Below, piece after piece: positions 1 to 64,000 of a DNA stretch of 64,000 nt. Below the pieces are notes generated by a model. It did no database searches. It was given only the letters and a program-made list of their open reading frames with translations, and had not been told where the DNA came from. Within the stretch, counting starts at the first letter, position 1; each line of letters starts with the position of its first letter. The stretch is from Spirochaetae bacterium HGW-Spirochaetae-5 (GTDB lineage: Bacteria; Spirochaetota; UBA4802; UBA5550): positions 1 through 64,000 of the forward strand of contig PGXT01000021.1 of the NCBI GenBank assembly GCA_002839285.1, written 5' to 3'. The position numbers were made by a program, and so were the translations under genes.

Positions 1-160
1 CGCCCCCGTAAGCCCCCTCCCACGCGTATGCGAAGCATTTGCGCTCATGAAAATATCTCAATCAGTATTAATGTTCTAAATTATTGGTTGAAGTCTTATT
101 CGATTAAATATATAATTGCTTTTGCTTTGATTCAAATTTTTTATATCCCGGGAGATAATC

Positions 161-682
161 ATGAAAACAGTATACCTTTTCAGACATGGTGACGCGGAGG
201 ATAATAACTCCCGGGGGGATTACCATCGTGAGCTCACAGAGAAGGGGCGGGAATATTCGGCTCAGCTCGGCAGTTATCTGAAAGAGTCCGGTACAAATAT
301 AGATCTTGTTATCTCAAGCGGTGCGCCAAGGGCAAAGTTGACAGCTGAAATTGCAGCAGAGGAAGCCGGTTATCCCGTAGAGGAAATTGCGGTTGAAGAT
401 ATGCTCTACTCTTCGGGGAACCCTGAGGATATACTGGCTCTTATTCTGGGCCTGTCTCCGGGAATCTCCTCTGTTATGCTGGTGGGGCATAATCCTCTTC
501 TCAGTGATTTTATCATGTATATTTGCAGTTCATGTTACGGATTGTCCATGAAGAAGTCTTCAATTGTAAAAATTGAATTTGATCTGCCGCTGCCGGATTG
601 GGGTTCTGTCGGCTACAGATCAGGAAAACTTATCTATTACAAAGTCTCTTCAAGAAACGGAGTTGAAAATTCGATGGAGTAA
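161..682 (+). CDS. sixA: Phosphohistidine phosphatase SixA-like (histidine phosphatase superfamily)
   Basis: N-terminal YLFRHGDAED (RHG motif), VISSGAPRAKLTAEIA and MLVGHNPLLSDF motifs; RBS-like ggagataatc upstream. Confidence 0.85.
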   Translation: MKTVYLFRHGDAEDNNSRGDYHRELTEKGREYSAQLGSYLKESGTNIDLVISSGAPRAKLTAEIAAEEAGYPVEEIAVEDMLYSSGNPEDILALILGLSPGISSVMLVGHNPLLSDFIMYICSSCYGLSMKKSSIVKIEFDLPLPDWGSVGYRSGKLIYYKVSSRNGVENSME

Positions 683-697
683 TGAACGGATTATTGA

Positions 698-1270
698 TCA
701 GTACATATGTTCGATAATAATTTTTAATCCGATTGCTATGAGCACAACACCGCCGAAGACTTCAACTCTCTTTCCGAGAATCCTGTGCAGCCTGCACCCC
801 ATTTTAACACCGATGAAGCTGAAGATGAAAGTTGTAACACCTATAATAATTGCGGGAGTAATAATTTCATATCCGAGAAGCGAGAGGCTCAGCCCCACCG
901 CAAGAGCATCGATGCTTGTTGCAACGGACAGAACAAAGAGTCTTTTTAAATCAAGAATATGATCATCCATTTCACAGCTTGAATCGTCATTTTTATCTGT
1001 TTTTAATCCTTCGATAATCATTCTTACTCCTATATACGCAAGAAGTGAAAACGCTACCCAGTGATCATAATCTTTTATCAGATCGGCAAAAAATCTCCCC
1101 ATATTCCAGCCGATAACCGGCATAAACGCCTGAAACAGCCCGAAGGAAAAAGCGATAAGGAGAATATGTTTTACCGGGACTTTTTTAGGTGTGCACCCGT
1201 ATGAAATTGAAACAGCAAAGGCATCCATGGCGAGTCCAGCCGAGATACCGAAAATTGTAATATATGACAT
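698..1270 (-). CDS. mntP: Manganese efflux pump MntP family
   Basis: Six-TM protein with duplicated GLAMDAFAVS / ATSIDALAVG motifs typical of MntP (DUF204). Confidence 0.85.
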   Translation of the reverse strand: MSYITIFGISAGLAMDAFAVSISYGCTPKKVPVKHILLIAFSFGLFQAFMPVIGWNMGRFFADLIKDYDHWVAFSLLAYIGVRMIIEGLKTDKNDDSSCEMDDHILDLKRLFVLSVATSIDALAVGLSLSLLGYEIITPAIIIGVTTFIFSFIGVKMGCRLHRILGKRVEVFGGVVLIAIGLKIIIEHMY

Positions 1271-1279
1271 GTTATCTTC

Positions 1280-1467
1280 GCCCCCTAAATCCCCCGGAGG
1301 GGGACTTGTAATTCTATTGATTAAACAGGATTTTTTGTTTTATTGAATTAAATATCATTCTGCTTTGCAAGCGCTGGAATGTTTAAGAATTTTTTTATCT
1401 TATTATTGCCCCCTGAATAAACTGAAATCAGAATATTTGCGAAGTCCCCCTCCGGGGTATTCGGGGG
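1280..1467. repeat. Foldback intergenic element: GC-rich inverted repeats at both ends of the intergenic region
   Basis: gccccctaaatcccccggagggggactt (1280-1307) vs aagtccccctccggggtattcgggggc (1442-1467), near-complementary arms. Confidence 0.7.
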
Positions 1468-2786
1468 CTACGAGATTAAAACCTTTTCTGTATCCGGAAC
1501 TTTAATCCCTTCCGGAAGATCCTCAGCCGAAAGCGCGGTGAGAGGGGATATCTCAATCTCCTTCACACCCGCAGGTATATGAATACCTTTCTCTGTGAGC
1601 CACTTTCTGTTAAGCGCAGTCATCAGTTCCCTTGCAGATTCTGCCGAATCCTGTCCTGATGGATTCTTTACAGGGGCGAACTCCTCATCTCTTAATCCTT
1701 CCAGAATCACATTTTTTGCAGATAGGGGGAGGGCGTCAAATACAAATTTTTCGAATTTATAGCCGGAGATTTCAGCATGTTTCCCTTCGACCATTGCTGT
1801 TATCTTTTTCTTTGCAATATGATAAGGGAGAGATATGCTGCTGGAATCTGTCAGCTCGGATATAAATGAAATGCTGAACAGGTGAATTGCCGGACTGCCG
1901 GCAGAATAGAGCATTTCTCCAGCTGAATCTTTTGCGTTAAGCTTATCCTCTGACAAATCGGAGTATTCGATTATTCCTGTGGTTCTGTTTGAAAATTCTA
2001 CAAAGACACCGATCTTCTCTTCAGGATAAAGTTTTTTCAGCGCTTTACTGGAGATGTCGGCCTGATTAATTACATGAAATCCGATGAATACTGGGTCAAT
2101 AATTTTAACAAGTGGATTGTCCACCTGAAAGTACGACAGAGTTTCAACCTTCAGCCCCTGAAGTTTTTTTAATGCTCCGGATGTACGTAGAGCAGTGAGG
2201 CTCCCGCCATGTCCGTCGGGGTTCATAAATATTCTGGGAATAGGTGCACGTTCGCCGGATCGAGCCCGAAGAAGTTCTGTTTTTTAAAAAATATTTCGGT
2301 GTCGGTATGGTTGTCACGTGAGGTCATTATAAGAAACGGGATTGATGTGCCGTACTTATTTTCAGATGCTTTAATCTTCTCCGCGTGAAAATGAAAAAGA
2401 GTTTTTCCTGAAACCGGTCCTATGGGGAATTTTCCTTTCGGCCCGTCATAGCCGAGTCTTGATCCCTGGCCCCCTGCAACAAGAAATGCCGCTACTCTCC
2501 CTTCTCTGATGTGGGCTTCACCTCTTCTTTTAGCATCTTCAAATACAAGTTTATCTTTATCAGTGACCGGTACCGGAATAAACGGCGCGGGTATAAATTC
2601 AATTTTTTCCTCATCCCCGGTGTGAGAGTAAATCTGTTTAAGAAGGGGAAAATTGATTGTTGAGAGATCCTTCAGAAGTTCGATCTTCTCTGAATCGAGA
2701 AGCTTATCCCAATACTGAAAAACATGCTCCTGGTTGAATCTGTAAACTCGCTCAATAACCTCATCGTAACCATCAAACCTTATCAT
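1468..2786 (-). pseudogene. UDPGP-family UTP--sugar-1-phosphate uridylyltransferase, split into two ORFs (2223-2786 and 1468-2226)
   Basis: N-terminal ORF has FLVAGGQGSRLGYDGPKGKFPIGP; second ORF resumes with (RIF)MNPDGHGGSLTALR. The stretch expected between VHLFP and NPDGHGG is missing and the frame changes at ~2223-2245. Confidence 0.75.
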
Positions 2787-2838
2787 ACACCCTCCGGGAT
2801 TCTTATCTGTCCTGTATTTATTTCAGTAATTATATATT

Positions 2839-3360
2839 CCCGCCGCCTTCGGCGGCGGGGACAATAAACTTTTTTTACTTCAGAAAAAGTAAGGAATAAA
2901 CGCTGTCTTATTATAATATAATAAATTTACAGAATTTGCAAATACTAAAAAGTAAAGTTTTATTTAATTTAAAGTGATTTTCAACTTCTCCCTTGTCTGA
3001 ATTAGGATTTATAGGATTAAGGGATTAAAGGATTTAGATTACCTTTCGGGCTTCGGCTACGCTCAGCCAGCGTGATCTTCCCCCGAAAAAGTGGACACTT
3101 TGTTAAGCGGAATGTATAAGCTGCCCTGCCAGAGTATAAGCCGGTCTGCTGTGGTTAAAAACCGCTCCCTGAGCGTAGCCGAAGGGTAAAGCGGTTTAAA
3201 CTAATTGTTTGAAGCTATAAATCATGAAAATCCTTTAATCCTTGAATCCTTGTCAAAAAGGGCTTGAACTGTAAATGGTACTCTGTCATCTGTATATGTG
3301 AATTTATATTTTCTGTAAAATAAAGAAATAGTATCTCCCCGTCGCCATCGGCGGCGGGGA
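2839..3360. repeat. Nested long-range foldback intergenic element
   Basis: Outer GC hairpins (2839-2859; 3336-3360), middle arms aggattaagggattaaaggattt / aaaatcctttaatccttgaatcctt, inner 16-bp arms CTTCGGCTACGCTCAG (3051-3066) / CTGAGCGTAGCCGAAG (3169-3184). Confidence 0.75.
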
Positions 3361-3383
3361 GAATATAGTCTGGTTTGTTTTAA

Positions 3384-4262
<879 letters not shown>

Positions 4263-4333
4263 TTTTAGATCGGTTTTTCATTCTATGGCAGGAGGTGATG
4301 TACGGAACTTCCCTCGTTGAGAGAGCCGCGCAG

Positions 4334-4472
4334 ATTTAATTTAAAGCAGATCATATTGAATACATTTCGTCAGGAATGATGCATTTTAACATTCCGATAA
4401 TATCCATTATGATCTGTTTTTCGGGTAAGTTGAAACAGTGCGGTTTTATCGCAGTTTCCTGTATAGATAAAA
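4334..4472. repeat. Dispersed ~150-bp intergenic repeat, copy A
   Basis: TTGAATACATTTCGTCAGGAATGATGCATTTTAACATTCCGATAATATCCATTATGATCTGTTTT...CGCAGTTTCCTGTATAGA closely matches 8407-8552. Confidence 0.8.
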
Positions 4473-4934
4473 ACAAAGAGCTCCTCTCTTGTGGTAATAT
4501 ACTCAGAGAGCCTTCTTTGGATATGCCTGCCGTTTTAATTATTCCGTCAGTTGAACTTTTTTCATATCCGTGGTTTGTAAGTTCATCGATGCAGGCATTT
4601 ATTATGATTTTCCGTTTTAAATCTGCTATTCTGAAAAATGCAGGCTTTATAAATCATCCGGAATATATAGAAGTTGTAGCTACATTATTATACTTCTCTT
4701 GCAAAAATACATTTATCAATGAATATTAATATTTGTAAACCAAATTCTGTTTATTAACTTCAGTAATAATGAGTACCGGATTATTTATAGTGGAAATGTT
4801 GACATTTCAGTTTTTATTTCTTATGATTTGTATAAGTAAGTGAATAAAATTCGCTTCTAAATGGCTGTATAATCTACGTATATAACCTGCGGCCTAATCT
4901 CTGCCGTGAGGAAAAAATCAGTTAAAGGGGTCTT

Positions 4935-5888
4935 ATGCCAAAGTATAATTCAGATGTTTACAGTGCTTATGTGAAAAATTCGGATATTGAGTTTGACCGG
5001 TTTACCGCATTTCTTGTCAGATTGGGGGAGAGGCTTTATAATCCCGTAAAGATTATCATTATTGCAGTTGCAGCATCGGAGCTGATCTCTGTCTGTATTA
5101 TGTACTTCTTAGGAGAAATGCTGCTTGGTCATCAGTATTTGACCTCATATATTATAACTATTGTCATTGCCTTTGTCTGTTCATTTTCTATTTCAGTCAT
5201 CCTTATTTCAGTACTTAAAAGTTTTACAGATCTTATTCAAAAGCAGAAAAAGGTTATTGAAGAGGAGAAGAAAAAAAGCGACAGACTTTTGCTTAACGTG
5301 CTCCCTTACCGTATTGTAGACAACCTGAAATTGAATGGTGAGTCAAAGCCTGAATTGTTCAAAGATGTTACGGTGTTCTTTTCAGACTTTGTCGGTTTTA
5401 CAGATATTGCTTCCACTGTTGAACCGGAGATGCTGATCTCTGAACTTAATGAAATTTTTACCGAGTTTGATGAAATAATGCAGAGGAACGGCTGTGAGCG
5501 GATAAAGACAATCGGTGACGCATTTTTAAGCGTATGTGGTATGCCGGAATCAAGAGCCGATCATGCTGAAAGAATGATTATGGCGGCAAAAGATATTGTT
5601 GTATTTCTGAACGAGAGGAACAAGAAAGGTGGGCTTACCTGGCAGGTGAGAATAGGGATTCACAGCGGGTCGGTAGTTGGAGGGATAGTAGGTATACATA
5701 AGTATATTTACGATATTTTCGGAGACAGCGTAAACACTGCAAGCAGAATGGAATCATTGAGTATGCCGATGAAGATAAAGGTTTCAGAGTTTACATATAA
5801 TATTGTTAAGGATAAGTTTTCATTTGATGAACAGCCGGAGGTTGAAGTTAAGGGTAAGGGATTGATGAAAACCTATTTCGTTGAATAA
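4935..5888 (+). CDS. Membrane-anchored adenylate/guanylate cyclase (class III)
   Basis: Two TM helices then VTVFFSDFVGFTDIAS, GDAFLSVCG, VRIGIHSGSVVGGIVG, DIFGDSVNTASRMES. Confidence 0.9.
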   Translation: MPKYNSDVYSAYVKNSDIEFDRFTAFLVRLGERLYNPVKIIIIAVAASELISVCIMYFLGEMLLGHQYLTSYIITIVIAFVCSFSISVILISVLKSFTDLIQKQKKVIEEEKKKSDRLLLNVLPYRIVDNLKLNGESKPELFKDVTVFFSDFVGFTDIASTVEPEMLISELNEIFTEFDEIMQRNGCERIKTIGDAFLSVCGMPESRADHAERMIMAAKDIVVFLNERNKKGGLTWQVRIGIHSGSVVGGIVGIHKYIYDIFGDSVNTASRMESLSMPMKIKVSEFTYNIVKDKFSFDEQPEVEVKGKGLMKTYFVE

Positions 5889-5907
5889 TCATGATAGAGA
5901 AGGAAAC

Positions 5908-6438
5908 ATGAACGTAAGAAAAATATTTACAGCACTGATTCTGATTTATACTTTGCCTCTTTTTTCTGTTATTCAGCCCGGTGGTAAGTCTCCATATTTT
6001 CAGGTGTCTGACGGTAAAGGCAGAGTGCTATATTCAACGGATCTTACTGGTAAAGCAGTTATCGGTTTTTATGAAACACGGGATACCGGAGACAAGAATA
6101 ATGCCCTTAAGGATGAGCTGAACAGTTTCAGAAGGGGTACAAAAAAAAGCATAAAAGATGATACATTCAGACTCGCTGTTGTTGATTCGTCTGAAGCAAA
6201 TGTAGCCACGGCATGGATATGGCGTAAAAACATGGTAAAGAGATCGGCAGAGCTTGGCATCAATATTTATGGTGACTGGGACGGTAAGATGAAGAGAGAC
6301 TTTGCTTTTCCTGATAATGAATCGGTCTTTATCATTATAGATAAAAAAAATGTTGTACGCTATATCTATGCTGGAAGGGTTCCTGAGTCTGAATTTGCCG
6401 GGATTAAAAACATTATAAAGAAAAGCCTTGAAGACTGA
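5908..6438 (+). CDS. Exported thioredoxin-fold-like (YtfJ-like) protein
   Basis: Signal peptide MNVRKIFTALILIYTLPLFS; peroxiredoxin/YtfJ-like pattern (SPYFQVSDGKGRVLYSTDLTGKAVIGFYET). ATG at 5908 preferred over 5881. Confidence 0.5.
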   Translation: MNVRKIFTALILIYTLPLFSVIQPGGKSPYFQVSDGKGRVLYSTDLTGKAVIGFYETRDTGDKNNALKDELNSFRRGTKKSIKDDTFRLAVVDSSEANVATAWIWRKNMVKRSAELGINIYGDWDGKMKRDFAFPDNESVFIIIDKKNVVRYIYAGRVPESEFAGIKNIIKKSLED

Positions 6439-6543
6439 TATCAATTCTGAAATCGTATAACTTCTATATTATCTGTTTTATGTGAATTATCATATTGTTT
6501 ATGATAATTCAGAAGTTGTATAATATTACATCATGGAGATTTT

Positions 6544-8403
6544 ATGAATTTCAAAATGCTGCGTATCTTTTTTCTGGCTGCTCCATTTTTGATTTATAGC
6601 GCATTCCGTACGATGATATCTATATTCATGATTTCTGATTATACAATGGTAAAATTTACGGCTGTATTTTCAGTACTGGTAATCATATCTTTGATAGTAT
6701 TTCAGTTAAGGATGAAAGACAAAAATTATTTTTCTTTTGCGGTGTCGGGAGCTCTGCTGTTTTTTACTTCAGTAATTTTTTATGCTGATCAGGGTATTTT
6801 GAAAAATTCTGTTTCTGATGCCGGATTATCGGCTTTCATTTTTTCAAGGCCGGAATCTGTTTTGTATGTTTCACTGCTTCTGATGGCTTTAATTCCCCCT
6901 CTTTTTGGCCGGAATCCTTTTACATATTATTTTGCAAAAGAAATAGTCCCGGAGATGTTCTGGGAGACAAGGCTCTTTCGTGTTGTTAATATTGTAATAA
7001 GTTATTTCTGGGCTATCATTTTTGCTTTGTCATTGGGGTCGCAATTTTCCAATAATGCGGTTTTTGCTCATATAGTACCCGTTGTTCTTCAGCTTCTGGT
7101 GGGAGTTCCCGCGACAAAATTTCTTATTCCGTTTCTTCAGATTAAACTGGCTTTTGTGGAAAGGGGTGCTCCTAGGGATTTTCTTCATTCAGCTGAACAG
7201 GCTCTAATCGGAATGCCCTATGTCTTTGATAAAAAAGCTGCAGGTGATCTGAAAATCGTTATACAGTTTTTCATAACCGGAGGGGAGAGTATCGAAGGTT
7301 ATCTTGAAATCGGTGACGGTAACTGCAGTTATCATAACGGGGTACACCCGGTGCCGTCAATGACAATGAAATCTCCCGCGGATATATATCTGAAGATAGC
7401 CAGAAATGAAATCAGCGGCACTGATGCTTTTTTCAGGAAGCTGATAGTTATTGAGGGTGATTTCAGTATTGCATTAAAAATGGAGCAGCTCTTCGGGGCG
7501 GGCGGGCCTCAGGTAGAAAGTGATAAAAAAGCGAAAAGGAACAGAGAACAGAAGAAAAAAATCGACTCAGACCATATACTCATCCCTAAAAATTATTACT
7601 CAATGCAGCCGGGTGAAGTCAGGAAAGTACTATTGATTCAGGCCAGCCCGAGAAAGGCCGGGGTAAGCAAGACCGATATTCTGGCTCAGGCATTCCTTGA
7701 AGGCTGTAGAAGTGCCGGCGCTGAGACTGAAACGGTTCACCTGGCGGATAAAAACATAAATTCATGCATAGGCTGTTATACCTGCTGGACAAAAACACCG
7801 GGTCAGTGCATATATAATGACGATGCGGCAGAAATCATGAAAAAGGAGGATGAGGCGGATCTTGTTGTTTATGCCTCACCTTTATATATCTTTGGAATAG
7901 TATCTTCACTTAAGCAGTATTTTGACAGGAGAATTCCCCGGCTTGAACCTTTTCTGGTAACGGGGGAATCGGGAATGACATCCCATCCGACAAGAGCCGG
8001 TTATAAGAAATCTAAAAATGTTGCAGTGCTCGGGGTCTGCGGATTTCCAGAAGTGAGTCACTTTGATTCAGTGTCGGCCTATTTTCATCATGTTTCAAAT
8101 ACTGCCGGAGATAACAGTTTTAATATTGTTGCTGAGATTTACCGTCCCGCATCGGAGATTCTGAATAACGGATTTTATGGAAATGAGACCGGGCGTATTC
8201 TGGAACTTGCCGGCGTTGCCGGAGAACAGATTGTTAGATCCGGGACCATTGAAAAATCAGTAATAGATGGAATTGCCGAAGTGCGCGTCGATACAGATGT
8301 TTTTAGAGATCAGGCAAATAAAACATGGGAGTTGTGCATAAATGAAGGTTTAACACTTTCCCAGGTCCAGGAAAGATTTAGCGGCAATGCTGGGGAGAAA
8401 TAA
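6544..8403 (+). CDS. Multi-TM protein fused to SCP2-like domain and C-terminal flavodoxin-like NAD(P)H-dependent FMN reductase
   Basis: N-terminal ~6 hydrophobic segments; central FFITGGESIEGYLEIGDG...PADIYLKIARNEISGTDAFFRKLIVIEGDFSIALKME (SCP2-like); C-terminal KVLLIQASPRKAGVSKTDILAQAF...CIGCYTCWTKTPGQCIYNDD. Confidence 0.7.
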   Translation: MNFKMLRIFFLAAPFLIYSAFRTMISIFMISDYTMVKFTAVFSVLVIISLIVFQLRMKDKNYFSFAVSGALLFFTSVIFYADQGILKNSVSDAGLSAFIFSRPESVLYVSLLLMALIPPLFGRNPFTYYFAKEIVPEMFWETRLFRVVNIVISYFWAIIFALSLGSQFSNNAVFAHIVPVVLQLLVGVPATKFLIPFLQIKLAFVERGAPRDFLHSAEQALIGMPYVFDKKAAGDLKIVIQFFITGGESIEGYLEIGDGNCSYHNGVHPVPSMTMKSPADIYLKIARNEISGTDAFFRKLIVIEGDFSIALKMEQLFGAGGPQVESDKKAKRNREQKKKIDSDHILIPKNYYSMQPGEVRKVLLIQASPRKAGVSKTDILAQAFLEGCRSAGAETETVHLADKNINSCIGCYTCWTKTPGQCIYNDDAAEIMKKEDEADLVVYASPLYIFGIVSSLKQYFDRRIPRLEPFLVTGESGMTSHPTRAGYKKSKNVAVLGVCGFPEVSHFDSVSAYFHHVSNTAGDNSFNIVAEIYRPASEILNNGFYGNETGRILELAGVAGEQIVRSGTIEKSVIDGIAEVRVDTDVFRDQANKTWELCINEGLTLSQVQERFSGNAGEK

Positions 8404-8406
8404 TGC

Positions 8407-8552
8407 TTTAAATTTAATTTAAGCATGTCGAGTTGAATACATTTTATCAGGAATGATGCATTTTGACATTCAGATAATATCATTATGATCTGTTTTATGC
8501 GGTGAGTTGAGTTAAAAAAGTCCGTTGTTTTTCGCAGTTTCCTGTATGGAAA
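8407..8552. repeat. Dispersed ~150-bp intergenic repeat, copy B
   Basis: TTGAATACATTTTATCAGGAATGATGCATTTTGACATTCAGATAATATCATTATGATCTGTTTT...CGCAGTTTCCTGTATGG; same order of blocks as copy A. Confidence 0.8.
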
Positions 8553-8559
8553 ATTTTTA

Positions 8560-9279
8560 CTAATTAATTATCCGTTCTAAATTAGCAGGATATTTTTGAA
8601 TTAATGTTTCAATATTTTGATTTAATAACGGGACAATTCCATCGCACCTATAATAACTAACTGCATCTAAGTCGGGTTCAACAGTATTAAAAACATCGAT
8701 GTTCGGATTAAGTTTTATGTAAACCCTGTTACATAGAGGTGAGCGTAAGTTATTAGGGATTTTACAATTTTTCAATAATTCTATTGAATACATTGTATTT
8801 TTATCATCAATAAAAGTTATAGCATAATAATCCCAAACATGAGTACCAATTTCATCAAGTACTTCACATTTCTTTAACGAAAGCAAAATATCTCTAATTA
8901 TATCCTTATTATAAACGGTGTATTTATAATAATTTTTTAACCCTTGAGTTCTGGCTACAATTTTAATTTCTGTAATAGTTTTGAATGGTAATTCCAAAAA
9001 TTGTTTTTCGCTTCGTTCTACAATAGACCAATACTCAGCTTCTTTCGGGCTGAATAAAAAAATAAAAATGATAATACTATAAATACCCATGGTAATTATT
9101 GTAAGAAACCACTTCTTTAATATTTTGACAAAAATATAAGCGGTTATCAAAATAATAATATAATAACATAGTATTGTGAAGGAATTTATGTATTCAGACA
9201 TTATGCTTTTAATAATTATTACTAATTGAATTAATGATAATGATATTAGTATTATAATATTTTTCAATACAAACTCCAT
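8560..9279 (-). CDS. Hypothetical membrane protein
   Basis: ORF with three N-terminal hydrophobic segments and a soluble C-terminus; no family recognised. Confidence 0.5.
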   Translation of the reverse strand: MEFVLKNIIILISLSLIQLVIIIKSIMSEYINSFTILCYYIIILITAYIFVKILKKWFLTIITMGIYSIIIFIFLFSPKEAEYWSIVERSEKQFLELPFKTITEIKIVARTQGLKNYYKYTVYNKDIIRDILLSLKKCEVLDEIGTHVWDYYAITFIDDKNTMYSIELLKNCKIPNNLRSPLCNRVYIKLNPNIDVFNTVEPDLDAVSYYRCDGIVPLLNQNIETLIQKYPANLERIIN

Positions 9280-9398
9280 CCAAAACTTTTATATCAAACC
9301 CACATGACAGTTAAGCCGTCACAAACTTCCATAAAAACTTAGTCGAGGGTTTTTACTTAACATATATCAGTATTATGTATTTTAGTAAATCAACGACA

Positions 9399-9552
9399 TT
9401 TAAATTTAATATAAACAGGTCGTATTGAATACTTTTGTCAAGAATGATACGGATTCGTTTTACCTATATAACCTTCATTATGATCTTTTAACTCCAGAGA
9501 GTTTTGTTATAACTCTCCGATTTTTAATGCAGATTCCCGGGCAGAAAATTTT
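9399..9552. repeat. Dispersed ~150-bp intergenic repeat, copy C (diverged)
   Basis: AAATTTAATATAAACAGGTCGTATTGAATACTTTTGTCAAGAATGATACGGATT...TTCATTATGATCTTTTAACTCC...GCAGATTCCCGGGCAGAAAATTTTT. Confidence 0.65.
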
Positions 9553-10515
9553 TTAATCTTTTTCCGGCTCTGATTTATTGACCGTCATTTCGTCCCATAT
9601 ACTGCTGTTCTCAAAACCAAGACGCCAGAATCCCACTGAGCCGGTAAACTCTTTGAACAGCAGCAGCTTCTCCCGGAGAGAGTTATTGTTGTCGCAGTAT
9701 ACGGTTACATTAACTGTATCCTTATAGGTGATTATATCTCCTGTTTCGTCTGAATACTCGTGAGTAATATTCTCTTTAGAAAAAATTTCTTTCATGTTCG
9801 TTTTTCTTACGGATTTATTATAGTTATTGTCCTGCCATGACCGTCCGTAAAGGGGTAAGCCCATTACAAGTTTATTCTTCGGGATAGTTTTTTCCGCGTA
9901 GAGCGCGACTTTCTTACACCATGATAAAGAAGCAACCGGTCCCGGTTTGCTTGTACTCCAGTGCTGATCATATGTCATAATAAAAACTTTATCTACTATA
10001 GAGGATATTATTTTATAATCATAGGCATCCTCTACATATTTTCTCCTGGCCGGTAAAGCGATGCTGAGCACTTTTCCCGGTTTCATTTTCTGCTTCAGAT
10101 TTTTAAGAAACAGCAGGAAAGCCTCTTTGTCATCGGCGGCAATCGCTTCAAAATCGAGCTGTACTCCGTCAAAATTTTCAGATACTGTTACAATGTCATT
10201 AATCAGTTTATCGCGCATTTCGTATTCCGGATTCAGAACAAAACTTTTGATTCCGTTTTTTGAAAGGAGCACGGGGGGTTTGACATTAATATTCAGTCTC
10301 CCCTTGTAATTGACTGAGCAGCTGAAATAAAAAATATCAGTTACAGGTTCAGATCCGCTGAAGTGCTTCTCCGTCCCCCTGATCATATAGCCCCATATTT
10401 CATCGAATTGGATTTTCTGTTTATTTAAGGGAGTGATCTCTTCAGATACGGCTTTGCTGTTTATTAAAAATAACTGTGTAACTATGAGTATAGAGAGAAT
10501 AAATTTTCTTTTCAT
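9553..10515 (-). CDS. Exported glycoside hydrolase family 18-like protein
   Basis: Signal peptide; DGVQLDFEAI (DxxDxDxE-like GH18 catalytic motif), VFIMTYDQHW, LVMGLPLYGRSW; internal Met at 10515 fits a signal peptide better than 10545. Confidence 0.8.
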   Translation of the reverse strand: MKRKFILSILIVTQLFLINSKAVSEEITPLNKQKIQFDEIWGYMIRGTEKHFSGSEPVTDIFYFSCSVNYKGRLNINVKPPVLLSKNGIKSFVLNPEYEMRDKLINDIVTVSENFDGVQLDFEAIAADDKEAFLLFLKNLKQKMKPGKVLSIALPARRKYVEDAYDYKIISSIVDKVFIMTYDQHWSTSKPGPVASLSWCKKVALYAEKTIPKNKLVMGLPLYGRSWQDNNYNKSVRKTNMKEIFSKENITHEYSDETGDIITYKDTVNVTVYCDNNNSLREKLLLFKEFTGSVGFWRLGFENSSIWDEMTVNKSEPEKD

Positions 10516-10861
10516 TAATAATCTTCCGTTTTCATTATTACTCAAAAACCAGTGCTAGTACTGTTCTCAGCCGGATCATAGGCGCGGCGTAGATAAAATT
10601 CAACAGTTTTTGAGTAGTTCCTTGTTTTCTTTTGTTATCGGTGTTTTTTAATTCTGATGAATATAAATTTTGAATATTCAGATGATTTTAATTACGGCCT
10701 TTTAACTTCAGAAAGTTATATTAGAAATTGCTGGCATAGCTATTGTCTGGAATAGTAAAAATTTATTGACTTAAAAAATAAGACAGACTGGCAATATTAG
10801 GATTTTGGCAAGTTAGTTTAATTTACTTGTATAATATTTTTTTTTAAGAGGAAGCGGGTTT

Positions 10862-11935
10862 ATGGAAAACATTTATTTTAAACTTAGAGATTTTTTCAAT
10901 TCTATGCCGAATGGGTTTCCCCCCTCAAAAAGCGGCATTGAAATTGAAATACTTAAAATGATTTTCACTGAAGAGGAAGCTGAGATGTTTATGAAGCTGA
11001 AGCTTTCGTTTGAAACTCCAGAGAAGATTTCAAAAAGAACCGGTTTAGATATGGAATATCTTAAAAGAATACTACCTGTCATGGATAAGAAAGGTCAGGT
11101 ATTTGGAGTATCCCTTGGTGCTGTTAGTTTTTATAAAATTCTGCCGTACGTATTCGGAGTTTATGAATTTCAGCTTGGCAGGATGAATAAAAGATTTGCT
11201 GAACTTAATGAGGAATATGGGAATGAAGTATTCAGTGAAGATTTTTTCAGCAAAACACCTCCACTGATGAGGGCCATACCTATAGGTGTTGAAGTTAAAG
11301 ATGATACGAAAATTGAACCTTATGAAAGTGTTGCAAGCCTCATAGAAAGTGCGAAATCATGGGGAGTTAGAGATTGTATCTGCAAAACGGAAAAATCCTT
11401 ACTTGATAAAAGATGTGATAAGCCTCTTGAAGTCTGTATGTCATTTGCCCCTGTTGAACATGCATTTGACAATGCCGAAGTGGGGCGTGCGATTACTAAA
11501 GAGGAAGCATATGAAATTCTTAAGACAGCAGAAGATGCGGGGCTTGTACATATGACTTCAAATGTTAAGTCAGGGCAATACTATATTTGTAATTGCTGTA
11601 AATGCTGCTGTGGGCCATTAAGTAAATATATAGCAGTCAGTAAAAATGCTGCTGCAAAATCAAGCTATGTTGCTGTAGTTGATAATGATGCATGCATATC
11701 ATGTGGAGTTTGTATTGATCGTTGTCAGGCAGATGCAATTGAGATGGCGGATTATGCTGTAATAACCGATTGCCTGGGATGCGGGTTATGCGTATCGACA
11801 TGTCCTACTAATGCCATTAAACTTCAGAAGCGAAGAGCAGAAGATATACAAGCTGTCCCTGAAAATGAAAGTGAATGGATGGAATTAAGAGCAAAGGGAA
11901 GAGGTATGGGGGATGATTATAAAAAGCTGTTTTAG
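10862..11935 (+). CDS. 4Fe-4S dicluster ferredoxin-type protein with N-terminal winged-helix-like region
   Basis: CISCGVCIDRCQADAI and CLGCGLCVSTCPTNAI; upstream CNCCKCCCG cluster. Confidence 0.75.
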   Translation: MENIYFKLRDFFNSMPNGFPPSKSGIEIEILKMIFTEEEAEMFMKLKLSFETPEKISKRTGLDMEYLKRILPVMDKKGQVFGVSLGAVSFYKILPYVFGVYEFQLGRMNKRFAELNEEYGNEVFSEDFFSKTPPLMRAIPIGVEVKDDTKIEPYESVASLIESAKSWGVRDCICKTEKSLLDKRCDKPLEVCMSFAPVEHAFDNAEVGRAITKEEAYEILKTAEDAGLVHMTSNVKSGQYYICNCCKCCCGPLSKYIAVSKNAAAKSSYVAVVDNDACISCGVCIDRCQADAIEMADYAVITDCLGCGLCVSTCPTNAIKLQKRRAEDIQAVPENESEWMELRAKGRGMGDDYKKLF

Positions 11936-12014
11936 TGAAGAATTTCAGTTTTTATTCGCCTAGTTGTCTGGTGCCGTAAAAATTTTTAAAATAGTAAATT
12001 TTAGTTTGAATCAG

Positions 12015-12080
12015 GCCGCTAGACATTTTAGCGGCATAGTGCCGATGTTATCAAAGACTGTTTACGGGAAAACCGGCACT
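12015..12080. terminator. Two hairpins between convergent genes (possible bidirectional terminator)
   Basis: GCCGCTA-N7-TAGCGGC (12015-12035) and AGTGCCG...CGGCACT (12038-12080). Confidence 0.4.
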
Positions 12081-12093
12081 CTCTGATTATAAT

Positions 12094-12717
12094 CTATTTA
12101 CTCTCACTGCTCCGGATTAGTTCAAATGTTTTGTTCCCGGAATTGTAGTTAAAGATATCACCGGTTTCTATTATATAGTACCATCCGAGAATTTTAAGAG
12201 TTTTATTATTATACCGCGTGAGGAGGTGCCTCATCTGCTCAACTATATTAAACTGCTCCGTAATCCACTCTCTCTCCCTTAAATCAATGGTTTTTAAATT
12301 ATAGTGGTTTTCTATATTCTTTTTAACCGGATGAGCCAGCTCCAGCCATTTCTTTGTATGGGGTGAATTTTTCAGCAGACTCTCATTCCACAGCGCATTA
12401 CACCCTCCGCAGTTCGAATGGCCGCATACAACAATATTATCAACTTTAAGCACTGTTAACGCATATTCAATTGCAGATGTCGTTGCCACATATTCAGCTG
12501 TCTCCCTGTATGGGGGTACGAGATTGGCAATATTTCTTACTATAAAAAGTTCTCCCGGGAGTGTTTTTGTAATAAGGGCCGGATCAATTCTTGAATCGGA
12601 GCACCCGATAAAAAGCGTGTGCGGCTCCTGTTTTCTTTCAAGCGAGGTGAAATGGTCCTTGTATTTTAAAAATTCATTTTCCTGAAAATTTATAATTCCA
12701 TCGAATAGTTTTTTCAT
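12094..12717 (-). CDS. Beta-class carbonic anhydrase
   Basis: FIGCSDSRIDP and VVCGHSNCGGC zinc-ligand motifs. Confidence 0.92.
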   Translation of the reverse strand: MKKLFDGIINFQENEFLKYKDHFTSLERKQEPHTLFIGCSDSRIDPALITKTLPGELFIVRNIANLVPPYRETAEYVATTSAIEYALTVLKVDNIVVCGHSNCGGCNALWNESLLKNSPHTKKWLELAHPVKKNIENHYNLKTIDLREREWITEQFNIVEQMRHLLTRYNNKTLKILGWYYIIETGDIFNYNSGNKTFELIRSSESK

Positions 12718-12932
12718 GCGTTTTCCCTGTTTTTATAAAGTAAGTATTCATATTTTATTAATCTTTAATTTTTCAGCAGCAATTTATTTTTTTGGAGAAA
12801 TCTCCGCATCCTGCCATTTTCAGCATATGTGAAACATTTTCACCCCCGGGTATAATCCGTCATTCGATTTTTAGTAACTGCTCATTTTCTGGAGGTAAAT
12901 TTAAATACCCTTACCCGGTCGCCGCTGAAGCG

Positions 12933-13023
12933 CGGCCACCCTCTCCCCGGCTTTGCTTGGGAGAGGGTAATAAAACAACTTAAACTAACCCTCTCCCAGC
13001 CAAAGGCAGGGAGAGGGTGGCCG
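12933..13023. repeat. Foldback/MITE-like hairpin element inserted in the nifJ relic
   Basis: CGGCCACCCTCTCCC (12933-12947) / GGGAGAGGGTGGCCG (13009-13023), with two nested copies of ACCCTCTCCC-loop-GGGAGAGGGT. Confidence 0.75.
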
Positions 13024-13118
13024 GCTGTTAGGCACGGCCGTGTGAGGGCATAGTTACCACCAGTTTGTGAGTTGATATAATTTTTATCGAAAATTTTTAA
13101 AAAATTCATTCCTGACTT

Positions 13119-13153
13119 CAGATACTGATATCAATATCTGATATCAGTATCTG
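13119..13153. promoter_or_regulatory. 15-bp perfect dyad operator (copy in the relic)
   Basis: CAGATACTGATATCA-ATATC-TGATATCAGTATCTG. Confidence 0.75.
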
Positions 13154-13333
13154 ATAGTAAGGGGTTAATTATGACAACAAAAAAATTAAAATTTCTTCAA
13201 TGGACGGCAATACGGCTGCGGCGCATATAGCCTATGCGTTTACGGAAGTAGCTGCAATTTATACTATTACGACTTAAACAATGACAGAGGCTGCATGTAA
13301 CAGCAAGCATCCGGCAGATAAATAATCCCCCTA

Positions 13334-13354
13334 ACCCTAATGCAATAATAGGGC
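13334..13354 (+). promoter_or_regulatory. ACCCTA-N9-TAGGGT dyad, copy 1
   Basis: ACCCTAATGCAATAATAGGGC; 95 nt upstream of the 13449 start codon. Confidence 0.65.
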
Positions 13355-13448
13355 ACAATGTTCAAAAACTCTTTTACATTCAATTCCTGCAGAGCACTAT
13401 CAATCTAATAGTGCTGTAAATTTCATTATAATATCTGAAGGGAAGGGT

Positions 13449-13889
13449 ATGAGCTTAATTTTAAAATCAATTTTATTGGTAGATGATGATAGAGTAACTG
13501 CAAAACTTAAAGCTAAGAATTTGGAAAAGGACGGTTTTAATGTTGTCGCAGTTGATTCAGGTTTTAGTGCTTTCAATGCCATTGAAGAATTAAAATTTAA
13601 ATTTGATCTGGTCTTGATGGACATTGATTTAAACAGTGGATTAAGCGGAATAGAAGCTGCTGAAGTAATCCTTTCTAAATATAAAATACCGGTATTATTT
13701 CTTACCTCCAATTCCGATTCAGCCACAGCTAAAAAAGCAAGATCAGTTTCATTTTATGGATATATTCCCAAGGATGCCAGGCATTATGTCCTTGTTGAAG
13801 CAATTGAAATGGCGATTGAGCTTAATAAAATATTACTAATGCTTGGCTCGGGTTTTAATATTTCAAAATATAAAAAAGGATTATATTAA
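13449..13889 (+). CDS. CheY-like response regulator (stand-alone receiver)
   Basis: ILLVDDDRVTAKL, DLVLMDIDLNSGLSGIEAA, PVLFLTSN, GYIPKD. Confidence 0.9.
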   Translation: MSLILKSILLVDDDRVTAKLKAKNLEKDGFNVVAVDSGFSAFNAIEELKFKFDLVLMDIDLNSGLSGIEAAEVILSKYKIPVLFLTSNSDSATAKKARSVSFYGYIPKDARHYVLVEAIEMAIELNKILLMLGSGFNISKYKKGLY

Positions 13890-13953
13890 TTCTACGGCCT
13901 CTTCCATCCCGTAATTCAGTCGGATATTTCTTGTTTTATGAATTGGGGTATTA

Positions 13954-13974
13954 ACCCTAATAGAAAAATAGGGT
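13954..13974 (+). promoter_or_regulatory. ACCCTA-N9-TAGGGT dyad, copy 2
   Basis: ACCCTAATAGAAAAATAGGGT; ~100 nt upstream of the 14074 start codon. Confidence 0.65.
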
Positions 13975-14073
13975 ATTTTTTTTAAAATTAATGCTGTACA
14001 TAATATGTTCGTTTTAGTGTCTGGAATATGAATATCAATTCGGTTTTTGGCAGTTGCTATATGAAAGTAAAAG

Positions 14074-16986
14074 ATGGAGAATCAAATGGGAGTTCGCAGC
14101 CAGGATCACACCAGCATATTAAATAATCCGGATATATATCGCATGTTTATTGAGAACATTAATGATGTGGTTTTTCTTCTGGATCACTCCGGAATTATTA
14201 TTTATACCAATCATGTTCTCGAAAAAATTTCCGGTTATAAATCTGAGGAAGTTCTGGGCAAACATTTCAGTTTTTTCATATGTGAAGATGATTTACCGGG
14301 TCTTCTGGAGAGCTACAAAAATACCATGGCCAATGAACTGGAGCCTTATGAATTCTGCTGTAAAGCAAAAAACGGTGGAAAGCGGTACTGCAGAACTTCA
14401 AGTAAACCATTAATAATTGACAATAATAATGCCGGACTAATCGGGCTGCTAACCGATATAACAGAAAAAAAAATAATGGAAAAATCTCTTCATAAAAGTA
14501 ATCAAAGATACCGCCTGATCACGGATAATATGACTGAGATCATTCTTCTTATGGATCTTGATTTTAATATTGAGTATATAACGCCGTCAGTTGAAAAGGT
14601 CCGTGGCTTTACAGTTTCTGAAATTATTAATATGCCTCTTAAAAAACATTTTACAGAAGAATCATGGCGTAAGGTGTCTAAGGAAATTGCTCTGATATTT
14701 GATCAGCTGAATTCCGGTGATTTTACTTATTCTAATTATATCGATGTGGAGTATATAAATAAAGACGGGTCAATTGTATGGCGTGAAGTGGCTGTAAAAT
14801 TGCTTCTCGATAAAGACGGGAAAGCAACAGGCTTCCTATGTTCAAGCAGGGACGTCAGTGAAATTAAAAAGTCATACTCTTCTCTAAAAAAGTCCCAGGA
14901 ACTATACAGTCTGATCACGGATCATATTGATGAAGTCATCTGGATCATGGATAAAGATCTGAAAATTTCCTATGTCAGCCCTTCTGTTGAAAAGATTCGC
15001 GGTTTCACTCCCGATGAATTAATAAAAATGAATATATCCGGCCATTTTTCTCCGGAGTCCTATAAAATTGTTCAGAACATTATTAAAACAGATCTTATAC
15101 CGGACAGTTTTACCAGTGGTAAGAAAGAAATTAAGGGGCCTTATCATCTTCAAATGACATGCAAAAATGGAGATTTTAAATGGCATGAACTGATTTTAAC
15201 GGTGGTACGCGATATAGAGAATGGTGGTATAATTCTTCTCGGTGTTGCAAGGGAAATTACTGAAAGGAGAAAAATTGAACAGGCATTAAAGACTTCGGAG
15301 GAAAAATTTGCCAAGGCTTTCAGATATTCTCCGAATATTCAGGTCCTTACCCGTTTGAATGATAATGTAATTATTGAAGTTAGTGATACTATAGTTGAAC
15401 GTACCGGTTATCAGAAAGCGGATATAATCGGTAAAACTACAATTGACATCAATTGCTGGGTTAATGATGAAGATCGGGTTGATGTTTGGTGGCTGCTGAT
15501 TAATACCGGAGAAATAAAGAATAAAGAAATTAAAATGAGAGATAAAAACGGTGTTATTTATAATGTATTGTTTTCTGCAGAAACAATCTATATTGACCAG
15601 GAATTATATATAGTCTCCACCATCTTTAATTTAACAGAAGTCCGTAAACTTGAAAATATGATTATAGAATTAAGTGAAAAGGAAAAATATAGAATTGCAC
15701 ATGAGCTGGACCATGGTCTTGTAAATTTTTTAAACAGCATTTCATTATTAAGCAAAGAGTTAAAACGCAGGCTTGATGCCAGGTTTGCTGATGAATCCTA
15801 TCTGGCATATGATATATCAAACCTTATAGATAAAGCAGTTTCGCAGACGAAGGCTATTTCAAGGGGATTAAATCCACTTCTCCCCGGTGAAGACAGTTTT
15901 ATTCAATCTCTGGAATCTCTTAGCTCATCTATATGCAATGTCTCCGGAATAAATTGTGTATTTTCAAAAAGTAATTCAATACCTGAAATTAATAGTACAA
16001 TAGCCCGGAATTTACTCCTTATCGCAAAGGAGGCGATTAACGGTGCAGTCAGGTTGAGGAACCCTTCAAATATTATAATGATTGTTGACTATGAAAAGGG
16101 AAAATTTTCACTTATAATCCGTGATGATGGTACATCAGTTGAAGATATAAAAAATGATGTTAGTTATATAATTATTAAACATATAGCAGGTACAATTAAT
16201 GCTTCTTTGGAATTTGATTTTTCGATCAGATCAAATTCTCTTCTCTGCTCAATAACTTTAGAAGAGATGGCTAAGAGCCGGTTAATAAAAAACTGTAATG
16301 GGTTTACTTTAGAGTCTCCTTTGAAAAAGAGAATTGTAGTAGTTGATGAACAACCCCTGGTTCGCCGGGGTCTGATAAAAATATTAGAGGAAACCGGAAA
16401 TTTTGAGATATGTGGTGAAGCTGAGAATTATAGTAATATGATCAAGGCAGTCCGGAAATATAAACCGGATCTTCTAATCTGTGATTTTTATCTGAATGAT
16501 TTCCTGAATGTTGATTTATGCAAAGCAATATCTTCGGTTGATCCCGCTATTTCAGTACTTGTTATTACAAACCAGGATGAGCTTATTTATGGCGAGAGAT
16601 TAATCCGGTCCGGTGCAAAAGGTTATTTAATGAAAAGTGATACTGAAAAAACTATACTTGAAGCTGTTTATACTGTCTTAAACGGGCGGGTTCATGTAAG
16701 CAGATCTTTTTCAGTTAATATAGCCTCGCAGATGAGGTCTTTTGATCATTCACAAAAAGACATGATAACCAATACTCTTACTGAACGGGAGCTGGAAGTG
16801 TTTACAATGATTGGAAAAGCATTCTCTACTAAAGAGATTGCTTCCGAGTTATTTTTGAGCGTTAAAGCTGTTGAAGCAATTAGAAAAAAGATAAGGACTA
16901 AGCTGAAAATGGAGGATTCAAAGAATCTTGTTAAGCTTGCACGCAACTGGATAAGTAGCCATGTTCATGAATGTACTTTTCAGTAA
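14074..16986 (+). CDS. Multi-PAS sensor with degenerate HisKA_3/HATPase core fused to REC and LuxR/NarL-type HTH
   Basis: Four PAS-like units; EKYRIAHELDHGLVNFLNSISLLSKEL (HisKA_3-like); IAKEAINGAVR; REC KRIVVVDEQPLVRRGL...LLICDFYL...GYLMKSD; HTH LTERELEVFTMIGKAFSTKEIASELFLSVKAVEAIRKKIRTKL. Confidence 0.88.
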   Translation: MENQMGVRSQDHTSILNNPDIYRMFIENINDVVFLLDHSGIIIYTNHVLEKISGYKSEEVLGKHFSFFICEDDLPGLLESYKNTMANELEPYEFCCKAKNGGKRYCRTSSKPLIIDNNNAGLIGLLTDITEKKIMEKSLHKSNQRYRLITDNMTEIILLMDLDFNIEYITPSVEKVRGFTVSEIINMPLKKHFTEESWRKVSKEIALIFDQLNSGDFTYSNYIDVEYINKDGSIVWREVAVKLLLDKDGKATGFLCSSRDVSEIKKSYSSLKKSQELYSLITDHIDEVIWIMDKDLKISYVSPSVEKIRGFTPDELIKMNISGHFSPESYKIVQNIIKTDLIPDSFTSGKKEIKGPYHLQMTCKNGDFKWHELILTVVRDIENGGIILLGVAREITERRKIEQALKTSEEKFAKAFRYSPNIQVLTRLNDNVIIEVSDTIVERTGYQKADIIGKTTIDINCWVNDEDRVDVWWLLINTGEIKNKEIKMRDKNGVIYNVLFSAETIYIDQELYIVSTIFNLTEVRKLENMIIELSEKEKYRIAHELDHGLVNFLNSISLLSKELKRRLDARFADESYLAYDISNLIDKAVSQTKAISRGLNPLLPGEDSFIQSLESLSSSICNVSGINCVFSKSNSIPEINSTIARNLLLIAKEAINGAVRLRNPSNIIMIVDYEKGKFSLIIRDDGTSVEDIKNDVSYIIIKHIAGTINASLEFDFSIRSNSLLCSITLEEMAKSRLIKNCNGFTLESPLKKRIVVVDEQPLVRRGLIKILEETGNFEICGEAENYSNMIKAVRKYKPDLLICDFYLNDFLNVDLCKAISSVDPAISVLVITNQDELIYGERLIRSGAKGYLMKSDTEKTILEAVYTVLNGRVHVSRSFSVNIASQMRSFDHSQKDMITNTLTERELEVFTMIGKAFSTKEIASELFLSVKAVEAIRKKIRTKLKMEDSKNLVKLARNWISSHVHECTFQ

Positions 16987-17007
16987 TAATAATCTTGAGT
17001 AATAATA

Positions 17008-18093
17008 ATGGAAAAAAATAAAGGCTTATCACCGGATAATAATGCTGTAAGAAAAATTGTTTTCCCTGTTAAACTCGGTATCGAACCAATGCAGAGACTT
17101 CTTATTGCAGATTTTGCAGATGATGTCGAGTATGAAGCTTTGGAACCACAATTGTTTAATGACAGTATTAATGGAAAGGGATTGCGGGTTTTAAGATATC
17201 GAAAGGACAAGAAAGTCGATGTCTATTGGCAGCCTGGCGTATTTGTAGATATAAATACATTTAATATCGGTGCCGGGATTGGAGATTTTGAAGAAGTTGA
17301 AATGAGTGCTTCATGTTTTGAAGTTGATGAATATGGTATAAATCTGCACCTGGCATTTAATGATAAACAAAACCGCACTGTTGAAATGAGAATTAAAGAA
17401 AATACTCCCAACAATAGGCGAATCCGATTCTTGGCACCAGTAGGTAATGACATAGAAAAACCGAAACAATTTTTTCTTGCATATATGCTCGATTTCGATT
17501 TTGTCAAAAAGCGAGGAACATCCTTCTCCGCAAGTATAGGAGATCGGCATTTAAAGCCGGCATCCTTCCCGCTTCTCAGAAATTTTAAAAAAGTTTTTTT
17601 TGCCAGATACTCACTTCGGCCATCCGTTGGAGTAATGAATCCACCCATGAGTATCCCTTTAATATTCGAAAGTCAGTTCCCTGCGATTAAATATGTTGAA
17701 GGTATGAATGTAAGTATTAATAAAAATGGAAATATTGAATCAATTAATAGAGAATATGAAAATATAAATTATGAAATTAAATTTTTTCCGGCATTCCCTA
17801 ATATGCTTGATTTGCAGGATAATCAGCCGGTAAAGGGAAAATGGGAATTTAAAATAGCTCAGGATTTAATTACATCGGGGACATTTTCCCTTAATAATTA
17901 TAATGGTGTTGTGTCTGCTGAAATTGATGTTACAGGTTTATGGAAACCCGTAGGTTTGCCTTTCAGCTTGAATCTGTTTACCAAGATTGCAGGTTTTTTC
18001 AGGAAATGGCCTGCTACATACAAATGGATTGCTACTGTTGATTTTAATGATTCTTTTAAGATGTCGTCCTCCTGGATTAGAAAAGAAAAATAG
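17008..18093 (+). CDS. Conserved hypothetical protein
   Basis: Long ORF 3' of the PAS/LuxR gene, same strand; no family recognised. Confidence 0.5.
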   Translation: MEKNKGLSPDNNAVRKIVFPVKLGIEPMQRLLIADFADDVEYEALEPQLFNDSINGKGLRVLRYRKDKKVDVYWQPGVFVDINTFNIGAGIGDFEEVEMSASCFEVDEYGINLHLAFNDKQNRTVEMRIKENTPNNRRIRFLAPVGNDIEKPKQFFLAYMLDFDFVKKRGTSFSASIGDRHLKPASFPLLRNFKKVFFARYSLRPSVGVMNPPMSIPLIFESQFPAIKYVEGMNVSINKNGNIESINREYENINYEIKFFPAFPNMLDLQDNQPVKGKWEFKIAQDLITSGTFSLNNYNGVVSAEIDVTGLWKPVGLPFSLNLFTKIAGFFRKWPATYKWIATVDFNDSFKMSSSWIRKEK

Positions 18094-18151
18094 TTTCAAG
18101 AATAGCATAATTGATTAACATTTAAAATTACATCAAACAGGTGCAGCGGTA

Positions 18152-19210
18152 ATGAAGACACAATATAAGCAGCTAACAATATATTATTTTTCAGGTACTG
18201 GAAACGCAAAGCATTGCGCTGCCTGGATTTGCGAAACTGCAGATAGACTCGGCATTAAGTCTGATATGATTGATATAAGCAAAACAGAAGTCGGAAGCAT
18301 TATTCCACCATCTGCCGGAACCTTAGTAGGATTCTGCTCCCCTACACATGGATTTCACTTTCCGGAAATAACACGGAAATTCATCTTCAGGTTTCCGTCT
18401 ACTGCAGGTGCTGATGCTTTTGTTCTAAACACACGTGCCGGCGTGAGGTTGTTTAAAATTGTTATCCCCGGACTAAGCGGAGTGCTTCACTACATCTCTT
18501 CAATAATTCTGATGACCAAAGGATACCGCATAACAGGACTTATTCCTGTTGATTTACCGTCAAACTGGATTTCACTTCATCCGGCAATTGAACAAGCGGG
18601 AACAGAGATCATCTATGAGAAACAGAAGATCAAAGTAACCGGATTTGCCGAAAAAATACTGACCGGAAGGCCGGTATATCGCGCACTGTATGATATAGTG
18701 CAGGATACAATAATTTCACCTGTCACGCTCGGATATATCCTCATTGGCAGATTTTATATATCAAAGTCGTATTTTGCCTCACGGAAATGCAGCAAGTGCA
18801 TGCGCTGTATCAAGGAGTGCCCGGTTAATGCAGTCAGCGTCGTAAACGGAAGAATGTTCTGGTCATGGAAATGCGAAAGCTGCATGCACTGCATGAATAT
18901 CTGTCCCGAAAGAGCCATTGAGACGCCGCACGGATTTATAATCGCTTTTGTTTATATTGTTTCAATTACATCGTCATCAGCAATAACTTATTTTATAACT
19001 AATTTTTACACAGGACCATATCATTCATGGATAAATAATGAACTTATTAGTTTAACCATCATATATGCTCTTGCCCTGCCGTTTTATTTTATAACATACA
19101 GAATCATGCATTATTTAATGCGATTCCGCATTATAGAAAGAATCATGACTTTGACTTCATTAACTCATTTAAAATACTGGGGTAGATATAAAGCTCCCAC
19201 GAAATTCTGA
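18152..19210 (+). CDS. EFR1-type flavodoxin/ferredoxin fusion with C-terminal TM segments
   Basis: IYYFSGTGNAKHCA (flavodoxin), CSKCMRCIKECPVNAV and CESCMHCMNICPERAI (4Fe-4S). Confidence 0.85.
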   Translation: MKTQYKQLTIYYFSGTGNAKHCAAWICETADRLGIKSDMIDISKTEVGSIIPPSAGTLVGFCSPTHGFHFPEITRKFIFRFPSTAGADAFVLNTRAGVRLFKIVIPGLSGVLHYISSIILMTKGYRITGLIPVDLPSNWISLHPAIEQAGTEIIYEKQKIKVTGFAEKILTGRPVYRALYDIVQDTIISPVTLGYILIGRFYISKSYFASRKCSKCMRCIKECPVNAVSVVNGRMFWSWKCESCMHCMNICPERAIETPHGFIIAFVYIVSITSSSAITYFITNFYTGPYHSWINNELISLTIIYALALPFYFITYRIMHYLMRFRIIERIMTLTSLTHLKYWGRYKAPTKF

Positions 19211-19286
19211 TGTGATCAGGATTCAGGTGACATTGGTCATATATGCGCAGTAACGTATTATTCGATTTTTTACAGGAGATGTAATT

Positions 19287-19982
19287 GTGAAACAAGAGAA
19301 AGTACAGATAGGAAATATTCCAGCAGTTTTATATGGATCAAATCAGGATAAGGTCTATTTGTTTGTTCATGGAAAACATTCAAATAAAGAGGAGGCCGTG
19401 GATTTTGCAGGCATAGCGGAAAACTCCGGATATCAGGTGTTGAGTTTCGATTTGCCGGAACACGGTGAACGTAAAGGGCAGGAGTATAAATGTACAGTTC
19501 AAAACGGAATCAACGATTTAGTTATAGTATATACATTTATTATAAACAAATACAAGAGTATTTCTTTATATGCTTGTAGTCTTGGGGCTTATTTTAGTTT
19601 AGCTGCTTTTAAGAATATAGAATTTAGAAACTCTCTTTTTATCTCTCCAATTCTTGATATGGAAAGACTGATACAGAATATGATGATCTGGTCAAATACA
19701 ACTGAAGATGAATTAAAAAAGAGAGGAGAAATTGAAACATCATTCGGAGAGACTCTATCCTGGGATTATTATCAGTTTGTTAAAAATCATCCGATTGAAA
19801 AATGGAATAATAAAACATTTATTTTGTATGGCGGGAATGATAATCTCACAGAAAGAGATGTTCTTAATTCCTTTGCAGAAAAATATAAATGTAATGTGGA
19901 TATCTTCGATGGTGGAGAACATTATTTTCATACGCCTGAGCAATTGGGATATCTTGGTAACTGGGTAAGAAAGGTGATTTAA
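19287..19982 (+). CDS. Alpha/beta hydrolase
   Basis: VYLFVHGKHSNKEEA, FDLPEHGER, YACSLGAYFSL nucleophile region, FILYGGNDNLTE, GGEHYF. Confidence 0.8.
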   Translation: MKQEKVQIGNIPAVLYGSNQDKVYLFVHGKHSNKEEAVDFAGIAENSGYQVLSFDLPEHGERKGQEYKCTVQNGINDLVIVYTFIINKYKSISLYACSLGAYFSLAAFKNIEFRNSLFISPILDMERLIQNMMIWSNTTEDELKKRGEIETSFGETLSWDYYQFVKNHPIEKWNNKTFILYGGNDNLTERDVLNSFAEKYKCNVDIFDGGEHYFHTPEQLGYLGNWVRKVI

Positions 19983-20190
19983 TATCAGCTTCTGGTCTTG
20001 CACCAGCGGAGTTAGCTTGTAAAGTTAATTTAAAGATCTCTTGACTTTCAGTTATAGTTCATTTATAAGTTATTTCAATAAACAATAGTTGTGAGAAATT
20101 TCAGGTAATTATTATGGATAAATAATTAATAAAATTACTTATTTGAAGCAGTTATAATTCTTTTGATTCACTCTTTATGAGGCTGATATT

Positions 20191-20499
20191 ATGGAAATGT
20201 ATTCAAGGTCTTGCCCTAATTGTTCTGGTAATCCTGTAAATATTTTTGCTCAAATTTCTGAAGCAGATAATCCAAAAAAATGTAAAACATGTAACGGTGA
20301 GGGCAAATTATATTATGTTGATGGTTCTTTAGTATCTAAAGAAATTTTTCGTGAAATTAATATTTTTGTAATGTCGGAAAAGGATAATTCTATAAGCAGT
20401 AATGAAAAAATATGTTACAGATGTGGTATTGGTCTTGATCCGGATTTTGAAGATGCTTATGATGGCTGTTGTTCAGAATGTTACGATTCGGGGACTTAA
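20191..20499 (+). CDS. Small cysteine-rich (zinc-ribbon-like) protein
   Basis: CPNCSG, CKTCNGEG, CYRCG, CCSEC motifs in 102 aa. Confidence 0.5.
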   Translation: MEMYSRSCPNCSGNPVNIFAQISEADNPKKCKTCNGEGKLYYVDGSLVSKEIFREINIFVMSEKDNSISSNEKICYRCGIGLDPDFEDAYDGCCSECYDSGT

Positions 20500-20982
20500 A
20501 TATATTTTTATTCTTTTTTATTACCGATGCTGATGTATACTTTTTGTAAACCCACACTCCTAAGTTAATCAACAATGAAATCCCTCCGACCGGCTGCCAG
20601 ATTCCGGTAAAGGCCTCTCCATCTGCAAGTCTCTTCGGCTAATTCATTCTCTAAAAAAATTTTCAAGTAAATATCTTTAACTCGAGACTTTATGTTTTAA
20701 ATTTAACTATTACGCGACGACTTTCTCGACCTTATTATTTGAAAAATCAAAATAATTTTACTTGTCCGGTTGTTCAGGTAACCGTTTGCATATTGAATTT
20801 TTTTGAAATCTGTTTCTGCTGCATACGATAACTGCTCGGGATTTAATCTCCAGTGATGTCTCTATGTGACAAAGCTGGTATATGACCGCTGAATTAAAAA
20901 TATATTTGAAAAACTGTAAGGTGGTTCTATATAATGTCTTTGTTGATTTGAATGTCATTATAAAGTATTTAAGGATTTATCG

Positions 20983-22005
20983 GTGAGAACAAGTTCTGTT
21001 TTGAAAAGATTTTACAGCGGTTTAATTTCTGCAGTATTACTGTTTATTATAACAGTCGTTTTAGCAGAGATTCCGGGTAAAGCCGAATTGAACGATGTCG
21101 ATATATTAAACAAAGATCAGGTCATTATCAATGAAGTTGATGATGGTTCAGCGGGGGATGACTTTTTTTCTAAAGATCTGACTCGCGGGTGTACCTTGGG
21201 ATTACTAATACCTTCAACATTATTTCTCGGAATTAAATCCTGGGATTGGGGTGAAAGCAACAATCCAAAAGTTGCAGATGAAGGATGGTTTGGCAGAGAT
21301 ACTGTTTTCGGCGGTGCAGATAAAGCCGGACATTTTTTTGCCCACTATGCACTGCAAAGAGTAACATATTCTATATTTGATTGGACCGAAAGCGGTGATG
21401 ACCGTAAGTGGGCTTATTCTCTGGGATCATCTTTGGCTGTGGGGATGTTTATTGAGATTGGAGATTCATTTTCAGATTACGGCTTAAGTGTTGAAGATAT
21501 TGTGATGGATTGCACCGGTATCTTAACAGGGGCTATGCTCGATTATTCCCCTATTCTCGATGGCTTTTTCGGATTCAGTGTGGAATATGTTCCGACAAAA
21601 GGTTTTATAGCAAAGGCTGATAATAATGACCTGGTCAAATCCTATGTCGATTTTGTGAATGATTACAGCGGTTGGCAGTATATGCTTAATTTTAAAATTG
21701 CAGGTTTCAGAAATTTAGGTTTTGATGTTCCGCTCATTCTGAGATTGCTCAGCGTAGATGTCGGGTGGTATACAAAAGGGTATTCGGTAAATGATACCGG
21801 TAAATATTCAATTCCGAAGGAGGAGTGGGAGAGAAACCTTTTTGTCGGAATTTCAATCAATTCTGCTCAGGTAGTTGCCGAGATGTGGCCTTCGGAGTAC
21901 AGAAATAAAGGATATAAGGTAATTCATACAACGCTGCAGTATTACCATTTGCCATATGAACGTCTTCCGGTGCCGACAAGATATGTCAGGGATCTCAATG
22001 AATAA
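20983..22005 (+). CDS. DUF2279/YfiM-like exported protein
   Basis: ADKAGHFFAHYALQR ... EIGDSFSDYGLSVEDIVMDCTGILTGAML. Confidence 0.65.
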   Translation: MRTSSVLKRFYSGLISAVLLFIITVVLAEIPGKAELNDVDILNKDQVIINEVDDGSAGDDFFSKDLTRGCTLGLLIPSTLFLGIKSWDWGESNNPKVADEGWFGRDTVFGGADKAGHFFAHYALQRVTYSIFDWTESGDDRKWAYSLGSSLAVGMFIEIGDSFSDYGLSVEDIVMDCTGILTGAMLDYSPILDGFFGFSVEYVPTKGFIAKADNNDLVKSYVDFVNDYSGWQYMLNFKIAGFRNLGFDVPLILRLLSVDVGWYTKGYSVNDTGKYSIPKEEWERNLFVGISINSAQVVAEMWPSEYRNKGYKVIHTTLQYYHLPYERLPVPTRYVRDLNE

Positions 22006-22008
22006 GTT

Positions 22009-22719
22009 TTATTCAGGATCTCCATTCACACAGCCGGTGCGTCCGAAAACTATCCCCAGCAGGATAAATACAACTATAGAAACTAATGCATAGCCAATGA
22101 TGCCGATATTCCGTACTTGCATATTCGCCAAAGGGACGCCGATCAATCCCGCGAGACTTAAAATCCCGCTGATAAACATGAAAACCCGTACGGCTGTCTC
22201 TAATCTATTTCCTTTGAAAACAGGTGCAGCAAAGAGCATTGAAATGGCAAAGAACCAGTCCCATGCCAGGATATCTAATGCATAAACCACTGATGGCCAT
22301 TTAAAAGAAAACAAAAATGGAGCACATGTCAATCCGGAAGCTTCGATAGGATGACTTACCGACAGAATGACAAAATGAACGCTGGATGTAATACCTGTAA
22401 GAATAATCATAAAGACAAGTGCTATAAGACTGTATACCTTGACCTCGGACGATGCGTAGGCATGAACTGCGATCATGCTGATGGTTAATAGTAGAGCTAT
22501 GAGAATGATCAGAAGTTCCATAATCGTGAAATATGGATTACCGATCGGGTCCATGGGTGACTTGAGAGAGAGAAAACCAAGAATCGTAGTTATTGCGTAT
22601 GCCACAAGAAGGATGGACACTGACAAAGTTGAGATTATTCCGATTGCACGGTGCTGAGGTGTGAAACTTTCATGGGACATTTTATTATCATCCTCTTTCT
22701 TAAATAGTGTAAATCGCAT
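22009..22719 (-). CDS. Hypothetical multi-TM protein
   Basis: About six hydrophobic segments; alternative start MSHESF at 22680. Confidence 0.5.
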   Translation of the reverse strand: MRFTLFKKEDDNKMSHESFTPQHRAIGIISTLSVSILLVAYAITTILGFLSLKSPMDPIGNPYFTIMELLIILIALLLTISMIAVHAYASSEVKVYSLIALVFMIILTGITSSVHFVILSVSHPIEASGLTCAPFLFSFKWPSVVYALDILAWDWFFAISMLFAAPVFKGNRLETAVRVFMFISGILSLAGLIGVPLANMQVRNIGIIGYALVSIVVFILLGIVFGRTGCVNGDPE

Positions 22720-22904
22720 ATGGACATAGCTGCTGCAAAATTACATTAATATACACAGGAGTTCCATTGAGTTTACAGAACTTTATACTGAATTATTCAA
22801 ATAGGTCAAATATATTTCTATCTCGATATAACGGGGAAATTATTCAGCTCAGAATAATTAGAAAAGTAAGTGATAAAAAATATGCATCATAATTCATTTG
22901 GCGC

Positions 22905-22949
22905 TCACCAGAAAAATACCGTCATATTTGTGCGGAATTTTTCTGGTGA
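22905..22949 (-). terminator. Hairpin at 3' end of the ABC transporter operon
   Basis: TCACCAGAAAAAT (22905-22917) / ATTTTTCTGGTGA (22937-22949), 13-bp perfect arms. Confidence 0.55.
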
Positions 22950-22965
22950 TCTATTTCCTTAGTAC

Positions 22966-23733
22966 TTATAAACCCATCTCAAGAAGCCATTGGGTAAGTT
23001 TTTCTTCTCTTGATTTAATGTCTCCCGATTCTCCACTGCATTTTCCCAGTTTTTTATCTGCAACAATCCGGCCATCGAGCATAAAAAGTACACGCTCTGT
23101 TTTTGAAGCAACTCTGGCATCGTGAGTAACCAATAATATTGATGTACCTGATTTGTTAATTTCTTCAAGAAGTTCCATAATTTCACCGGCTGATTTTGTG
23201 TTCAAAGCACCTGTAGGTTCATCTCCAAATATTATATCAGGATTGTTAATCAGTGCCCTGCAGATTCCTGCCCTTTGAAGCTGCCCGCCGGATGCCTGAG
23301 TTATATCATTATCTGCAAGTCCGGCAATACCGGTTTTCTCCATCAATTCACGGGCTTTTTTATTTATCAGCTTGCGGCTTGTGCTTTTCGCCATATACCC
23401 GGTCATGATGATATTGTCAAAAATTGATAGATTTTTCAGAAGGTGACTGTGCTGGAATATAAATCCCATTTTATTCAGTCTTAAGCCCGACAACTCTTTT
23501 TCAGTTAAGGTGGAGAGTTCCCGGCCGTTAAATAAAACTTTTCCGGAGGTCATTCTGTCCATTCCGCTTATGTTATATAACAATGTTGATTTTCCTGAAC
23601 CGGAGGGCCCCATAATCGAGACGAATTCGCCCCGTCCAATCTGGATGTTGATATCTTTTAAAATCTGCAGTTCGTTCTGTTTTCCAATAACATATTTTTT
23701 GTTCAGATTTTTTGCTTCTAATAAAATTTCCAT
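22966..23733 (-). CDS. ABC transporter ATP-binding protein (LolD/MacB type)
   Basis: SIMGPSGSGKSTLLYNISGMDR (Walker A), QASGGQLQRAGICRAL, IIFGDEPTGALNTKS. Confidence 0.92.
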   Translation of the reverse strand: MEILLEAKNLNKKYVIGKQNELQILKDINIQIGRGEFVSIMGPSGSGKSTLLYNISGMDRMTSGKVLFNGRELSTLTEKELSGLRLNKMGFIFQHSHLLKNLSIFDNIIMTGYMAKSTSRKLINKKARELMEKTGIAGLADNDITQASGGQLQRAGICRALINNPDIIFGDEPTGALNTKSAGEIMELLEEINKSGTSILLVTHDARVASKTERVLFMLDGRIVADKKLGKCSGESGDIKSREEKLTQWLLEMGL

Positions 23734-23794
23734 AATAATTCTCCTTTATTTTACAGTCATATAAGTTTTCGGCAGCTCTGTTTTTCACCGCCGG

Positions 23795-26137
23795 TTATTC
23801 TGCTACTATCTCCGATATACTTGATTTTTTAATCCCGGTAATGCTTATCGCACTTGTAATGGTTACACTTATGATCAGCAGAAGAGGAAGAATTAGATAT
23901 GCCTGTACAGTATTGATTATAAATCTGATTTGAGAGGCTCCCATAAAAGACCATATCATGCTGATTATATTCTGTCCTGCTGTGTTGGAAAAAACTGTTC
24001 CAAGTATTATACCTGAAGTGAGCAGGAGCAGCGATCTGGTTATATATTGTATTCTGATTTGATGTAGAGAAACTCCCAGGCTTTTCATAATGGCTATCTG
24101 CGAAGAATCTCCGGCAATGAGCATTTTTAAGAACAGCGAGGTAATAAGAACTGATACAGCTAAACCTACAGACACCGAAACAATAGTAACCTTCTTTATC
24201 TGTTCGATTGTATTTCCCATGGTCTGCTTTAAATAGCCTTCAAGGTCCGTTATTCTTGCCGGATAAAAAGAGTCAGAGTATTCACGAACCTTCTCTGCAG
24301 CATTGATTCCCGTATTCAGATCGAGGCTGACGGTGTACCAGAGTACAGCATTTTTATTGAAAGGGAGTGCAGCCTTTGCCGTTTTTCCTCCGTTGGTAAC
24401 ATCCTGATAAATCCCGCAAATACGCATCTCCTTGTTCTTTCCGTCCACAATCAGCATAAGCTTATCACCTGTTTTTTTATTCATCTCTCTGTTGTTTAAA
24501 TATGAAAGAGCAATCTCATCTGCCGTTTCAGGTGCCCTCCCTTCCAGATAGTCCAGCGGGAAAAGCGAAAAATCTCCGGTTTCAATATTAATATTTTCTT
24601 CTGCACCTTCGTTGTTGATCATGATAAAGCGTGAGGTAACTTTTGGCGAAAATCGTTTAACATCTGAATCTCCGCTTATCCGGGCAACCATGCTTTCAAA
24701 TCTTTCAGCAATATTATCTGATTGTCGCAGGTCTATCCTTATATCACTCCTGCCTATCCCCATATATGAAATAAACGCAGTGGACTTTATTGTATTTAAA
24801 AAATGTACCGGTATAATAGTAAAAGATGTGCAGAAGAAAAAGACAATACATAGCAGTGCGTACATTCTGAATCGCTGTAGAATATCCCTTGCTCCTAAAA
24901 AAACATTTACAGGTGTTATACGGCTGTTTTTAAGATGCAGCAATCTGTTTATTTTTAGTGAGTCTCCGCTGTTTCCTGAACGAAGAGCTTCAATAGCTGT
25001 GATCCGGTTAAATCTCCTCAGTATTATAACACATGATAAAAAAACAATCATGGAAATAATACCGGCAGCTCCCATGGGGATAATCTGCTGTATAAAAATT
25101 TTAGGGGCATTACCTATATACATAAGCATGTTTGAAGTGAAAAAATGATTTAAGAATAGCGATGCGATATAACCGGTAAGTGATGCCAGGGCTCCCATGG
25201 CGGCATATTTTAGAAGGTATATTTTTCTGATATCGTTCCTGGATATCCCTATCGCCTTTAATACACCTATTTCTCTGTAGTCCTCTTCAATTGATGATAG
25301 TATTGTAAATCTCAGGCAGAGAATTGCAATTATCATAAGGAGTAAGCTTAGAATGATTACTACTCCTGATACAATACCATCGGTCAGTCCATTAAGAACT
25401 TTGAAAAGGTTGTAGTCTACCGATGGTCCTTTCCCCGGCAGGCCGGAGGATAGATATGATTTGCTGAAATCATCCGCCATTTTCAGATCATGGAGCAGAA
25501 ATTCAATCAGGTATTCCTTTTCATGAAAAGTAGTCTGTATCATCTGATAATCTGTATTACTCACCAGAAACCTTTTTGAGTGAACGATTGACGGGTTCAT
25601 CTGCGCATCCCTGATAAATGCGGATATGGTGAATTTTATGTTAGAAGATTTATTGGAAAGTGATACTTTATCCCCTATTTTCATATTTTTCTGCTGCATA
25701 TAGTAGACCGGAACAGCAATTTCTCCTGCAGATATATTGATAATATTGTTGTTCATATCCAGGAGGAAATCAAAAGACTTGTTCTGTGTAACAAAGCTTA
25801 TATCCATTATGCTGTTCTCTTCCGGCTTTTGAGACTCACCAAGATAAAGATCTGATCCGTCGATTGTAATCATCTCAACAGTCTGCTGTTCTTTAACCAT
25901 ACTGTTTGAAGCAGACCAGTTATCAATTTTAAGCTGGTCAAGTTCTCCTGAGTGCATCTGCACAAAATGCGGCACCTTAGATATGGAGAAAAGTGAGTTC
26001 AATGAATTGCTTAATTCTACAATCAGATTTGAACCGCTTGAAACAAGCAGTGCTGAAAGCATAATAAATACAAAGACCACTATGGTTACGATTTTTTTTC
26101 GTAGAAAATCTTTTTTCAATATTCTGAATATTATCAT
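23795..26137 (-). CDS. ABC transporter permease, FtsX/MacB-like
   Basis: 780 aa with N-terminal TM, large extracytoplasmic domain, FtsX-like EIGVLKAIGISRNDI and AIMKSLGVSLHQIR blocks; adjacent to ATPase. Confidence 0.88.
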   Translation of the reverse strand: MIIFRILKKDFLRKKIVTIVVFVFIMLSALLVSSGSNLIVELSNSLNSLFSISKVPHFVQMHSGELDQLKIDNWSASNSMVKEQQTVEMITIDGSDLYLGESQKPEENSIMDISFVTQNKSFDFLLDMNNNIINISAGEIAVPVYYMQQKNMKIGDKVSLSNKSSNIKFTISAFIRDAQMNPSIVHSKRFLVSNTDYQMIQTTFHEKEYLIEFLLHDLKMADDFSKSYLSSGLPGKGPSVDYNLFKVLNGLTDGIVSGVVIILSLLLMIIAILCLRFTILSSIEEDYREIGVLKAIGISRNDIRKIYLLKYAAMGALASLTGYIASLFLNHFFTSNMLMYIGNAPKIFIQQIIPMGAAGIISMIVFLSCVIILRRFNRITAIEALRSGNSGDSLKINRLLHLKNSRITPVNVFLGARDILQRFRMYALLCIVFFFCTSFTIIPVHFLNTIKSTAFISYMGIGRSDIRIDLRQSDNIAERFESMVARISGDSDVKRFSPKVTSRFIMINNEGAEENINIETGDFSLFPLDYLEGRAPETADEIALSYLNNREMNKKTGDKLMLIVDGKNKEMRICGIYQDVTNGGKTAKAALPFNKNAVLWYTVSLDLNTGINAAEKVREYSDSFYPARITDLEGYLKQTMGNTIEQIKKVTIVSVSVGLAVSVLITSLFLKMLIAGDSSQIAIMKSLGVSLHQIRIQYITRSLLLLTSGIILGTVFSNTAGQNIISMIWSFMGASQIRFIINTVQAYLILPLLLIISVTITSAISITGIKKSSISEIVAE

Positions 26138-26154
26138 ACATAATCGCTCCTTAA

Positions 26155-27441
26155 TTAATTTGCGAGAAGATCATTTTTTTCAAGATTCCTGACGGAACGG
26201 ATTCTTATTGTCATCACTGCTGTTATAACAACACATATGCCTGATATAACGAACATAAGACCAATCCCTCTTCCCGGTCCTGTTCCGATGATTTTTCCAG
26301 CTGAAGCTGCAAGAGCTCCATCCTTGTTCATGATGGGGTTAAAAATATTGTCGGCAAGTAAACCGGATATTCCATAGGCGGCAATAAAACCTATTTGAGA
26401 AAGCACACCTATTATCCCCCAGGCCCTTCCCTGGATTTCATTCGGTATATTTTTGCGTATAAGTACATCAGCGCTGGTATTTACAAGCGGCAGCGAACAG
26501 AAAAATAGGAAGGCAGCACCTGTTATAAAATAAATATTAGTTGTCACTCCAATGAGAGAAAAGCTGCCCCCTGCAAGAACAAGACCTGCTGTAAACATAA
26601 ATGTATGCTTACAGGTGACTGCAATAATACCCAGGATAAGGCTGCTGAGCAGCATTCCCGAAGCTGCTGCTGATTGAGAGATCCCCAGCGTTCCGGCATC
26701 AGTAAATGAAAGAATCATCGGGCCAAGCAGGGTCTGAAGAAAACCGATGAAGAATGTAACAATGGAAATAACAGCTATAAGAAGCATAACCCCATTATTT
26801 GAAGTAACCGATCTCCATCCCTCTCTGAAATCATGGATAAGACTATGTTCACAGTTTTTTTCTGCAGGCGTCAGGCTTTTTTTAATCACAAGAACTGATA
26901 ATATGGCAGTAAAAAAAGATACAAGATCAATCAGCAGGATTGTTTTTATGTCAGTGATACTCATCAGCAAGCCTGCCATGACGGGGGAGATCAGATGCTG
27001 TGCCGATGATGCAAGCTGCATAAGCCCGCTCCCTCTAGAGAACTGATCCTCTGTCAACAGATCAGTAATAGAAGCCTTCCAGGCCGGGTTCTGCAATGCT
27101 GCAAAAGTGGAGATGATTGCAACACCCGAATATATTTCCAGGAGATTAATATCACCGGTTAACATGGTAATCATCAGAAATAATACTCCCCCTGCCGAAC
27201 CGGTATCTCCAATTATAATCATCACTCTGCGGTCGAACCGGTCGGCCAGGACTCCGCCAAGGGGCTTTAGAATAATAGACGGGAGAAAAAGAAATAGAAT
27301 GATCAGGGCAGAATCCGTAGCGGAGCCTGTTTTCCGGAAAACATAAACTCCCAGAGCAAAGGCTGTCATCCCGCTTCCCAGACTTGATAACAGCTGCCCG
27401 GTCCAGAGAACAAGAAATTTCATGAATGATTTATTTCCCAT
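26155..27441 (-). CDS. MFS transporter
   Basis: About 12 TM; KPLGGVLADRFDRRVMIIIGD (MFS loop 2-3 motif). Confidence 0.88.
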   Translation of the reverse strand: MGNKSFMKFLVLWTGQLLSSLGSGMTAFALGVYVFRKTGSATDSALIILFLFLPSIILKPLGGVLADRFDRRVMIIIGDTGSAGGVLFLMITMLTGDINLLEIYSGVAIISTFAALQNPAWKASITDLLTEDQFSRGSGLMQLASSAQHLISPVMAGLLMSITDIKTILLIDLVSFFTAILSVLVIKKSLTPAEKNCEHSLIHDFREGWRSVTSNNGVMLLIAVISIVTFFIGFLQTLLGPMILSFTDAGTLGISQSAAASGMLLSSLILGIIAVTCKHTFMFTAGLVLAGGSFSLIGVTTNIYFITGAAFLFFCSLPLVNTSADVLIRKNIPNEIQGRAWGIIGVLSQIGFIAAYGISGLLADNIFNPIMNKDGALAASAGKIIGTGPGRGIGLMFVISGICVVITAVMTIRIRSVRNLEKNDLLAN

Positions 27442-27459
27442 GACTCTGTTTCCTGTCTC

Positions 27460-28404
27460 CTAAAATTGATACAGTGCTTGAGCTGAAAGGAAGTAGCCGT
27501 TACCCAGATCATTTATTATGTCATCACGGTATAATTCTCTCCCTCCGAACGCATAGCCGCCGGTTATTTTAAGTATAGATAAATCTATTGCTCCGAATAC
27601 AGCATAGTAATGAGCTTCAAGCGATTCTTCACCATCCTTATCTCCGATACTGAATGCCCCGTAATTGTCATTTTTGAAGCCCAGTGATACTCCTGCAAAG
27701 TCCCCCATTTCATGATCTGCAGAAAAGAATCTGTATGCAAGTGTGCATTCAAATATCAGATCGCGAATGTCCCTGGCCTGATCCATCCGGAAGTCGCCGG
27801 TAAAACGGATTTTGCTTTTCGGTGCAAGAGTAAAGCTGAAATTTGGTGATGTTAAGAACTCAAATTTTGTTTCAATTGAATCAGACTCATATTGCATCCG
27901 TACAAAAGGTACAGGTATTACCGGCCACGGTTCACCATTGGAACGTTCAATCCCGAAATCACCCAATGCCAGCCCCCCTCCCATAACAAGAGAAAATTTC
28001 TCTCCCTGAACTATCTCGTAACCGTAAACAGAAGCAGCAGTGTAAGTGCTCAATCCGCCTGCCACCGGTTTGTCAGACTCGCTCTTGAATATTCCGATGT
28101 ATCGATGGTGGTTTTTTTTACCGTCAATAAGAGTATCAATTGTATGGTATACCTGCGGATAATTATATGGGAGATCTTCGCTGAATGAATGATGTGTATA
28201 AATCCCGATAAATTTTACGTCTTCACTGTTTATCATTAAACCTGCACTGGTAGAATTTATACTCTGGTCATCCAGCGAAAGGTAGTCGTACTGGAATAGA
28301 GGGACAAATTTCACACCCTCCGGTTCTTTTGATTCTTTATTTTCTGCATATACCTGCATAGTCAGGGTCAAAGCAATGAGTATTGATGATATATATCTTT
28401 TCAT
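27460..28404 (-). CDS. Exported outer-membrane-like beta-barrel protein
   Basis: Signal peptide, aromatic/alternating beta pattern, C-terminal GYFLSAQALYQF. Confidence 0.5.
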   Translation of the reverse strand: MKRYISSILIALTLTMQVYAENKESKEPEGVKFVPLFQYDYLSLDDQSINSTSAGLMINSEDVKFIGIYTHHSFSEDLPYNYPQVYHTIDTLIDGKKNHHRYIGIFKSESDKPVAGGLSTYTAASVYGYEIVQGEKFSLVMGGGLALGDFGIERSNGEPWPVIPVPFVRMQYESDSIETKFEFLTSPNFSFTLAPKSKIRFTGDFRMDQARDIRDLIFECTLAYRFFSADHEMGDFAGVSLGFKNDNYGAFSIGDKDGEESLEAHYYAVFGAIDLSILKITGGYAFGGRELYRDDIINDLGNGYFLSAQALYQF

Positions 28405-28439
28405 TTGTAATCCTCTGTTAAAGTTATTTTTTATGTATT

Positions 28440-29285
28440 CTATTTCTGATAATCTGGAAATTCAGTATAATCCTGTCTGAAAAAGAAATCACGCTCCCTG
28501 ATAACAAGGATAATTGATAAAGCAATTAAAAGAACTGTCTGTATCACTTTACTGATAGGGTGAGTTAAGAAGATCTCATTAAAGAATCCTGCACTTATAT
28601 GAAAAACAATTACAATCAGAATATTCCGTTCTGTCTTGTAGTACAGCCAGTTCATTATCAAGACAAAGGGGATGATGCTGAAATAAAAATTCAGTGAATA
28701 GACCCACCCTATCTCTACAAGATTACTATGATAGTAGTCTTTTATAAAGGAGAGCGGGAAATGCCAAAGTGCCCAGTAAACTGCAAATATAACTGAAGTT
28801 GTAAACAAATTGAATCGCGCACGGAGACAATCTGTACCGTAGGAGTGCCAGGCCAGCTCTTCCATCAGAGGTGCAAGAATAAGCATAGACCATGCAGGGA
28901 AGAGTGCGTATGAAAAAGAGAATCCATCTGCAAGTTTAAACTGATCGGTACTGAAACCGAATAAAAGAGATATTGCCTGGGCAATTAGTATACTTGAAAG
29001 CATAAGTAAACATGTCACCATCAGATAAAATGGCTTCACTCTGCTGATATTAAAAATTCGTTGAAACAGATCTCTTCGCAGATCGGGATCAGGCATCATC
29101 ATGCAGAATGCGATTATCATTGGACATGTTAATCCGATTATTCCAAGAATCCCCCCTGCAACTGCGTATGAATTTTTTGCAGGTGTTATGTGACTTAAGT
29201 ATGCAGCAGTGAACCATAAAACCCATGGAATAACTGTTGCAAGAAAGTAAAAGAGAAACAGGTGCCGGTATTTATTGATATTCAC
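28440..29285 (-). CDS. CPBP-family intramembrane metalloprotease-like protein
   Basis: PLMEELAWHSYGTDCLRARF (EExxx motif) and ALWHFPLSF. Confidence 0.75.
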   Translation of the reverse strand: MNINKYRHLFLFYFLATVIPWVLWFTAAYLSHITPAKNSYAVAGGILGIIGLTCPMIIAFCMMMPDPDLRRDLFQRIFNISRVKPFYLMVTCLLMLSSILIAQAISLLFGFSTDQFKLADGFSFSYALFPAWSMLILAPLMEELAWHSYGTDCLRARFNLFTTSVIFAVYWALWHFPLSFIKDYYHSNLVEIGWVYSLNFYFSIIPFVLIMNWLYYKTERNILIVIVFHISAGFFNEIFLTHPISKVIQTVLLIALSIILVIRERDFFFRQDYTEFPDYQK

Positions 29286-29938
29286 TTATTCTCCCCCTTT
29301 GATGTTTTTTTATTGCGATCACTTAGAAAACTGAATGAACCCGCAATAGATCCAAGCTGTGCTTCGATTAAGAAAGGTATCGCTTCCATGCGGCGGTTTA
29401 GAACTGTATCTCCCCAGGGATAAAAGCCTGTGTCTGTAAGAAACTGCACTCCGGCGATTATGAATTCAGCACCTTCAAGCGGATGCTCTGAGTTAAAATT
29501 CCCCTCTTCGCAGCCCTGTTTGAAAATACCGGCGTAAATAGGGGCGAGTTTTGTTATATATCTCCCCAATTGCTTCGTGTGCATCTCGGTGTTCTCGGGA
29601 TGATGAAGATTGTTCAGAATCCGTTCATTCACACTGGCCGTTTCATCATCAATTATCAGAATCTTTATCTTCTCCAGTGCATTGAGATCTCTGACACTGC
29701 TGCTTTGAAGTAACGACTCCTTTCTTCTGAGCTCTTCATCAACAATATCTTCGATTACCGCTTCGAGAAGTGCCTGTTTCGAAGTGAAGTAGTGATAAAT
29801 CGTCCCCTTTGCAATATTGAGTTTATCGATCAATTCCTGTATTGTTGCATTTTTATAATCTTTGATCTGGAAGAGTTCCCTTGCGGCTTTGATTATCTCT
29901 CTCCGTCTACCATCTGAATTTTTTACAATTTGTGTCAT
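29282..29938 (-). CDS. TetR/AcrR family regulator 1
   Basis: RREIIKAARELFQIKDYKNATIQELIDKLNIAKGTIYHYFTSKQALLEAV. Confidence 0.92.
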   Translation of the reverse strand: MTQIVKNSDGRRREIIKAARELFQIKDYKNATIQELIDKLNIAKGTIYHYFTSKQALLEAVIEDIVDEELRRKESLLQSSSVRDLNALEKIKILIIDDETASVNERILNNLHHPENTEMHTKQLGRYITKLAPIYAGIFKQGCEEGNFNSEHPLEGAEFIIAGVQFLTDTGFYPWGDTVLNRRMEAIPFLIEAQLGSIAGSFSFLSDRNKKTSKGENK

Positions 29939-29974
29939 GGTGCTTATTTACTCCTTAAAGTTAAGTTCCAGCAA

Positions 29975-29995
29975 ATAGACCGACCGTCGGTCTAT
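29975..29995. promoter_or_regulatory. TetR-type operator, copy 1
   Basis: ATAGACCGAC-C-GTCGGTCTAT, perfect 10-bp arms. Confidence 0.85.
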
Positions 29996-30164
29996 AATGG
30001 AGGTAAAAAAAATGATCCCGTGCTTTAGATAATATTCAGCTCTTTATCTTCAACTTCTGAATTTTTAGGGCTGAATATTCTCTCATCTGTTTTATCATCC
30101 TTAATCATCTCCCCTGCTTTATTTTTAATACTGATGACCGGCGGTTGGTCAAAGGTCTTATTAA

Positions 30165-30788
30165 CTAGAACTGATAACCGACTGAAACTCCAAAATGTCT
30201 ATACTCGAATTCATCAGCATTGTTCCCCTGTTCAACTTCACCATGGTGTGCTTTGTAATAAGCCTCAATTATGTAGTTCCTGTTTATTATAACACCGGCT
30301 GCTGCTCCCCAATAAATATCGCCTGAGAGTGATGTATCGCTCCCTAGATTATCTTTGAACTCATCATCAGAAAAAGGCATTGAAACTCCAAGCTGCAGAG
30401 AAGTATAGAAATTAAAACCCTCTGTTTTAACAGGAATTACAAAGTTTACAAGACCATATCCGTCAATAAAACCAAGCTTTCCGTCAAATCCGGCTGCATC
30501 CACTCCGCGAGGCATCTGTCCTGAAACTCCCCCCCCGAAACTGAACATTTCATTAAATCCCTTTGCATACTCGACTGTACCTGAAAAACCTGTTTTCATA
30601 TCTTTTGATACTTCAGAACCATTATAGTTTAAATCCATAGTTCCCGGCATATCGACGCCGGCCTTGATGCTGAAACCGTTCCTTGCGTTAATCTCTTCAG
30701 CAAATGCACCGCCAATAAGAGATATTAGAAAAGCCGCTGTAAAAACAGCGGTTGCTACTGTAGATGAAAAGGTTTTGTGTAAATTCAT
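30165..30788 (-). CDS. Outer-membrane beta-barrel protein (OmpA/OmpW-like fold)
   Basis: Signal peptide; C-terminal EYRHFGVSVGYQF. Confidence 0.65.
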   Translation of the reverse strand: MNLHKTFSSTVATAVFTAAFLISLIGGAFAEEINARNGFSIKAGVDMPGTMDLNYNGSEVSKDMKTGFSGTVEYAKGFNEMFSFGGGVSGQMPRGVDAAGFDGKLGFIDGYGLVNFVIPVKTEGFNFYTSLQLGVSMPFSDDEFKDNLGSDTSLSGDIYWGAAAGVIINRNYIIEAYYKAHHGEVEQGNNADEFEYRHFGVSVGYQF

Positions 30789-30840
30789 TGAATCCGCTCC
30801 TTTATTGATTTATTTTTGCTTCGGGTTACTTTTATTATTA

Positions 30841-30855
30841 GACCGACGGTCGGTC
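30841..30855. promoter_or_regulatory. TetR-type operator, copy 2
   Basis: GACCGAC-G-GTCGGTC; on the minus strand reads cTTGACCgaccgtcggtcta, overlapping a -35-like TTGACC for 30165-30788. Confidence 0.85.
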
Positions 30856-31025
30856 AAGTAATTTTTTTGAGAAAATTCTTTTTTTTATGAATTTTAAGAA
30901 GTTTTTTTAGATTTTTTAAAATTATTTGAAATAATTGAAGATTCCAGAGATAGTAATCTTTCTTTTCTTATTTTTAATTACTAATGATTTAAGATTACAA
31001 AAAGAGATTTGCCGGTTACATGACT

Positions 31026-31652
31026 TTATTTTTCATTAATAAATGCAAACGACCCTGCGGGTGCACCTAATTGTGCTTCTATCAAAAATGAAAACGCTTT
31101 CATTCGTCGTTCTAACTGTGAATTGGTCCATTGATAGAAACCGGGATCTGTCAGAAATTGTACACCGGCAAGAATAAATTCAGCAGCTTCGAGTGGGTGT
31201 TCGGTCTTAAAAACACCCTCTGCACATCCCTGGGTAAAAATGTCGGCATATAATGGAGCAAGTTTAGTTATATAACGACCAAGTTGTTTAGTATGCATCT
31301 CTGTATTTTCAGGGTGGTGCAAGCCCTGGAGAATCATTTCATTTTCTTCGGTCAGATCATCCTCTTTTATAAGCATCCTGATTTTTTCTATTGCACTCAG
31401 GTTTTTTACTTCACTGCTGTTTAATAATCTCTCCCTGTTTACAAGTTCTTCGTCGACAATATTTTCAACAACTGCCTCAAGGATTTCCTGCTTTGAAGAG
31501 AAATAATGATAGAGTGTTCCTTTGGCAATATTGAGTTTTACTATCAGTTCCTGCATGGATGTTTTGCCGTAATCTTTTGTCTGGAAGAGTTCACGGGCGG
31601 CCTTAACAATCTCTTCACGCCTGTCATCTGCTTTCTTTACAATTCTTGCCAT
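31026..31652 (-). CDS. TetR/AcrR family regulator 2 (close paralogue of 29282-29938)
   Basis: REEIVKAARELFQTKDYGKTSMQELIVKLNIAKGTLYHYFSSKQEILEAV; also shares HHPENTEMHTKQLGRYITKLAP with TetR 1. Confidence 0.92.
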   Translation of the reverse strand: MARIVKKADDRREEIVKAARELFQTKDYGKTSMQELIVKLNIAKGTLYHYFSSKQEILEAVVENIVDEELVNRERLLNSSEVKNLSAIEKIRMLIKEDDLTEENEMILQGLHHPENTEMHTKQLGRYITKLAPLYADIFTQGCAEGVFKTEHPLEAAEFILAGVQFLTDPGFYQWTNSQLERRMKAFSFLIEAQLGAPAGSFAFINEK

Positions 31653-31904
31653 TTTAGAAACATGCTCCTTATTTATCAGAGGGGCTATCCGCTGAAAAAA
31701 ACTTAAATGTTTATTTTGAATAAATTGAATCTATAGTAATAAGCAAAGACAGAGGAGAGCCTTTTTGTCAAGAATGTTACTTATAAGATGTACTCCTTCA
31801 TGCTGGTGCCCCATCCTTCATTGTTGTTACTTCTAACTCAACAAGCACGCGTTAAAGCCGAACTCCCTTTGCGAAGCCGGCATACTTCTATAATACGGTA
31901 GACT

Positions 31905-32342
31905 CTATCTGTTTTTTTGAATTAAAGGAATAATTCCGAAAACAATTTGAGCAAAGAAGCCTACCAGACCATGCAGTGTCAGCAGATTAGAAAAGAAATA
32001 AGATGCCCCCTGTTTAAATATAAAAACAGAAAAGAAAAATTCAGTGGCCATCAGCATCACGAAAGCGGATCCCCCGAAAAGCAGAAGATCTGCAGACTCT
32101 TTTGCTATATTAAACCGGATTATAAGGTTTTTACAGAAAAACCATGATACTGTAAGCATAATTGGAACTTCAAGGATAACTCCGGCGAGTATGCCGATGC
32201 GGGGTACCAGAAATATAGTTCGTATAGTTCCGAGAAAAAAACCGAGTGCAAATATTCCGAGAAAATATATCAGTCCTGATTTAAGAACGATGATGATCTC
32301 TGAGTGTTTCATAGCTTTATCTTTTAATCCTGTGGAAGACAT
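31905..32342 (-). CDS. Hypothetical membrane protein
   Basis: Four hydrophobic segments; no family recognised. Confidence 0.5.
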   Translation of the reverse strand: MSSTGLKDKAMKHSEIIIVLKSGLIYFLGIFALGFFLGTIRTIFLVPRIGILAGVILEVPIMLTVSWFFCKNLIIRFNIAKESADLLLFGGSAFVMLMATEFFFSVFIFKQGASYFFSNLLTLHGLVGFFAQIVFGIIPLIQKNR

Positions 32343-32425
32343 TGGTTTAATTCGATTGCGATTAAATTACAGCTTGCGGATATGTCAAAACATAATTTAA
32401 ACAGGGTGTATTTAGGAACATGAAT

Positions 32426-32636
32426 TCAAGGATGAAGTGCAACAAGATAGGAGTTTAAAATATCAACAGGAGATTTCCAGTAACTAGGTTTTCGCAGCCT
32501 TGCATTTATTGATAAAAGACTGTCATCAATAAATTCATATGTCAAGTTAGCAGAGCTTTTTTCTTTGGAAGATAATATCTTATACGACCATTTACATGTT
32601 CATTAAGCCCTCTTTGCCACCCGAATTCAATGATGC
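32426..32636 (-). pseudogene. IS30-family transposase relic (C-terminal part)
   Basis: Minus strand reads, across frameshifts, WQRGLNEHVNGRIRYYLPKKK ... YEFIDDSLLSINARLRKPSYWKSPVDILNSYLVALHP*; matches the IS30 C-terminal pattern W-RG-NE--NGLIR-Y-PK. Confidence 0.8.
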
Positions 32637-32690
32637 GGATTGTCAAAAATTATAGAAAATCAAAAAAAAGTTATTTTTTAAATAATACTT

Positions 32691-32705
32691 GACCGACCGT
32701 CGGTC
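32691..32705. promoter_or_regulatory. TetR-type operator, copy 3
   Basis: GACCGAC-C-GTCGGTC overlapping -35-like TTGACC (32689), upstream of the 32773 hydrolase. Confidence 0.85.
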
Positions 32706-32772
32706 TACTTATTATGGGTATAATTAAGTATAAGTTTATTATCATATATTTCAGATAAAAGGACGGCAATAG

Positions 32773-33873
32773 ATGAATTTAAGTAAAATTTTAAAAAAAC
32801 TCAAAGTGGCAATCATATCTATTCTTTTAATAATACTCTTATTAGTAATATCAGTATTTACATTGATATTTATCAACAGCTCCGGGGAACCCGTACCATT
32901 TTTGGATGAAAATGGAAAAATACTCCCATCCAGTATTTCTGAAAAGAATTATATCGAAGTAGATGGGGGTAAACTTGGATTTTATATCAAAGGTAAAAAT
33001 AAAAATAACCCTATACTGCTTTTTTTACATGGAGGAATGCCCTTCTATTTCATTACTCAAGATTTCCCCACAGGTCTTGATGAAATTTTTACGGTTGTCT
33101 GGTGGGATCAGCGTGGTGCCGGCATTTCATACGATGCCTGGCATAAAGATATCACTGCTGATGATTTAATAAATGATACTAAGGCCATAACAGATTATTT
33201 AAGAAACAGATTCTCACAGGATAAGATATACCTGATGGCACATTCAGGCGGTAGTTTTCTAGCTGTTAAAGTAATAACCAGATATCCCGATTTGTATAAA
33301 GCATATATTGCTGTTGCTCAGATAGCCTATCAGAAATTATCCGAGAAGAAAGCATCGGAATATATAATTGAGCATTACAGGAATGATAAAAGTAAAAGGA
33401 ATATTGTACAAAGTCTCATTGACCATCCAATAATTCTGACCGAACCGATTCCAGAAGAGTATACAAAAGTAAGAGATTCTGCGATGCATGACCTGGGTGT
33501 TGGTACAATGCATAATATGAAAGGTGTTATAACAGGTATTTTTGTTCCATCTTTGTTATTCAATGAGTATAGCTTAAAAGACAAAATTAATCTTTGGAAA
33601 GGAAAAGCAACCTCAGGTATAAGTGTTATGTGGAATGAGATTATTTCACAGGACCTGGCTAAAGAAAATACAAAGTTTGAAATGCCAGTTTATTTTTTTC
33701 ATGGAATATTTGATTACACATGTTCATATCAACTGGCAAAAGAATATTTTGATGTAATAAAAGCTCCAGAAAAAGTTTTTTTTACATTTAACAATTCCGC
33801 ACATAGTCCGATATTTGAGGAACCTTTAGAAAGTATAAACATTATAAAAACGAAAATATTAAAGAAAAATTAA
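32773..33873 (+). CDS. Alpha/beta hydrolase (proline iminopeptidase-like)
   Basis: LFLHGGMPFY, VVWWDQRGAGISYD, LMAHSGGSFLAVKV, FFHGIFDYTC. Confidence 0.85.
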   Translation: MNLSKILKKLKVAIISILLIILLLVISVFTLIFINSSGEPVPFLDENGKILPSSISEKNYIEVDGGKLGFYIKGKNKNNPILLFLHGGMPFYFITQDFPTGLDEIFTVVWWDQRGAGISYDAWHKDITADDLINDTKAITDYLRNRFSQDKIYLMAHSGGSFLAVKVITRYPDLYKAYIAVAQIAYQKLSEKKASEYIIEHYRNDKSKRNIVQSLIDHPIILTEPIPEEYTKVRDSAMHDLGVGTMHNMKGVITGIFVPSLLFNEYSLKDKINLWKGKATSGISVMWNEIISQDLAKENTKFEMPVYFFHGIFDYTCSYQLAKEYFDVIKAPEKVFFTFNNSAHSPIFEEPLESINIIKTKILKKN

Positions 33874-34026
33874 TTCCATGTTTGATATTTTTAAGAAGAT
33901 AACAGAATTTATAAAAGCACAGTTTCAGAATTCTGCCGGTATTACCGGTAACTTTTGATTATAGGCCGCTGCCTTCTTTCATCTTTAGCCCGTGTAACAT
34001 TTTTTATTTTAAGCTGATGCACGTTG

Positions 34027-34047
34027 ACCCTATTTAAATAATAGGGT
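34027..34047 (+). promoter_or_regulatory. ACCCTA-N9-TAGGGT dyad, copy 3
   Basis: ACCCTATTTAAATAATAGGGT inside the longer perfect palindrome CGTTGACCCTATT...AATAGGGTCAACG; ~100 nt upstream of 34147. Confidence 0.65.
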
Positions 34048-34146
34048 CAACGTGTTTTATAATGTCTATACAACATTCTGCATAAAAAATAAATTCTTCA
34101 TCGCATTTAAAATGCTATTTTCAAAATTAATAAATGAGGAATAAAA

Positions 34147-34941
34147 ATGATTTCTTTCAAAAAAAATTGCAGTTCATTGATTATAACCTTTATGGTCATC
34201 TTTTCTGTCTCAACCGGTAGTGTTTTTGCAAAATCAAAGTATGAAAAAATTACAAATGGTATTGGAAACGTTCTTATTGGCGAATCTCTTCCTTATGGAG
34301 ATGATGCGTCTTATAAAAATGTAGTTAATGAAAGCGTTAAGCTTAGTCAGCTTAACACATGGGAGAGTTTTTATTATAGGGCATTTTTACCAAAAAAAAT
34401 ATCTGAAATAAAACATGATGTTCGTATTCTCGTAATTAATTTTAGGGGTGTTGGCGGCAAAAGCGATCAGTTTGACAAAGAAGATGGCGGGAATGTTATT
34501 ACTTGGACTCTTAGGGAAGAAGACTCTGAAGCTTATGGAGACAGAACAGAGTGGTCACGTTATTTTCCAAACTTTAAATCTGAACCGGCAACATTCACTT
34601 ATTTCGTGAAGCCATATGACTATACAAAACCCAAAACTTTTGAATTCCCTACTGATGAAAGCGATATCACCGGGAAAATGGAACTTAATGCAGAGAATTT
34701 AAAGAAATGGAAAAACAAATATTCATTAACTGCAATAGATGTAACGATGCAGGTTTTTTCTTTTGTTAATAAAGGGAGTGAAACAACTGCTGAAACTAAA
34801 AAAGTAATTGAAGCAAAGGAGAATACCCGAGGAGGTTATGATTTTGAAGAGGATGAAAAAATCAGTTCAATAAAGACAACAACAATATGGGGGGACCGGC
34901 AGTTTCTCGCACAGGGGAAATTTAAAATCATACTCGATTGA
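34147..34941 (+). CDS. Hypothetical exported protein
   Basis: Signal peptide; no family recognised. Confidence 0.5.
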   Translation: MISFKKNCSSLIITFMVIFSVSTGSVFAKSKYEKITNGIGNVLIGESLPYGDDASYKNVVNESVKLSQLNTWESFYYRAFLPKKISEIKHDVRILVINFRGVGGKSDQFDKEDGGNVITWTLREEDSEAYGDRTEWSRYFPNFKSEPATFTYFVKPYDYTKPKTFEFPTDESDITGKMELNAENLKKWKNKYSLTAIDVTMQVFSFVNKGSETTAETKKVIEAKENTRGGYDFEEDEKISSIKTTTIWGDRQFLAQGKFKIILD

Positions 34942-35046
34942 AAGTCTTTTAATTTTTTATATGACATATTGCTTTAAAATAGTAAAAGCAGAATTAACAA
35001 TCCTATATTTTTATTGAGCAGCTGACCTTTAAGATATCTTCGCTTT

Positions 35047-35088
35047 GGTCATAGTTGTAATTGATATGATTTAACTACAACTATGACC
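35047..35088. repeat. 13-bp inverted repeat
   Basis: GGTCATAGTTGTA (35047-35059) / TACAACTATGACC (35076-35088). Confidence 0.7.
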
Positions 35089-35330
35089 TTATTGGTCTTA
35101 AGATTCCCTCGTCTCCCTTTTCATCATTTTTCCGGTTTTTAACTAATTTTGTATCTGAATTTCTCGAATAGTAATAATTAATCTTGACAGTCGAATAAAT
35201 ATTCGATAAATGGTTTTTTGGTTAATATAAAATCTTAAAGGGAGAGCATAAACACCGTGACCCGGAATTTTACTGATAAGTAAAATTATTATTAAAGATA
35301 CCGGCTGCATGTTTTCCAGGGAGAAGAGGA

Positions 35331-35792
35331 ATGAAAAAAACTGGTATAGTATTATCAATTTTACTTTTTTTGGTAACAGTTCAAAGTACATTTTTTTACT
35401 TATTTATTCAAAAAGTCAGGTTTCACGAATGGGTTCTATTTAACGCATGTGCTCCTTCAAGTTTAGCTTATTTAACAGGGTTTACTGTTTATTTATTTAA
35501 TAATGATAAGACATTTATTTACTTAGGGATCTTGCCGATGTTTTTTTTCGGGACTCTAGGGATGTTTGTAATACCTTGGGGTGGAATGAATATAATACCG
35601 CAGATTGGGCATATAATAATGACTTTAAATATTCTGTGGTTGAGTATTTCTACATTCAAAGAGAAGGTATTTAAATCAGCAACGATAGGATTGTTTCTTA
35701 GTATTTTTCTCTTTTCTATTTTCATCGGTATACAACAGACATATGTAAAAAATCATCAAGATGATTTTCAAAAAATATTAATGATAAAATGA
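35331..35792 (+). CDS. Hypothetical small membrane protein
   Basis: About four TM segments; RBS ggagaagagga. Confidence 0.5.
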   Translation: MKKTGIVLSILLFLVTVQSTFFYLFIQKVRFHEWVLFNACAPSSLAYLTGFTVYLFNNDKTFIYLGILPMFFFGTLGMFVIPWGGMNIIPQIGHIIMTLNILWLSISTFKEKVFKSATIGLFLSIFLFSIFIGIQQTYVKNHQDDFQKILMIK

Positions 35793-35949
35793 AAAAAGTA
35801 GAACCTAATAAATAATTAGAGCCGGTAATTTTATGAAGATTTTTTTTTGAGACATCAATCATTCGAAGAGGCAGGTATAGCATACTATTTTATCTGCCTG
35901 AATATTATTACTGGTAAGAATAATTAAAAGTTAACAGGGAGTTTGAATA

Positions 35950-36369
35950 ATGAAAAATAAATCATTAAAATATCTGGCAATTGCTTTTGCAGCAGGCGGT
36001 GTTTGGGACACAATAGCAGCCATTCAATATTTTTTTGTTATTGGGATTGGACGAAAAATTGATAATCCGGTTATTGACCCGTTCTACTCAATTTTCCTCG
36101 GTTCATTTTTTTTGTGCTTTGCGTATCTGCAGTTTTTATCTGCATTTAATATCAGGCGTTATGCTTTTAACATCGGCTGTCTTATAATCGGCAGAATTTT
36201 CTATGTAGTTCAGCTCTATGTATATATAGGTTTTGTAGAAAACTTTCCTTCAACATTCTGGTTTACCGGAATAATAGACAGTCTATTTATAATTCTATAT
36301 CTGGTTTTTGCTTTCAGGGGCGGGCTGAGTTTCCGGGATCTCTTTCTCCCTGTAATTGAAAAAAGATAA
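35950..36369 (+). CDS. Hypothetical small membrane protein
   Basis: About four TM segments; RBS cagggag. Confidence 0.5.
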   Translation: MKNKSLKYLAIAFAAGGVWDTIAAIQYFFVIGIGRKIDNPVIDPFYSIFLGSFFLCFAYLQFLSAFNIRRYAFNIGCLIIGRIFYVVQLYVYIGFVENFPSTFWFTGIIDSLFIILYLVFAFRGGLSFRDLFLPVIEKR

Positions 36370-36451
36370 TCAGGAATCATTTTTTTAAGTATAATATATC
36401 CGTTTTCCCCGCAGCGATGATAAATCATTCTTTTTATTCAAGAGTCTTTTA

Positions 36452-36472
36452 ACCCTATATAAATAATAGGGT
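36452..36472 (+). promoter_or_regulatory. ACCCTA-N9-TAGGGT dyad, copy 4
   Basis: ACCCTATATAAATAATAGGGT inside a 16-bp-arm palindrome AGTCTTTTAACCCTAT/ATAGGGTTAAAAGACT (36443-36481). Confidence 0.65.
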
Positions 36473-36592
36473 TAAAAGACTTAAATTTTCTATACAATAT
36501 TCAGTCATAACTGCAAAAGATTAAATTATTTAGCGCAGAATGAATAGAAAACTTCTCTCTTTACCGCACTAAGAAATAATAATACAACTGGA

Positions 36593-36970
36593 ATGAAAAA
36601 TATGGATAGTAAACAGCTTACTGCAAGAGAGGCTCTGGAGTTAAAAGGTAGTCTTATATATTTTTACGGATATATACTTATAACAATTCTTGCCGTAATT
36701 TTTCAGCTACTGGCAGGACAAAATTATAAGACCATTGTGATATCAACTTTAATGAACGGTATTGTACTTTCATTATCATTTGTAATTTACCTGAGGAAAA
36801 AATCGGGTAAATCCGCAGAAGCTTTTGTCTGGTCGGCTGCTTTATGTTCAATGCTTTCAACATTGATTGCACGTTATGTTTATGCCCTCAACTTCGACTG
36901 GACTTATGCAGCCGAAAGTTATCAGCTCCCGTTTTCAGCATATGTGAAGCATACTCTTCCCCGGAAATAA
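36593..36970 (+). CDS. Hypothetical small membrane protein
   Basis: Three to four TM; C-terminus PFSAYVKHTLPRK also found in the relic at 12814-12855. Confidence 0.55.
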   Translation: MKNMDSKQLTAREALELKGSLIYFYGYILITILAVIFQLLAGQNYKTIVISTLMNGIVLSLSFVIYLRKKSGKSAEAFVWSAALCSMLSTLIARYVYALNFDWTYAAESYQLPFSAYVKHTLPRK

Positions 36971-37018
36971 TGTTCCATCAGATTTTTATCGAAAATTTTA
37001 AAAATTAATTCTTGACTT

Positions 37019-37053
37019 CAGATACTGATATCAACATCTGATATCAGTATCTG
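37019..37053. promoter_or_regulatory. 15-bp perfect dyad operator at the nifJ promoter
   Basis: CAGATACTGATATCA-ACATC-TGATATCAGTATCTG immediately 3' of TTGACT and 17 nt before the ATG. Confidence 0.8.
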
Positions 37054-37070
37054 ATAATAAGGGGTTAATT

Positions 37071-40000
37071 ATGACAACAAAAAAATTAAAGATTTCTTCA
37101 ATGGACGGCAATACGGCTGCGGCGCATATAGCCTATGCGTTTACGGAAGTAGCTGCAATTTATCCTATTACTCCGTCCTCTACAATGGCGGAATGTGTTG
37201 ATGAATGGTCGGCTTACGGGAAAAAGAATATTTTCGGCGAGACTGTGAAGGTAGTGGAGATGCAGTCTGAAGCCGGTGCTGCCGGTGCAGTTCATGGCTC
37301 TCTTCAGGCCGGCGCCCTTACAACGACATTTACTGCATCACAGGGACTGCTTCTTATGATCCCGAATATGTATAAAATTTCAGGAGAACTTCTTCCCGGT
37401 GTATTTCATGTAAGCGCAAGATCACTTTCAACTCATGCGTTGTCAATTTTCGGGGATCACTCGGATATCTACGCGGTAAGGCAGACTGGTTTTGCCATGC
37501 TTTCAGCAGGGAGTGTTCAGGAGGTTATGGATCTTGCCGCTGTTGCTCATCTCTCCGCAATAAAAAGCAGAATCCCCTTTGTTCATTTCTTTGACGGATT
37601 CAGAACATCCCATGAAATACAGAAGATTGAAGAGATTGATTATGAAGATTTGTCCATATTGATAGACCAGGAAAAATTATCAGAGTTCAGAAACAGATCT
37701 TTAAATCCTGATTCACCGGTAACAAAGGGACTTGCCATGAATCCCGATATTTATTTTCAGTTCCGTGAAGCGTCAAACAGCTATTACTCCGCTTTGCCGG
37801 AAATTGTAAATGATTATATGGACGGTATTTACGCTATTACCGGCAGGGAGTATCACCCTTTCATGTATTACGGGTCGGATTCCCCCGAGCGTATAATAAT
37901 AGCAATGGGTTCTGTAACTGAAACAATCAAGGAGACCATAGATTATCTTGCTGAAAAAGGTGAAAAGGTGGGGCTTATTACCGTACATCTTTACCGGCCA
38001 TTTTCAATCAAACATCTGTTCAGCCAGCTCCCCTCAACTGTAAAAAAAATTGCGGTACTTGACCGTACAAAAGAACCGGGTTCATCGGGGGAGCCTCTTT
38101 ATCTTGATGTTCTAAGCGCGTTCAACGGTTTAGATGATTCTCCGGTTATCGTCGGAGGACGTTATGGACTAAGTTCCAAAGATGTCACGCCGGGCCAGAT
38201 TGCCGCAGTTTATAAAAATCTTGAGTCCAATAATCCTCAGCATAATTTTACCATAGGGATTGTAGACGATGTAACAAATCTTTCTCTTGATACAGTGAAA
38301 GATATAACAACTGTCCCGTCCGGTACATTTGAAGCTAAATTTTATGGTGTCGGTTCAGATGGTACAGTTGGTGCTAATAAAAACTCAATAAAGATAATTG
38401 GTGAAAACACTGAGCTTTATGCACAGGCCTATTTCGCCTATGATTCAAAGAAGTCAGGCGGTGTAACCGTTTCTCATCTCCGGTTCGGGTCAAGTCCGGT
38501 AAGGTCAACTTATCTTGTTAATAATCCCGATTTTGTCGCGTGCCATGTCCCCTCTTATCTTGACAAGTATGATGTTTTTGAGGGACTTAAGCCCGGAGGA
38601 ATTTTCCTTCTTAACTGCAGCACAAATGAAGAAGAGACTAAAGCCGCTCTTCCGCTGAAAATGAAAAAGTATCTTGCTGATAATAAAATCAGATTTTACA
38701 CCATAGATGCCTCGGCTATTGCGGAAGATCTGGGTATGCGCGGTAAAATCAATAACATAATGCAGGCGGCTTTTTTTAAGGTATCTGAGGTTATACCTTA
38801 TGATCTTGCAGTGGAGCAGATGAAGGATGCAGTAAAGAAGACATACGGCAAAAAGGGTGATAAAGTTGTAGACTTAAACAATAGTTCAATTGACCGCGGC
38901 GGGGATATGGTTAAAGAGATAAAGATCCCTGAGGAGTGGAGCAGTTTATCACCGGAGACCACTGCAGCCCGGAGTAAAGCAGGGGACGGTTTTATAAACA
39001 ATATCGCAAGACCTGTTAACGCGCTCCAGGGGAATAAACTCCCGGTAAGCACATTTATTGACAGAGCCGATGGCACTTTCCCTAATGGAACTTCCGCTTT
39101 TGAAAAAAGGGGTATAGCTTCTCATGTTCCTGAATGGGTTGCGTCAAACTGCATCCAGTGCAATCAGTGTTCACTTGTCTGCCCTCATGCGGTTATAAGG
39201 CCATTTCTTATAAATGGCGAAGAGGCGGGTAAACTCCCCTTTAAAACAGCTCTTCCCCCTGCAAAAGGTAAAGGTCTTGACGGTCACGGTTTCCGTATTC
39301 AGATTAGCCCTCTTGACTGTTACGGCTGCGGCAGCTGTGTAACTGTCTGCCCGTCAAAAGAAAAAGCTCTGGTGATGCAGCCTCTGGAAACACAGCTCGG
39401 GCAGATTCCGCAATGGGATTACATGTCTGAAAACATAACATATAAAGATCATCTCATGGACAGGTTCTCAGTAAAGGGGAGTCAGTTCTCAAAACCGCTG
39501 CTTGAATTTCACGGTGCATGCGCGGGTTGCGGAGAGACGCCTCACTACAAACTTATAACACAGCTCTTCGGGAATCGGATGATGATAGCCAATGCAACGG
39601 GTTGTACATCTATATATTGCGGTTCAGCTCCATCGACACCATTTACAACCGATTCTAAAGGGCGCGGGCCCTCATGGGCAAGTTCGCTCTTTGAAGATAA
39701 CGCTGAATACGGTTTCGGAATGTATCTCGGATATGCAAAGCTCCGGAATCGTGTTGAGGAATTACTGACTAAAATTTCCGATGAAACCGTTAATGAGCAG
39801 CTTAGAAAAGCAGCACTCGACTGGCTCTTGAATAAGGATGACAACGAACTTTCAGACTCAGCAGTTGAAAGCCTGATTCCTCTTCTGGAAAAGGATAACA
39901 GCGGGGAAGCCGCGGCGCTGCTGGAATTGAAAAAGTACATGAGACGACGCTCTGTATGGTGTGTGGGCGGAGACGGCTGGGCTTATGATATCGGTTTCGG

Positions 40001-40622
40001 AGGCCTTGATCATGTGCTTTCAACAGGAGAAAATATTAACATACTTGTACTGGACACTGAGGTCTATTCAAATACCGGAGGGCAGGCTTCAAAGGCGACA
40101 CCGGCTGCTGCAGTTGCCAAATTTGCTGCGTCGGGCAAAAAAATGAAAAAGAAAGATCTCGGCGTAATGGCGATGTCGTACGGTTATGTTTATGTTGCGC
40201 AGGTTTCGATGGGTGCAAATCAGGCACAGTTTTTAAAGGTAATAAAAGAGGCCGAGGCATATCCCGGACCATCCCTTGTAATTGCCTATACCCCGTGTAT
40301 TAATCATGGGATAAAAAGCGGTATGGGGTCAACGCAGACAGTTATGAAAAAAGCTGTTGAATGCGGTTACTGGCATCTTTACCGTTATAATCCCCTTCTG
40401 GAGAATGAAGGTAAAAATCCTTTTATTCTCGATTCTCCGGAACCTCAAACGGAAAAATTTAAAGAATTTCTCATGAATGAAACACGTTATACCTCTCTAA
40501 TTCATGAATTTCCGGACAGGGCCGATGAGCTTTTTGCAATGGCCGCAGAGAACGCGAAATGGAGATACGAAAGATACAAAAGCCTTGCAGGTGTGTCGCT
40601 GGAGAAAAGAGATGACGGCTGA
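37071..40622 (+). CDS. nifJ: Pyruvate:ferredoxin (flavodoxin) oxidoreductase
   Basis: 1183 aa; YPITPSSTMAE, two 4Fe-4S motifs (CIQCNQCSLVCP, CYGCGSCVTVCP), GACAGCGETPHYKLITQLFG, GGDGWAYDIGFGGLDH, EVYSNTGGQASK. Confidence 0.97.
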   Translation: MTTKKLKISSMDGNTAAAHIAYAFTEVAAIYPITPSSTMAECVDEWSAYGKKNIFGETVKVVEMQSEAGAAGAVHGSLQAGALTTTFTASQGLLLMIPNMYKISGELLPGVFHVSARSLSTHALSIFGDHSDIYAVRQTGFAMLSAGSVQEVMDLAAVAHLSAIKSRIPFVHFFDGFRTSHEIQKIEEIDYEDLSILIDQEKLSEFRNRSLNPDSPVTKGLAMNPDIYFQFREASNSYYSALPEIVNDYMDGIYAITGREYHPFMYYGSDSPERIIIAMGSVTETIKETIDYLAEKGEKVGLITVHLYRPFSIKHLFSQLPSTVKKIAVLDRTKEPGSSGEPLYLDVLSAFNGLDDSPVIVGGRYGLSSKDVTPGQIAAVYKNLESNNPQHNFTIGIVDDVTNLSLDTVKDITTVPSGTFEAKFYGVGSDGTVGANKNSIKIIGENTELYAQAYFAYDSKKSGGVTVSHLRFGSSPVRSTYLVNNPDFVACHVPSYLDKYDVFEGLKPGGIFLLNCSTNEEETKAALPLKMKKYLADNKIRFYTIDASAIAEDLGMRGKINNIMQAAFFKVSEVIPYDLAVEQMKDAVKKTYGKKGDKVVDLNNSSIDRGGDMVKEIKIPEEWSSLSPETTAARSKAGDGFINNIARPVNALQGNKLPVSTFIDRADGTFPNGTSAFEKRGIASHVPEWVASNCIQCNQCSLVCPHAVIRPFLINGEEAGKLPFKTALPPAKGKGLDGHGFRIQISPLDCYGCGSCVTVCPSKEKALVMQPLETQLGQIPQWDYMSENITYKDHLMDRFSVKGSQFSKPLLEFHGACAGCGETPHYKLITQLFGNRMMIANATGCTSIYCGSAPSTPFTTDSKGRGPSWASSLFEDNAEYGFGMYLGYAKLRNRVEELLTKISDETVNEQLRKAALDWLLNKDDNELSDSAVESLIPLLEKDNSGEAAALLELKKYMRRRSVWCVGGDGWAYDIGFGGLDHVLSTGENINILVLDTEVYSNTGGQASKATPAAAVAKFAASGKKMKKKDLGVMAMSYGYVYVAQVSMGANQAQFLKVIKEAEAYPGPSLVIAYTPCINHGIKSGMGSTQTVMKKAVECGYWHLYRYNPLLENEGKNPFILDSPEPQTEKFKEFLMNETRYTSLIHEFPDRADELFAMAAENAKWRYERYKSLAGVSLEKRDDG

Positions 40623-40897
40623 TTCTTGTTCCAAGTTCACTTTACTTTCGAAAGGTGTGTAAAAAAAATACAACTGTTCCCTGGATGCAGACCTTCCGGA
40701 TGGAGGTGAAAATTCAGGGTTCAGTTATAAAAACTATATTGTACAGCAGATCCGGGCGGTCCGTGATGCGGAGGTAAAGAGTTTTTCCGGAATGCCTCAC
40801 GGGATTGTGATAAACTGTTTATCGCCCCGGAGATTTTTTACAATAATTTTAAAAAACAGTGGAGTCGGCAAACGGCCTGACTTCGGGAGAGAATAAC

Positions 40898-41932
40898 ATG
40901 GGTAGTGTAAAGGACTTAGTAGTAATAACCGGTCCTTCCGATGAACTGCCGGGAGTGGGGAGATTTAATTTCTCAGACCGCTATTCAGTCTTTGACTGGG
41001 GTGAAATGCCGGACCTGATACAAAAAAAAGGTACAGCATTATGTATAATAAGCGCGTATTTTTTTGAGGAGTTGAATAAGATTGGGGTACCCAATCATTA
41101 CCGGGGTCTCTTTGATGAAAGCGGGTCAGTAGTTTCACTAAAGGAGTTGTCAAAACCTTCGCATTCCATGGCAGTTAATCTGTACAGGGTTTTTAATCCT
41201 CTTGAAGCAGGAGGACGGTATAATTATTCAGACTACAACGGCACAATTTGTAATTATCTGATTCCTCTTGAAGTTATTTACCGCAACAGTCTTCCGGAAG
41301 GATCAAGTGTTTTTAAACGCCTCAAAGAGGGGGAGATTAAACCTGAAGATTTAAGTCTTTCCGGTACTCCGGAACCGGGTTTAAAACTTGATAGTCCAAT
41401 CCTCGATGTATCGACTAAACTTGAAGTTACGGACCGGTATATCAAATGGGATGAAGCACAGAAGATATCCGGTCTTCTCCCGGCTGAAATAAAGAGACTG
41501 AAAGAGATAACTCTGGCAATAAATAATCTTATAAATGAAGCTGCCGGGAAAATAGGTCTGGTAAATGAAGACGGAAAGTTTGAGTTTGCGCTCAATGAGA
41601 AAAAGGAAATAGTAGTAATTGATGTTCTCGGTACACCGGATGAATGCCGTTTCACGTATAACGGACTCCATGTAAGCAAAGAGCTTGCACGGAATTTTTA
41701 TCGTGGAACAAGGTGGCATAGAGAAACCGAGTATGCCAAAAAAACAGACAGGCAGTCATGGAAATCGCTGGTTCAGGCTGAACCGCCGCCCCTCCCTGAG
41801 CGTCTGTCAATGCTATTTTCTTTTATGTATCAGGCAGTCTGCAATGAGCTGACGGAAAAGAAGTGGTTTGAAGTCCCCTCTCTTTCTGATGTAATGAAAG
41901 AAATAGAGAAAGAACTTGATTTTGTTAAATAG
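40898..41932 (+). CDS. purC: Phosphoribosylaminoimidazole-succinocarboxamide synthase
   Basis: YSVFDWGEMPDLI, VFNPLEAGGRYNYSDY, LIPLEVIYRNSLPEGSS, VIDVLGTPDECRF; start ATGGGTAGT at 40898 preferred over 40859. Confidence 0.85.
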   Translation: MGSVKDLVVITGPSDELPGVGRFNFSDRYSVFDWGEMPDLIQKKGTALCIISAYFFEELNKIGVPNHYRGLFDESGSVVSLKELSKPSHSMAVNLYRVFNPLEAGGRYNYSDYNGTICNYLIPLEVIYRNSLPEGSSVFKRLKEGEIKPEDLSLSGTPEPGLKLDSPILDVSTKLEVTDRYIKWDEAQKISGLLPAEIKRLKEITLAINNLINEAAGKIGLVNEDGKFEFALNEKKEIVVIDVLGTPDECRFTYNGLHVSKELARNFYRGTRWHRETEYAKKTDRQSWKSLVQAEPPPLPERLSMLFSFMYQAVCNELTEKKWFEVPSLSDVMKEIEKELDFVK

Positions 41933-42007
41933 ATCTGTTTCATTTACCTATTCCGCCTTGTTTCGGAGGAGGGGTAAGGTGTTTTTCTGCCTGTAAAAAT
42001 TTAGTTT

Positions 42008-42352
42008 GTGGAGATTCCTATGGCTGAAGTGATGAAACATGAGTTTCTTCTTGGATTTATCAAAATATATATTCTTCAATACGCGGATAGAGAACCTGTA
42101 TATGGAAAGGAGATTCATGAACACCTTGCCGGGGCGGGTTATCATCTATCATACGGAACACTTTACAACACGTTTCACGGACTTGAAAACAAAGGTTACC
42201 TTGTTCACGAAGATTGCAATGTCGGGGGCAAAATTAGAAAATATTACAATATTACTGATTCCGGGCGGGAAGCACTGCAGATAGCCATGGAACAGATTGA
42301 GAAACTTTTTGCTGATTTACATTATAATAATAAAAAATTATCAGGCGGTTAA
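42008..42352 (+). CDS. PadR-family transcriptional regulator
   Basis: YGKEIHEHLAGAGYHLSYGTLYNTFHGLENKGYL...GRIRKYYNITDSGREAL-type wHTH. Confidence 0.85.
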   Translation: MEIPMAEVMKHEFLLGFIKIYILQYADREPVYGKEIHEHLAGAGYHLSYGTLYNTFHGLENKGYLVHEDCNVGGKIRKYYNITDSGREALQIAMEQIEKLFADLHYNNKKLSGG

Positions 42353-42355
42353 GAA

Positions 42356-42859
42356 ATGAGAAAAACCATTATAGATGCAGCACCTCTTGTCGGCATATTA
42401 ATCGGGAGTGATTCTGATTACAGTACAATTGAAGAGACTATAAAAATATTAAAATCTTTTGAAATACCCCATGAAGTAAATGTTATATCTGCACATAGAA
42501 CCCCCATGGCTGCTCATGATTACGCAACAAAGGCGGAATCAAAAGGGCTGGAGGTAATTATTGCCGGTGCAGGGGGCGCAGCTCATCTTGCCGGTGTAAT
42601 AGCATCACTTACTCCTTTACCTGTGATCGGAGTTCCTATGGAGACAAAAAGTCTTGGCGGTCTTGATTCTCTTCTCTCTATTGTTCAGATGCCGGGGGGT
42701 GTGCCGGTTGCAACAATGGCAATAGGTACGGCCGGGGCCCGTAATGCAGGGATCTTTGCAGCACAGATTCTCGGCGGGAAAGATTCTTCTATCAGATTAA
42801 AGGTTAAGAATTATAAAGAATCGCTGGCAAGTGATGTCGGGAAGAAAAAACTAAATTAA
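42356..42859 (+). CDS. purE: 5-(carboxyamino)imidazole ribonucleotide mutase
   Basis: VGILIGSDSDYSTIEET, VISAHRTP, IIAGAGGAAHLAGVIAS, MPGGVPVATMAIG. Confidence 0.95.
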   Translation: MRKTIIDAAPLVGILIGSDSDYSTIEETIKILKSFEIPHEVNVISAHRTPMAAHDYATKAESKGLEVIIAGAGGAAHLAGVIASLTPLPVIGVPMETKSLGGLDSLLSIVQMPGGVPVATMAIGTAGARNAGIFAAQILGGKDSSIRLKVKNYKESLASDVGKKKLN

Positions 42860-43084
42860 GTCTGTGAAACGGTTCTTCAGGCGCAAATGTTTCCAGGGAT
42901 GAGTATGATTTGTATGTGCTGAAAGAGAGGGGGATTACCGGGGTAACTCTGTAGTCCCCTTTTTCAGGTGCAGTTTAAAGCGCTGTACCCTTGAAAAAAA
43001 ATCTGCTGCAGTCTTTCATATTCCGGATATAAATTCTTTTTTTTACACTATGCATTTACGATTGAAATAGTACTGTCTGCAGGT

Positions 43085-43157
43085 TTCGACTCCGCTCAGC
43101 CGGCGTTGAATTACGTTCCCTGCTTGTATTGAGCTTGTCGAAATGAGCGGAGTCGAA
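43085..43157. repeat. REP-like foldback
   Basis: TTCGACTCCGCTCA (43085-43098) / TGAGCGGAGTCGAA (43144-43157). Confidence 0.7.
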
Positions 43158-43258
43158 GGGCTAATTGTACTAATTCATTCATTAAATGCTATAAATAATA
43201 GATTTAAGAATTATTACTATTTAATAATACAAATAATCAACGGAGACTTTAAAACTAT

Positions 43259-43873
43259 ATGACGGAAAGTCTGTTTTATCTTGATATATTCGGCACGGTA
43301 TCCTTTGCTGTTGCCGCTTCACTTATGGCATACAAAAAGAATCTGGACCCGTTCGGGATTCTGGTTATATCTGTTATTACTTCAGTAGGCGGCGGTACTC
43401 TGAGGGATATTCTTCTCAGAAATTATCCGATATTCTGGATCGATAATATTATCTATCTGGTTGTTATAATAATTTCATCTCTTCTGACACAGATATTTAT
43501 TAAATATATTTCAAGGATTTCAAATATACTGCTGATTTTTGACGCAATAGGGATTGGTGTTTTTACTGTTATCGGTATTAAAATCTCTCTTAATTTCGAT
43601 CTTCATCCATTAATCTCCATAACGATGGGTACAATGACAGCAGTTTTCGGCGGTCTTATCCGCGATGTGTTATACAACGAAATACCGGTTATTCTTCATA
43701 AGGAACTTTACGCGACTCTATGTATTTCCGGAGGGGTTGTATTCTTTATTCTAAAGTATATGGCCATACCGGTTGATATTAACTATGCGGTTTCAATGCT
43801 GTTTATTATTATAACAAGGATTATTGCAATTAAATATAACCTCTCGCTGAAATCTTTGACTTTGATAAAGTAA
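43259..43873 (+). CDS. TRIC-type / UPF0126 (YicG-like) membrane protein
   Basis: Duplicated GGGTLRDILL / FGGLIRDVLYNEIPVI motifs. Confidence 0.85.
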   Translation: MTESLFYLDIFGTVSFAVAASLMAYKKNLDPFGILVISVITSVGGGTLRDILLRNYPIFWIDNIIYLVVIIISSLLTQIFIKYISRISNILLIFDAIGIGVFTVIGIKISLNFDLHPLISITMGTMTAVFGGLIRDVLYNEIPVILHKELYATLCISGGVVFFILKYMAIPVDINYAVSMLFIIITRIIAIKYNLSLKSLTLIK

Positions 43874-43944
43874 AAGATTTCAGTTGATCAAGTACTCCGG
43901 CTGAATGTTCCTCTCCTGAGTAAAACAGGCTAATGAGATTTTAA

Positions 43945-46506
43945 TTACGCCGAGTTCCGTCCGGCATTAATTATACCGTATGAAGACCGGATTATCATAT
44001 GAGTATATTTTTCAATACTACCGGGATCGGCATTCTCTTCTTTCAGACGGTTAACCATGCACAGGGCATACTGCTGAATTACGCATAACGGTAAAATCAT
44101 CTTTTCTCTGAGATCTACGGAGAGGCGGTCCTTGGGATTCCCCTGCATCAGATATTCCATCTCTGAAACCTCAAGGAGGTTGGTGCATGTGCGGTTATAT
44201 TCTTCCAGAAGATCTGTCCAGAGTTCACCGTATTCTTTGTCGTTGCGCATAAAAGACGTTATATTAAAGTTTGTTTTTTTCAATACCATCATGCTGTTCA
44301 TAATAAGTGTTCTGAAAAATAGTGAACGCTTAAACAGATCGAGTAGTTCAGCTTTTTTACCTTCTTCCATTGCTTTGTTAAGAGCATGACCCAGACCGTA
44401 GAAGCCGGGTATATTCTGTTTGTTCAGGTTCCAGGATCCTACAAAGGGGATGGCTCTCAAATCTTTCAGGCTGAAATTTTCAAGGTTACCTCTTTTGTCA
44501 GGTCTGCTCCCGATATTCGCCTTTCCAAAGTAGGGGAGAGCGCTGCGGTTAACAAGATAGGGTATAAATTTTTGGTTATTCCGCAGTTTAAGATAGGCAT
44601 CAAAGCTGTCATTGGAAAGGCACTCCATCAGGTCATGGTCTGCCGGTAGAAAATCTGCGTTGTGTCTGCTGTAAAGCCGGTTTTTAAGACTTGCGCTTAT
44701 GAGCTGTTCCATGTTGTACCTGGCAGAAATTACTGTTCCGAAATTGGAGCTGATGGTTTGCCCTTGAACTGTTAAATGAATTCTGGTGTTTTCAATACTC
44801 TTTCCGTGGGAGGTGTAGAAACTATGGGTTTTCCCGCCGCCCCGTGCCGCAGGGCCGCCGCGACCGTCAAAGAATGTAAGTTCTATACCGGCCTCTCTTG
44901 ATAATGCGGTCAATGCCTCTTTGGCTTTGTATATGGCCCAGTTCGCAGTAAAGTATCCGCCGTCCTTTGTTCCGTCGGAAAATCCGAGCATAATGGTCTG
45001 GCGGTTATTCCTTCTTTTGAGATGTTCTTTATAATAACAGTTGCTGTATAATCTCTGCATTATTGATGCGGCGTTAGCAAGGTCGGTGATTGTTTCAAAT
45101 AAAGGAATTATATCAACAGATATGCTGTTGAAGTCCCATCCTGCAAATGTAAATAACGCCATGAGCTCAAAAATACTATCTTCACTGTCGCAGTTGCTTA
45201 TAATATATCTGTTGCACCCCTTTTCGCCGTTAAGGCTCTGGATAGTCCGGATAGTATTTATGCAGCAGAGAGTCTCGTTTGATGAATCTGTTCCCATGGA
45301 TAAATACTTCTCCCGGAGATTTCCGCCAAGAAGAAATTCCGCCCTGTCACCTGCAGGGAGAGATTCATATCTTTTATCCTCATTCATGCTTTGTAAGATG
45401 CCGGTCAATACTTCCCGATGAACTGAGTTATTCTGGCGTATATCCAATGAGGCGAAATGATAACGGAAAACAGTGACGGTGTTGATCAGCCGGTTCGTTT
45501 CATATTCATAAATACCGTCATAATTTTCTTTTAGAATATTCCGGATTTCTGTCAAAACCGTAATAAGTTCATCAATAGATATTTCCGGTTCCTTTTCCGA
45601 ATAAAGGCTTCTGAATAACTCCATCTCAAGAAACCGCAGTTTTTCGTAGACGATTTTAAAAGTAAGTTTTCTTTTTAATTTCCGGACCTCTTCATAGTAC
45701 TTCCTTATTATGGATGACCGGAGCCTGTTGGCAACTTTTAGAGTAATGTCTGATGTTACAAAGGGGTTGCCGTCACGGTCACCGCCGGGCCAGAATCCCA
45801 TCTCAAGCAGACCCGGATTTATAAGCTCTCCGCTCTGCCCCGGAATAGTGTTCTGCACTGTTTCCTGAATATTAAGAACTGCCTCGTAAAAGACATTTTC
45901 AAGATACCAGATAAGGCTTATTGCCTCGTCATAAGGTGTGGGTTTTCTTTTACTGAAAAAGGGTGTAAATGACAGCTGTTTCAGAAGAGTGCTGATATGT
46001 GACAGATTGTTATTTCTGATTGCAAGGTTCAGATCGTTTATAATTCCAAGAATTGTTCCGGGATAAAACTGTGTAGGATGAGCCGTCAGTACCACACGGA
46101 CGCTATTACTGGAAAGAAGATCCATGATCTCATTGGATTTACCCTCTTCGACGGCATTTCCAATAACATTGCTGAGAGAATTTGATCCGCTGATATTATT
46201 GATTTTTTCAAATGATGCATCTTCAACGGCGTCAAAGAGTACAACTTCTCGCTCTGTATATTTTATGATCTGAAAAAGACCATCAATTATTTTTTCATCA
46301 TCGGTTATCCCCGGGAAAAATGAGGAAATTATCTCTTCAGGATTCTCTTCCCGGTCAACTCCCTTTAAAACATGCTCATTGAACTCCAGAAGGATTCTCC
46401 CCGCCCCTTTGTTATCCAGAGGGAGTCCAAGAAAAACACTATTCAGAAATTGAAATTTATTCTGCACAAATTCTATGAAATTCTGTTCTATTACATTTTT
46501 ATTCAT
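43945..46506 (-). CDS. ppc: Phosphoenolpyruvate carboxylase
   Basis: VVLTAHPTQ, FWPGGDRDGNPFV, MLGFSDGTKDGGYFTANW, FFDGRGGPAARGGG. Confidence 0.95.
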   Translation of the reverse strand: MNKNVIEQNFIEFVQNKFQFLNSVFLGLPLDNKGAGRILLEFNEHVLKGVDREENPEEIISSFFPGITDDEKIIDGLFQIIKYTEREVVLFDAVEDASFEKINNISGSNSLSNVIGNAVEEGKSNEIMDLLSSNSVRVVLTAHPTQFYPGTILGIINDLNLAIRNNNLSHISTLLKQLSFTPFFSKRKPTPYDEAISLIWYLENVFYEAVLNIQETVQNTIPGQSGELINPGLLEMGFWPGGDRDGNPFVTSDITLKVANRLRSSIIRKYYEEVRKLKRKLTFKIVYEKLRFLEMELFRSLYSEKEPEISIDELITVLTEIRNILKENYDGIYEYETNRLINTVTVFRYHFASLDIRQNNSVHREVLTGILQSMNEDKRYESLPAGDRAEFLLGGNLREKYLSMGTDSSNETLCCINTIRTIQSLNGEKGCNRYIISNCDSEDSIFELMALFTFAGWDFNSISVDIIPLFETITDLANAASIMQRLYSNCYYKEHLKRRNNRQTIMLGFSDGTKDGGYFTANWAIYKAKEALTALSREAGIELTFFDGRGGPAARGGGKTHSFYTSHGKSIENTRIHLTVQGQTISSNFGTVISARYNMEQLISASLKNRLYSRHNADFLPADHDLMECLSNDSFDAYLKLRNNQKFIPYLVNRSALPYFGKANIGSRPDKRGNLENFSLKDLRAIPFVGSWNLNKQNIPGFYGLGHALNKAMEEGKKAELLDLFKRSLFFRTLIMNSMMVLKKTNFNITSFMRNDKEYGELWTDLLEEYNRTCTNLLEVSEMEYLMQGNPKDRLSVDLREKMILPLCVIQQYALCMVNRLKEENADPGSIEKYTHMIIRSSYGIINAGRNSA

Positions 46507-46842
46507 TGTTTTTATCTTTTCAAAAATTTATTTCAGAAAGAGTAGCGAAAAGCAGATTACGGTCAAGCTTTTTGTGTTAATATTATTCATTATAAATGTA
46601 ACTGCCCGTTTTTTTGAGGCAATATGGATACTCATATCTTCCAGGCCTTAATGATATTGGGGCAACACCCGGTATTATATTTTCAGCCCGGAGCGCTGTG
46701 CCTGAAAAAAAATTGCTCCCTATATGTCTCATATGGAGTTTTATCTGCCATTAAACCGTAAAATTTCATGCCGAAGTGATAAAAAAAAATAAATTCAATT
46801 TTTTTATTTGACACAGAACCTAATTTAAATAGATTTGCTCTC

Positions 46843-46926
46843 GGAGAGTTGTTCGAGTGGTCTAAGGAGACGGTCTTGAAAACCGTTGGGTTAATAGCCC
46901 CGAGGGTTCGAATCCCTCACTCTCCG
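46843..46926 (+). tRNA. tRNA-Ser (anticodon TGA)
   Basis: ggagagt...actctcc acceptor stem, long variable arm, anticodon loop cttgaaa, ggttcgaatcc T-loop. Confidence 0.93.
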
Positions 46927-46965
46927 AATTTTTTTCCCGTAAAAAAAGAAAAAGATGCCGGATCA

Positions 46966-47051
46966 GGAGAGGTGCCCGAGTGGCCGAAGGGGGTTGACTG
47001 CTAATCAATTGTATCGTTTAGGTACCGGGGGTTCGAATCCCCCCTTCTCCG
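46966..47051 (+). tRNA. tRNA-Ser (anticodon GCT)
   Basis: ggagagg...ttctcc acceptor, long variable arm, anticodon loop actgctaat, ggttcgaatcc. Confidence 0.93.
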
Positions 47052-47068
47052 GATTAGCAAAATAAAAT

Positions 47069-47488
47069 ATGAACTTCGAAAATACTAAAACAAAAACAGC
47101 AGCAGTAAAGAATTACCTTCAGAAAATCTATACCAGCCATATAAAAACTTTTGATCCTCTGCTTCTGTCATATTTCCCATTTATCGGCTGGTTTATACCG
47201 ATGACGATGAAAAAAGATGATGAGTTTTATATGTATCATGCTAAGCAGGGATTTATTCTGGCTCTGTTTTTTACAGGTGTCTGTACTTTCTTATATTTTT
47301 TCCTTTATTTCATTTCTGTCCGTGCTGATATTTTCAAATTTATCATTGTAATGATTATTTATATTCTTTATATTATTTATGTTTCCTTTGCTGCATTGGG
47401 CACAAGGATGATATTAAAGGGTGAAAAGGGTGAGCTTCCCTTTATCGGCAGATACATCTCTGTATATACTTCTAAACTGAATATATAA
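47069..47488 (+). CDS. DUF4870-like small membrane protein
   Basis: SYFPFIGWFIPM...EFYMYHAKQGFILALFF, RMILKGEKGELPFIGRY. Confidence 0.6.
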   Translation: MNFENTKTKTAAVKNYLQKIYTSHIKTFDPLLLSYFPFIGWFIPMTMKKDDEFYMYHAKQGFILALFFTGVCTFLYFFLYFISVRADIFKFIIVMIIYILYIIYVSFAALGTRMILKGEKGELPFIGRYISVYTSKLNI

Positions 47489-47494
47489 AAAATC

Positions 47495-47568
47495 GCGTCT
47501 GTGGCTCAGCTGGATAGAGTAGCGGACTACGAATCCGTTGGTCGGGGGTTCGAATCCCTCCAGACGCA
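47495..47568 (+). tRNA. tRNA-Arg (anticodon ACG)
   Basis: gcgtctg/cagacgc acceptor stem, anticodon loop ctacgaa, ggttcgaatcc. Confidence 0.93.
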
Positions 47569-47572
47569 CATT

Positions 47573-47600
47573 AAAGCCCTGATTATATCGGGGCTTTTTT
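47573..47600 (+). terminator. Rho-independent terminator after tRNA-Arg
   Basis: aaagcccTGATTATATCGgggcttttttt hairpin plus T-run. Confidence 0.85.
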
Positions 47601-47691
47601 AATGGGCAGATTCCTTCAAGTACTTGATTTTGCAGGGTTTGCAAGAACTTTAAATAAAATGAATATCTCTGACAATGGAACGGTAAATAAT

Positions 47692-48639
47692 TTATTTTCC
47701 ATGATTTGAATCATATTTGCTGAATATGTTTTTCATCATGGGGTCAGTAACTGCAGAGAGAACAATCTTCTTCTCCATTTCATCAATAAAAATATGCTCA
47801 CCGTCAAAATACTCCACAGCCTTTACTGGATCGGACATCTCTTTCACCATGCTCACAATTAATGATATTCTTGACATATCCCTGCTGTTGAATGGAAGAC
47901 TCCTCTCTTTTTCATAGTCGGTGGTCTCCCTGTATTTGCGTATCATGTCATTAAGCCTGCTGAAGAGATTTATATCCTTCTTGTATTTCTCAAAAAATTC
48001 TGCCGATACCTGCTGGGTTGATTCACTCTCTGACATTAACAGTAGAATATATTTGAAAAGATGGTAATTGCGGGATATTACTCCCCTGAGCACATCTTCG
48101 GGGAGTTTCAAAAAATAATTTATTAATTCCGTAACGTTCCTTACTTGTAAAAAATATTTGTCAAGCAGTGGAACATCAAATCTTGAAAGTATTACAAACA
48201 GCAGGAGTTTATCGTTCTGAATATATTTTGATTTCAATGTCAACTCAAACAGCCTCTCCCTGCTTATAAAGAAGAGTACTTCATCCATAATATTTTCTGC
48301 AGTATTATCATGCAGATTGCAGTAGACAAATGTGAAAATTATAAACCTTTCAAGAATCCCGATCGTGAACCGTTCCGAATTCATGTATTCCTGAATATTT
48401 TTCATATCTCTGAAAAGAATGAGAAAATAGAAAAACTGCTGGGACAGATCATAGTCATCGACATTTATTACTTTTTCAGTAAGCGTGATAAATTCATCCA
48501 GGCTCATCCTTTCGAATAAAGGTCTCACCCTGTTAAGACAGGGAAATGAGGAATCATTCATCATCGCTTCCACATAGAACAGCTGGAATTTGCTGAATCC
48601 TGCTTCTGTAAAAATGTCGTTTGTGTGTTCATCGGCCAT
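47692..48639 (-). CDS. Conserved hypothetical protein
   Basis: 315-aa ORF; no family recognised. Confidence 0.5.
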   Translation of the reverse strand: MADEHTNDIFTEAGFSKFQLFYVEAMMNDSSFPCLNRVRPLFERMSLDEFITLTEKVINVDDYDLSQQFFYFLILFRDMKNIQEYMNSERFTIGILERFIIFTFVYCNLHDNTAENIMDEVLFFISRERLFELTLKSKYIQNDKLLLFVILSRFDVPLLDKYFLQVRNVTELINYFLKLPEDVLRGVISRNYHLFKYILLLMSESESTQQVSAEFFEKYKKDINLFSRLNDMIRKYRETTDYEKERSLPFNSRDMSRISLIVSMVKEMSDPVKAVEYFDGEHIFIDEMEKKIVLSAVTDPMMKNIFSKYDSNHGK

Positions 48640-49028
48640 TATTTTAACCGGGTGATGTCATATTTTTTACTTATACTAAAATACAAAATTAAAATAGCAA
48701 GACATCTGCTGACAGGACAGATTTTGACTATAAAAAAGTGCGATTTTATATGTTTTTTTTACGATTTTTATAAAAAGTTTGTTTTTTACTATTCCCGGAC
48801 ATAACTGAATGCAGATAGCTCTCTCAAATACGGGCAGTAGTTTACTTTCGGGATTATGGCGTCACGAGCATGTGTATCTAAAATAATGATCTGCTGCCTC
48901 TAATCTTTTATTAATAAAATAAAATTAAAGCTCAACATTTATTCTTCCGATACTTTTAGTGTCATTATTGATTCTGTTATACGATTGTATTCTGGAATAT
49001 TTTAATAAAATTAAAAAAAGGAGTATTT

Positions 49029-49232
49029 ATGGCAACTGCTAAACAACTTGAGAACATCATCAAAAGAAAGACTTTGAAAGTAGCGAAGTGTCAGAAAGAG
49101 ATTAAAGCTGAAACTTCAGCAATTGCAAAACTTAAAGGTGAGTTAGTGATTGCAAAGAAAAAAGAAGCTGAAGTAAAAGCTAAGGCAAAAACCAAAGCTA
49201 AACCCAAAGCAAAAGCTAAGCCTAAGAAATAA
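49029..49232 (+). CDS. Small Lys/Ala-rich histone H1-like protein
   Basis: 67 aa, C-terminal KAKAKTKAKPKAKAKPKK tail; RBS aaaggag; followed by terminator. Confidence 0.7.
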   Translation: MATAKQLENIIKRKTLKVAKCQKEIKAETSAIAKLKGELVIAKKKEAEVKAKAKTKAKPKAKAKPKK

Positions 49233-49252
49233 TCTTAAGGATCTTAGATTAA

Positions 49253-49280
49253 AAAAAAGAGGGGATTGCCCCTCTTTTTT
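49253..49280 (+). terminator. Rho-independent terminator
   Basis: aaaaaagaggggattgcccctctttttt. Confidence 0.88.
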
Positions 49281-49767
49281 GCTTCAGAGTAATCTTCACT
49301 TAATCTTTTCAATGCAGCATTAATTCACAATCAGGAACTTCGGATAAACCGCAATATATTATACGTTCGATCATTATTAATAACCAGTATTTATTACTTT
49401 AATTTTCTAAGGTAAATAAAGCTCTATAATTCCTGTGTTTTACACGAAAAGTAAGATTCAGGAATAACTACTGATAAATAACAGAAATTAAGTTTATCCC
49501 GAAAAATTATTATTACTCTATATTGATATACTTCCGATAATTAAAATAAGAAAAACTGTATAATAGATGAATCAGTGTATATTAAATTGATTATGCTGAA
49601 AATGAAATTATATGGAGTTACTCTTTTTCACAGACAACGGGATAAGATTTAAAGACTATAAAGCTGGCATATAGTTTATAGGATAGCGGGCTTTTTTTAT
49701 TGCAGAGATTGTGAGGCATTAATGTATCCTAATATAAGCTACATAGTTAATTACTCATCGGAACAGT

Positions 49768-50688
49768 TTGAATATATCTCTTCTATCTACTCTTAATTAT
49801 TCCAGAGAGGAACTTGAAAACAGGAATTTCAGTGATTTTCATTTCAGTTCTGATAGTGAAAATATAAAGAGCCTGTTCGAATATCTCAGTTTTACGGACA
49901 GGAAAATTGTCAGGGGTTCATTTTTAAGAAAGGACGGAACATTAATCCCGATAAAAACCAAATATACTAAAATAATATACCAGGGTAAATCTGCTATACT
50001 TTCATTATCAGATGATGTCTCAATCGGATTCAGCAAAGAGCAGATAGAAATAGAACACCTTCAGTCCCTTCGTGAGAAACTCGGCGGTGTGGTCCAGACA
50101 ATAGCAAGCGCAGTTATTGCCCGTGATTCATACACTGCGGGACATCAGCAGAGAGTAAGTGATCTTGCAAGAAAAATCGCCTCCCGCATGGGTCTCTCTC
50201 CTCACGTGATTGAAGGAATCCGTGTAGCTGCTTCACTGCACGATATAGGAAAGATAACCATCCCCTCTGATATACTGAATAAATCATTCAGCCTTCTTGA
50301 AATGGAGTTTGAACTGATAAAGCATCATACCAATGTGGGGTTCCAGATTCTATCCTCTATAGATTTCCCGTGGCCTGTAGCTGCAATCGTTTATCAGCAC
50401 CATGAGTTTATTGACGGTTCGGGATATCCTCTGGGGCTTGAAGGATACATGATGCTTACTGAATCAAAAATAGTCTGCGTTGCTGATGTTGTTGAGGCAA
50501 TGTCAACCCATCGGCCATACAGACCGGCATTGGGAGTAGAAACTGCCATGGGTGAGATAAACAGGTTCAGGGGAGTACGATTTGACCCTGATGTAGTGGA
50601 TGCCTGCAATGATTTATACAACAATGGTGAGATCAATTTCAATCAATTCAACTCCGCAAAGCAGAATGGGGAGTGCCGGTATTTCTGA
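49768..50688 (+). CDS. HD-GYP domain protein with (5'-truncated?) PAS domain
   Basis: NYSREELENRNFSDFH (PAS); AGHQQRVSDLA, SLHDIGKITIP, YQHHEFIDGSGYPLG (HD-GYP); TTG start. Confidence 0.85.
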   Translation: MNISLLSTLNYSREELENRNFSDFHFSSDSENIKSLFEYLSFTDRKIVRGSFLRKDGTLIPIKTKYTKIIYQGKSAILSLSDDVSIGFSKEQIEIEHLQSLREKLGGVVQTIASAVIARDSYTAGHQQRVSDLARKIASRMGLSPHVIEGIRVAASLHDIGKITIPSDILNKSFSLLEMEFELIKHHTNVGFQILSSIDFPWPVAAIVYQHHEFIDGSGYPLGLEGYMMLTESKIVCVADVVEAMSTHRPYRPALGVETAMGEINRFRGVRFDPDVVDACNDLYNNGEINFNQFNSAKQNGECRYF

Positions 50689-50804
50689 TATTTTTAAGTT
50701 ATTCCGGTTAAACTTTATACTGATGCTCGATAAAGAGAGCAGCTTCCTTGAAACAAAAATTCCCCGTAAGCTGTTCTCTATTTTTCTGCCGTTTATTAAC
50801 CTGC

Positions 50805-53800
50805 TTAGTAAACATCAAACACCAGAAGGCATAGATCATCATTAAATTTATCACTTTTACAGAAAGATTTCAATTCATCAATGAGTTTATTAGAAAAGAT
50901 ATCGGGCTCGAGATCTGCGTTTCTACTGATAAAGTTTTTAAACCGGTCTTCTTCAAAGAGTACATTGTCGGGATCGGCACATTCTGTAATTCCGTCTGTA
51001 TAGAAAAATACCCTATCACCTTTAGTAAGCTGGATCTGTTCTTCGACTAACTGCAGATCGGTAAACCAGCCTAATGGTCTCCCTTTTGCATTAAGTTCAA
51101 AAAATTCACCTGTACTTTTTCTATAAACTATCGGAGATAAATGTCCGGCATTTGAATACCTTAATATATTCGTCTCTCTGTCTATAAGACAGAAAAAAGT
51201 GGTCATATAATTTGAGTTAACCGTGGAGTTGCATAACATATCGTTAAGCTGATACAGAACGTGGGTGCATGAATTTTTAATATAGATACTGTCAAAAGCC
51301 ATTTTTGCAATCATCGATATAAATGCGGAAACAAGTCCGTGTCCTGAAACATCGGCAATAAATATCTCTATAAAATTTCCGTTTGTTTTGAAATCATAAA
51401 AATCTCCTCCCACTTCATCCATGGGGATATAAGTCGGGTGAAATTTATAACCGGAAATGTCAGGGATGTTCTGCGGGAGAAGCCTGTGCTGAATAAGACG
51501 GGCGATTTTCAGGTCCTCTTCAATTTCATGGTTCCGTTTTTCTATTGCAATCTCATAACCGCGTGTTTTTAAAAGCATTTTTATGCGTGTTAAAAGTTCT
51601 TTTGAGTTAAAGGGTTTTGTCAGATAATCATCAGCGCCATATTCTATCCCCTCGATCTTACTGGAGATTTCAGATTTAGCTGTTAAAAGAATCACTGGTG
51701 TCCTCATGAGACGAGGATCCCCCTTGATTTTTTTTGTCATCTCATAACCGTTCATTACAGGCATCATAACGTCAGATACTATCAGGTCCGGTTTCAGTTC
51801 TTCAGCTGTATTAAATCCCTCTTCGCCATTACCAGCAATATGAACATTGTAATATTTTTTCAAAAGGAATTTAAGAAAGCTCTGCATATCGGGATTATCT
51901 TCTACTATTAGTATATTGATATTTGAATTATGATTTTCATGATCATTCAGTTCATCACTCTCTTTTATGCTTTTCAGTTCATTCATCTCCCTCATGCCTA
52001 AAAAGCGGTGATCGTTTACTGATTCTTCAAGTTTTATACTTTCAATAAATTTAACATTGTCATTGTTTTCCAGGTGTTCTTTTCCTTTCGGAATGGACAC
52101 CGTAAACACAGTACCGTGATTTGCCGGAGATGTATCGATGAATCTGCTTTTTACAGAAATTGTACCGTTGTGCAGTTCGATGAATTCTTTAACCAGTGCA
52201 AGACCAATACCTGTTCCTTCATATTTTCTGGTAGAACCTGCATCAACCTGAGAGAACCGGTCAAATACCGAGTCGAGTTTATCTTCCGGTATGCCTATAC
52301 CGGAATCTTCAAATTCAATGCAGCAGTTCTTTTCATCATTCCGCACTGTAACTGTTATAAATCCCCCTTTATCAGTAAACTTGAGCGCGTTTGAAAAAAG
52401 ATTCATAACAATTTTATCCAGCTTTTCAATGTCTATGAAAAGCATCGCTGAACTGCTGAGTGAAATAAAATTCATTGTTATTCCCTTCGATTCAGCAGCT
52501 GAATGTACTGAGGATATATAATTTCTGATAAATATAACAAGGTCTACTTCCTGAACTTTCAGGTCCATTCTGCCGGCTTCAATTTTTGAAAAATCCAGGA
52601 GGTTGTTAATCAGTTTTAAAAGCCTTATGGCATTTCTCTGAAGATTTTCAAAAAATCTTTTATCTAATTTATCATCATAATCACCCTGCAAAACTGATTC
52701 AACCGGTGAAAGTATAAGTGTAAGAGGTGTGCGTATTTCATGAGAGATGTTTGCAAAAAAACTCGATTTCAGTTTATCAAGTTCTTTCAGATTTTCATTT
52801 GCTCTATTAAGTTCACGTGTGCGTTCATTAACTTTCCTCTCCAGTTGTTCTGTGGCATTTTTCTGGATTTCAATAGTGCGGAGTTGAGCTTCTTCATTCT
52901 CTTTTTTCAGGATATTATCCCCCAGAGCAAATGATAGAAGTATAACTTCAGCGGCAGAACCGAACTGCACGCCGTATTGAGTCAGCAGAGTTGTAGGAAG
53001 ATAACCCGCATATTGCAGGCCAAGTAGCGAACAACCGATCAGGAAAAAAGTCCATGCTATCAGGAAAAATTTAGCAGTTCGGTTTCCTTTTAATGCGCTG
53101 AAAATACCCACAATAAAATAATCAAATGCAGCTACGATAGTTGTAACAGCTGAGAGTCTTGTCGCGATGGAATAATCTCCGAAAATAGAATAAATCATAC
53201 CTGCAAAACAGAATATCATCATGGATAAAACCATTTTATCAGAATTAGGAGCCAGTTTCCTTAAGTCTAAAAATGATCTTATAAACTGAGCTATTGTAAA
53301 TATACCTAGAAATACGGAAAACGGCATACTCTTCTTGAACAACGAGCTACTAGCAGGCCAAAGATACTGAAATGCAAGACCGTTTAAAGTGAGCGTGAAT
53401 AATATGAAAGACATTATATAAATTATATAATAGAGATAGTTTATATCACGCACTGAAAAGTAAACGAAAAGGTTATACAACATCATAACCAGCAGAATTC
53501 CATAATATATCCCTAAAATAATATATTCTACAATTGCCTTCTCTGTAAACACCTTAGGGCTCTGAAGTGTAATCGGGAACTTTAAAGAACTTGATGATCT
53601 GATTTTTATGAAGAAAATATTTTCACCACTTTTCAAACTTACATTAAAGATAAAATTTCTATGCTTAAGATATCTTTGGTTAAAATTATACTGGTAACCC
53701 GCGGTCTGTTTGCTGTACTGATTATTATTACCGGGGATATAAAGCTCTATATCGTCAAGATGAGGGTAACCTATTTCGAGATACATGTCTTTAGTTAGGG

Positions 53801-54092
53801 ATTGGGGATTATTTATATTAAATCTGATCCAGAATGCTGATTTTGAGTAGCCGTAATTTGGGACTTCAGTCTCGCTCTTTACAAAAGGGAATTCCATATT
53901 GGTATTTAGAAGATCATAAATCTGGAGAAGATTATTTTTGTCCTCAAGGATGTAGAGATTTCGGCCCAGTTTATAATCCTGGATATTCTGATCTAGGGTA
54001 ATAAACTGAGTCTGTGCATACAGGTTAAATGGTATCAGCACAGAAAAAAGTATAAAAAAAAGAGATTTTGAAAACAGTCTTTTATTATTCAT
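50805..54092 (-). CDS. 7TMR-DISM hybrid histidine kinase with REC and C-terminal SpoIIE/PP2C phosphatase domain
   Basis: N-terminal 7TMR-DISMED2-like domain and 7 TM; FFANISHEIRTPLTLIL; NALKFTDKGGFI, EDSGIGIPEDKL, GTGIGLALVKEF; REC ILIVEDNPDM...LIVSDVMMPVMNG...LTKPF; PP2C LIQHRLLPQNIPDISGYKF...EVGGDFYDF. Confidence 0.93.
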   Translation of the reverse strand: MNNKRLFSKSLFFILFSVLIPFNLYAQTQFITLDQNIQDYKLGRNLYILEDKNNLLQIYDLLNTNMEFPFVKSETEVPNYGYSKSAFWIRFNINNPQSLTKDMYLEIGYPHLDDIELYIPGNNNQYSKQTAGYQYNFNQRYLKHRNFIFNVSLKSGENIFFIKIRSSSSLKFPITLQSPKVFTEKAIVEYIILGIYYGILLVMMLYNLFVYFSVRDINYLYYIIYIMSFILFTLTLNGLAFQYLWPASSSLFKKSMPFSVFLGIFTIAQFIRSFLDLRKLAPNSDKMVLSMMIFCFAGMIYSIFGDYSIATRLSAVTTIVAAFDYFIVGIFSALKGNRTAKFFLIAWTFFLIGCSLLGLQYAGYLPTTLLTQYGVQFGSAAEVILLSFALGDNILKKENEEAQLRTIEIQKNATEQLERKVNERTRELNRANENLKELDKLKSSFFANISHEIRTPLTLILSPVESVLQGDYDDKLDKRFFENLQRNAIRLLKLINNLLDFSKIEAGRMDLKVQEVDLVIFIRNYISSVHSAAESKGITMNFISLSSSAMLFIDIEKLDKIVMNLFSNALKFTDKGGFITVTVRNDEKNCCIEFEDSGIGIPEDKLDSVFDRFSQVDAGSTRKYEGTGIGLALVKEFIELHNGTISVKSRFIDTSPANHGTVFTVSIPKGKEHLENNDNVKFIESIKLEESVNDHRFLGMREMNELKSIKESDELNDHENHNSNINILIVEDNPDMQSFLKFLLKKYYNVHIAGNGEEGFNTAEELKPDLIVSDVMMPVMNGYEMTKKIKGDPRLMRTPVILLTAKSEISSKIEGIEYGADDYLTKPFNSKELLTRIKMLLKTRGYEIAIEKRNHEIEEDLKIARLIQHRLLPQNIPDISGYKFHPTYIPMDEVGGDFYDFKTNGNFIEIFIADVSGHGLVSAFISMIAKMAFDSIYIKNSCTHVLYQLNDMLCNSTVNSNYMTTFFCLIDRETNILRYSNAGHLSPIVYRKSTGEFFELNAKGRPLGWFTDLQLVEEQIQLTKGDRVFFYTDGITECADPDNVLFEEDRFKNFISRNADLEPDIFSNKLIDELKSFCKSDKFNDDLCLLVFDVY

Positions 54093-54360
54093 TGATATCT
54101 CCAGAAACTTGAAGCTTCAGGGGGTAAAAATTTTAATTATAAGTAACACTATCAGTATAAATTTAGTTACTATTATTTTAAATTTCTTTTTTCAAGTATA
54201 AAATTTTTACAAATATAGAATAAGTAGTTTTAATCAAAAAGGTTGGTAATTATGGTATTTGTTCATCATTTATAATTTTTGTTTATGGTTTAGTTTCAAT
54301 TATTTACTTAATTACAATATAAAATGCTTTGTTTGGCGGTAAATTATGAACTGTTGATTC

Positions 54361-55935
54361 TTAAATAGCCTGATTATCACTTTGTAATTCGTATTTTTCA
54401 ACGATTTCACTATCTGAATAATCTACCGAACTTGATTCAAGCTTTGTCATTTTCAACATCTCCCTGGTAATCTTAAAAAAGTGATGTCCATTTACTGATA
54501 GAATTACTGCAAGAGGAAAATTCCCTGGATTAATCATCAGTGATTTAATGAGGAAGCGGATATATAAATATCCATATCCTGAAAAACCCTGAATAAAAAA
54601 AGATCTGATGAAAGATTGAACATCATTTCTCCTGATCCCTCTTTTTTTAAAAGCACGGTCTGGTGTTCTTGAAAGAAGGGTCAAACACCGTTCAAAATAT
54701 TTTTCCGGTGAGTATATCGTTCCTAATACTTTTAAATACCCTTGTATAATTATTTCTTTTTCCATTGAAGGAATAAAGTTTAGATCAAGCATGTGAGTAT
54801 TGCATCCGCACGTTTCATGAAGAATTCTATTCTCTTTTTCGAGCCTCTTATAAAGCCGTGTACCGGGCAGAACAAGCATTAATCCCACCATTGCAACTGC
54901 TATACCTGATTCCTGTATAAATTTTATCTGACGGTTGAAAATATCTTCTGTATCAGTGTCAAAACCGATAATAAATCCTGCTAAAACCTCAAGCCCTTTT
55001 GATTGAATTATTTTTACACTTTCCAGAATATTATATTTAACATTCTGCTTTTTACTTATTGAAATAAGGGTGTTTTCGTCCGGAGTTTCAAGTCCGATGA
55101 AAATTTGCGTAAAAGCGCATTCAGCCATTAGATCGAGTATCTCTGTTTCAGCTGCAAGATCAATGCTTGTAGATGCTAAAAAAGTAAACGGGAATGATTT
55201 TGAAATTTGCCATTGTCTGATCGCCATGAGGAGCTGAAGACACAACTTTTTGTTGCCTATGAAATTATCATCAACAATGTTGATAAGTCCGCTGAATCCT
55301 GCATCATAAATGGCATTCAGTTCCATGATAAACTGATCAATAGTTTTTTGCCTGGGTTTAGAACCAAACAATACCGAAATATCACAGAATTCGCAGTTAT
55401 AGGGGCAGCCTCTTGAAGACTGGATAAGTATTGATCCATAATCTTTAACATTGATGAGGTCATATCTGGGAACTGGTGTATTTTTTATATCGGGTTTAAT
55501 CTCAGATCTGTAAATTCGAGATGGATTACCGTTTTCATAATCATGGATAAATTGAGTAATTAAATTTTCCGCTTCGCCAATAATAAAATAATCAACACCG
55601 GTAATTGATTCAAATGATGCAGATGGATATGGACCGCCTGCTAAAACCGGTTTATTTAATGCATTGCACAACGCAACTACATCATTAAATGACTCTTTCT
55701 GTACAATCATCGCTGAAACAAAAATTAAATCCGCATGGAGAATATCTTCTTTTTTAAGCTTACTTACATTTATGTCTACAAGTTTAATTTCATAATCCAG
55801 AGGTAGCATCGCAGCCACTGTTAGAAGGCCTAGTGGAGGCATAAGCGTTTTTTTATTAACTATTTTAAGGGTATGTTTAAGGCTCCAGTAAGTTGCCGGA
55901 TATTCCGGATATATCATTAGTATGTTTTTTTTCAT
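54361..55935 (-). CDS. B12-binding domain radical SAM protein
   Basis: MPPLGLLTVAAMLP, AGGPYPSASFE (B12-binding); SSRGCPYNCEFCDI (CxxxCxxC); C-terminal region like DUF4070 proteins. Confidence 0.9.
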   Translation of the reverse strand: MKKNILMIYPEYPATYWSLKHTLKIVNKKTLMPPLGLLTVAAMLPLDYEIKLVDINVSKLKKEDILHADLIFVSAMIVQKESFNDVVALCNALNKPVLAGGPYPSASFESITGVDYFIIGEAENLITQFIHDYENGNPSRIYRSEIKPDIKNTPVPRYDLINVKDYGSILIQSSRGCPYNCEFCDISVLFGSKPRQKTIDQFIMELNAIYDAGFSGLINIVDDNFIGNKKLCLQLLMAIRQWQISKSFPFTFLASTSIDLAAETEILDLMAECAFTQIFIGLETPDENTLISISKKQNVKYNILESVKIIQSKGLEVLAGFIIGFDTDTEDIFNRQIKFIQESGIAVAMVGLMLVLPGTRLYKRLEKENRILHETCGCNTHMLDLNFIPSMEKEIIIQGYLKVLGTIYSPEKYFERCLTLLSRTPDRAFKKRGIRRNDVQSFIRSFFIQGFSGYGYLYIRFLIKSLMINPGNFPLAVILSVNGHHFFKITREMLKMTKLESSSVDYSDSEIVEKYELQSDNQAI

Positions 55936-56567
55936 CGTATAATACTCCGGTTTCTGGATTTTAATTTTATTAATAGACTAAGAATAGACATATGATTATG
56001 TATCACTCTTTTGTGAATCTTCGACAACTGTGAAAACCGGCACATTGTAATATACTCCTTCATCGCTTGCAATTTTACTGTTATATCGATATGCAGGCAA
56101 GAACGATGGTAAACAGGATGGGAATATATAATTTCTTATAATCAAAAATTTAAAAAAAGTTGTATGAATCTGGAATTAAGGTTTATATAAAATTATAACT
56201 ATAAATATTTCATTATTCACTTTTAAAATGTCAAGAAAGTAATGCCGGACAGCATATATATTCAAGTATCTGCTCATAAACCGGTCGTGAAATTGCTCTC
56301 CGCCGTGTCAGCTGCGCAGCGGAGATAAAATACCACTTGTTTTGAGCAGCTGCATATTTAATTTGAAAGAGGTAATATTGTCAGTTAAGTGTAGTTTTCA
56401 CTTTGATAATGGTGTTTTTTTTATTGTAAAATGTGCCGGTGATTATTTCCGGCGGAGACATTGTAAGGCATACCTGCCTTCCGGAATTAAATATGATTGA
56501 TTTTATTTATATAACAGATATTATATTTAACAGGTATAAGTAATTCATAATAGGAGCTTATCTGCTG

Positions 56568-57335
56568 ATGAGATATGAAAATATAAAATTTGAAAAAATA
56601 AATAATACCGGACTTATCAGGCTCAACAGGCCTGAGAGAATGAATGCCGTTTCTGAAGAGAATAATGATATCAGGGTTCTTGTTCTTACCGGTTCGGTAA
56701 GGATGAAGGATGGTGTAGAAAAGCAGGCATTCTGTGCCGGTGCGGATCTTAAAAAGCATTCAGCGGGTGAGAGAACAGCATCTCAGCGGAGAGATTATAT
56801 CTATCTTGCCCATAAGGCTAATTTAAAATTATATACTTTTCATAAACCGGTTATTGCTGCTGTAAACGGTCCTGCCCGTGGTGCCGGAGCGGAGATGGCT
56901 GTTAATTGCGATTTTATTATGATGGCAGATAAAGCCACTATCGGGTTCCCCGAAGTGGGGCTTGGAACTTTTGTCGGGGGAGGGGTTACGAAAATTCTCC
57001 CTGAGCTGCTTGGAATAATTAAAGCAAAAGAGCTTATCTATACCGGCAGAGTCCTTAATGGTGTGCAGGCCGTTGAATACGGTCTTGCCTATGCGTGTTG
57101 TCCGGGGGATGATTTACTGAATCGCGCAATGGAGTTTGCCGGCAGTATAGCATCTCTGGCTCCGGTTTCAGTTTCTCTGGCGAAAAAAAATTTACAGCTC
57201 TCACCGGACCGTGATATTGAGACTGTTCTGAATGACGAAGCAGAGGCCATACTTTCATGTATGGACACCGGTGACTGGAAGGAAGGGATAGCTGCTTTCA
57301 ATGAAAAAAGAAAACCGTTATACAGGGGGATTTAA
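56568..57335 (+). CDS. Enoyl-CoA hydratase/isomerase family (apparent short internal deletion near N-terminus)
   Basis: AFCAGADLKKH, AAVNGPARGAGAEMAVNCDFIMMADKATIGFPEVGLG. Confidence 0.85.
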   Translation: MRYENIKFEKINNTGLIRLNRPERMNAVSEENNDIRVLVLTGSVRMKDGVEKQAFCAGADLKKHSAGERTASQRRDYIYLAHKANLKLYTFHKPVIAAVNGPARGAGAEMAVNCDFIMMADKATIGFPEVGLGTFVGGGVTKILPELLGIIKAKELIYTGRVLNGVQAVEYGLAYACCPGDDLLNRAMEFAGSIASLAPVSVSLAKKNLQLSPDRDIETVLNDEAEAILSCMDTGDWKEGIAAFNEKRKPLYRGI

Positions 57336-59500
57336 TGGAGAACAGCCAGCTTCATAAAATTTTTTTTGCCGGTTCTGTTGCTGTTATCGGAGCATCGGCA
57401 AATGAAACGAAGAGAGGTTACAGAGTGATCGAAACTCTTCTTCGTGAAAAGTATGAGGGGAAAATATATCCGGTTAATCCTAAACTCAATTCTATACTTG
57501 GAATCAGGTGTTATCATAGTATAACTGAAGTAAGGGAAGATATTGATATCGCCCTTATAACCACAGCCGCGGATACCATACCTGTTATACTGGAGGAGTG
57601 CGGTAAAAAAAATGTGAAGGGTGTAGTAATAATTTCCGGCGGTTTTGGAGAGCTGGGTGCGAAGGGGAGACAGAAAGAAAAAGAAATATCAGCAATTGCG
57701 AAAAAATATAACATTAGAATTATCGGTCCGAATACATCGGGAATGATAAGTCTTCATAATAAACTCAATCTTGTGGGTATACAGGATGTTCCCAGGGGGA
57801 ATATCGCCCTGTTGTCACAAAGCGGCAACATCGCTCTTCATATTATAACTGAAGCGGGGCTGCGGAGTAACGTAGGATTTTCCCATTATGTCGGAGTGGG
57901 GAATGAAGCTGACTTGAAATTCCATGAATATCTTAAATACTTTGAAGATGATCCTGCGACCAGAGCAATTGTGATGTATGTTGAAGGGATGAGGGAGGGG
58001 AGGAGTTTTCTTCAGCAGGCCTATCAGACAACAAGAAAGAAGCCGATAATTCTGCTCAAGAGCGGAAGAAGCGTCACCGGGATGAGGTCCGCCGGTTCAC
58101 ATACAGGTTCTCTTGCCGGGATTTCGGAGGTTTCCAGAACCGCTTTCAGAAGGGCAGGAATTGTTACTATTGATAATCTTGATGAACTCTTCCCTGTTAC
58201 GGAGGCTCTTTCTATTCTCCCTCCGATTCACAAGAACAGAGTAGCCATCCTTGCAGATGGAGGGGGCCATGCCACTATTGCCTCGGATATGCTCAGTGAC
58301 TACGGTATAGAGATTCCTCAGCTTGGTGAAAAGACACAGAAAAGACTGGCCGAAATTCTGCCAGCCAATGCTTCTCTTAAAAATCCGGTGGATGTTGCCG
58401 GGGGGACAGATGAAAATCCATCAATCTTCGCCGACTGTGCAAAAATTATTCTGAATGATCCTTCCGTGGACGGGCTGATAATAGTAGGACTCTTCGGCGG
58501 ATATTCAATCCGGTTCGCGGATAAACTCAGATATATGGAGGAGGATGCCGCTCATCAGATGGGTAAACTTGTGAAAAAGATAGGTAAACCCATTATTCTG
58601 CAGAGTCTCTACGCTTTAAAAAATACACATTCCCTGGGGCTTCTAAGATACTACGGGATTCCTGTTTATGAGTCACTGGGGATAGCCTGCAAGTGTCTTG
58701 CGTCTTTATCTCAGTACGGTAAATATCTCAATCATACACAGAAGAGACCTGTACATTTTGTTTTTAACTGGAAGCAGAGAGCAAAGACCGAATGTATTGA
58801 AATAATTGAGAAGGCTAAAAGTGAAGGACGGCGTTCTCTTCTTGAAACAGAGGCGAAGAGAATTTTTTTCCTGCATAAGGCTCCGGTTTACGAGGAGGAT
58901 ATTGCTGCAAGTGCGGACCATGCGGTAAAACTGGCAAAGAAGATCGGCGGCAAGGTTGTGCTGAAAATCGTGTCACAGGATATACTTCACAAGAGCGATG
59001 CCGGCGGTGTTAAGGTAAATCTTGAGACAGAGGATGAAATACGTACTGCATTTGATAAAATTATTTCGAACGTGAAGGATTACAATCCCGGTGCTGATAT
59101 AAAGGGGTGTCTTGTCTCCCCCATGTCCGATAAGGGTGTAGAAATTATAATAGGTACAAAAATTGATGATCAGTTCGGACCTGTTATAATGGTTGGTCTC
59201 GGAGGGATACTTGTCGAGGTGCTTAAGGATGTGGCCTTCCGGGTGCTCCCCATAACGCGAACCTCTGCAAAGGGGATGCTTTCAGAAATAAAGTCAGCTC
59301 CCATTCTTGATGGTGTAAGGGGCGAACAGCCTGTTGACAAAAAAGCTATTCTTGATCTGCTTCTTGTAGTGTCCGAAATCGTTGAATCCTATCCCGATAT
59401 TCAGGAGATAGATCTGAATCCGGTAATCGCGCGGAATGACGGAATATCCATTGTTGACGCAAGAATTATTCTTAAAGAGGGGGAATTTAAAAGTGAATAG
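57335..59500 (+). CDS. Acyl/acetyl-CoA synthetase (NDP-forming), fused alpha-beta (CoA-binding, ligase, ATP-grasp)
   Basis: VAVIGASANETKRGYRV, GPNTSGMISL, LLSQSGNIALHI, SAGSHTGSLAG, KIVSQDILHKSDAGGVKVNL; start overlaps preceding stop (taATG). Confidence 0.92.
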   Translation: MENSQLHKIFFAGSVAVIGASANETKRGYRVIETLLREKYEGKIYPVNPKLNSILGIRCYHSITEVREDIDIALITTAADTIPVILEECGKKNVKGVVIISGGFGELGAKGRQKEKEISAIAKKYNIRIIGPNTSGMISLHNKLNLVGIQDVPRGNIALLSQSGNIALHIITEAGLRSNVGFSHYVGVGNEADLKFHEYLKYFEDDPATRAIVMYVEGMREGRSFLQQAYQTTRKKPIILLKSGRSVTGMRSAGSHTGSLAGISEVSRTAFRRAGIVTIDNLDELFPVTEALSILPPIHKNRVAILADGGGHATIASDMLSDYGIEIPQLGEKTQKRLAEILPANASLKNPVDVAGGTDENPSIFADCAKIILNDPSVDGLIIVGLFGGYSIRFADKLRYMEEDAAHQMGKLVKKIGKPIILQSLYALKNTHSLGLLRYYGIPVYESLGIACKCLASLSQYGKYLNHTQKRPVHFVFNWKQRAKTECIEIIEKAKSEGRRSLLETEAKRIFFLHKAPVYEEDIAASADHAVKLAKKIGGKVVLKIVSQDILHKSDAGGVKVNLETEDEIRTAFDKIISNVKDYNPGADIKGCLVSPMSDKGVEIIIGTKIDDQFGPVIMVGLGGILVEVLKDVAFRVLPITRTSAKGMLSEIKSAPILDGVRGEQPVDKKAILDLLLVVSEIVESYPDIQEIDLNPVIARNDGISIVDARIILKEGEFKSE

Positions 59501-60281
59501 ATGTATTACAATTGAATATACCGGTGATGTTGCACTGATAAAAATGATTAGGGGTGACAAACTTAACCCTCTTGATATTGAAGCAGGTGTTGAAATAAAC
59601 AGGGCTCTTGATGAGATATCTGCCAGGGGTGTGCGCGCTCTTCTTATAACAGGGACAGGGCGGGGGTTCAGCGCCGGGGGAGACATTAAGGGGATGCTCG
59701 ATTCAGTGGAATCGGGTGATCCGGAAAAATTTATGGATGATCTCACAAGAGAACTGTATGCAATAGGACTTAAACTTAGAAAGCTTCCATTCCCGGTTAT
59801 TGCCGCTGTTAATGGTCACGCAGCAGGTGCCGGAATGAATCTTGCTTTATGTTCCGATTATATTATCGCTTCGGAGAAAGCGATGTTTGCCCAGAGTTTT
59901 TCTAAACTGGCGCTGATACCGGGATTCGGAGGGACACATCTTCTTGTTAATCAGCTTACATGGCAGAAGGCCTGTGAAATTGCCTTTACCGGGGATGCTT
60001 TTACCGCGCTGGAGATGAAGGAGCTGGGATTTGTTAATAAAGTTGTACAGGATGATCTTCTGATCAGCGAGGCTATGCTTATTGCTGAAAAATTTGCAAA
60101 TGGCCCGACTCTTGCTTATGCGAGAACAAAGGAGCTTTTTCTTCGAGCCATGGGGGCGCCTTTTGAGGAACACCTTAGTTATGAAAGAGGTCTGCAGGTC
60201 TCATCTGCCGGGACAGATGATTACGCCGAAGGTGTCCGCGCGATGAACAGAAGTGTTAAACCGGAGTTTAAGGGACGATAA
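59493..60281 (+). CDS. Enoyl-CoA hydratase/isomerase family
   Basis: GFSAGGDIKGML, AAVNGHAAGAGMNLALCSDYIIAS; GTG start at 59493 overlapping the preceding stop preferred over 59436. Confidence 0.88.
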   Translation: MNRCITIEYTGDVALIKMIRGDKLNPLDIEAGVEINRALDEISARGVRALLITGTGRGFSAGGDIKGMLDSVESGDPEKFMDDLTRELYAIGLKLRKLPFPVIAAVNGHAAGAGMNLALCSDYIIASEKAMFAQSFSKLALIPGFGGTHLLVNQLTWQKACEIAFTGDAFTALEMKELGFVNKVVQDDLLISEAMLIAEKFANGPTLAYARTKELFLRAMGAPFEEHLSYERGLQVSSAGTDDYAEGVRAMNRSVKPEFKGR

Positions 60282-60307
60282 ATCAAACTCCGGTTATATA
60301 TGTTTTA

Positions 60308-62079
60308 TTATTTAAAGTGAGGGTTATCTTTAAGCAGCAGGTCTATCTTTTTAACAACATCTTCAGACATTTCAATATCATCGGGCCACTCTCGTGTATG
60401 ACCGTCGGCTATCCCTTTTTTTGTAGCGTCAATTATCATTATACCCTTTTCCTGAATGATATCACGCTGTGGATCGACGTTATTGAAAATTTTCCATAAT
60501 AAAACTGAATCGTTGTTAATGTCAATTTCATGATCGTACAGTACAATAATACCTTCACCGGTAATTTTACTGTTTTTTATTTTTTTTATGAAATACGGTG
60601 AATTGGCTTTCTTATCTTTTTTTATTGTGAGCAGGATCACTCTGTTTCTGCATTCGTTAAATGCTATACGGGCACGACTGATTTTTTTTTCAATGGAGTA
60701 AGCTGTCTCTTCGACTTTTTTCTGACTCATTTTTCCATGTATAAATCCACCGGACCTCTTCTCCTCCCCTTCAAATCTTGCAGTTGCATCTATTCCGAGT
60801 TTTGATCCATGGAGCGGTTTCTCCGCAGAGTGATCAAGTACATCGAGTATACCCTTTGTCAGTACAATGTCGGAATTTAAATCTGCAGTATTGAGTATGT
60901 GCTTCATGAGCGCCGGTTTGTCTGAAAGAAGTGACGCATCATCCACCATGACCAGCATTTTTGCAAAACTCATCTGTCCCGAACCCCAGAGCCCGTTCAT
61001 AACTTTTACTGCATGTCCCGGGAACTCCTTCTCTATCGCAACAACCGCGATATTGTGGAACACACCCTCCCATGGGAGCATGTAATCCGTAATCTCAGGG
61101 AGAACAGTTTTAATCATGGGGAGAAAAATTCTCTCTGTTGCAAGGGCCATGTAGCAGTCTTCCATAGGCGGTTTCCCTACAATTGTGGCGCTGTACACCG
61201 GATTTTTTCGATGTGTAATTGCAGTTACATGAAATACCGGATAGTCCCCTTTGAGAGAGTAGTATCCCGTATGATGAATTCAGCTTCTGCGGGGACTTCA
61301 AGATCCACAGTTATGCATTTCACCATCTCCACCGGTTTCTGTCTGATAAATCCCGCAAGGAGCATCTCGTCCACACCGCGGGGGAGCGGTGCTGTCGCAG
61401 AGTATGTTACTGCCGGTTCGGTTCCAACAGCCACGGCAACCTCCATGCGTTTTCCCGCTCTAAGGTGCTCATGGAAATGGTGCGCTCCGTCCTTATGTAT
61501 ATGCCAGTGCATACCCGTTGTGTTCCGGTCATATATTTGCATCCTGTACATCCCGGCGTTGCGTTTCCCGTCGCTCAATCCTCTGGTAAATACAACGGGG
61601 AGTGTGACGAATGGACCGCCGTCATCGGGCCAGCAGAATAGAACAGGCAGTTTAGTCAGATCCACATCATCGCCCGTTGTGATTATCTCCTGACAGGGCG
61701 CTTTCCCTTTAAATGTGCGGGGGAGAAATTTCGAGTATTTAACAAGTTCAGGGAGAAGTTTTATTTTATCCATAAGGGTCTTTGGAGGTTTTGTATTTAT
61801 AATGTCGTGAAGTCTCCCGGCAAGAGCATCGAGGCTTTCGCTCCCCAGAGCCATGTTGATTCTCTTAGTGCTGCCGAACTGATTTATAAGGAGAGGGTAT
61901 TCATATCCTTTAACATTTTCAAAGAGTATTGCCTTCCCTCCGCCGGGGAGTTTGGACATGCGGTCAGTGATCTCGGTAATTTCAAGTCTGCTGGATACAG
62001 GCTCTGTAAACCGGATCAACTCATTCTCTTTCTCCAGTTCATTTATAAATTCATTCAAGTTGCGGTAATTTTTTTTCAT
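60308..62079 (-). pseudogene. UbiD-family decarboxylase split into two ORFs (61225-62079 and 60308-61198) by an internal deletion/frameshift
   Basis: N-terminal ORF ends EFII|RDTTLSKGTIRYFM*; the alternate frame from ~61275 reads TGYYSLKGDYPVFHVTAITHRKNPVYSATIVGKPPMEDCYMALATE. The expected EGYVDP...EGPFGDH segment is absent. Confidence 0.85.
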
Positions 62080-62103
62080 TTTTGTTTTCCCATTTTTTTT
62101 GTA

Positions 62104-62280
62104 ATTCCTCCCCCTCGATGGGGGAGGGCAGGGTGGGGGTGATTCCGTTAAAAATTATAAAATGAATATTAGTCTATAATTCATAAATCTATCTGATAAA
62201 TTATTACTATTGTATATATCAAATTTACATAAATAACTATTATCACCCTCCCCTAACCCCTCCCATAAAAGGAGGGGAAT
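62104..62280. repeat. Foldback intergenic element
   Basis: ATTCCTCCCCC...GGGTGGGGGTGAT (62104-62143) vs ATCACCCTCCCC...GGAGGGGAAT (62242-62280). Confidence 0.7.
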
Positions 62281-62307
62281 AAAAACTCAATTCTCTCCTG
62301 GAAGAGT

Positions 62308-62895
62308 CTACTCTCCCCAAACAGTCTTGAGCTTGTGTTCTATTTTAAGCTGATCCAGAATCTTCCCTGTCATAAAGTCCAGAAGCTCTTCTATCTTTTC
62401 AGGTCTATTATAAAAACCGGGAGCTGCAGGGAGTATTACTGCTCCGGCCTCTGCGGCTGCGGTCATATTCTTAAGATGTATCAGGTTCAGCGGTGTTTCT
62501 CTTACCGCTAGTATAAGCGGTCTTTTCTCTTTCAGCATTACGTCAGCAGCGCGTTCAAGAAGAGACGCGGAGTATCCGTTTGCAATTCCGGAGAGTGTTT
62601 TTGTTGAGCATGGGAGAACAACCATACCGTCGGTTTTAAATGATCCGCTTGCGATCTCCGCGAACATATCGTTGTTGTCATAAACTTTTACTGCGCAGGA
62701 GTGGCACTCATGTATCTGCATGCTCATCAGAGCATCGGTAAGGTTCATTCCTGTTTCATGTTTAAAAACCGCGGCACCCATCTCTGTAATTACAACTCTC
62801 AGATCAACTCCGAGTTCGGCTGCGTTTTTCAGAAAATTAAGAGCGTATATGCTCCCCGATGCCCCTGTTATCCCTGTGACAATTATTTTTCTCAT
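62308..62895 (-). CDS. ubiX: UbiX-family flavin prenyltransferase
   Basis: KIIVTGITGASGSIYALNFL, VVLPCSTKTLSGIANGYS, RPLILAVRETPLNLIHLKNM. Confidence 0.93.
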   Translation of the reverse strand: MRKIIVTGITGASGSIYALNFLKNAAELGVDLRVVITEMGAAVFKHETGMNLTDALMSMQIHECHSCAVKVYDNNDMFAEIASGSFKTDGMVVLPCSTKTLSGIANGYSASLLERAADVMLKEKRPLILAVRETPLNLIHLKNMTAAAEAGAVILPAAPGFYNRPEKIEELLDFMTGKILDQLKIEHKLKTVWGE

Positions 62896-62906
62896 ATGGT
62901 TCCCCG

Positions 62907-63983
62907 TTATTTCCCCGTAAGATAACCTGTCAGTACGGCAAAAAATACTGTTACAGATATTATACTGTTTATGTGAAAAAAGGCAATGTTGATATTTGAA
63001 ATATCATCGGGATTAACGATTTTATGTTCAATTACATATAACACTGCAATTACGGCCGTAAATATAAAATAGTAAACTCCGAAACCCGCTGTAAAATAAA
63101 GCGCAATAATAAGAGCAACTGTAATAATATGCAGCAGAGCTGAGATGAAAAATGCCTTTTTCACTCCGAACCGTGCCGGAATTGAAAACAGATTTTTCTC
63201 CTTGTCAAAGTCAACATCCTGACAAGAATATAGTATATCGAATCCGGCAATATGTGTCATCAGTATAAGAGAGAGTATTATAACAGAGAGTTCCGGCACA
63301 CCTGCAATGGCAATCCAGACTGCAACAGGTGCAAGCCCTATGGCAAATCCCAGATAGATATGGGCCAGCCATGTGAACCGTTTTGTGTATGAATAGAAAA
63401 AGAGAAAGAGCAGCAGCGGGAACGAAAGCAATAGGCATATTTCCGAATTTTCGGCATCTATATCGGCATCGGCAATACGGTTGAATCCCATTGCCGCGGA
63501 ACGTGCCCCGATCATTGCAATTATAATCCAGAGCACCATCTGCAGAGTCACCGTGTGTTCCTTAAGTGCAAGAACAAGTCCCGACATGGCAAAGGGGAGC
63601 GCAAAGATTGTGTGAGAGAGTTTTATCATTTTTGAATAGGTGACTGTTTTTCCGATCAGTCCCCGTTCATGTGATTTTTCATTTTCCATAGTATAATTCC
63701 ATGAACATAATTTTTTTTCAAGCAGTGAGAATATAATAAACAGGGCAAGTCCCATGAGGCTCATCCCTGTGATTCCGACGAAAATCATAATATAGTCTGC
63801 CCGTGCCCAGGCATCCATTATCAGATACCCCAGACCGCTGGAAGTTGCAAAAGATTCAGCAAAAAAAAGGACAGAAATGGCAGTTCCGGTTGAAATTCTT
63901 ACAGCTGTAAAACTGTGGGGGAGTGCCGCCGGTATTACTACATGGCGGAATATATCACTGACGCTTCCACCCATGGAACGCAC
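62907..63983 (-). CDS. ORF joining an ABC permease C-terminus (SsuC/TauC-like) to a UbiA-family prenyltransferase with an internal gap; reading frame stays open to the window edge
   Basis: SVSDIFRHVVIPAALPHSFTAVRISTGTAISVLFFAESF (permease EAA-like region) followed in frame by YSKMIKLSHTIFALPFAMSGL...AAMGFNRIADADIDAEN...FYSYTKRFTWLAHIYLGFAIGLAPV (UbiA). Possible independent UbiA start at ATG 63689. Confidence 0.75.
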   Translation of the reverse strand: MRSMGGSVSDIFRHVVIPAALPHSFTAVRISTGTAISVLFFAESFATSSGLGYLIMDAWARADYIMIFVGITGMSLMGLALFIIFSLLEKKLCSWNYTMENEKSHERGLIGKTVTYSKMIKLSHTIFALPFAMSGLVLALKEHTVTLQMVLWIIIAMIGARSAAMGFNRIADADIDAENSEICLLLSFPLLLFLFFYSYTKRFTWLAHIYLGFAIGLAPVAVWIAIAGVPELSVIILSLILMTHIAGFDILYSCQDVDFDKEKNLFSIPARFGVKKAFFISALLHIITVALIIALYFTAGFGVYYFIFTAVIAVLYVIEHKIVNPDDISNINIAFFHINSIISVTVFFAVLTGYLTGK

Positions 63984-64000
63984 TGAGTCGTAATATTTCG

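Follow-up and report, generated by a model that had tools for sequence, protein, structure and literature searches.

Pseudo-histidine kinases such as DivL, ChrS-CAfs and NifL are already known, as are fusions of a kinase to its regulator. DivL of Caulobacter combines several PAS domains with a core in which the phosphoacceptor His is replaced (PMC4211667). A frameshift in the CA domain of ChrS in C. glutamicum abolishes catalysis, and the regulator receives its phosphate from a paralogous kinase instead (PMC9491836). NifL, a PAS sensor whose H and GHKL domains resemble those of kinases, acts by protein contact and without kinase activity (PMC8063818). In a sample of 16,025 HisKA_3 domains 56 (0.3%) were without the phosphoacceptor His, and in that work the switching of pseudo-receivers is called a mystery and pseudo-histidine kinases a newly considered field (PMC12632262).

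The locus analysed here lies in a window of 64,000 nucleotides (positions 1 to 64,000 of contig PGXT01000021.1) from the genome assembly of Spirochaetae bacterium HGW-Spirochaetae-5, which comprises 4.7 Mb in 309 contigs. One ORF, here called the window ORF and its product the window protein, encodes PAS domains, a kinase-like core, a receiver (REC) and a LuxR output in a single polypeptide. This architecture had been claimed in an earlier note on the same DNA, and the ORF, the domains and each motif named there were found in their places. The features, all on the forward strand, are:

13449-13889, forward: gene for a stand-alone receiver of 146 aa, next upstream of the window ORF and a possible partner (DD/D/T/K by inspection; Pfam)
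14074-16986, forward: window ORF, 970 aa, four PAS domains, pseudokinase DHp/CA core (predicted), REC and LuxR/GerE (ORF list and Pfam)
14131-15639, forward: four PAS domains, residues about 20-522 (Pfam PAS_9/PAS and TIGR00229 sensory_box, four stretches each; inner boundaries approximate)
15640-15876, forward: DHp-like two-helix region of HisKA_3 type, residues 523-601 (alignment; modelled helices)
15709-15711, forward: Asp546, replacing the phosphoacceptor His (present in 141/141 other cores)
15712-15714, forward: His547 at the +1 catalytic/phosphatase acid (Asp in 138 and Glu in 3 of the others)
15877-16278, forward: CA domain of GHKL type, residues 602-735, in which the ATP site is degenerate (alignment; model; Foldseek)
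16042-16044, forward: Gly657 in place of the N-box Asn (kept by 140/141 others)
16123-16137, forward: G1 box DDGTS, with Asp684 and Gly686 kept and the last Gly replaced by Ser688 (homologues DDGxG)
16156-16164, forward: G2 site D-V-S (Asp695, Ser697) instead of G-x-G, with the ATP lid shortened (alignment)
16183-16185, forward: Ile704 at an otherwise invariant Arg (Arg in 141/141 other cores)
16333-16668, forward: receiver with DE, Asp804, Thr832 and Lys854 all present (Pfam, alignment)
16774-16938, forward: LuxR/GerE helix-turn-helix, conserved Thr replaced by Ala932 (Pfam, alignment)
17008-18093, forward: 361-aa protein starting 21 bp past the stop of the window ORF, possibly co-transcribed (ORF list)

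The window protein resembles DivL in its several PAS domains and in the replaced phosphoacceptor His, but DivL has Tyr as the substitute, has no fused REC-LuxR and reads a separate regulator. The ChrS variant is a laboratory-evolved truncation which, unlike the window protein, keeps its His and has a separate regulator, while NifL works on a separate partner, NifA, and is not fused to REC-LuxR. The DesK-, VraS- and NarX-type HisKA_3 kinases share family and DHp-CA fold with the window core, but of their catalytic signature the core retains only the N-box Glu, the G1 Asp and the first G1 Gly. Within the same order there are REC-PAS-HisKA_3-REC-LuxR fusions (for example L073 and L080) that likewise join kinase and NarL-type regulator in one polypeptide, some of them without G1/G2 glycines; they differ from the window protein in the His, which none of them has lost, and in the N-terminal receiver carried by the five that were examined. 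A pseudokinase core in a one-polypeptide kinase-regulator with graded relatives in its class was undescribed in a limited search of the open-access literature.

The core is easily missed. Pfam finds the four PAS domains, Response_reg (E 3e-17) and GerE (E 7e-11) in the 970-residue protein and neither HisKA_3 nor HATPase_c up to E = 1. When the 213 residues between PAS4 and the receiver are searched alone, the sole Pfam match is HATPase_c_2 at E 0.13 and 12.7 bits, where the cut-off is 27.4. The homologues of this stretch in whole-genome searches are nevertheless DesK-type DHp-CA cores (E to ~1e-25, 25-35% identity), and a profile of the homologues finds DesK and VraS among the PDB entries (E 1e-23 to 2e-21; DesK 3.5e-23). 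A phmmer search of the core itself against the PDB gave no match, as expected given the divergence. By homology, from relatives at 20-35% identity and the structural match to DesK and VraS, the core belongs to the HisKA_3 family although it scores below the Pfam cut-off. Standard Pfam models are blind to it, and such proteins are therefore easily overlooked in censuses.

AlphaFold2, run with 58 aligned sequences, models a complete DHp hairpin and CA fold with a pLDDT of 86 (91 for an intact fused relative). Foldseek superimposes the modelled CA on the solved CA of VraS at 2.0 A over 124 columns (TM 0.80 by target) and on that of DesK at 2.4 A (TM 0.81), so the proposed check of the CA fold by structure prediction came out in favour of the fold. 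As the model leans on the aligned homologues, it indicates that the window sequence is compatible with a DHp-CA fold and no more.

A MAFFT alignment with homologues is in register at both the H box and the N box, and the main motif alignment holds 142 DesK/HisKA_3-type cores from 46 genomes of the class, the window protein and 141 others. Three substitutions that the earlier note had read from the sequence stand in this alignment: Asp at the phosphoacceptor position, where His is universal in the other cores, Gly for the almost invariant N-box Asn, and the replaced Gly-rich G2 loop, from which both glycines are absent. Its claim that DxGxG is lost goes too far, since only the last Gly has changed; Asp684 and Gly686 remain, and so does the N-box Glu. 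Invariant Leu and Glu columns fix the register beside the changed motifs. A slip that would rescue His547 or Asn656 as catalytic residues was considered and rejected, as flanking columns are fixed on both sides and the column of Asn656 is variable among homologues.

Altogether 13 of the 24 strongly conserved core columns (>=85%) are changed in the window protein and 11 kept, whereas the next lowest rows keep 19 and have 5 changed. The hydrophobic columns are kept at 53 of 58 positions, within the range of the other cores. The change from LHD to LDH (codons CTG GAC CAT GGT) alone requires at least two substitutions. Taken together, these counts make chance or sequencing error a poor explanation. 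In NarX-type sensors the +1 acid and the +5 Gln form a DxxxQ phosphatase motif. Both positions differ in the window core, with His at +1 and Asn at +5, and phosphatase activity would therefore be unexpected. Judged by these residues the core is very likely a pseudokinase, and the combination of alignment and model gives good support to a core that has lost catalysis and retained its fold. Weak nucleotide binding may be conceivable since Asp684 and Gly686 of G1 persist.

The output half is different in character. A pseudo-receiver has been defined as one without at least one of five receiver residues (PMC12632262). The window receiver keeps all five, with DE instead of DD as the first acidic pair, and by that definition its residues make it a true receiver. 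The LuxR helix has its framework kept and the domain is complete, with Ala where 65 of 65 other regulators carry Thr. REC and the GerE helix-turn-helix thus have the sequence characters of a NarL/LuxR-type response regulator, and the impression in the earlier note that both are intact holds apart from Ala932.

Many unfused HisKA_3 kinases of the class adjoin a gene for a NarL-type regulator. The fused proteins include one well-supported group of 16, with the organisation REC-PAS(n)-HK-REC-LuxR in the five members that were domain-scanned. Unlike these five, the window protein is without an N-terminal receiver, a receiver being instead encoded by the separate upstream gene. In the tree it falls outside the fused clade and occupies the longest branch. 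Placing it within the clade gives AU p values of 0.166 (core), 0.039 (REC-LuxR) and 0.077 (joined), so that membership is unsupported, though not firmly rejected. A derivation from a particular kinase family by way of PAS4 (42% to L031/L033) was also dropped, because L031 and L033 carry the matching PAS in a different position and its type is both repeated and widespread.

Among the 142 cores the second G2 Gly is lost in 6 of 17 fused and in 0 of 125 unfused proteins. In this class the loss is thus confined to kinases fused to their regulator, an observation that is new here. The proteins concerned are the window protein, G007 and the group G000-C140/G015/G016/G017. Fisher's test for fusion against loss gives 8e-6 when the criterion is set slightly wider (6/17 against 1/125), a value that overstates the association because the six cases represent three lineages and not six events. 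In nine unfused kinases the Asp position of G1 is altered and the second G2 Gly is kept; variation in G1 alone is therefore uninformative. Some unfused kinases (L091, L152, L165, L167, L170, L172 and L173) have Asn at the adenine-binding Asp of G1 and have lost the Gly, with His and the second G2 Gly kept.

A second fused REC-PAS-HK-REC-LuxR protein, with His and Asn kept and belonging to the fused group, is encoded on contig C140 of the same genome (L080:4716-7646). Its losses comprise both glycines of G2, the final Gly of G1 and an acid of the receiver. G015, G016 and G017 share this pattern, and the lost acid in the receivers of this group is the second, Mg-binding one (DS or DA). The opposite pattern of loss occurs in two other fused proteins, L070 and L093 (G029 and G027), where the kinase motifs are kept (LHE) and the receivers are degenerate (DG..A; EP..T). 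Whether homologues keep the H, N and G motifs, a point on which the reading of the core had been said to turn, thus has a divided answer: His is present in all, and five other fused homologues have lost ATP-lid glycines.

It is tempting to generalise, and we do so tentatively. Fusion of a HisKA_3 kinase to its own regulator may remove the need for phosphotransfer, as the loss of ATP-lid glycines in three lineages and of the receiver Mg-acid in two groups might suggest, leaving regulators that are under selection and signal by conformation, with the window protein as the case that would have gone furthest. One-polypeptide systems in the related genomes, which range from intact through partly to fully degenerate, offer a test of whether a fusion can drop phosphorylation and yet signal.

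For the window protein itself we favour, at about an even chance, a PAS sensor with a DesK/HisKA_3-type pseudokinase core fused to a NarL-type regulator, the core serving as a dimerisation and coupling element. Such a core would be unable to autophosphorylate, to transfer phosphate or to act as a DxxxQ phosphatase, and as a dimeric helical unit it would couple the state of the PAS domains to the tethered REC-LuxR. Rearrangement of the DHp helices driven by PAS would set the exposure, dimerisation or phosphate acceptance of REC-LuxR. Phosphate, if used, would come from another donor, either acetyl phosphate or one of the cell's other HisKA_3 kinases. Whether the core is mainly a conformational coupler is evenly balanced, and phosphorylation of the receiver in trans has nearly as good a chance of persisting. 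The allosteric scaffold proposed in the earlier note, in which PAS signals would reach the output directly, is plausible. With a fully equipped receiver, a donor kinase acting from outside is just as open an option. DivL, the ChrS pseudokinase, RetS and NifL provide a real example for every mode considered, and sequence alone cannot choose among these modes.

The dead core could also pair with an intact HisKA_3 paralogue, either steering that kinase or recruiting it to the tethered receiver. The genome has eight HisKA_3 proteins above the cut-off, most with intact motifs, the DHp helices are kept in the model, and there are precedents in the ChrS pseudokinase with HrrS (PMC9491836) and in RetS with GacS (PMC12189002). 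However, the sequence points to no particular partner, and the core is only ~20-35% identical to any paralogue; we regard this pairing as unlikely.

Loss of function, with the protein drifting as an early pseudogene, is distinctly improbable. It would agree with the very long branch over the whole protein, with the change of Thr to Ala in the helix-turn-helix and with the absence of an orthologue: whole-genome searches over family, order and phylum gave nothing above ~35% identity, and a scan of genome contigs with the C-terminal 448 residues found no close relatives. The branch is as long for REC-LuxR (2.72) as for the core (2.44), and the whole protein thus evolves fast, not the core alone, which tells against the reading favoured above. 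Against drift, the receiver quintet and the hydrophobic core are kept, the losses in the core lie at catalytic positions, and the frame is open over 970 codons. Neutral drift of the coding sequence, simulated until as large a share of the conserved core columns had changed as in the window protein, produced a mean of 29 stops per 970 codons and never fewer than 14, so the frame has been under selection for most of the divergence. This may leave room for a recent relaxation. In the degenerate CA of G016 and G017 dN is 0 and dS 0.42 over 95 codons, which in this one pair means purifying selection on the pseudo-CA of the C140 group; by analogy from this pair of another group, such selection may extend to the window protein. 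Recent decay, which had been raised as a possible cause of the changes, has the universal His of the homologues in its favour and, against it, the ATP-lid losses of five other fused homologues, the intact frame and the selection on a degenerate CA in one fused group.

A reversed sensor in the manner of DivL, with the dead core binding the upstream receiver and reading its phosphorylation state, is very improbable. The catalytic residues of the neighbouring receiver, a single-domain protein, are present, and DivL, itself a PAS protein with a pseudo-kinase, binds the phosphorylated regulator DivK~P (PMC4211667). But this receiver most resembles those found at the N-terminus of REC-PAS-kinase proteins, C267 of the same genome among them (44%), so it could be a split-off domain as well as a DivK-like partner; moreover 184 bp separate its gene from the window ORF, and in DivL the His is replaced by Tyr and a fused REC-LuxR is missing. 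No terminator is claimed for the interval 13889-14074, as 12 of 200 shuffles fold equally well. An artefact of sequencing, assembly or alignment, for which a single copy in a draft of many contigs might speak, is highly improbable in view of the many independent in-frame substitutions, the open frame and the invariant Leu and Glu columns beside the changed motifs.

The downstream protein (17008-18093) matches no Pfam or NCBIfam family and has one weak homologue (26%, G002, L120) among 46 genomes of the order. Linkage of this gene to kinases elsewhere was rejected, as the lone homologue is without such a core nearby. On contig C267 the frame of a NarL-type regulator (L115:6073-6462), neighbour to an intact REC-PAS-HisKA_3 kinase, is broken and its receiver is shortened; the kinase may be without a cognate regulator, or the assembly may be wrong. 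Elsewhere in the window (50805-54092, reverse strand), 7TMR-DISM, HisKA, HATPase_c, REC and SpoIIE phosphatase domains are joined in one polypeptide with normal Pfam scores.
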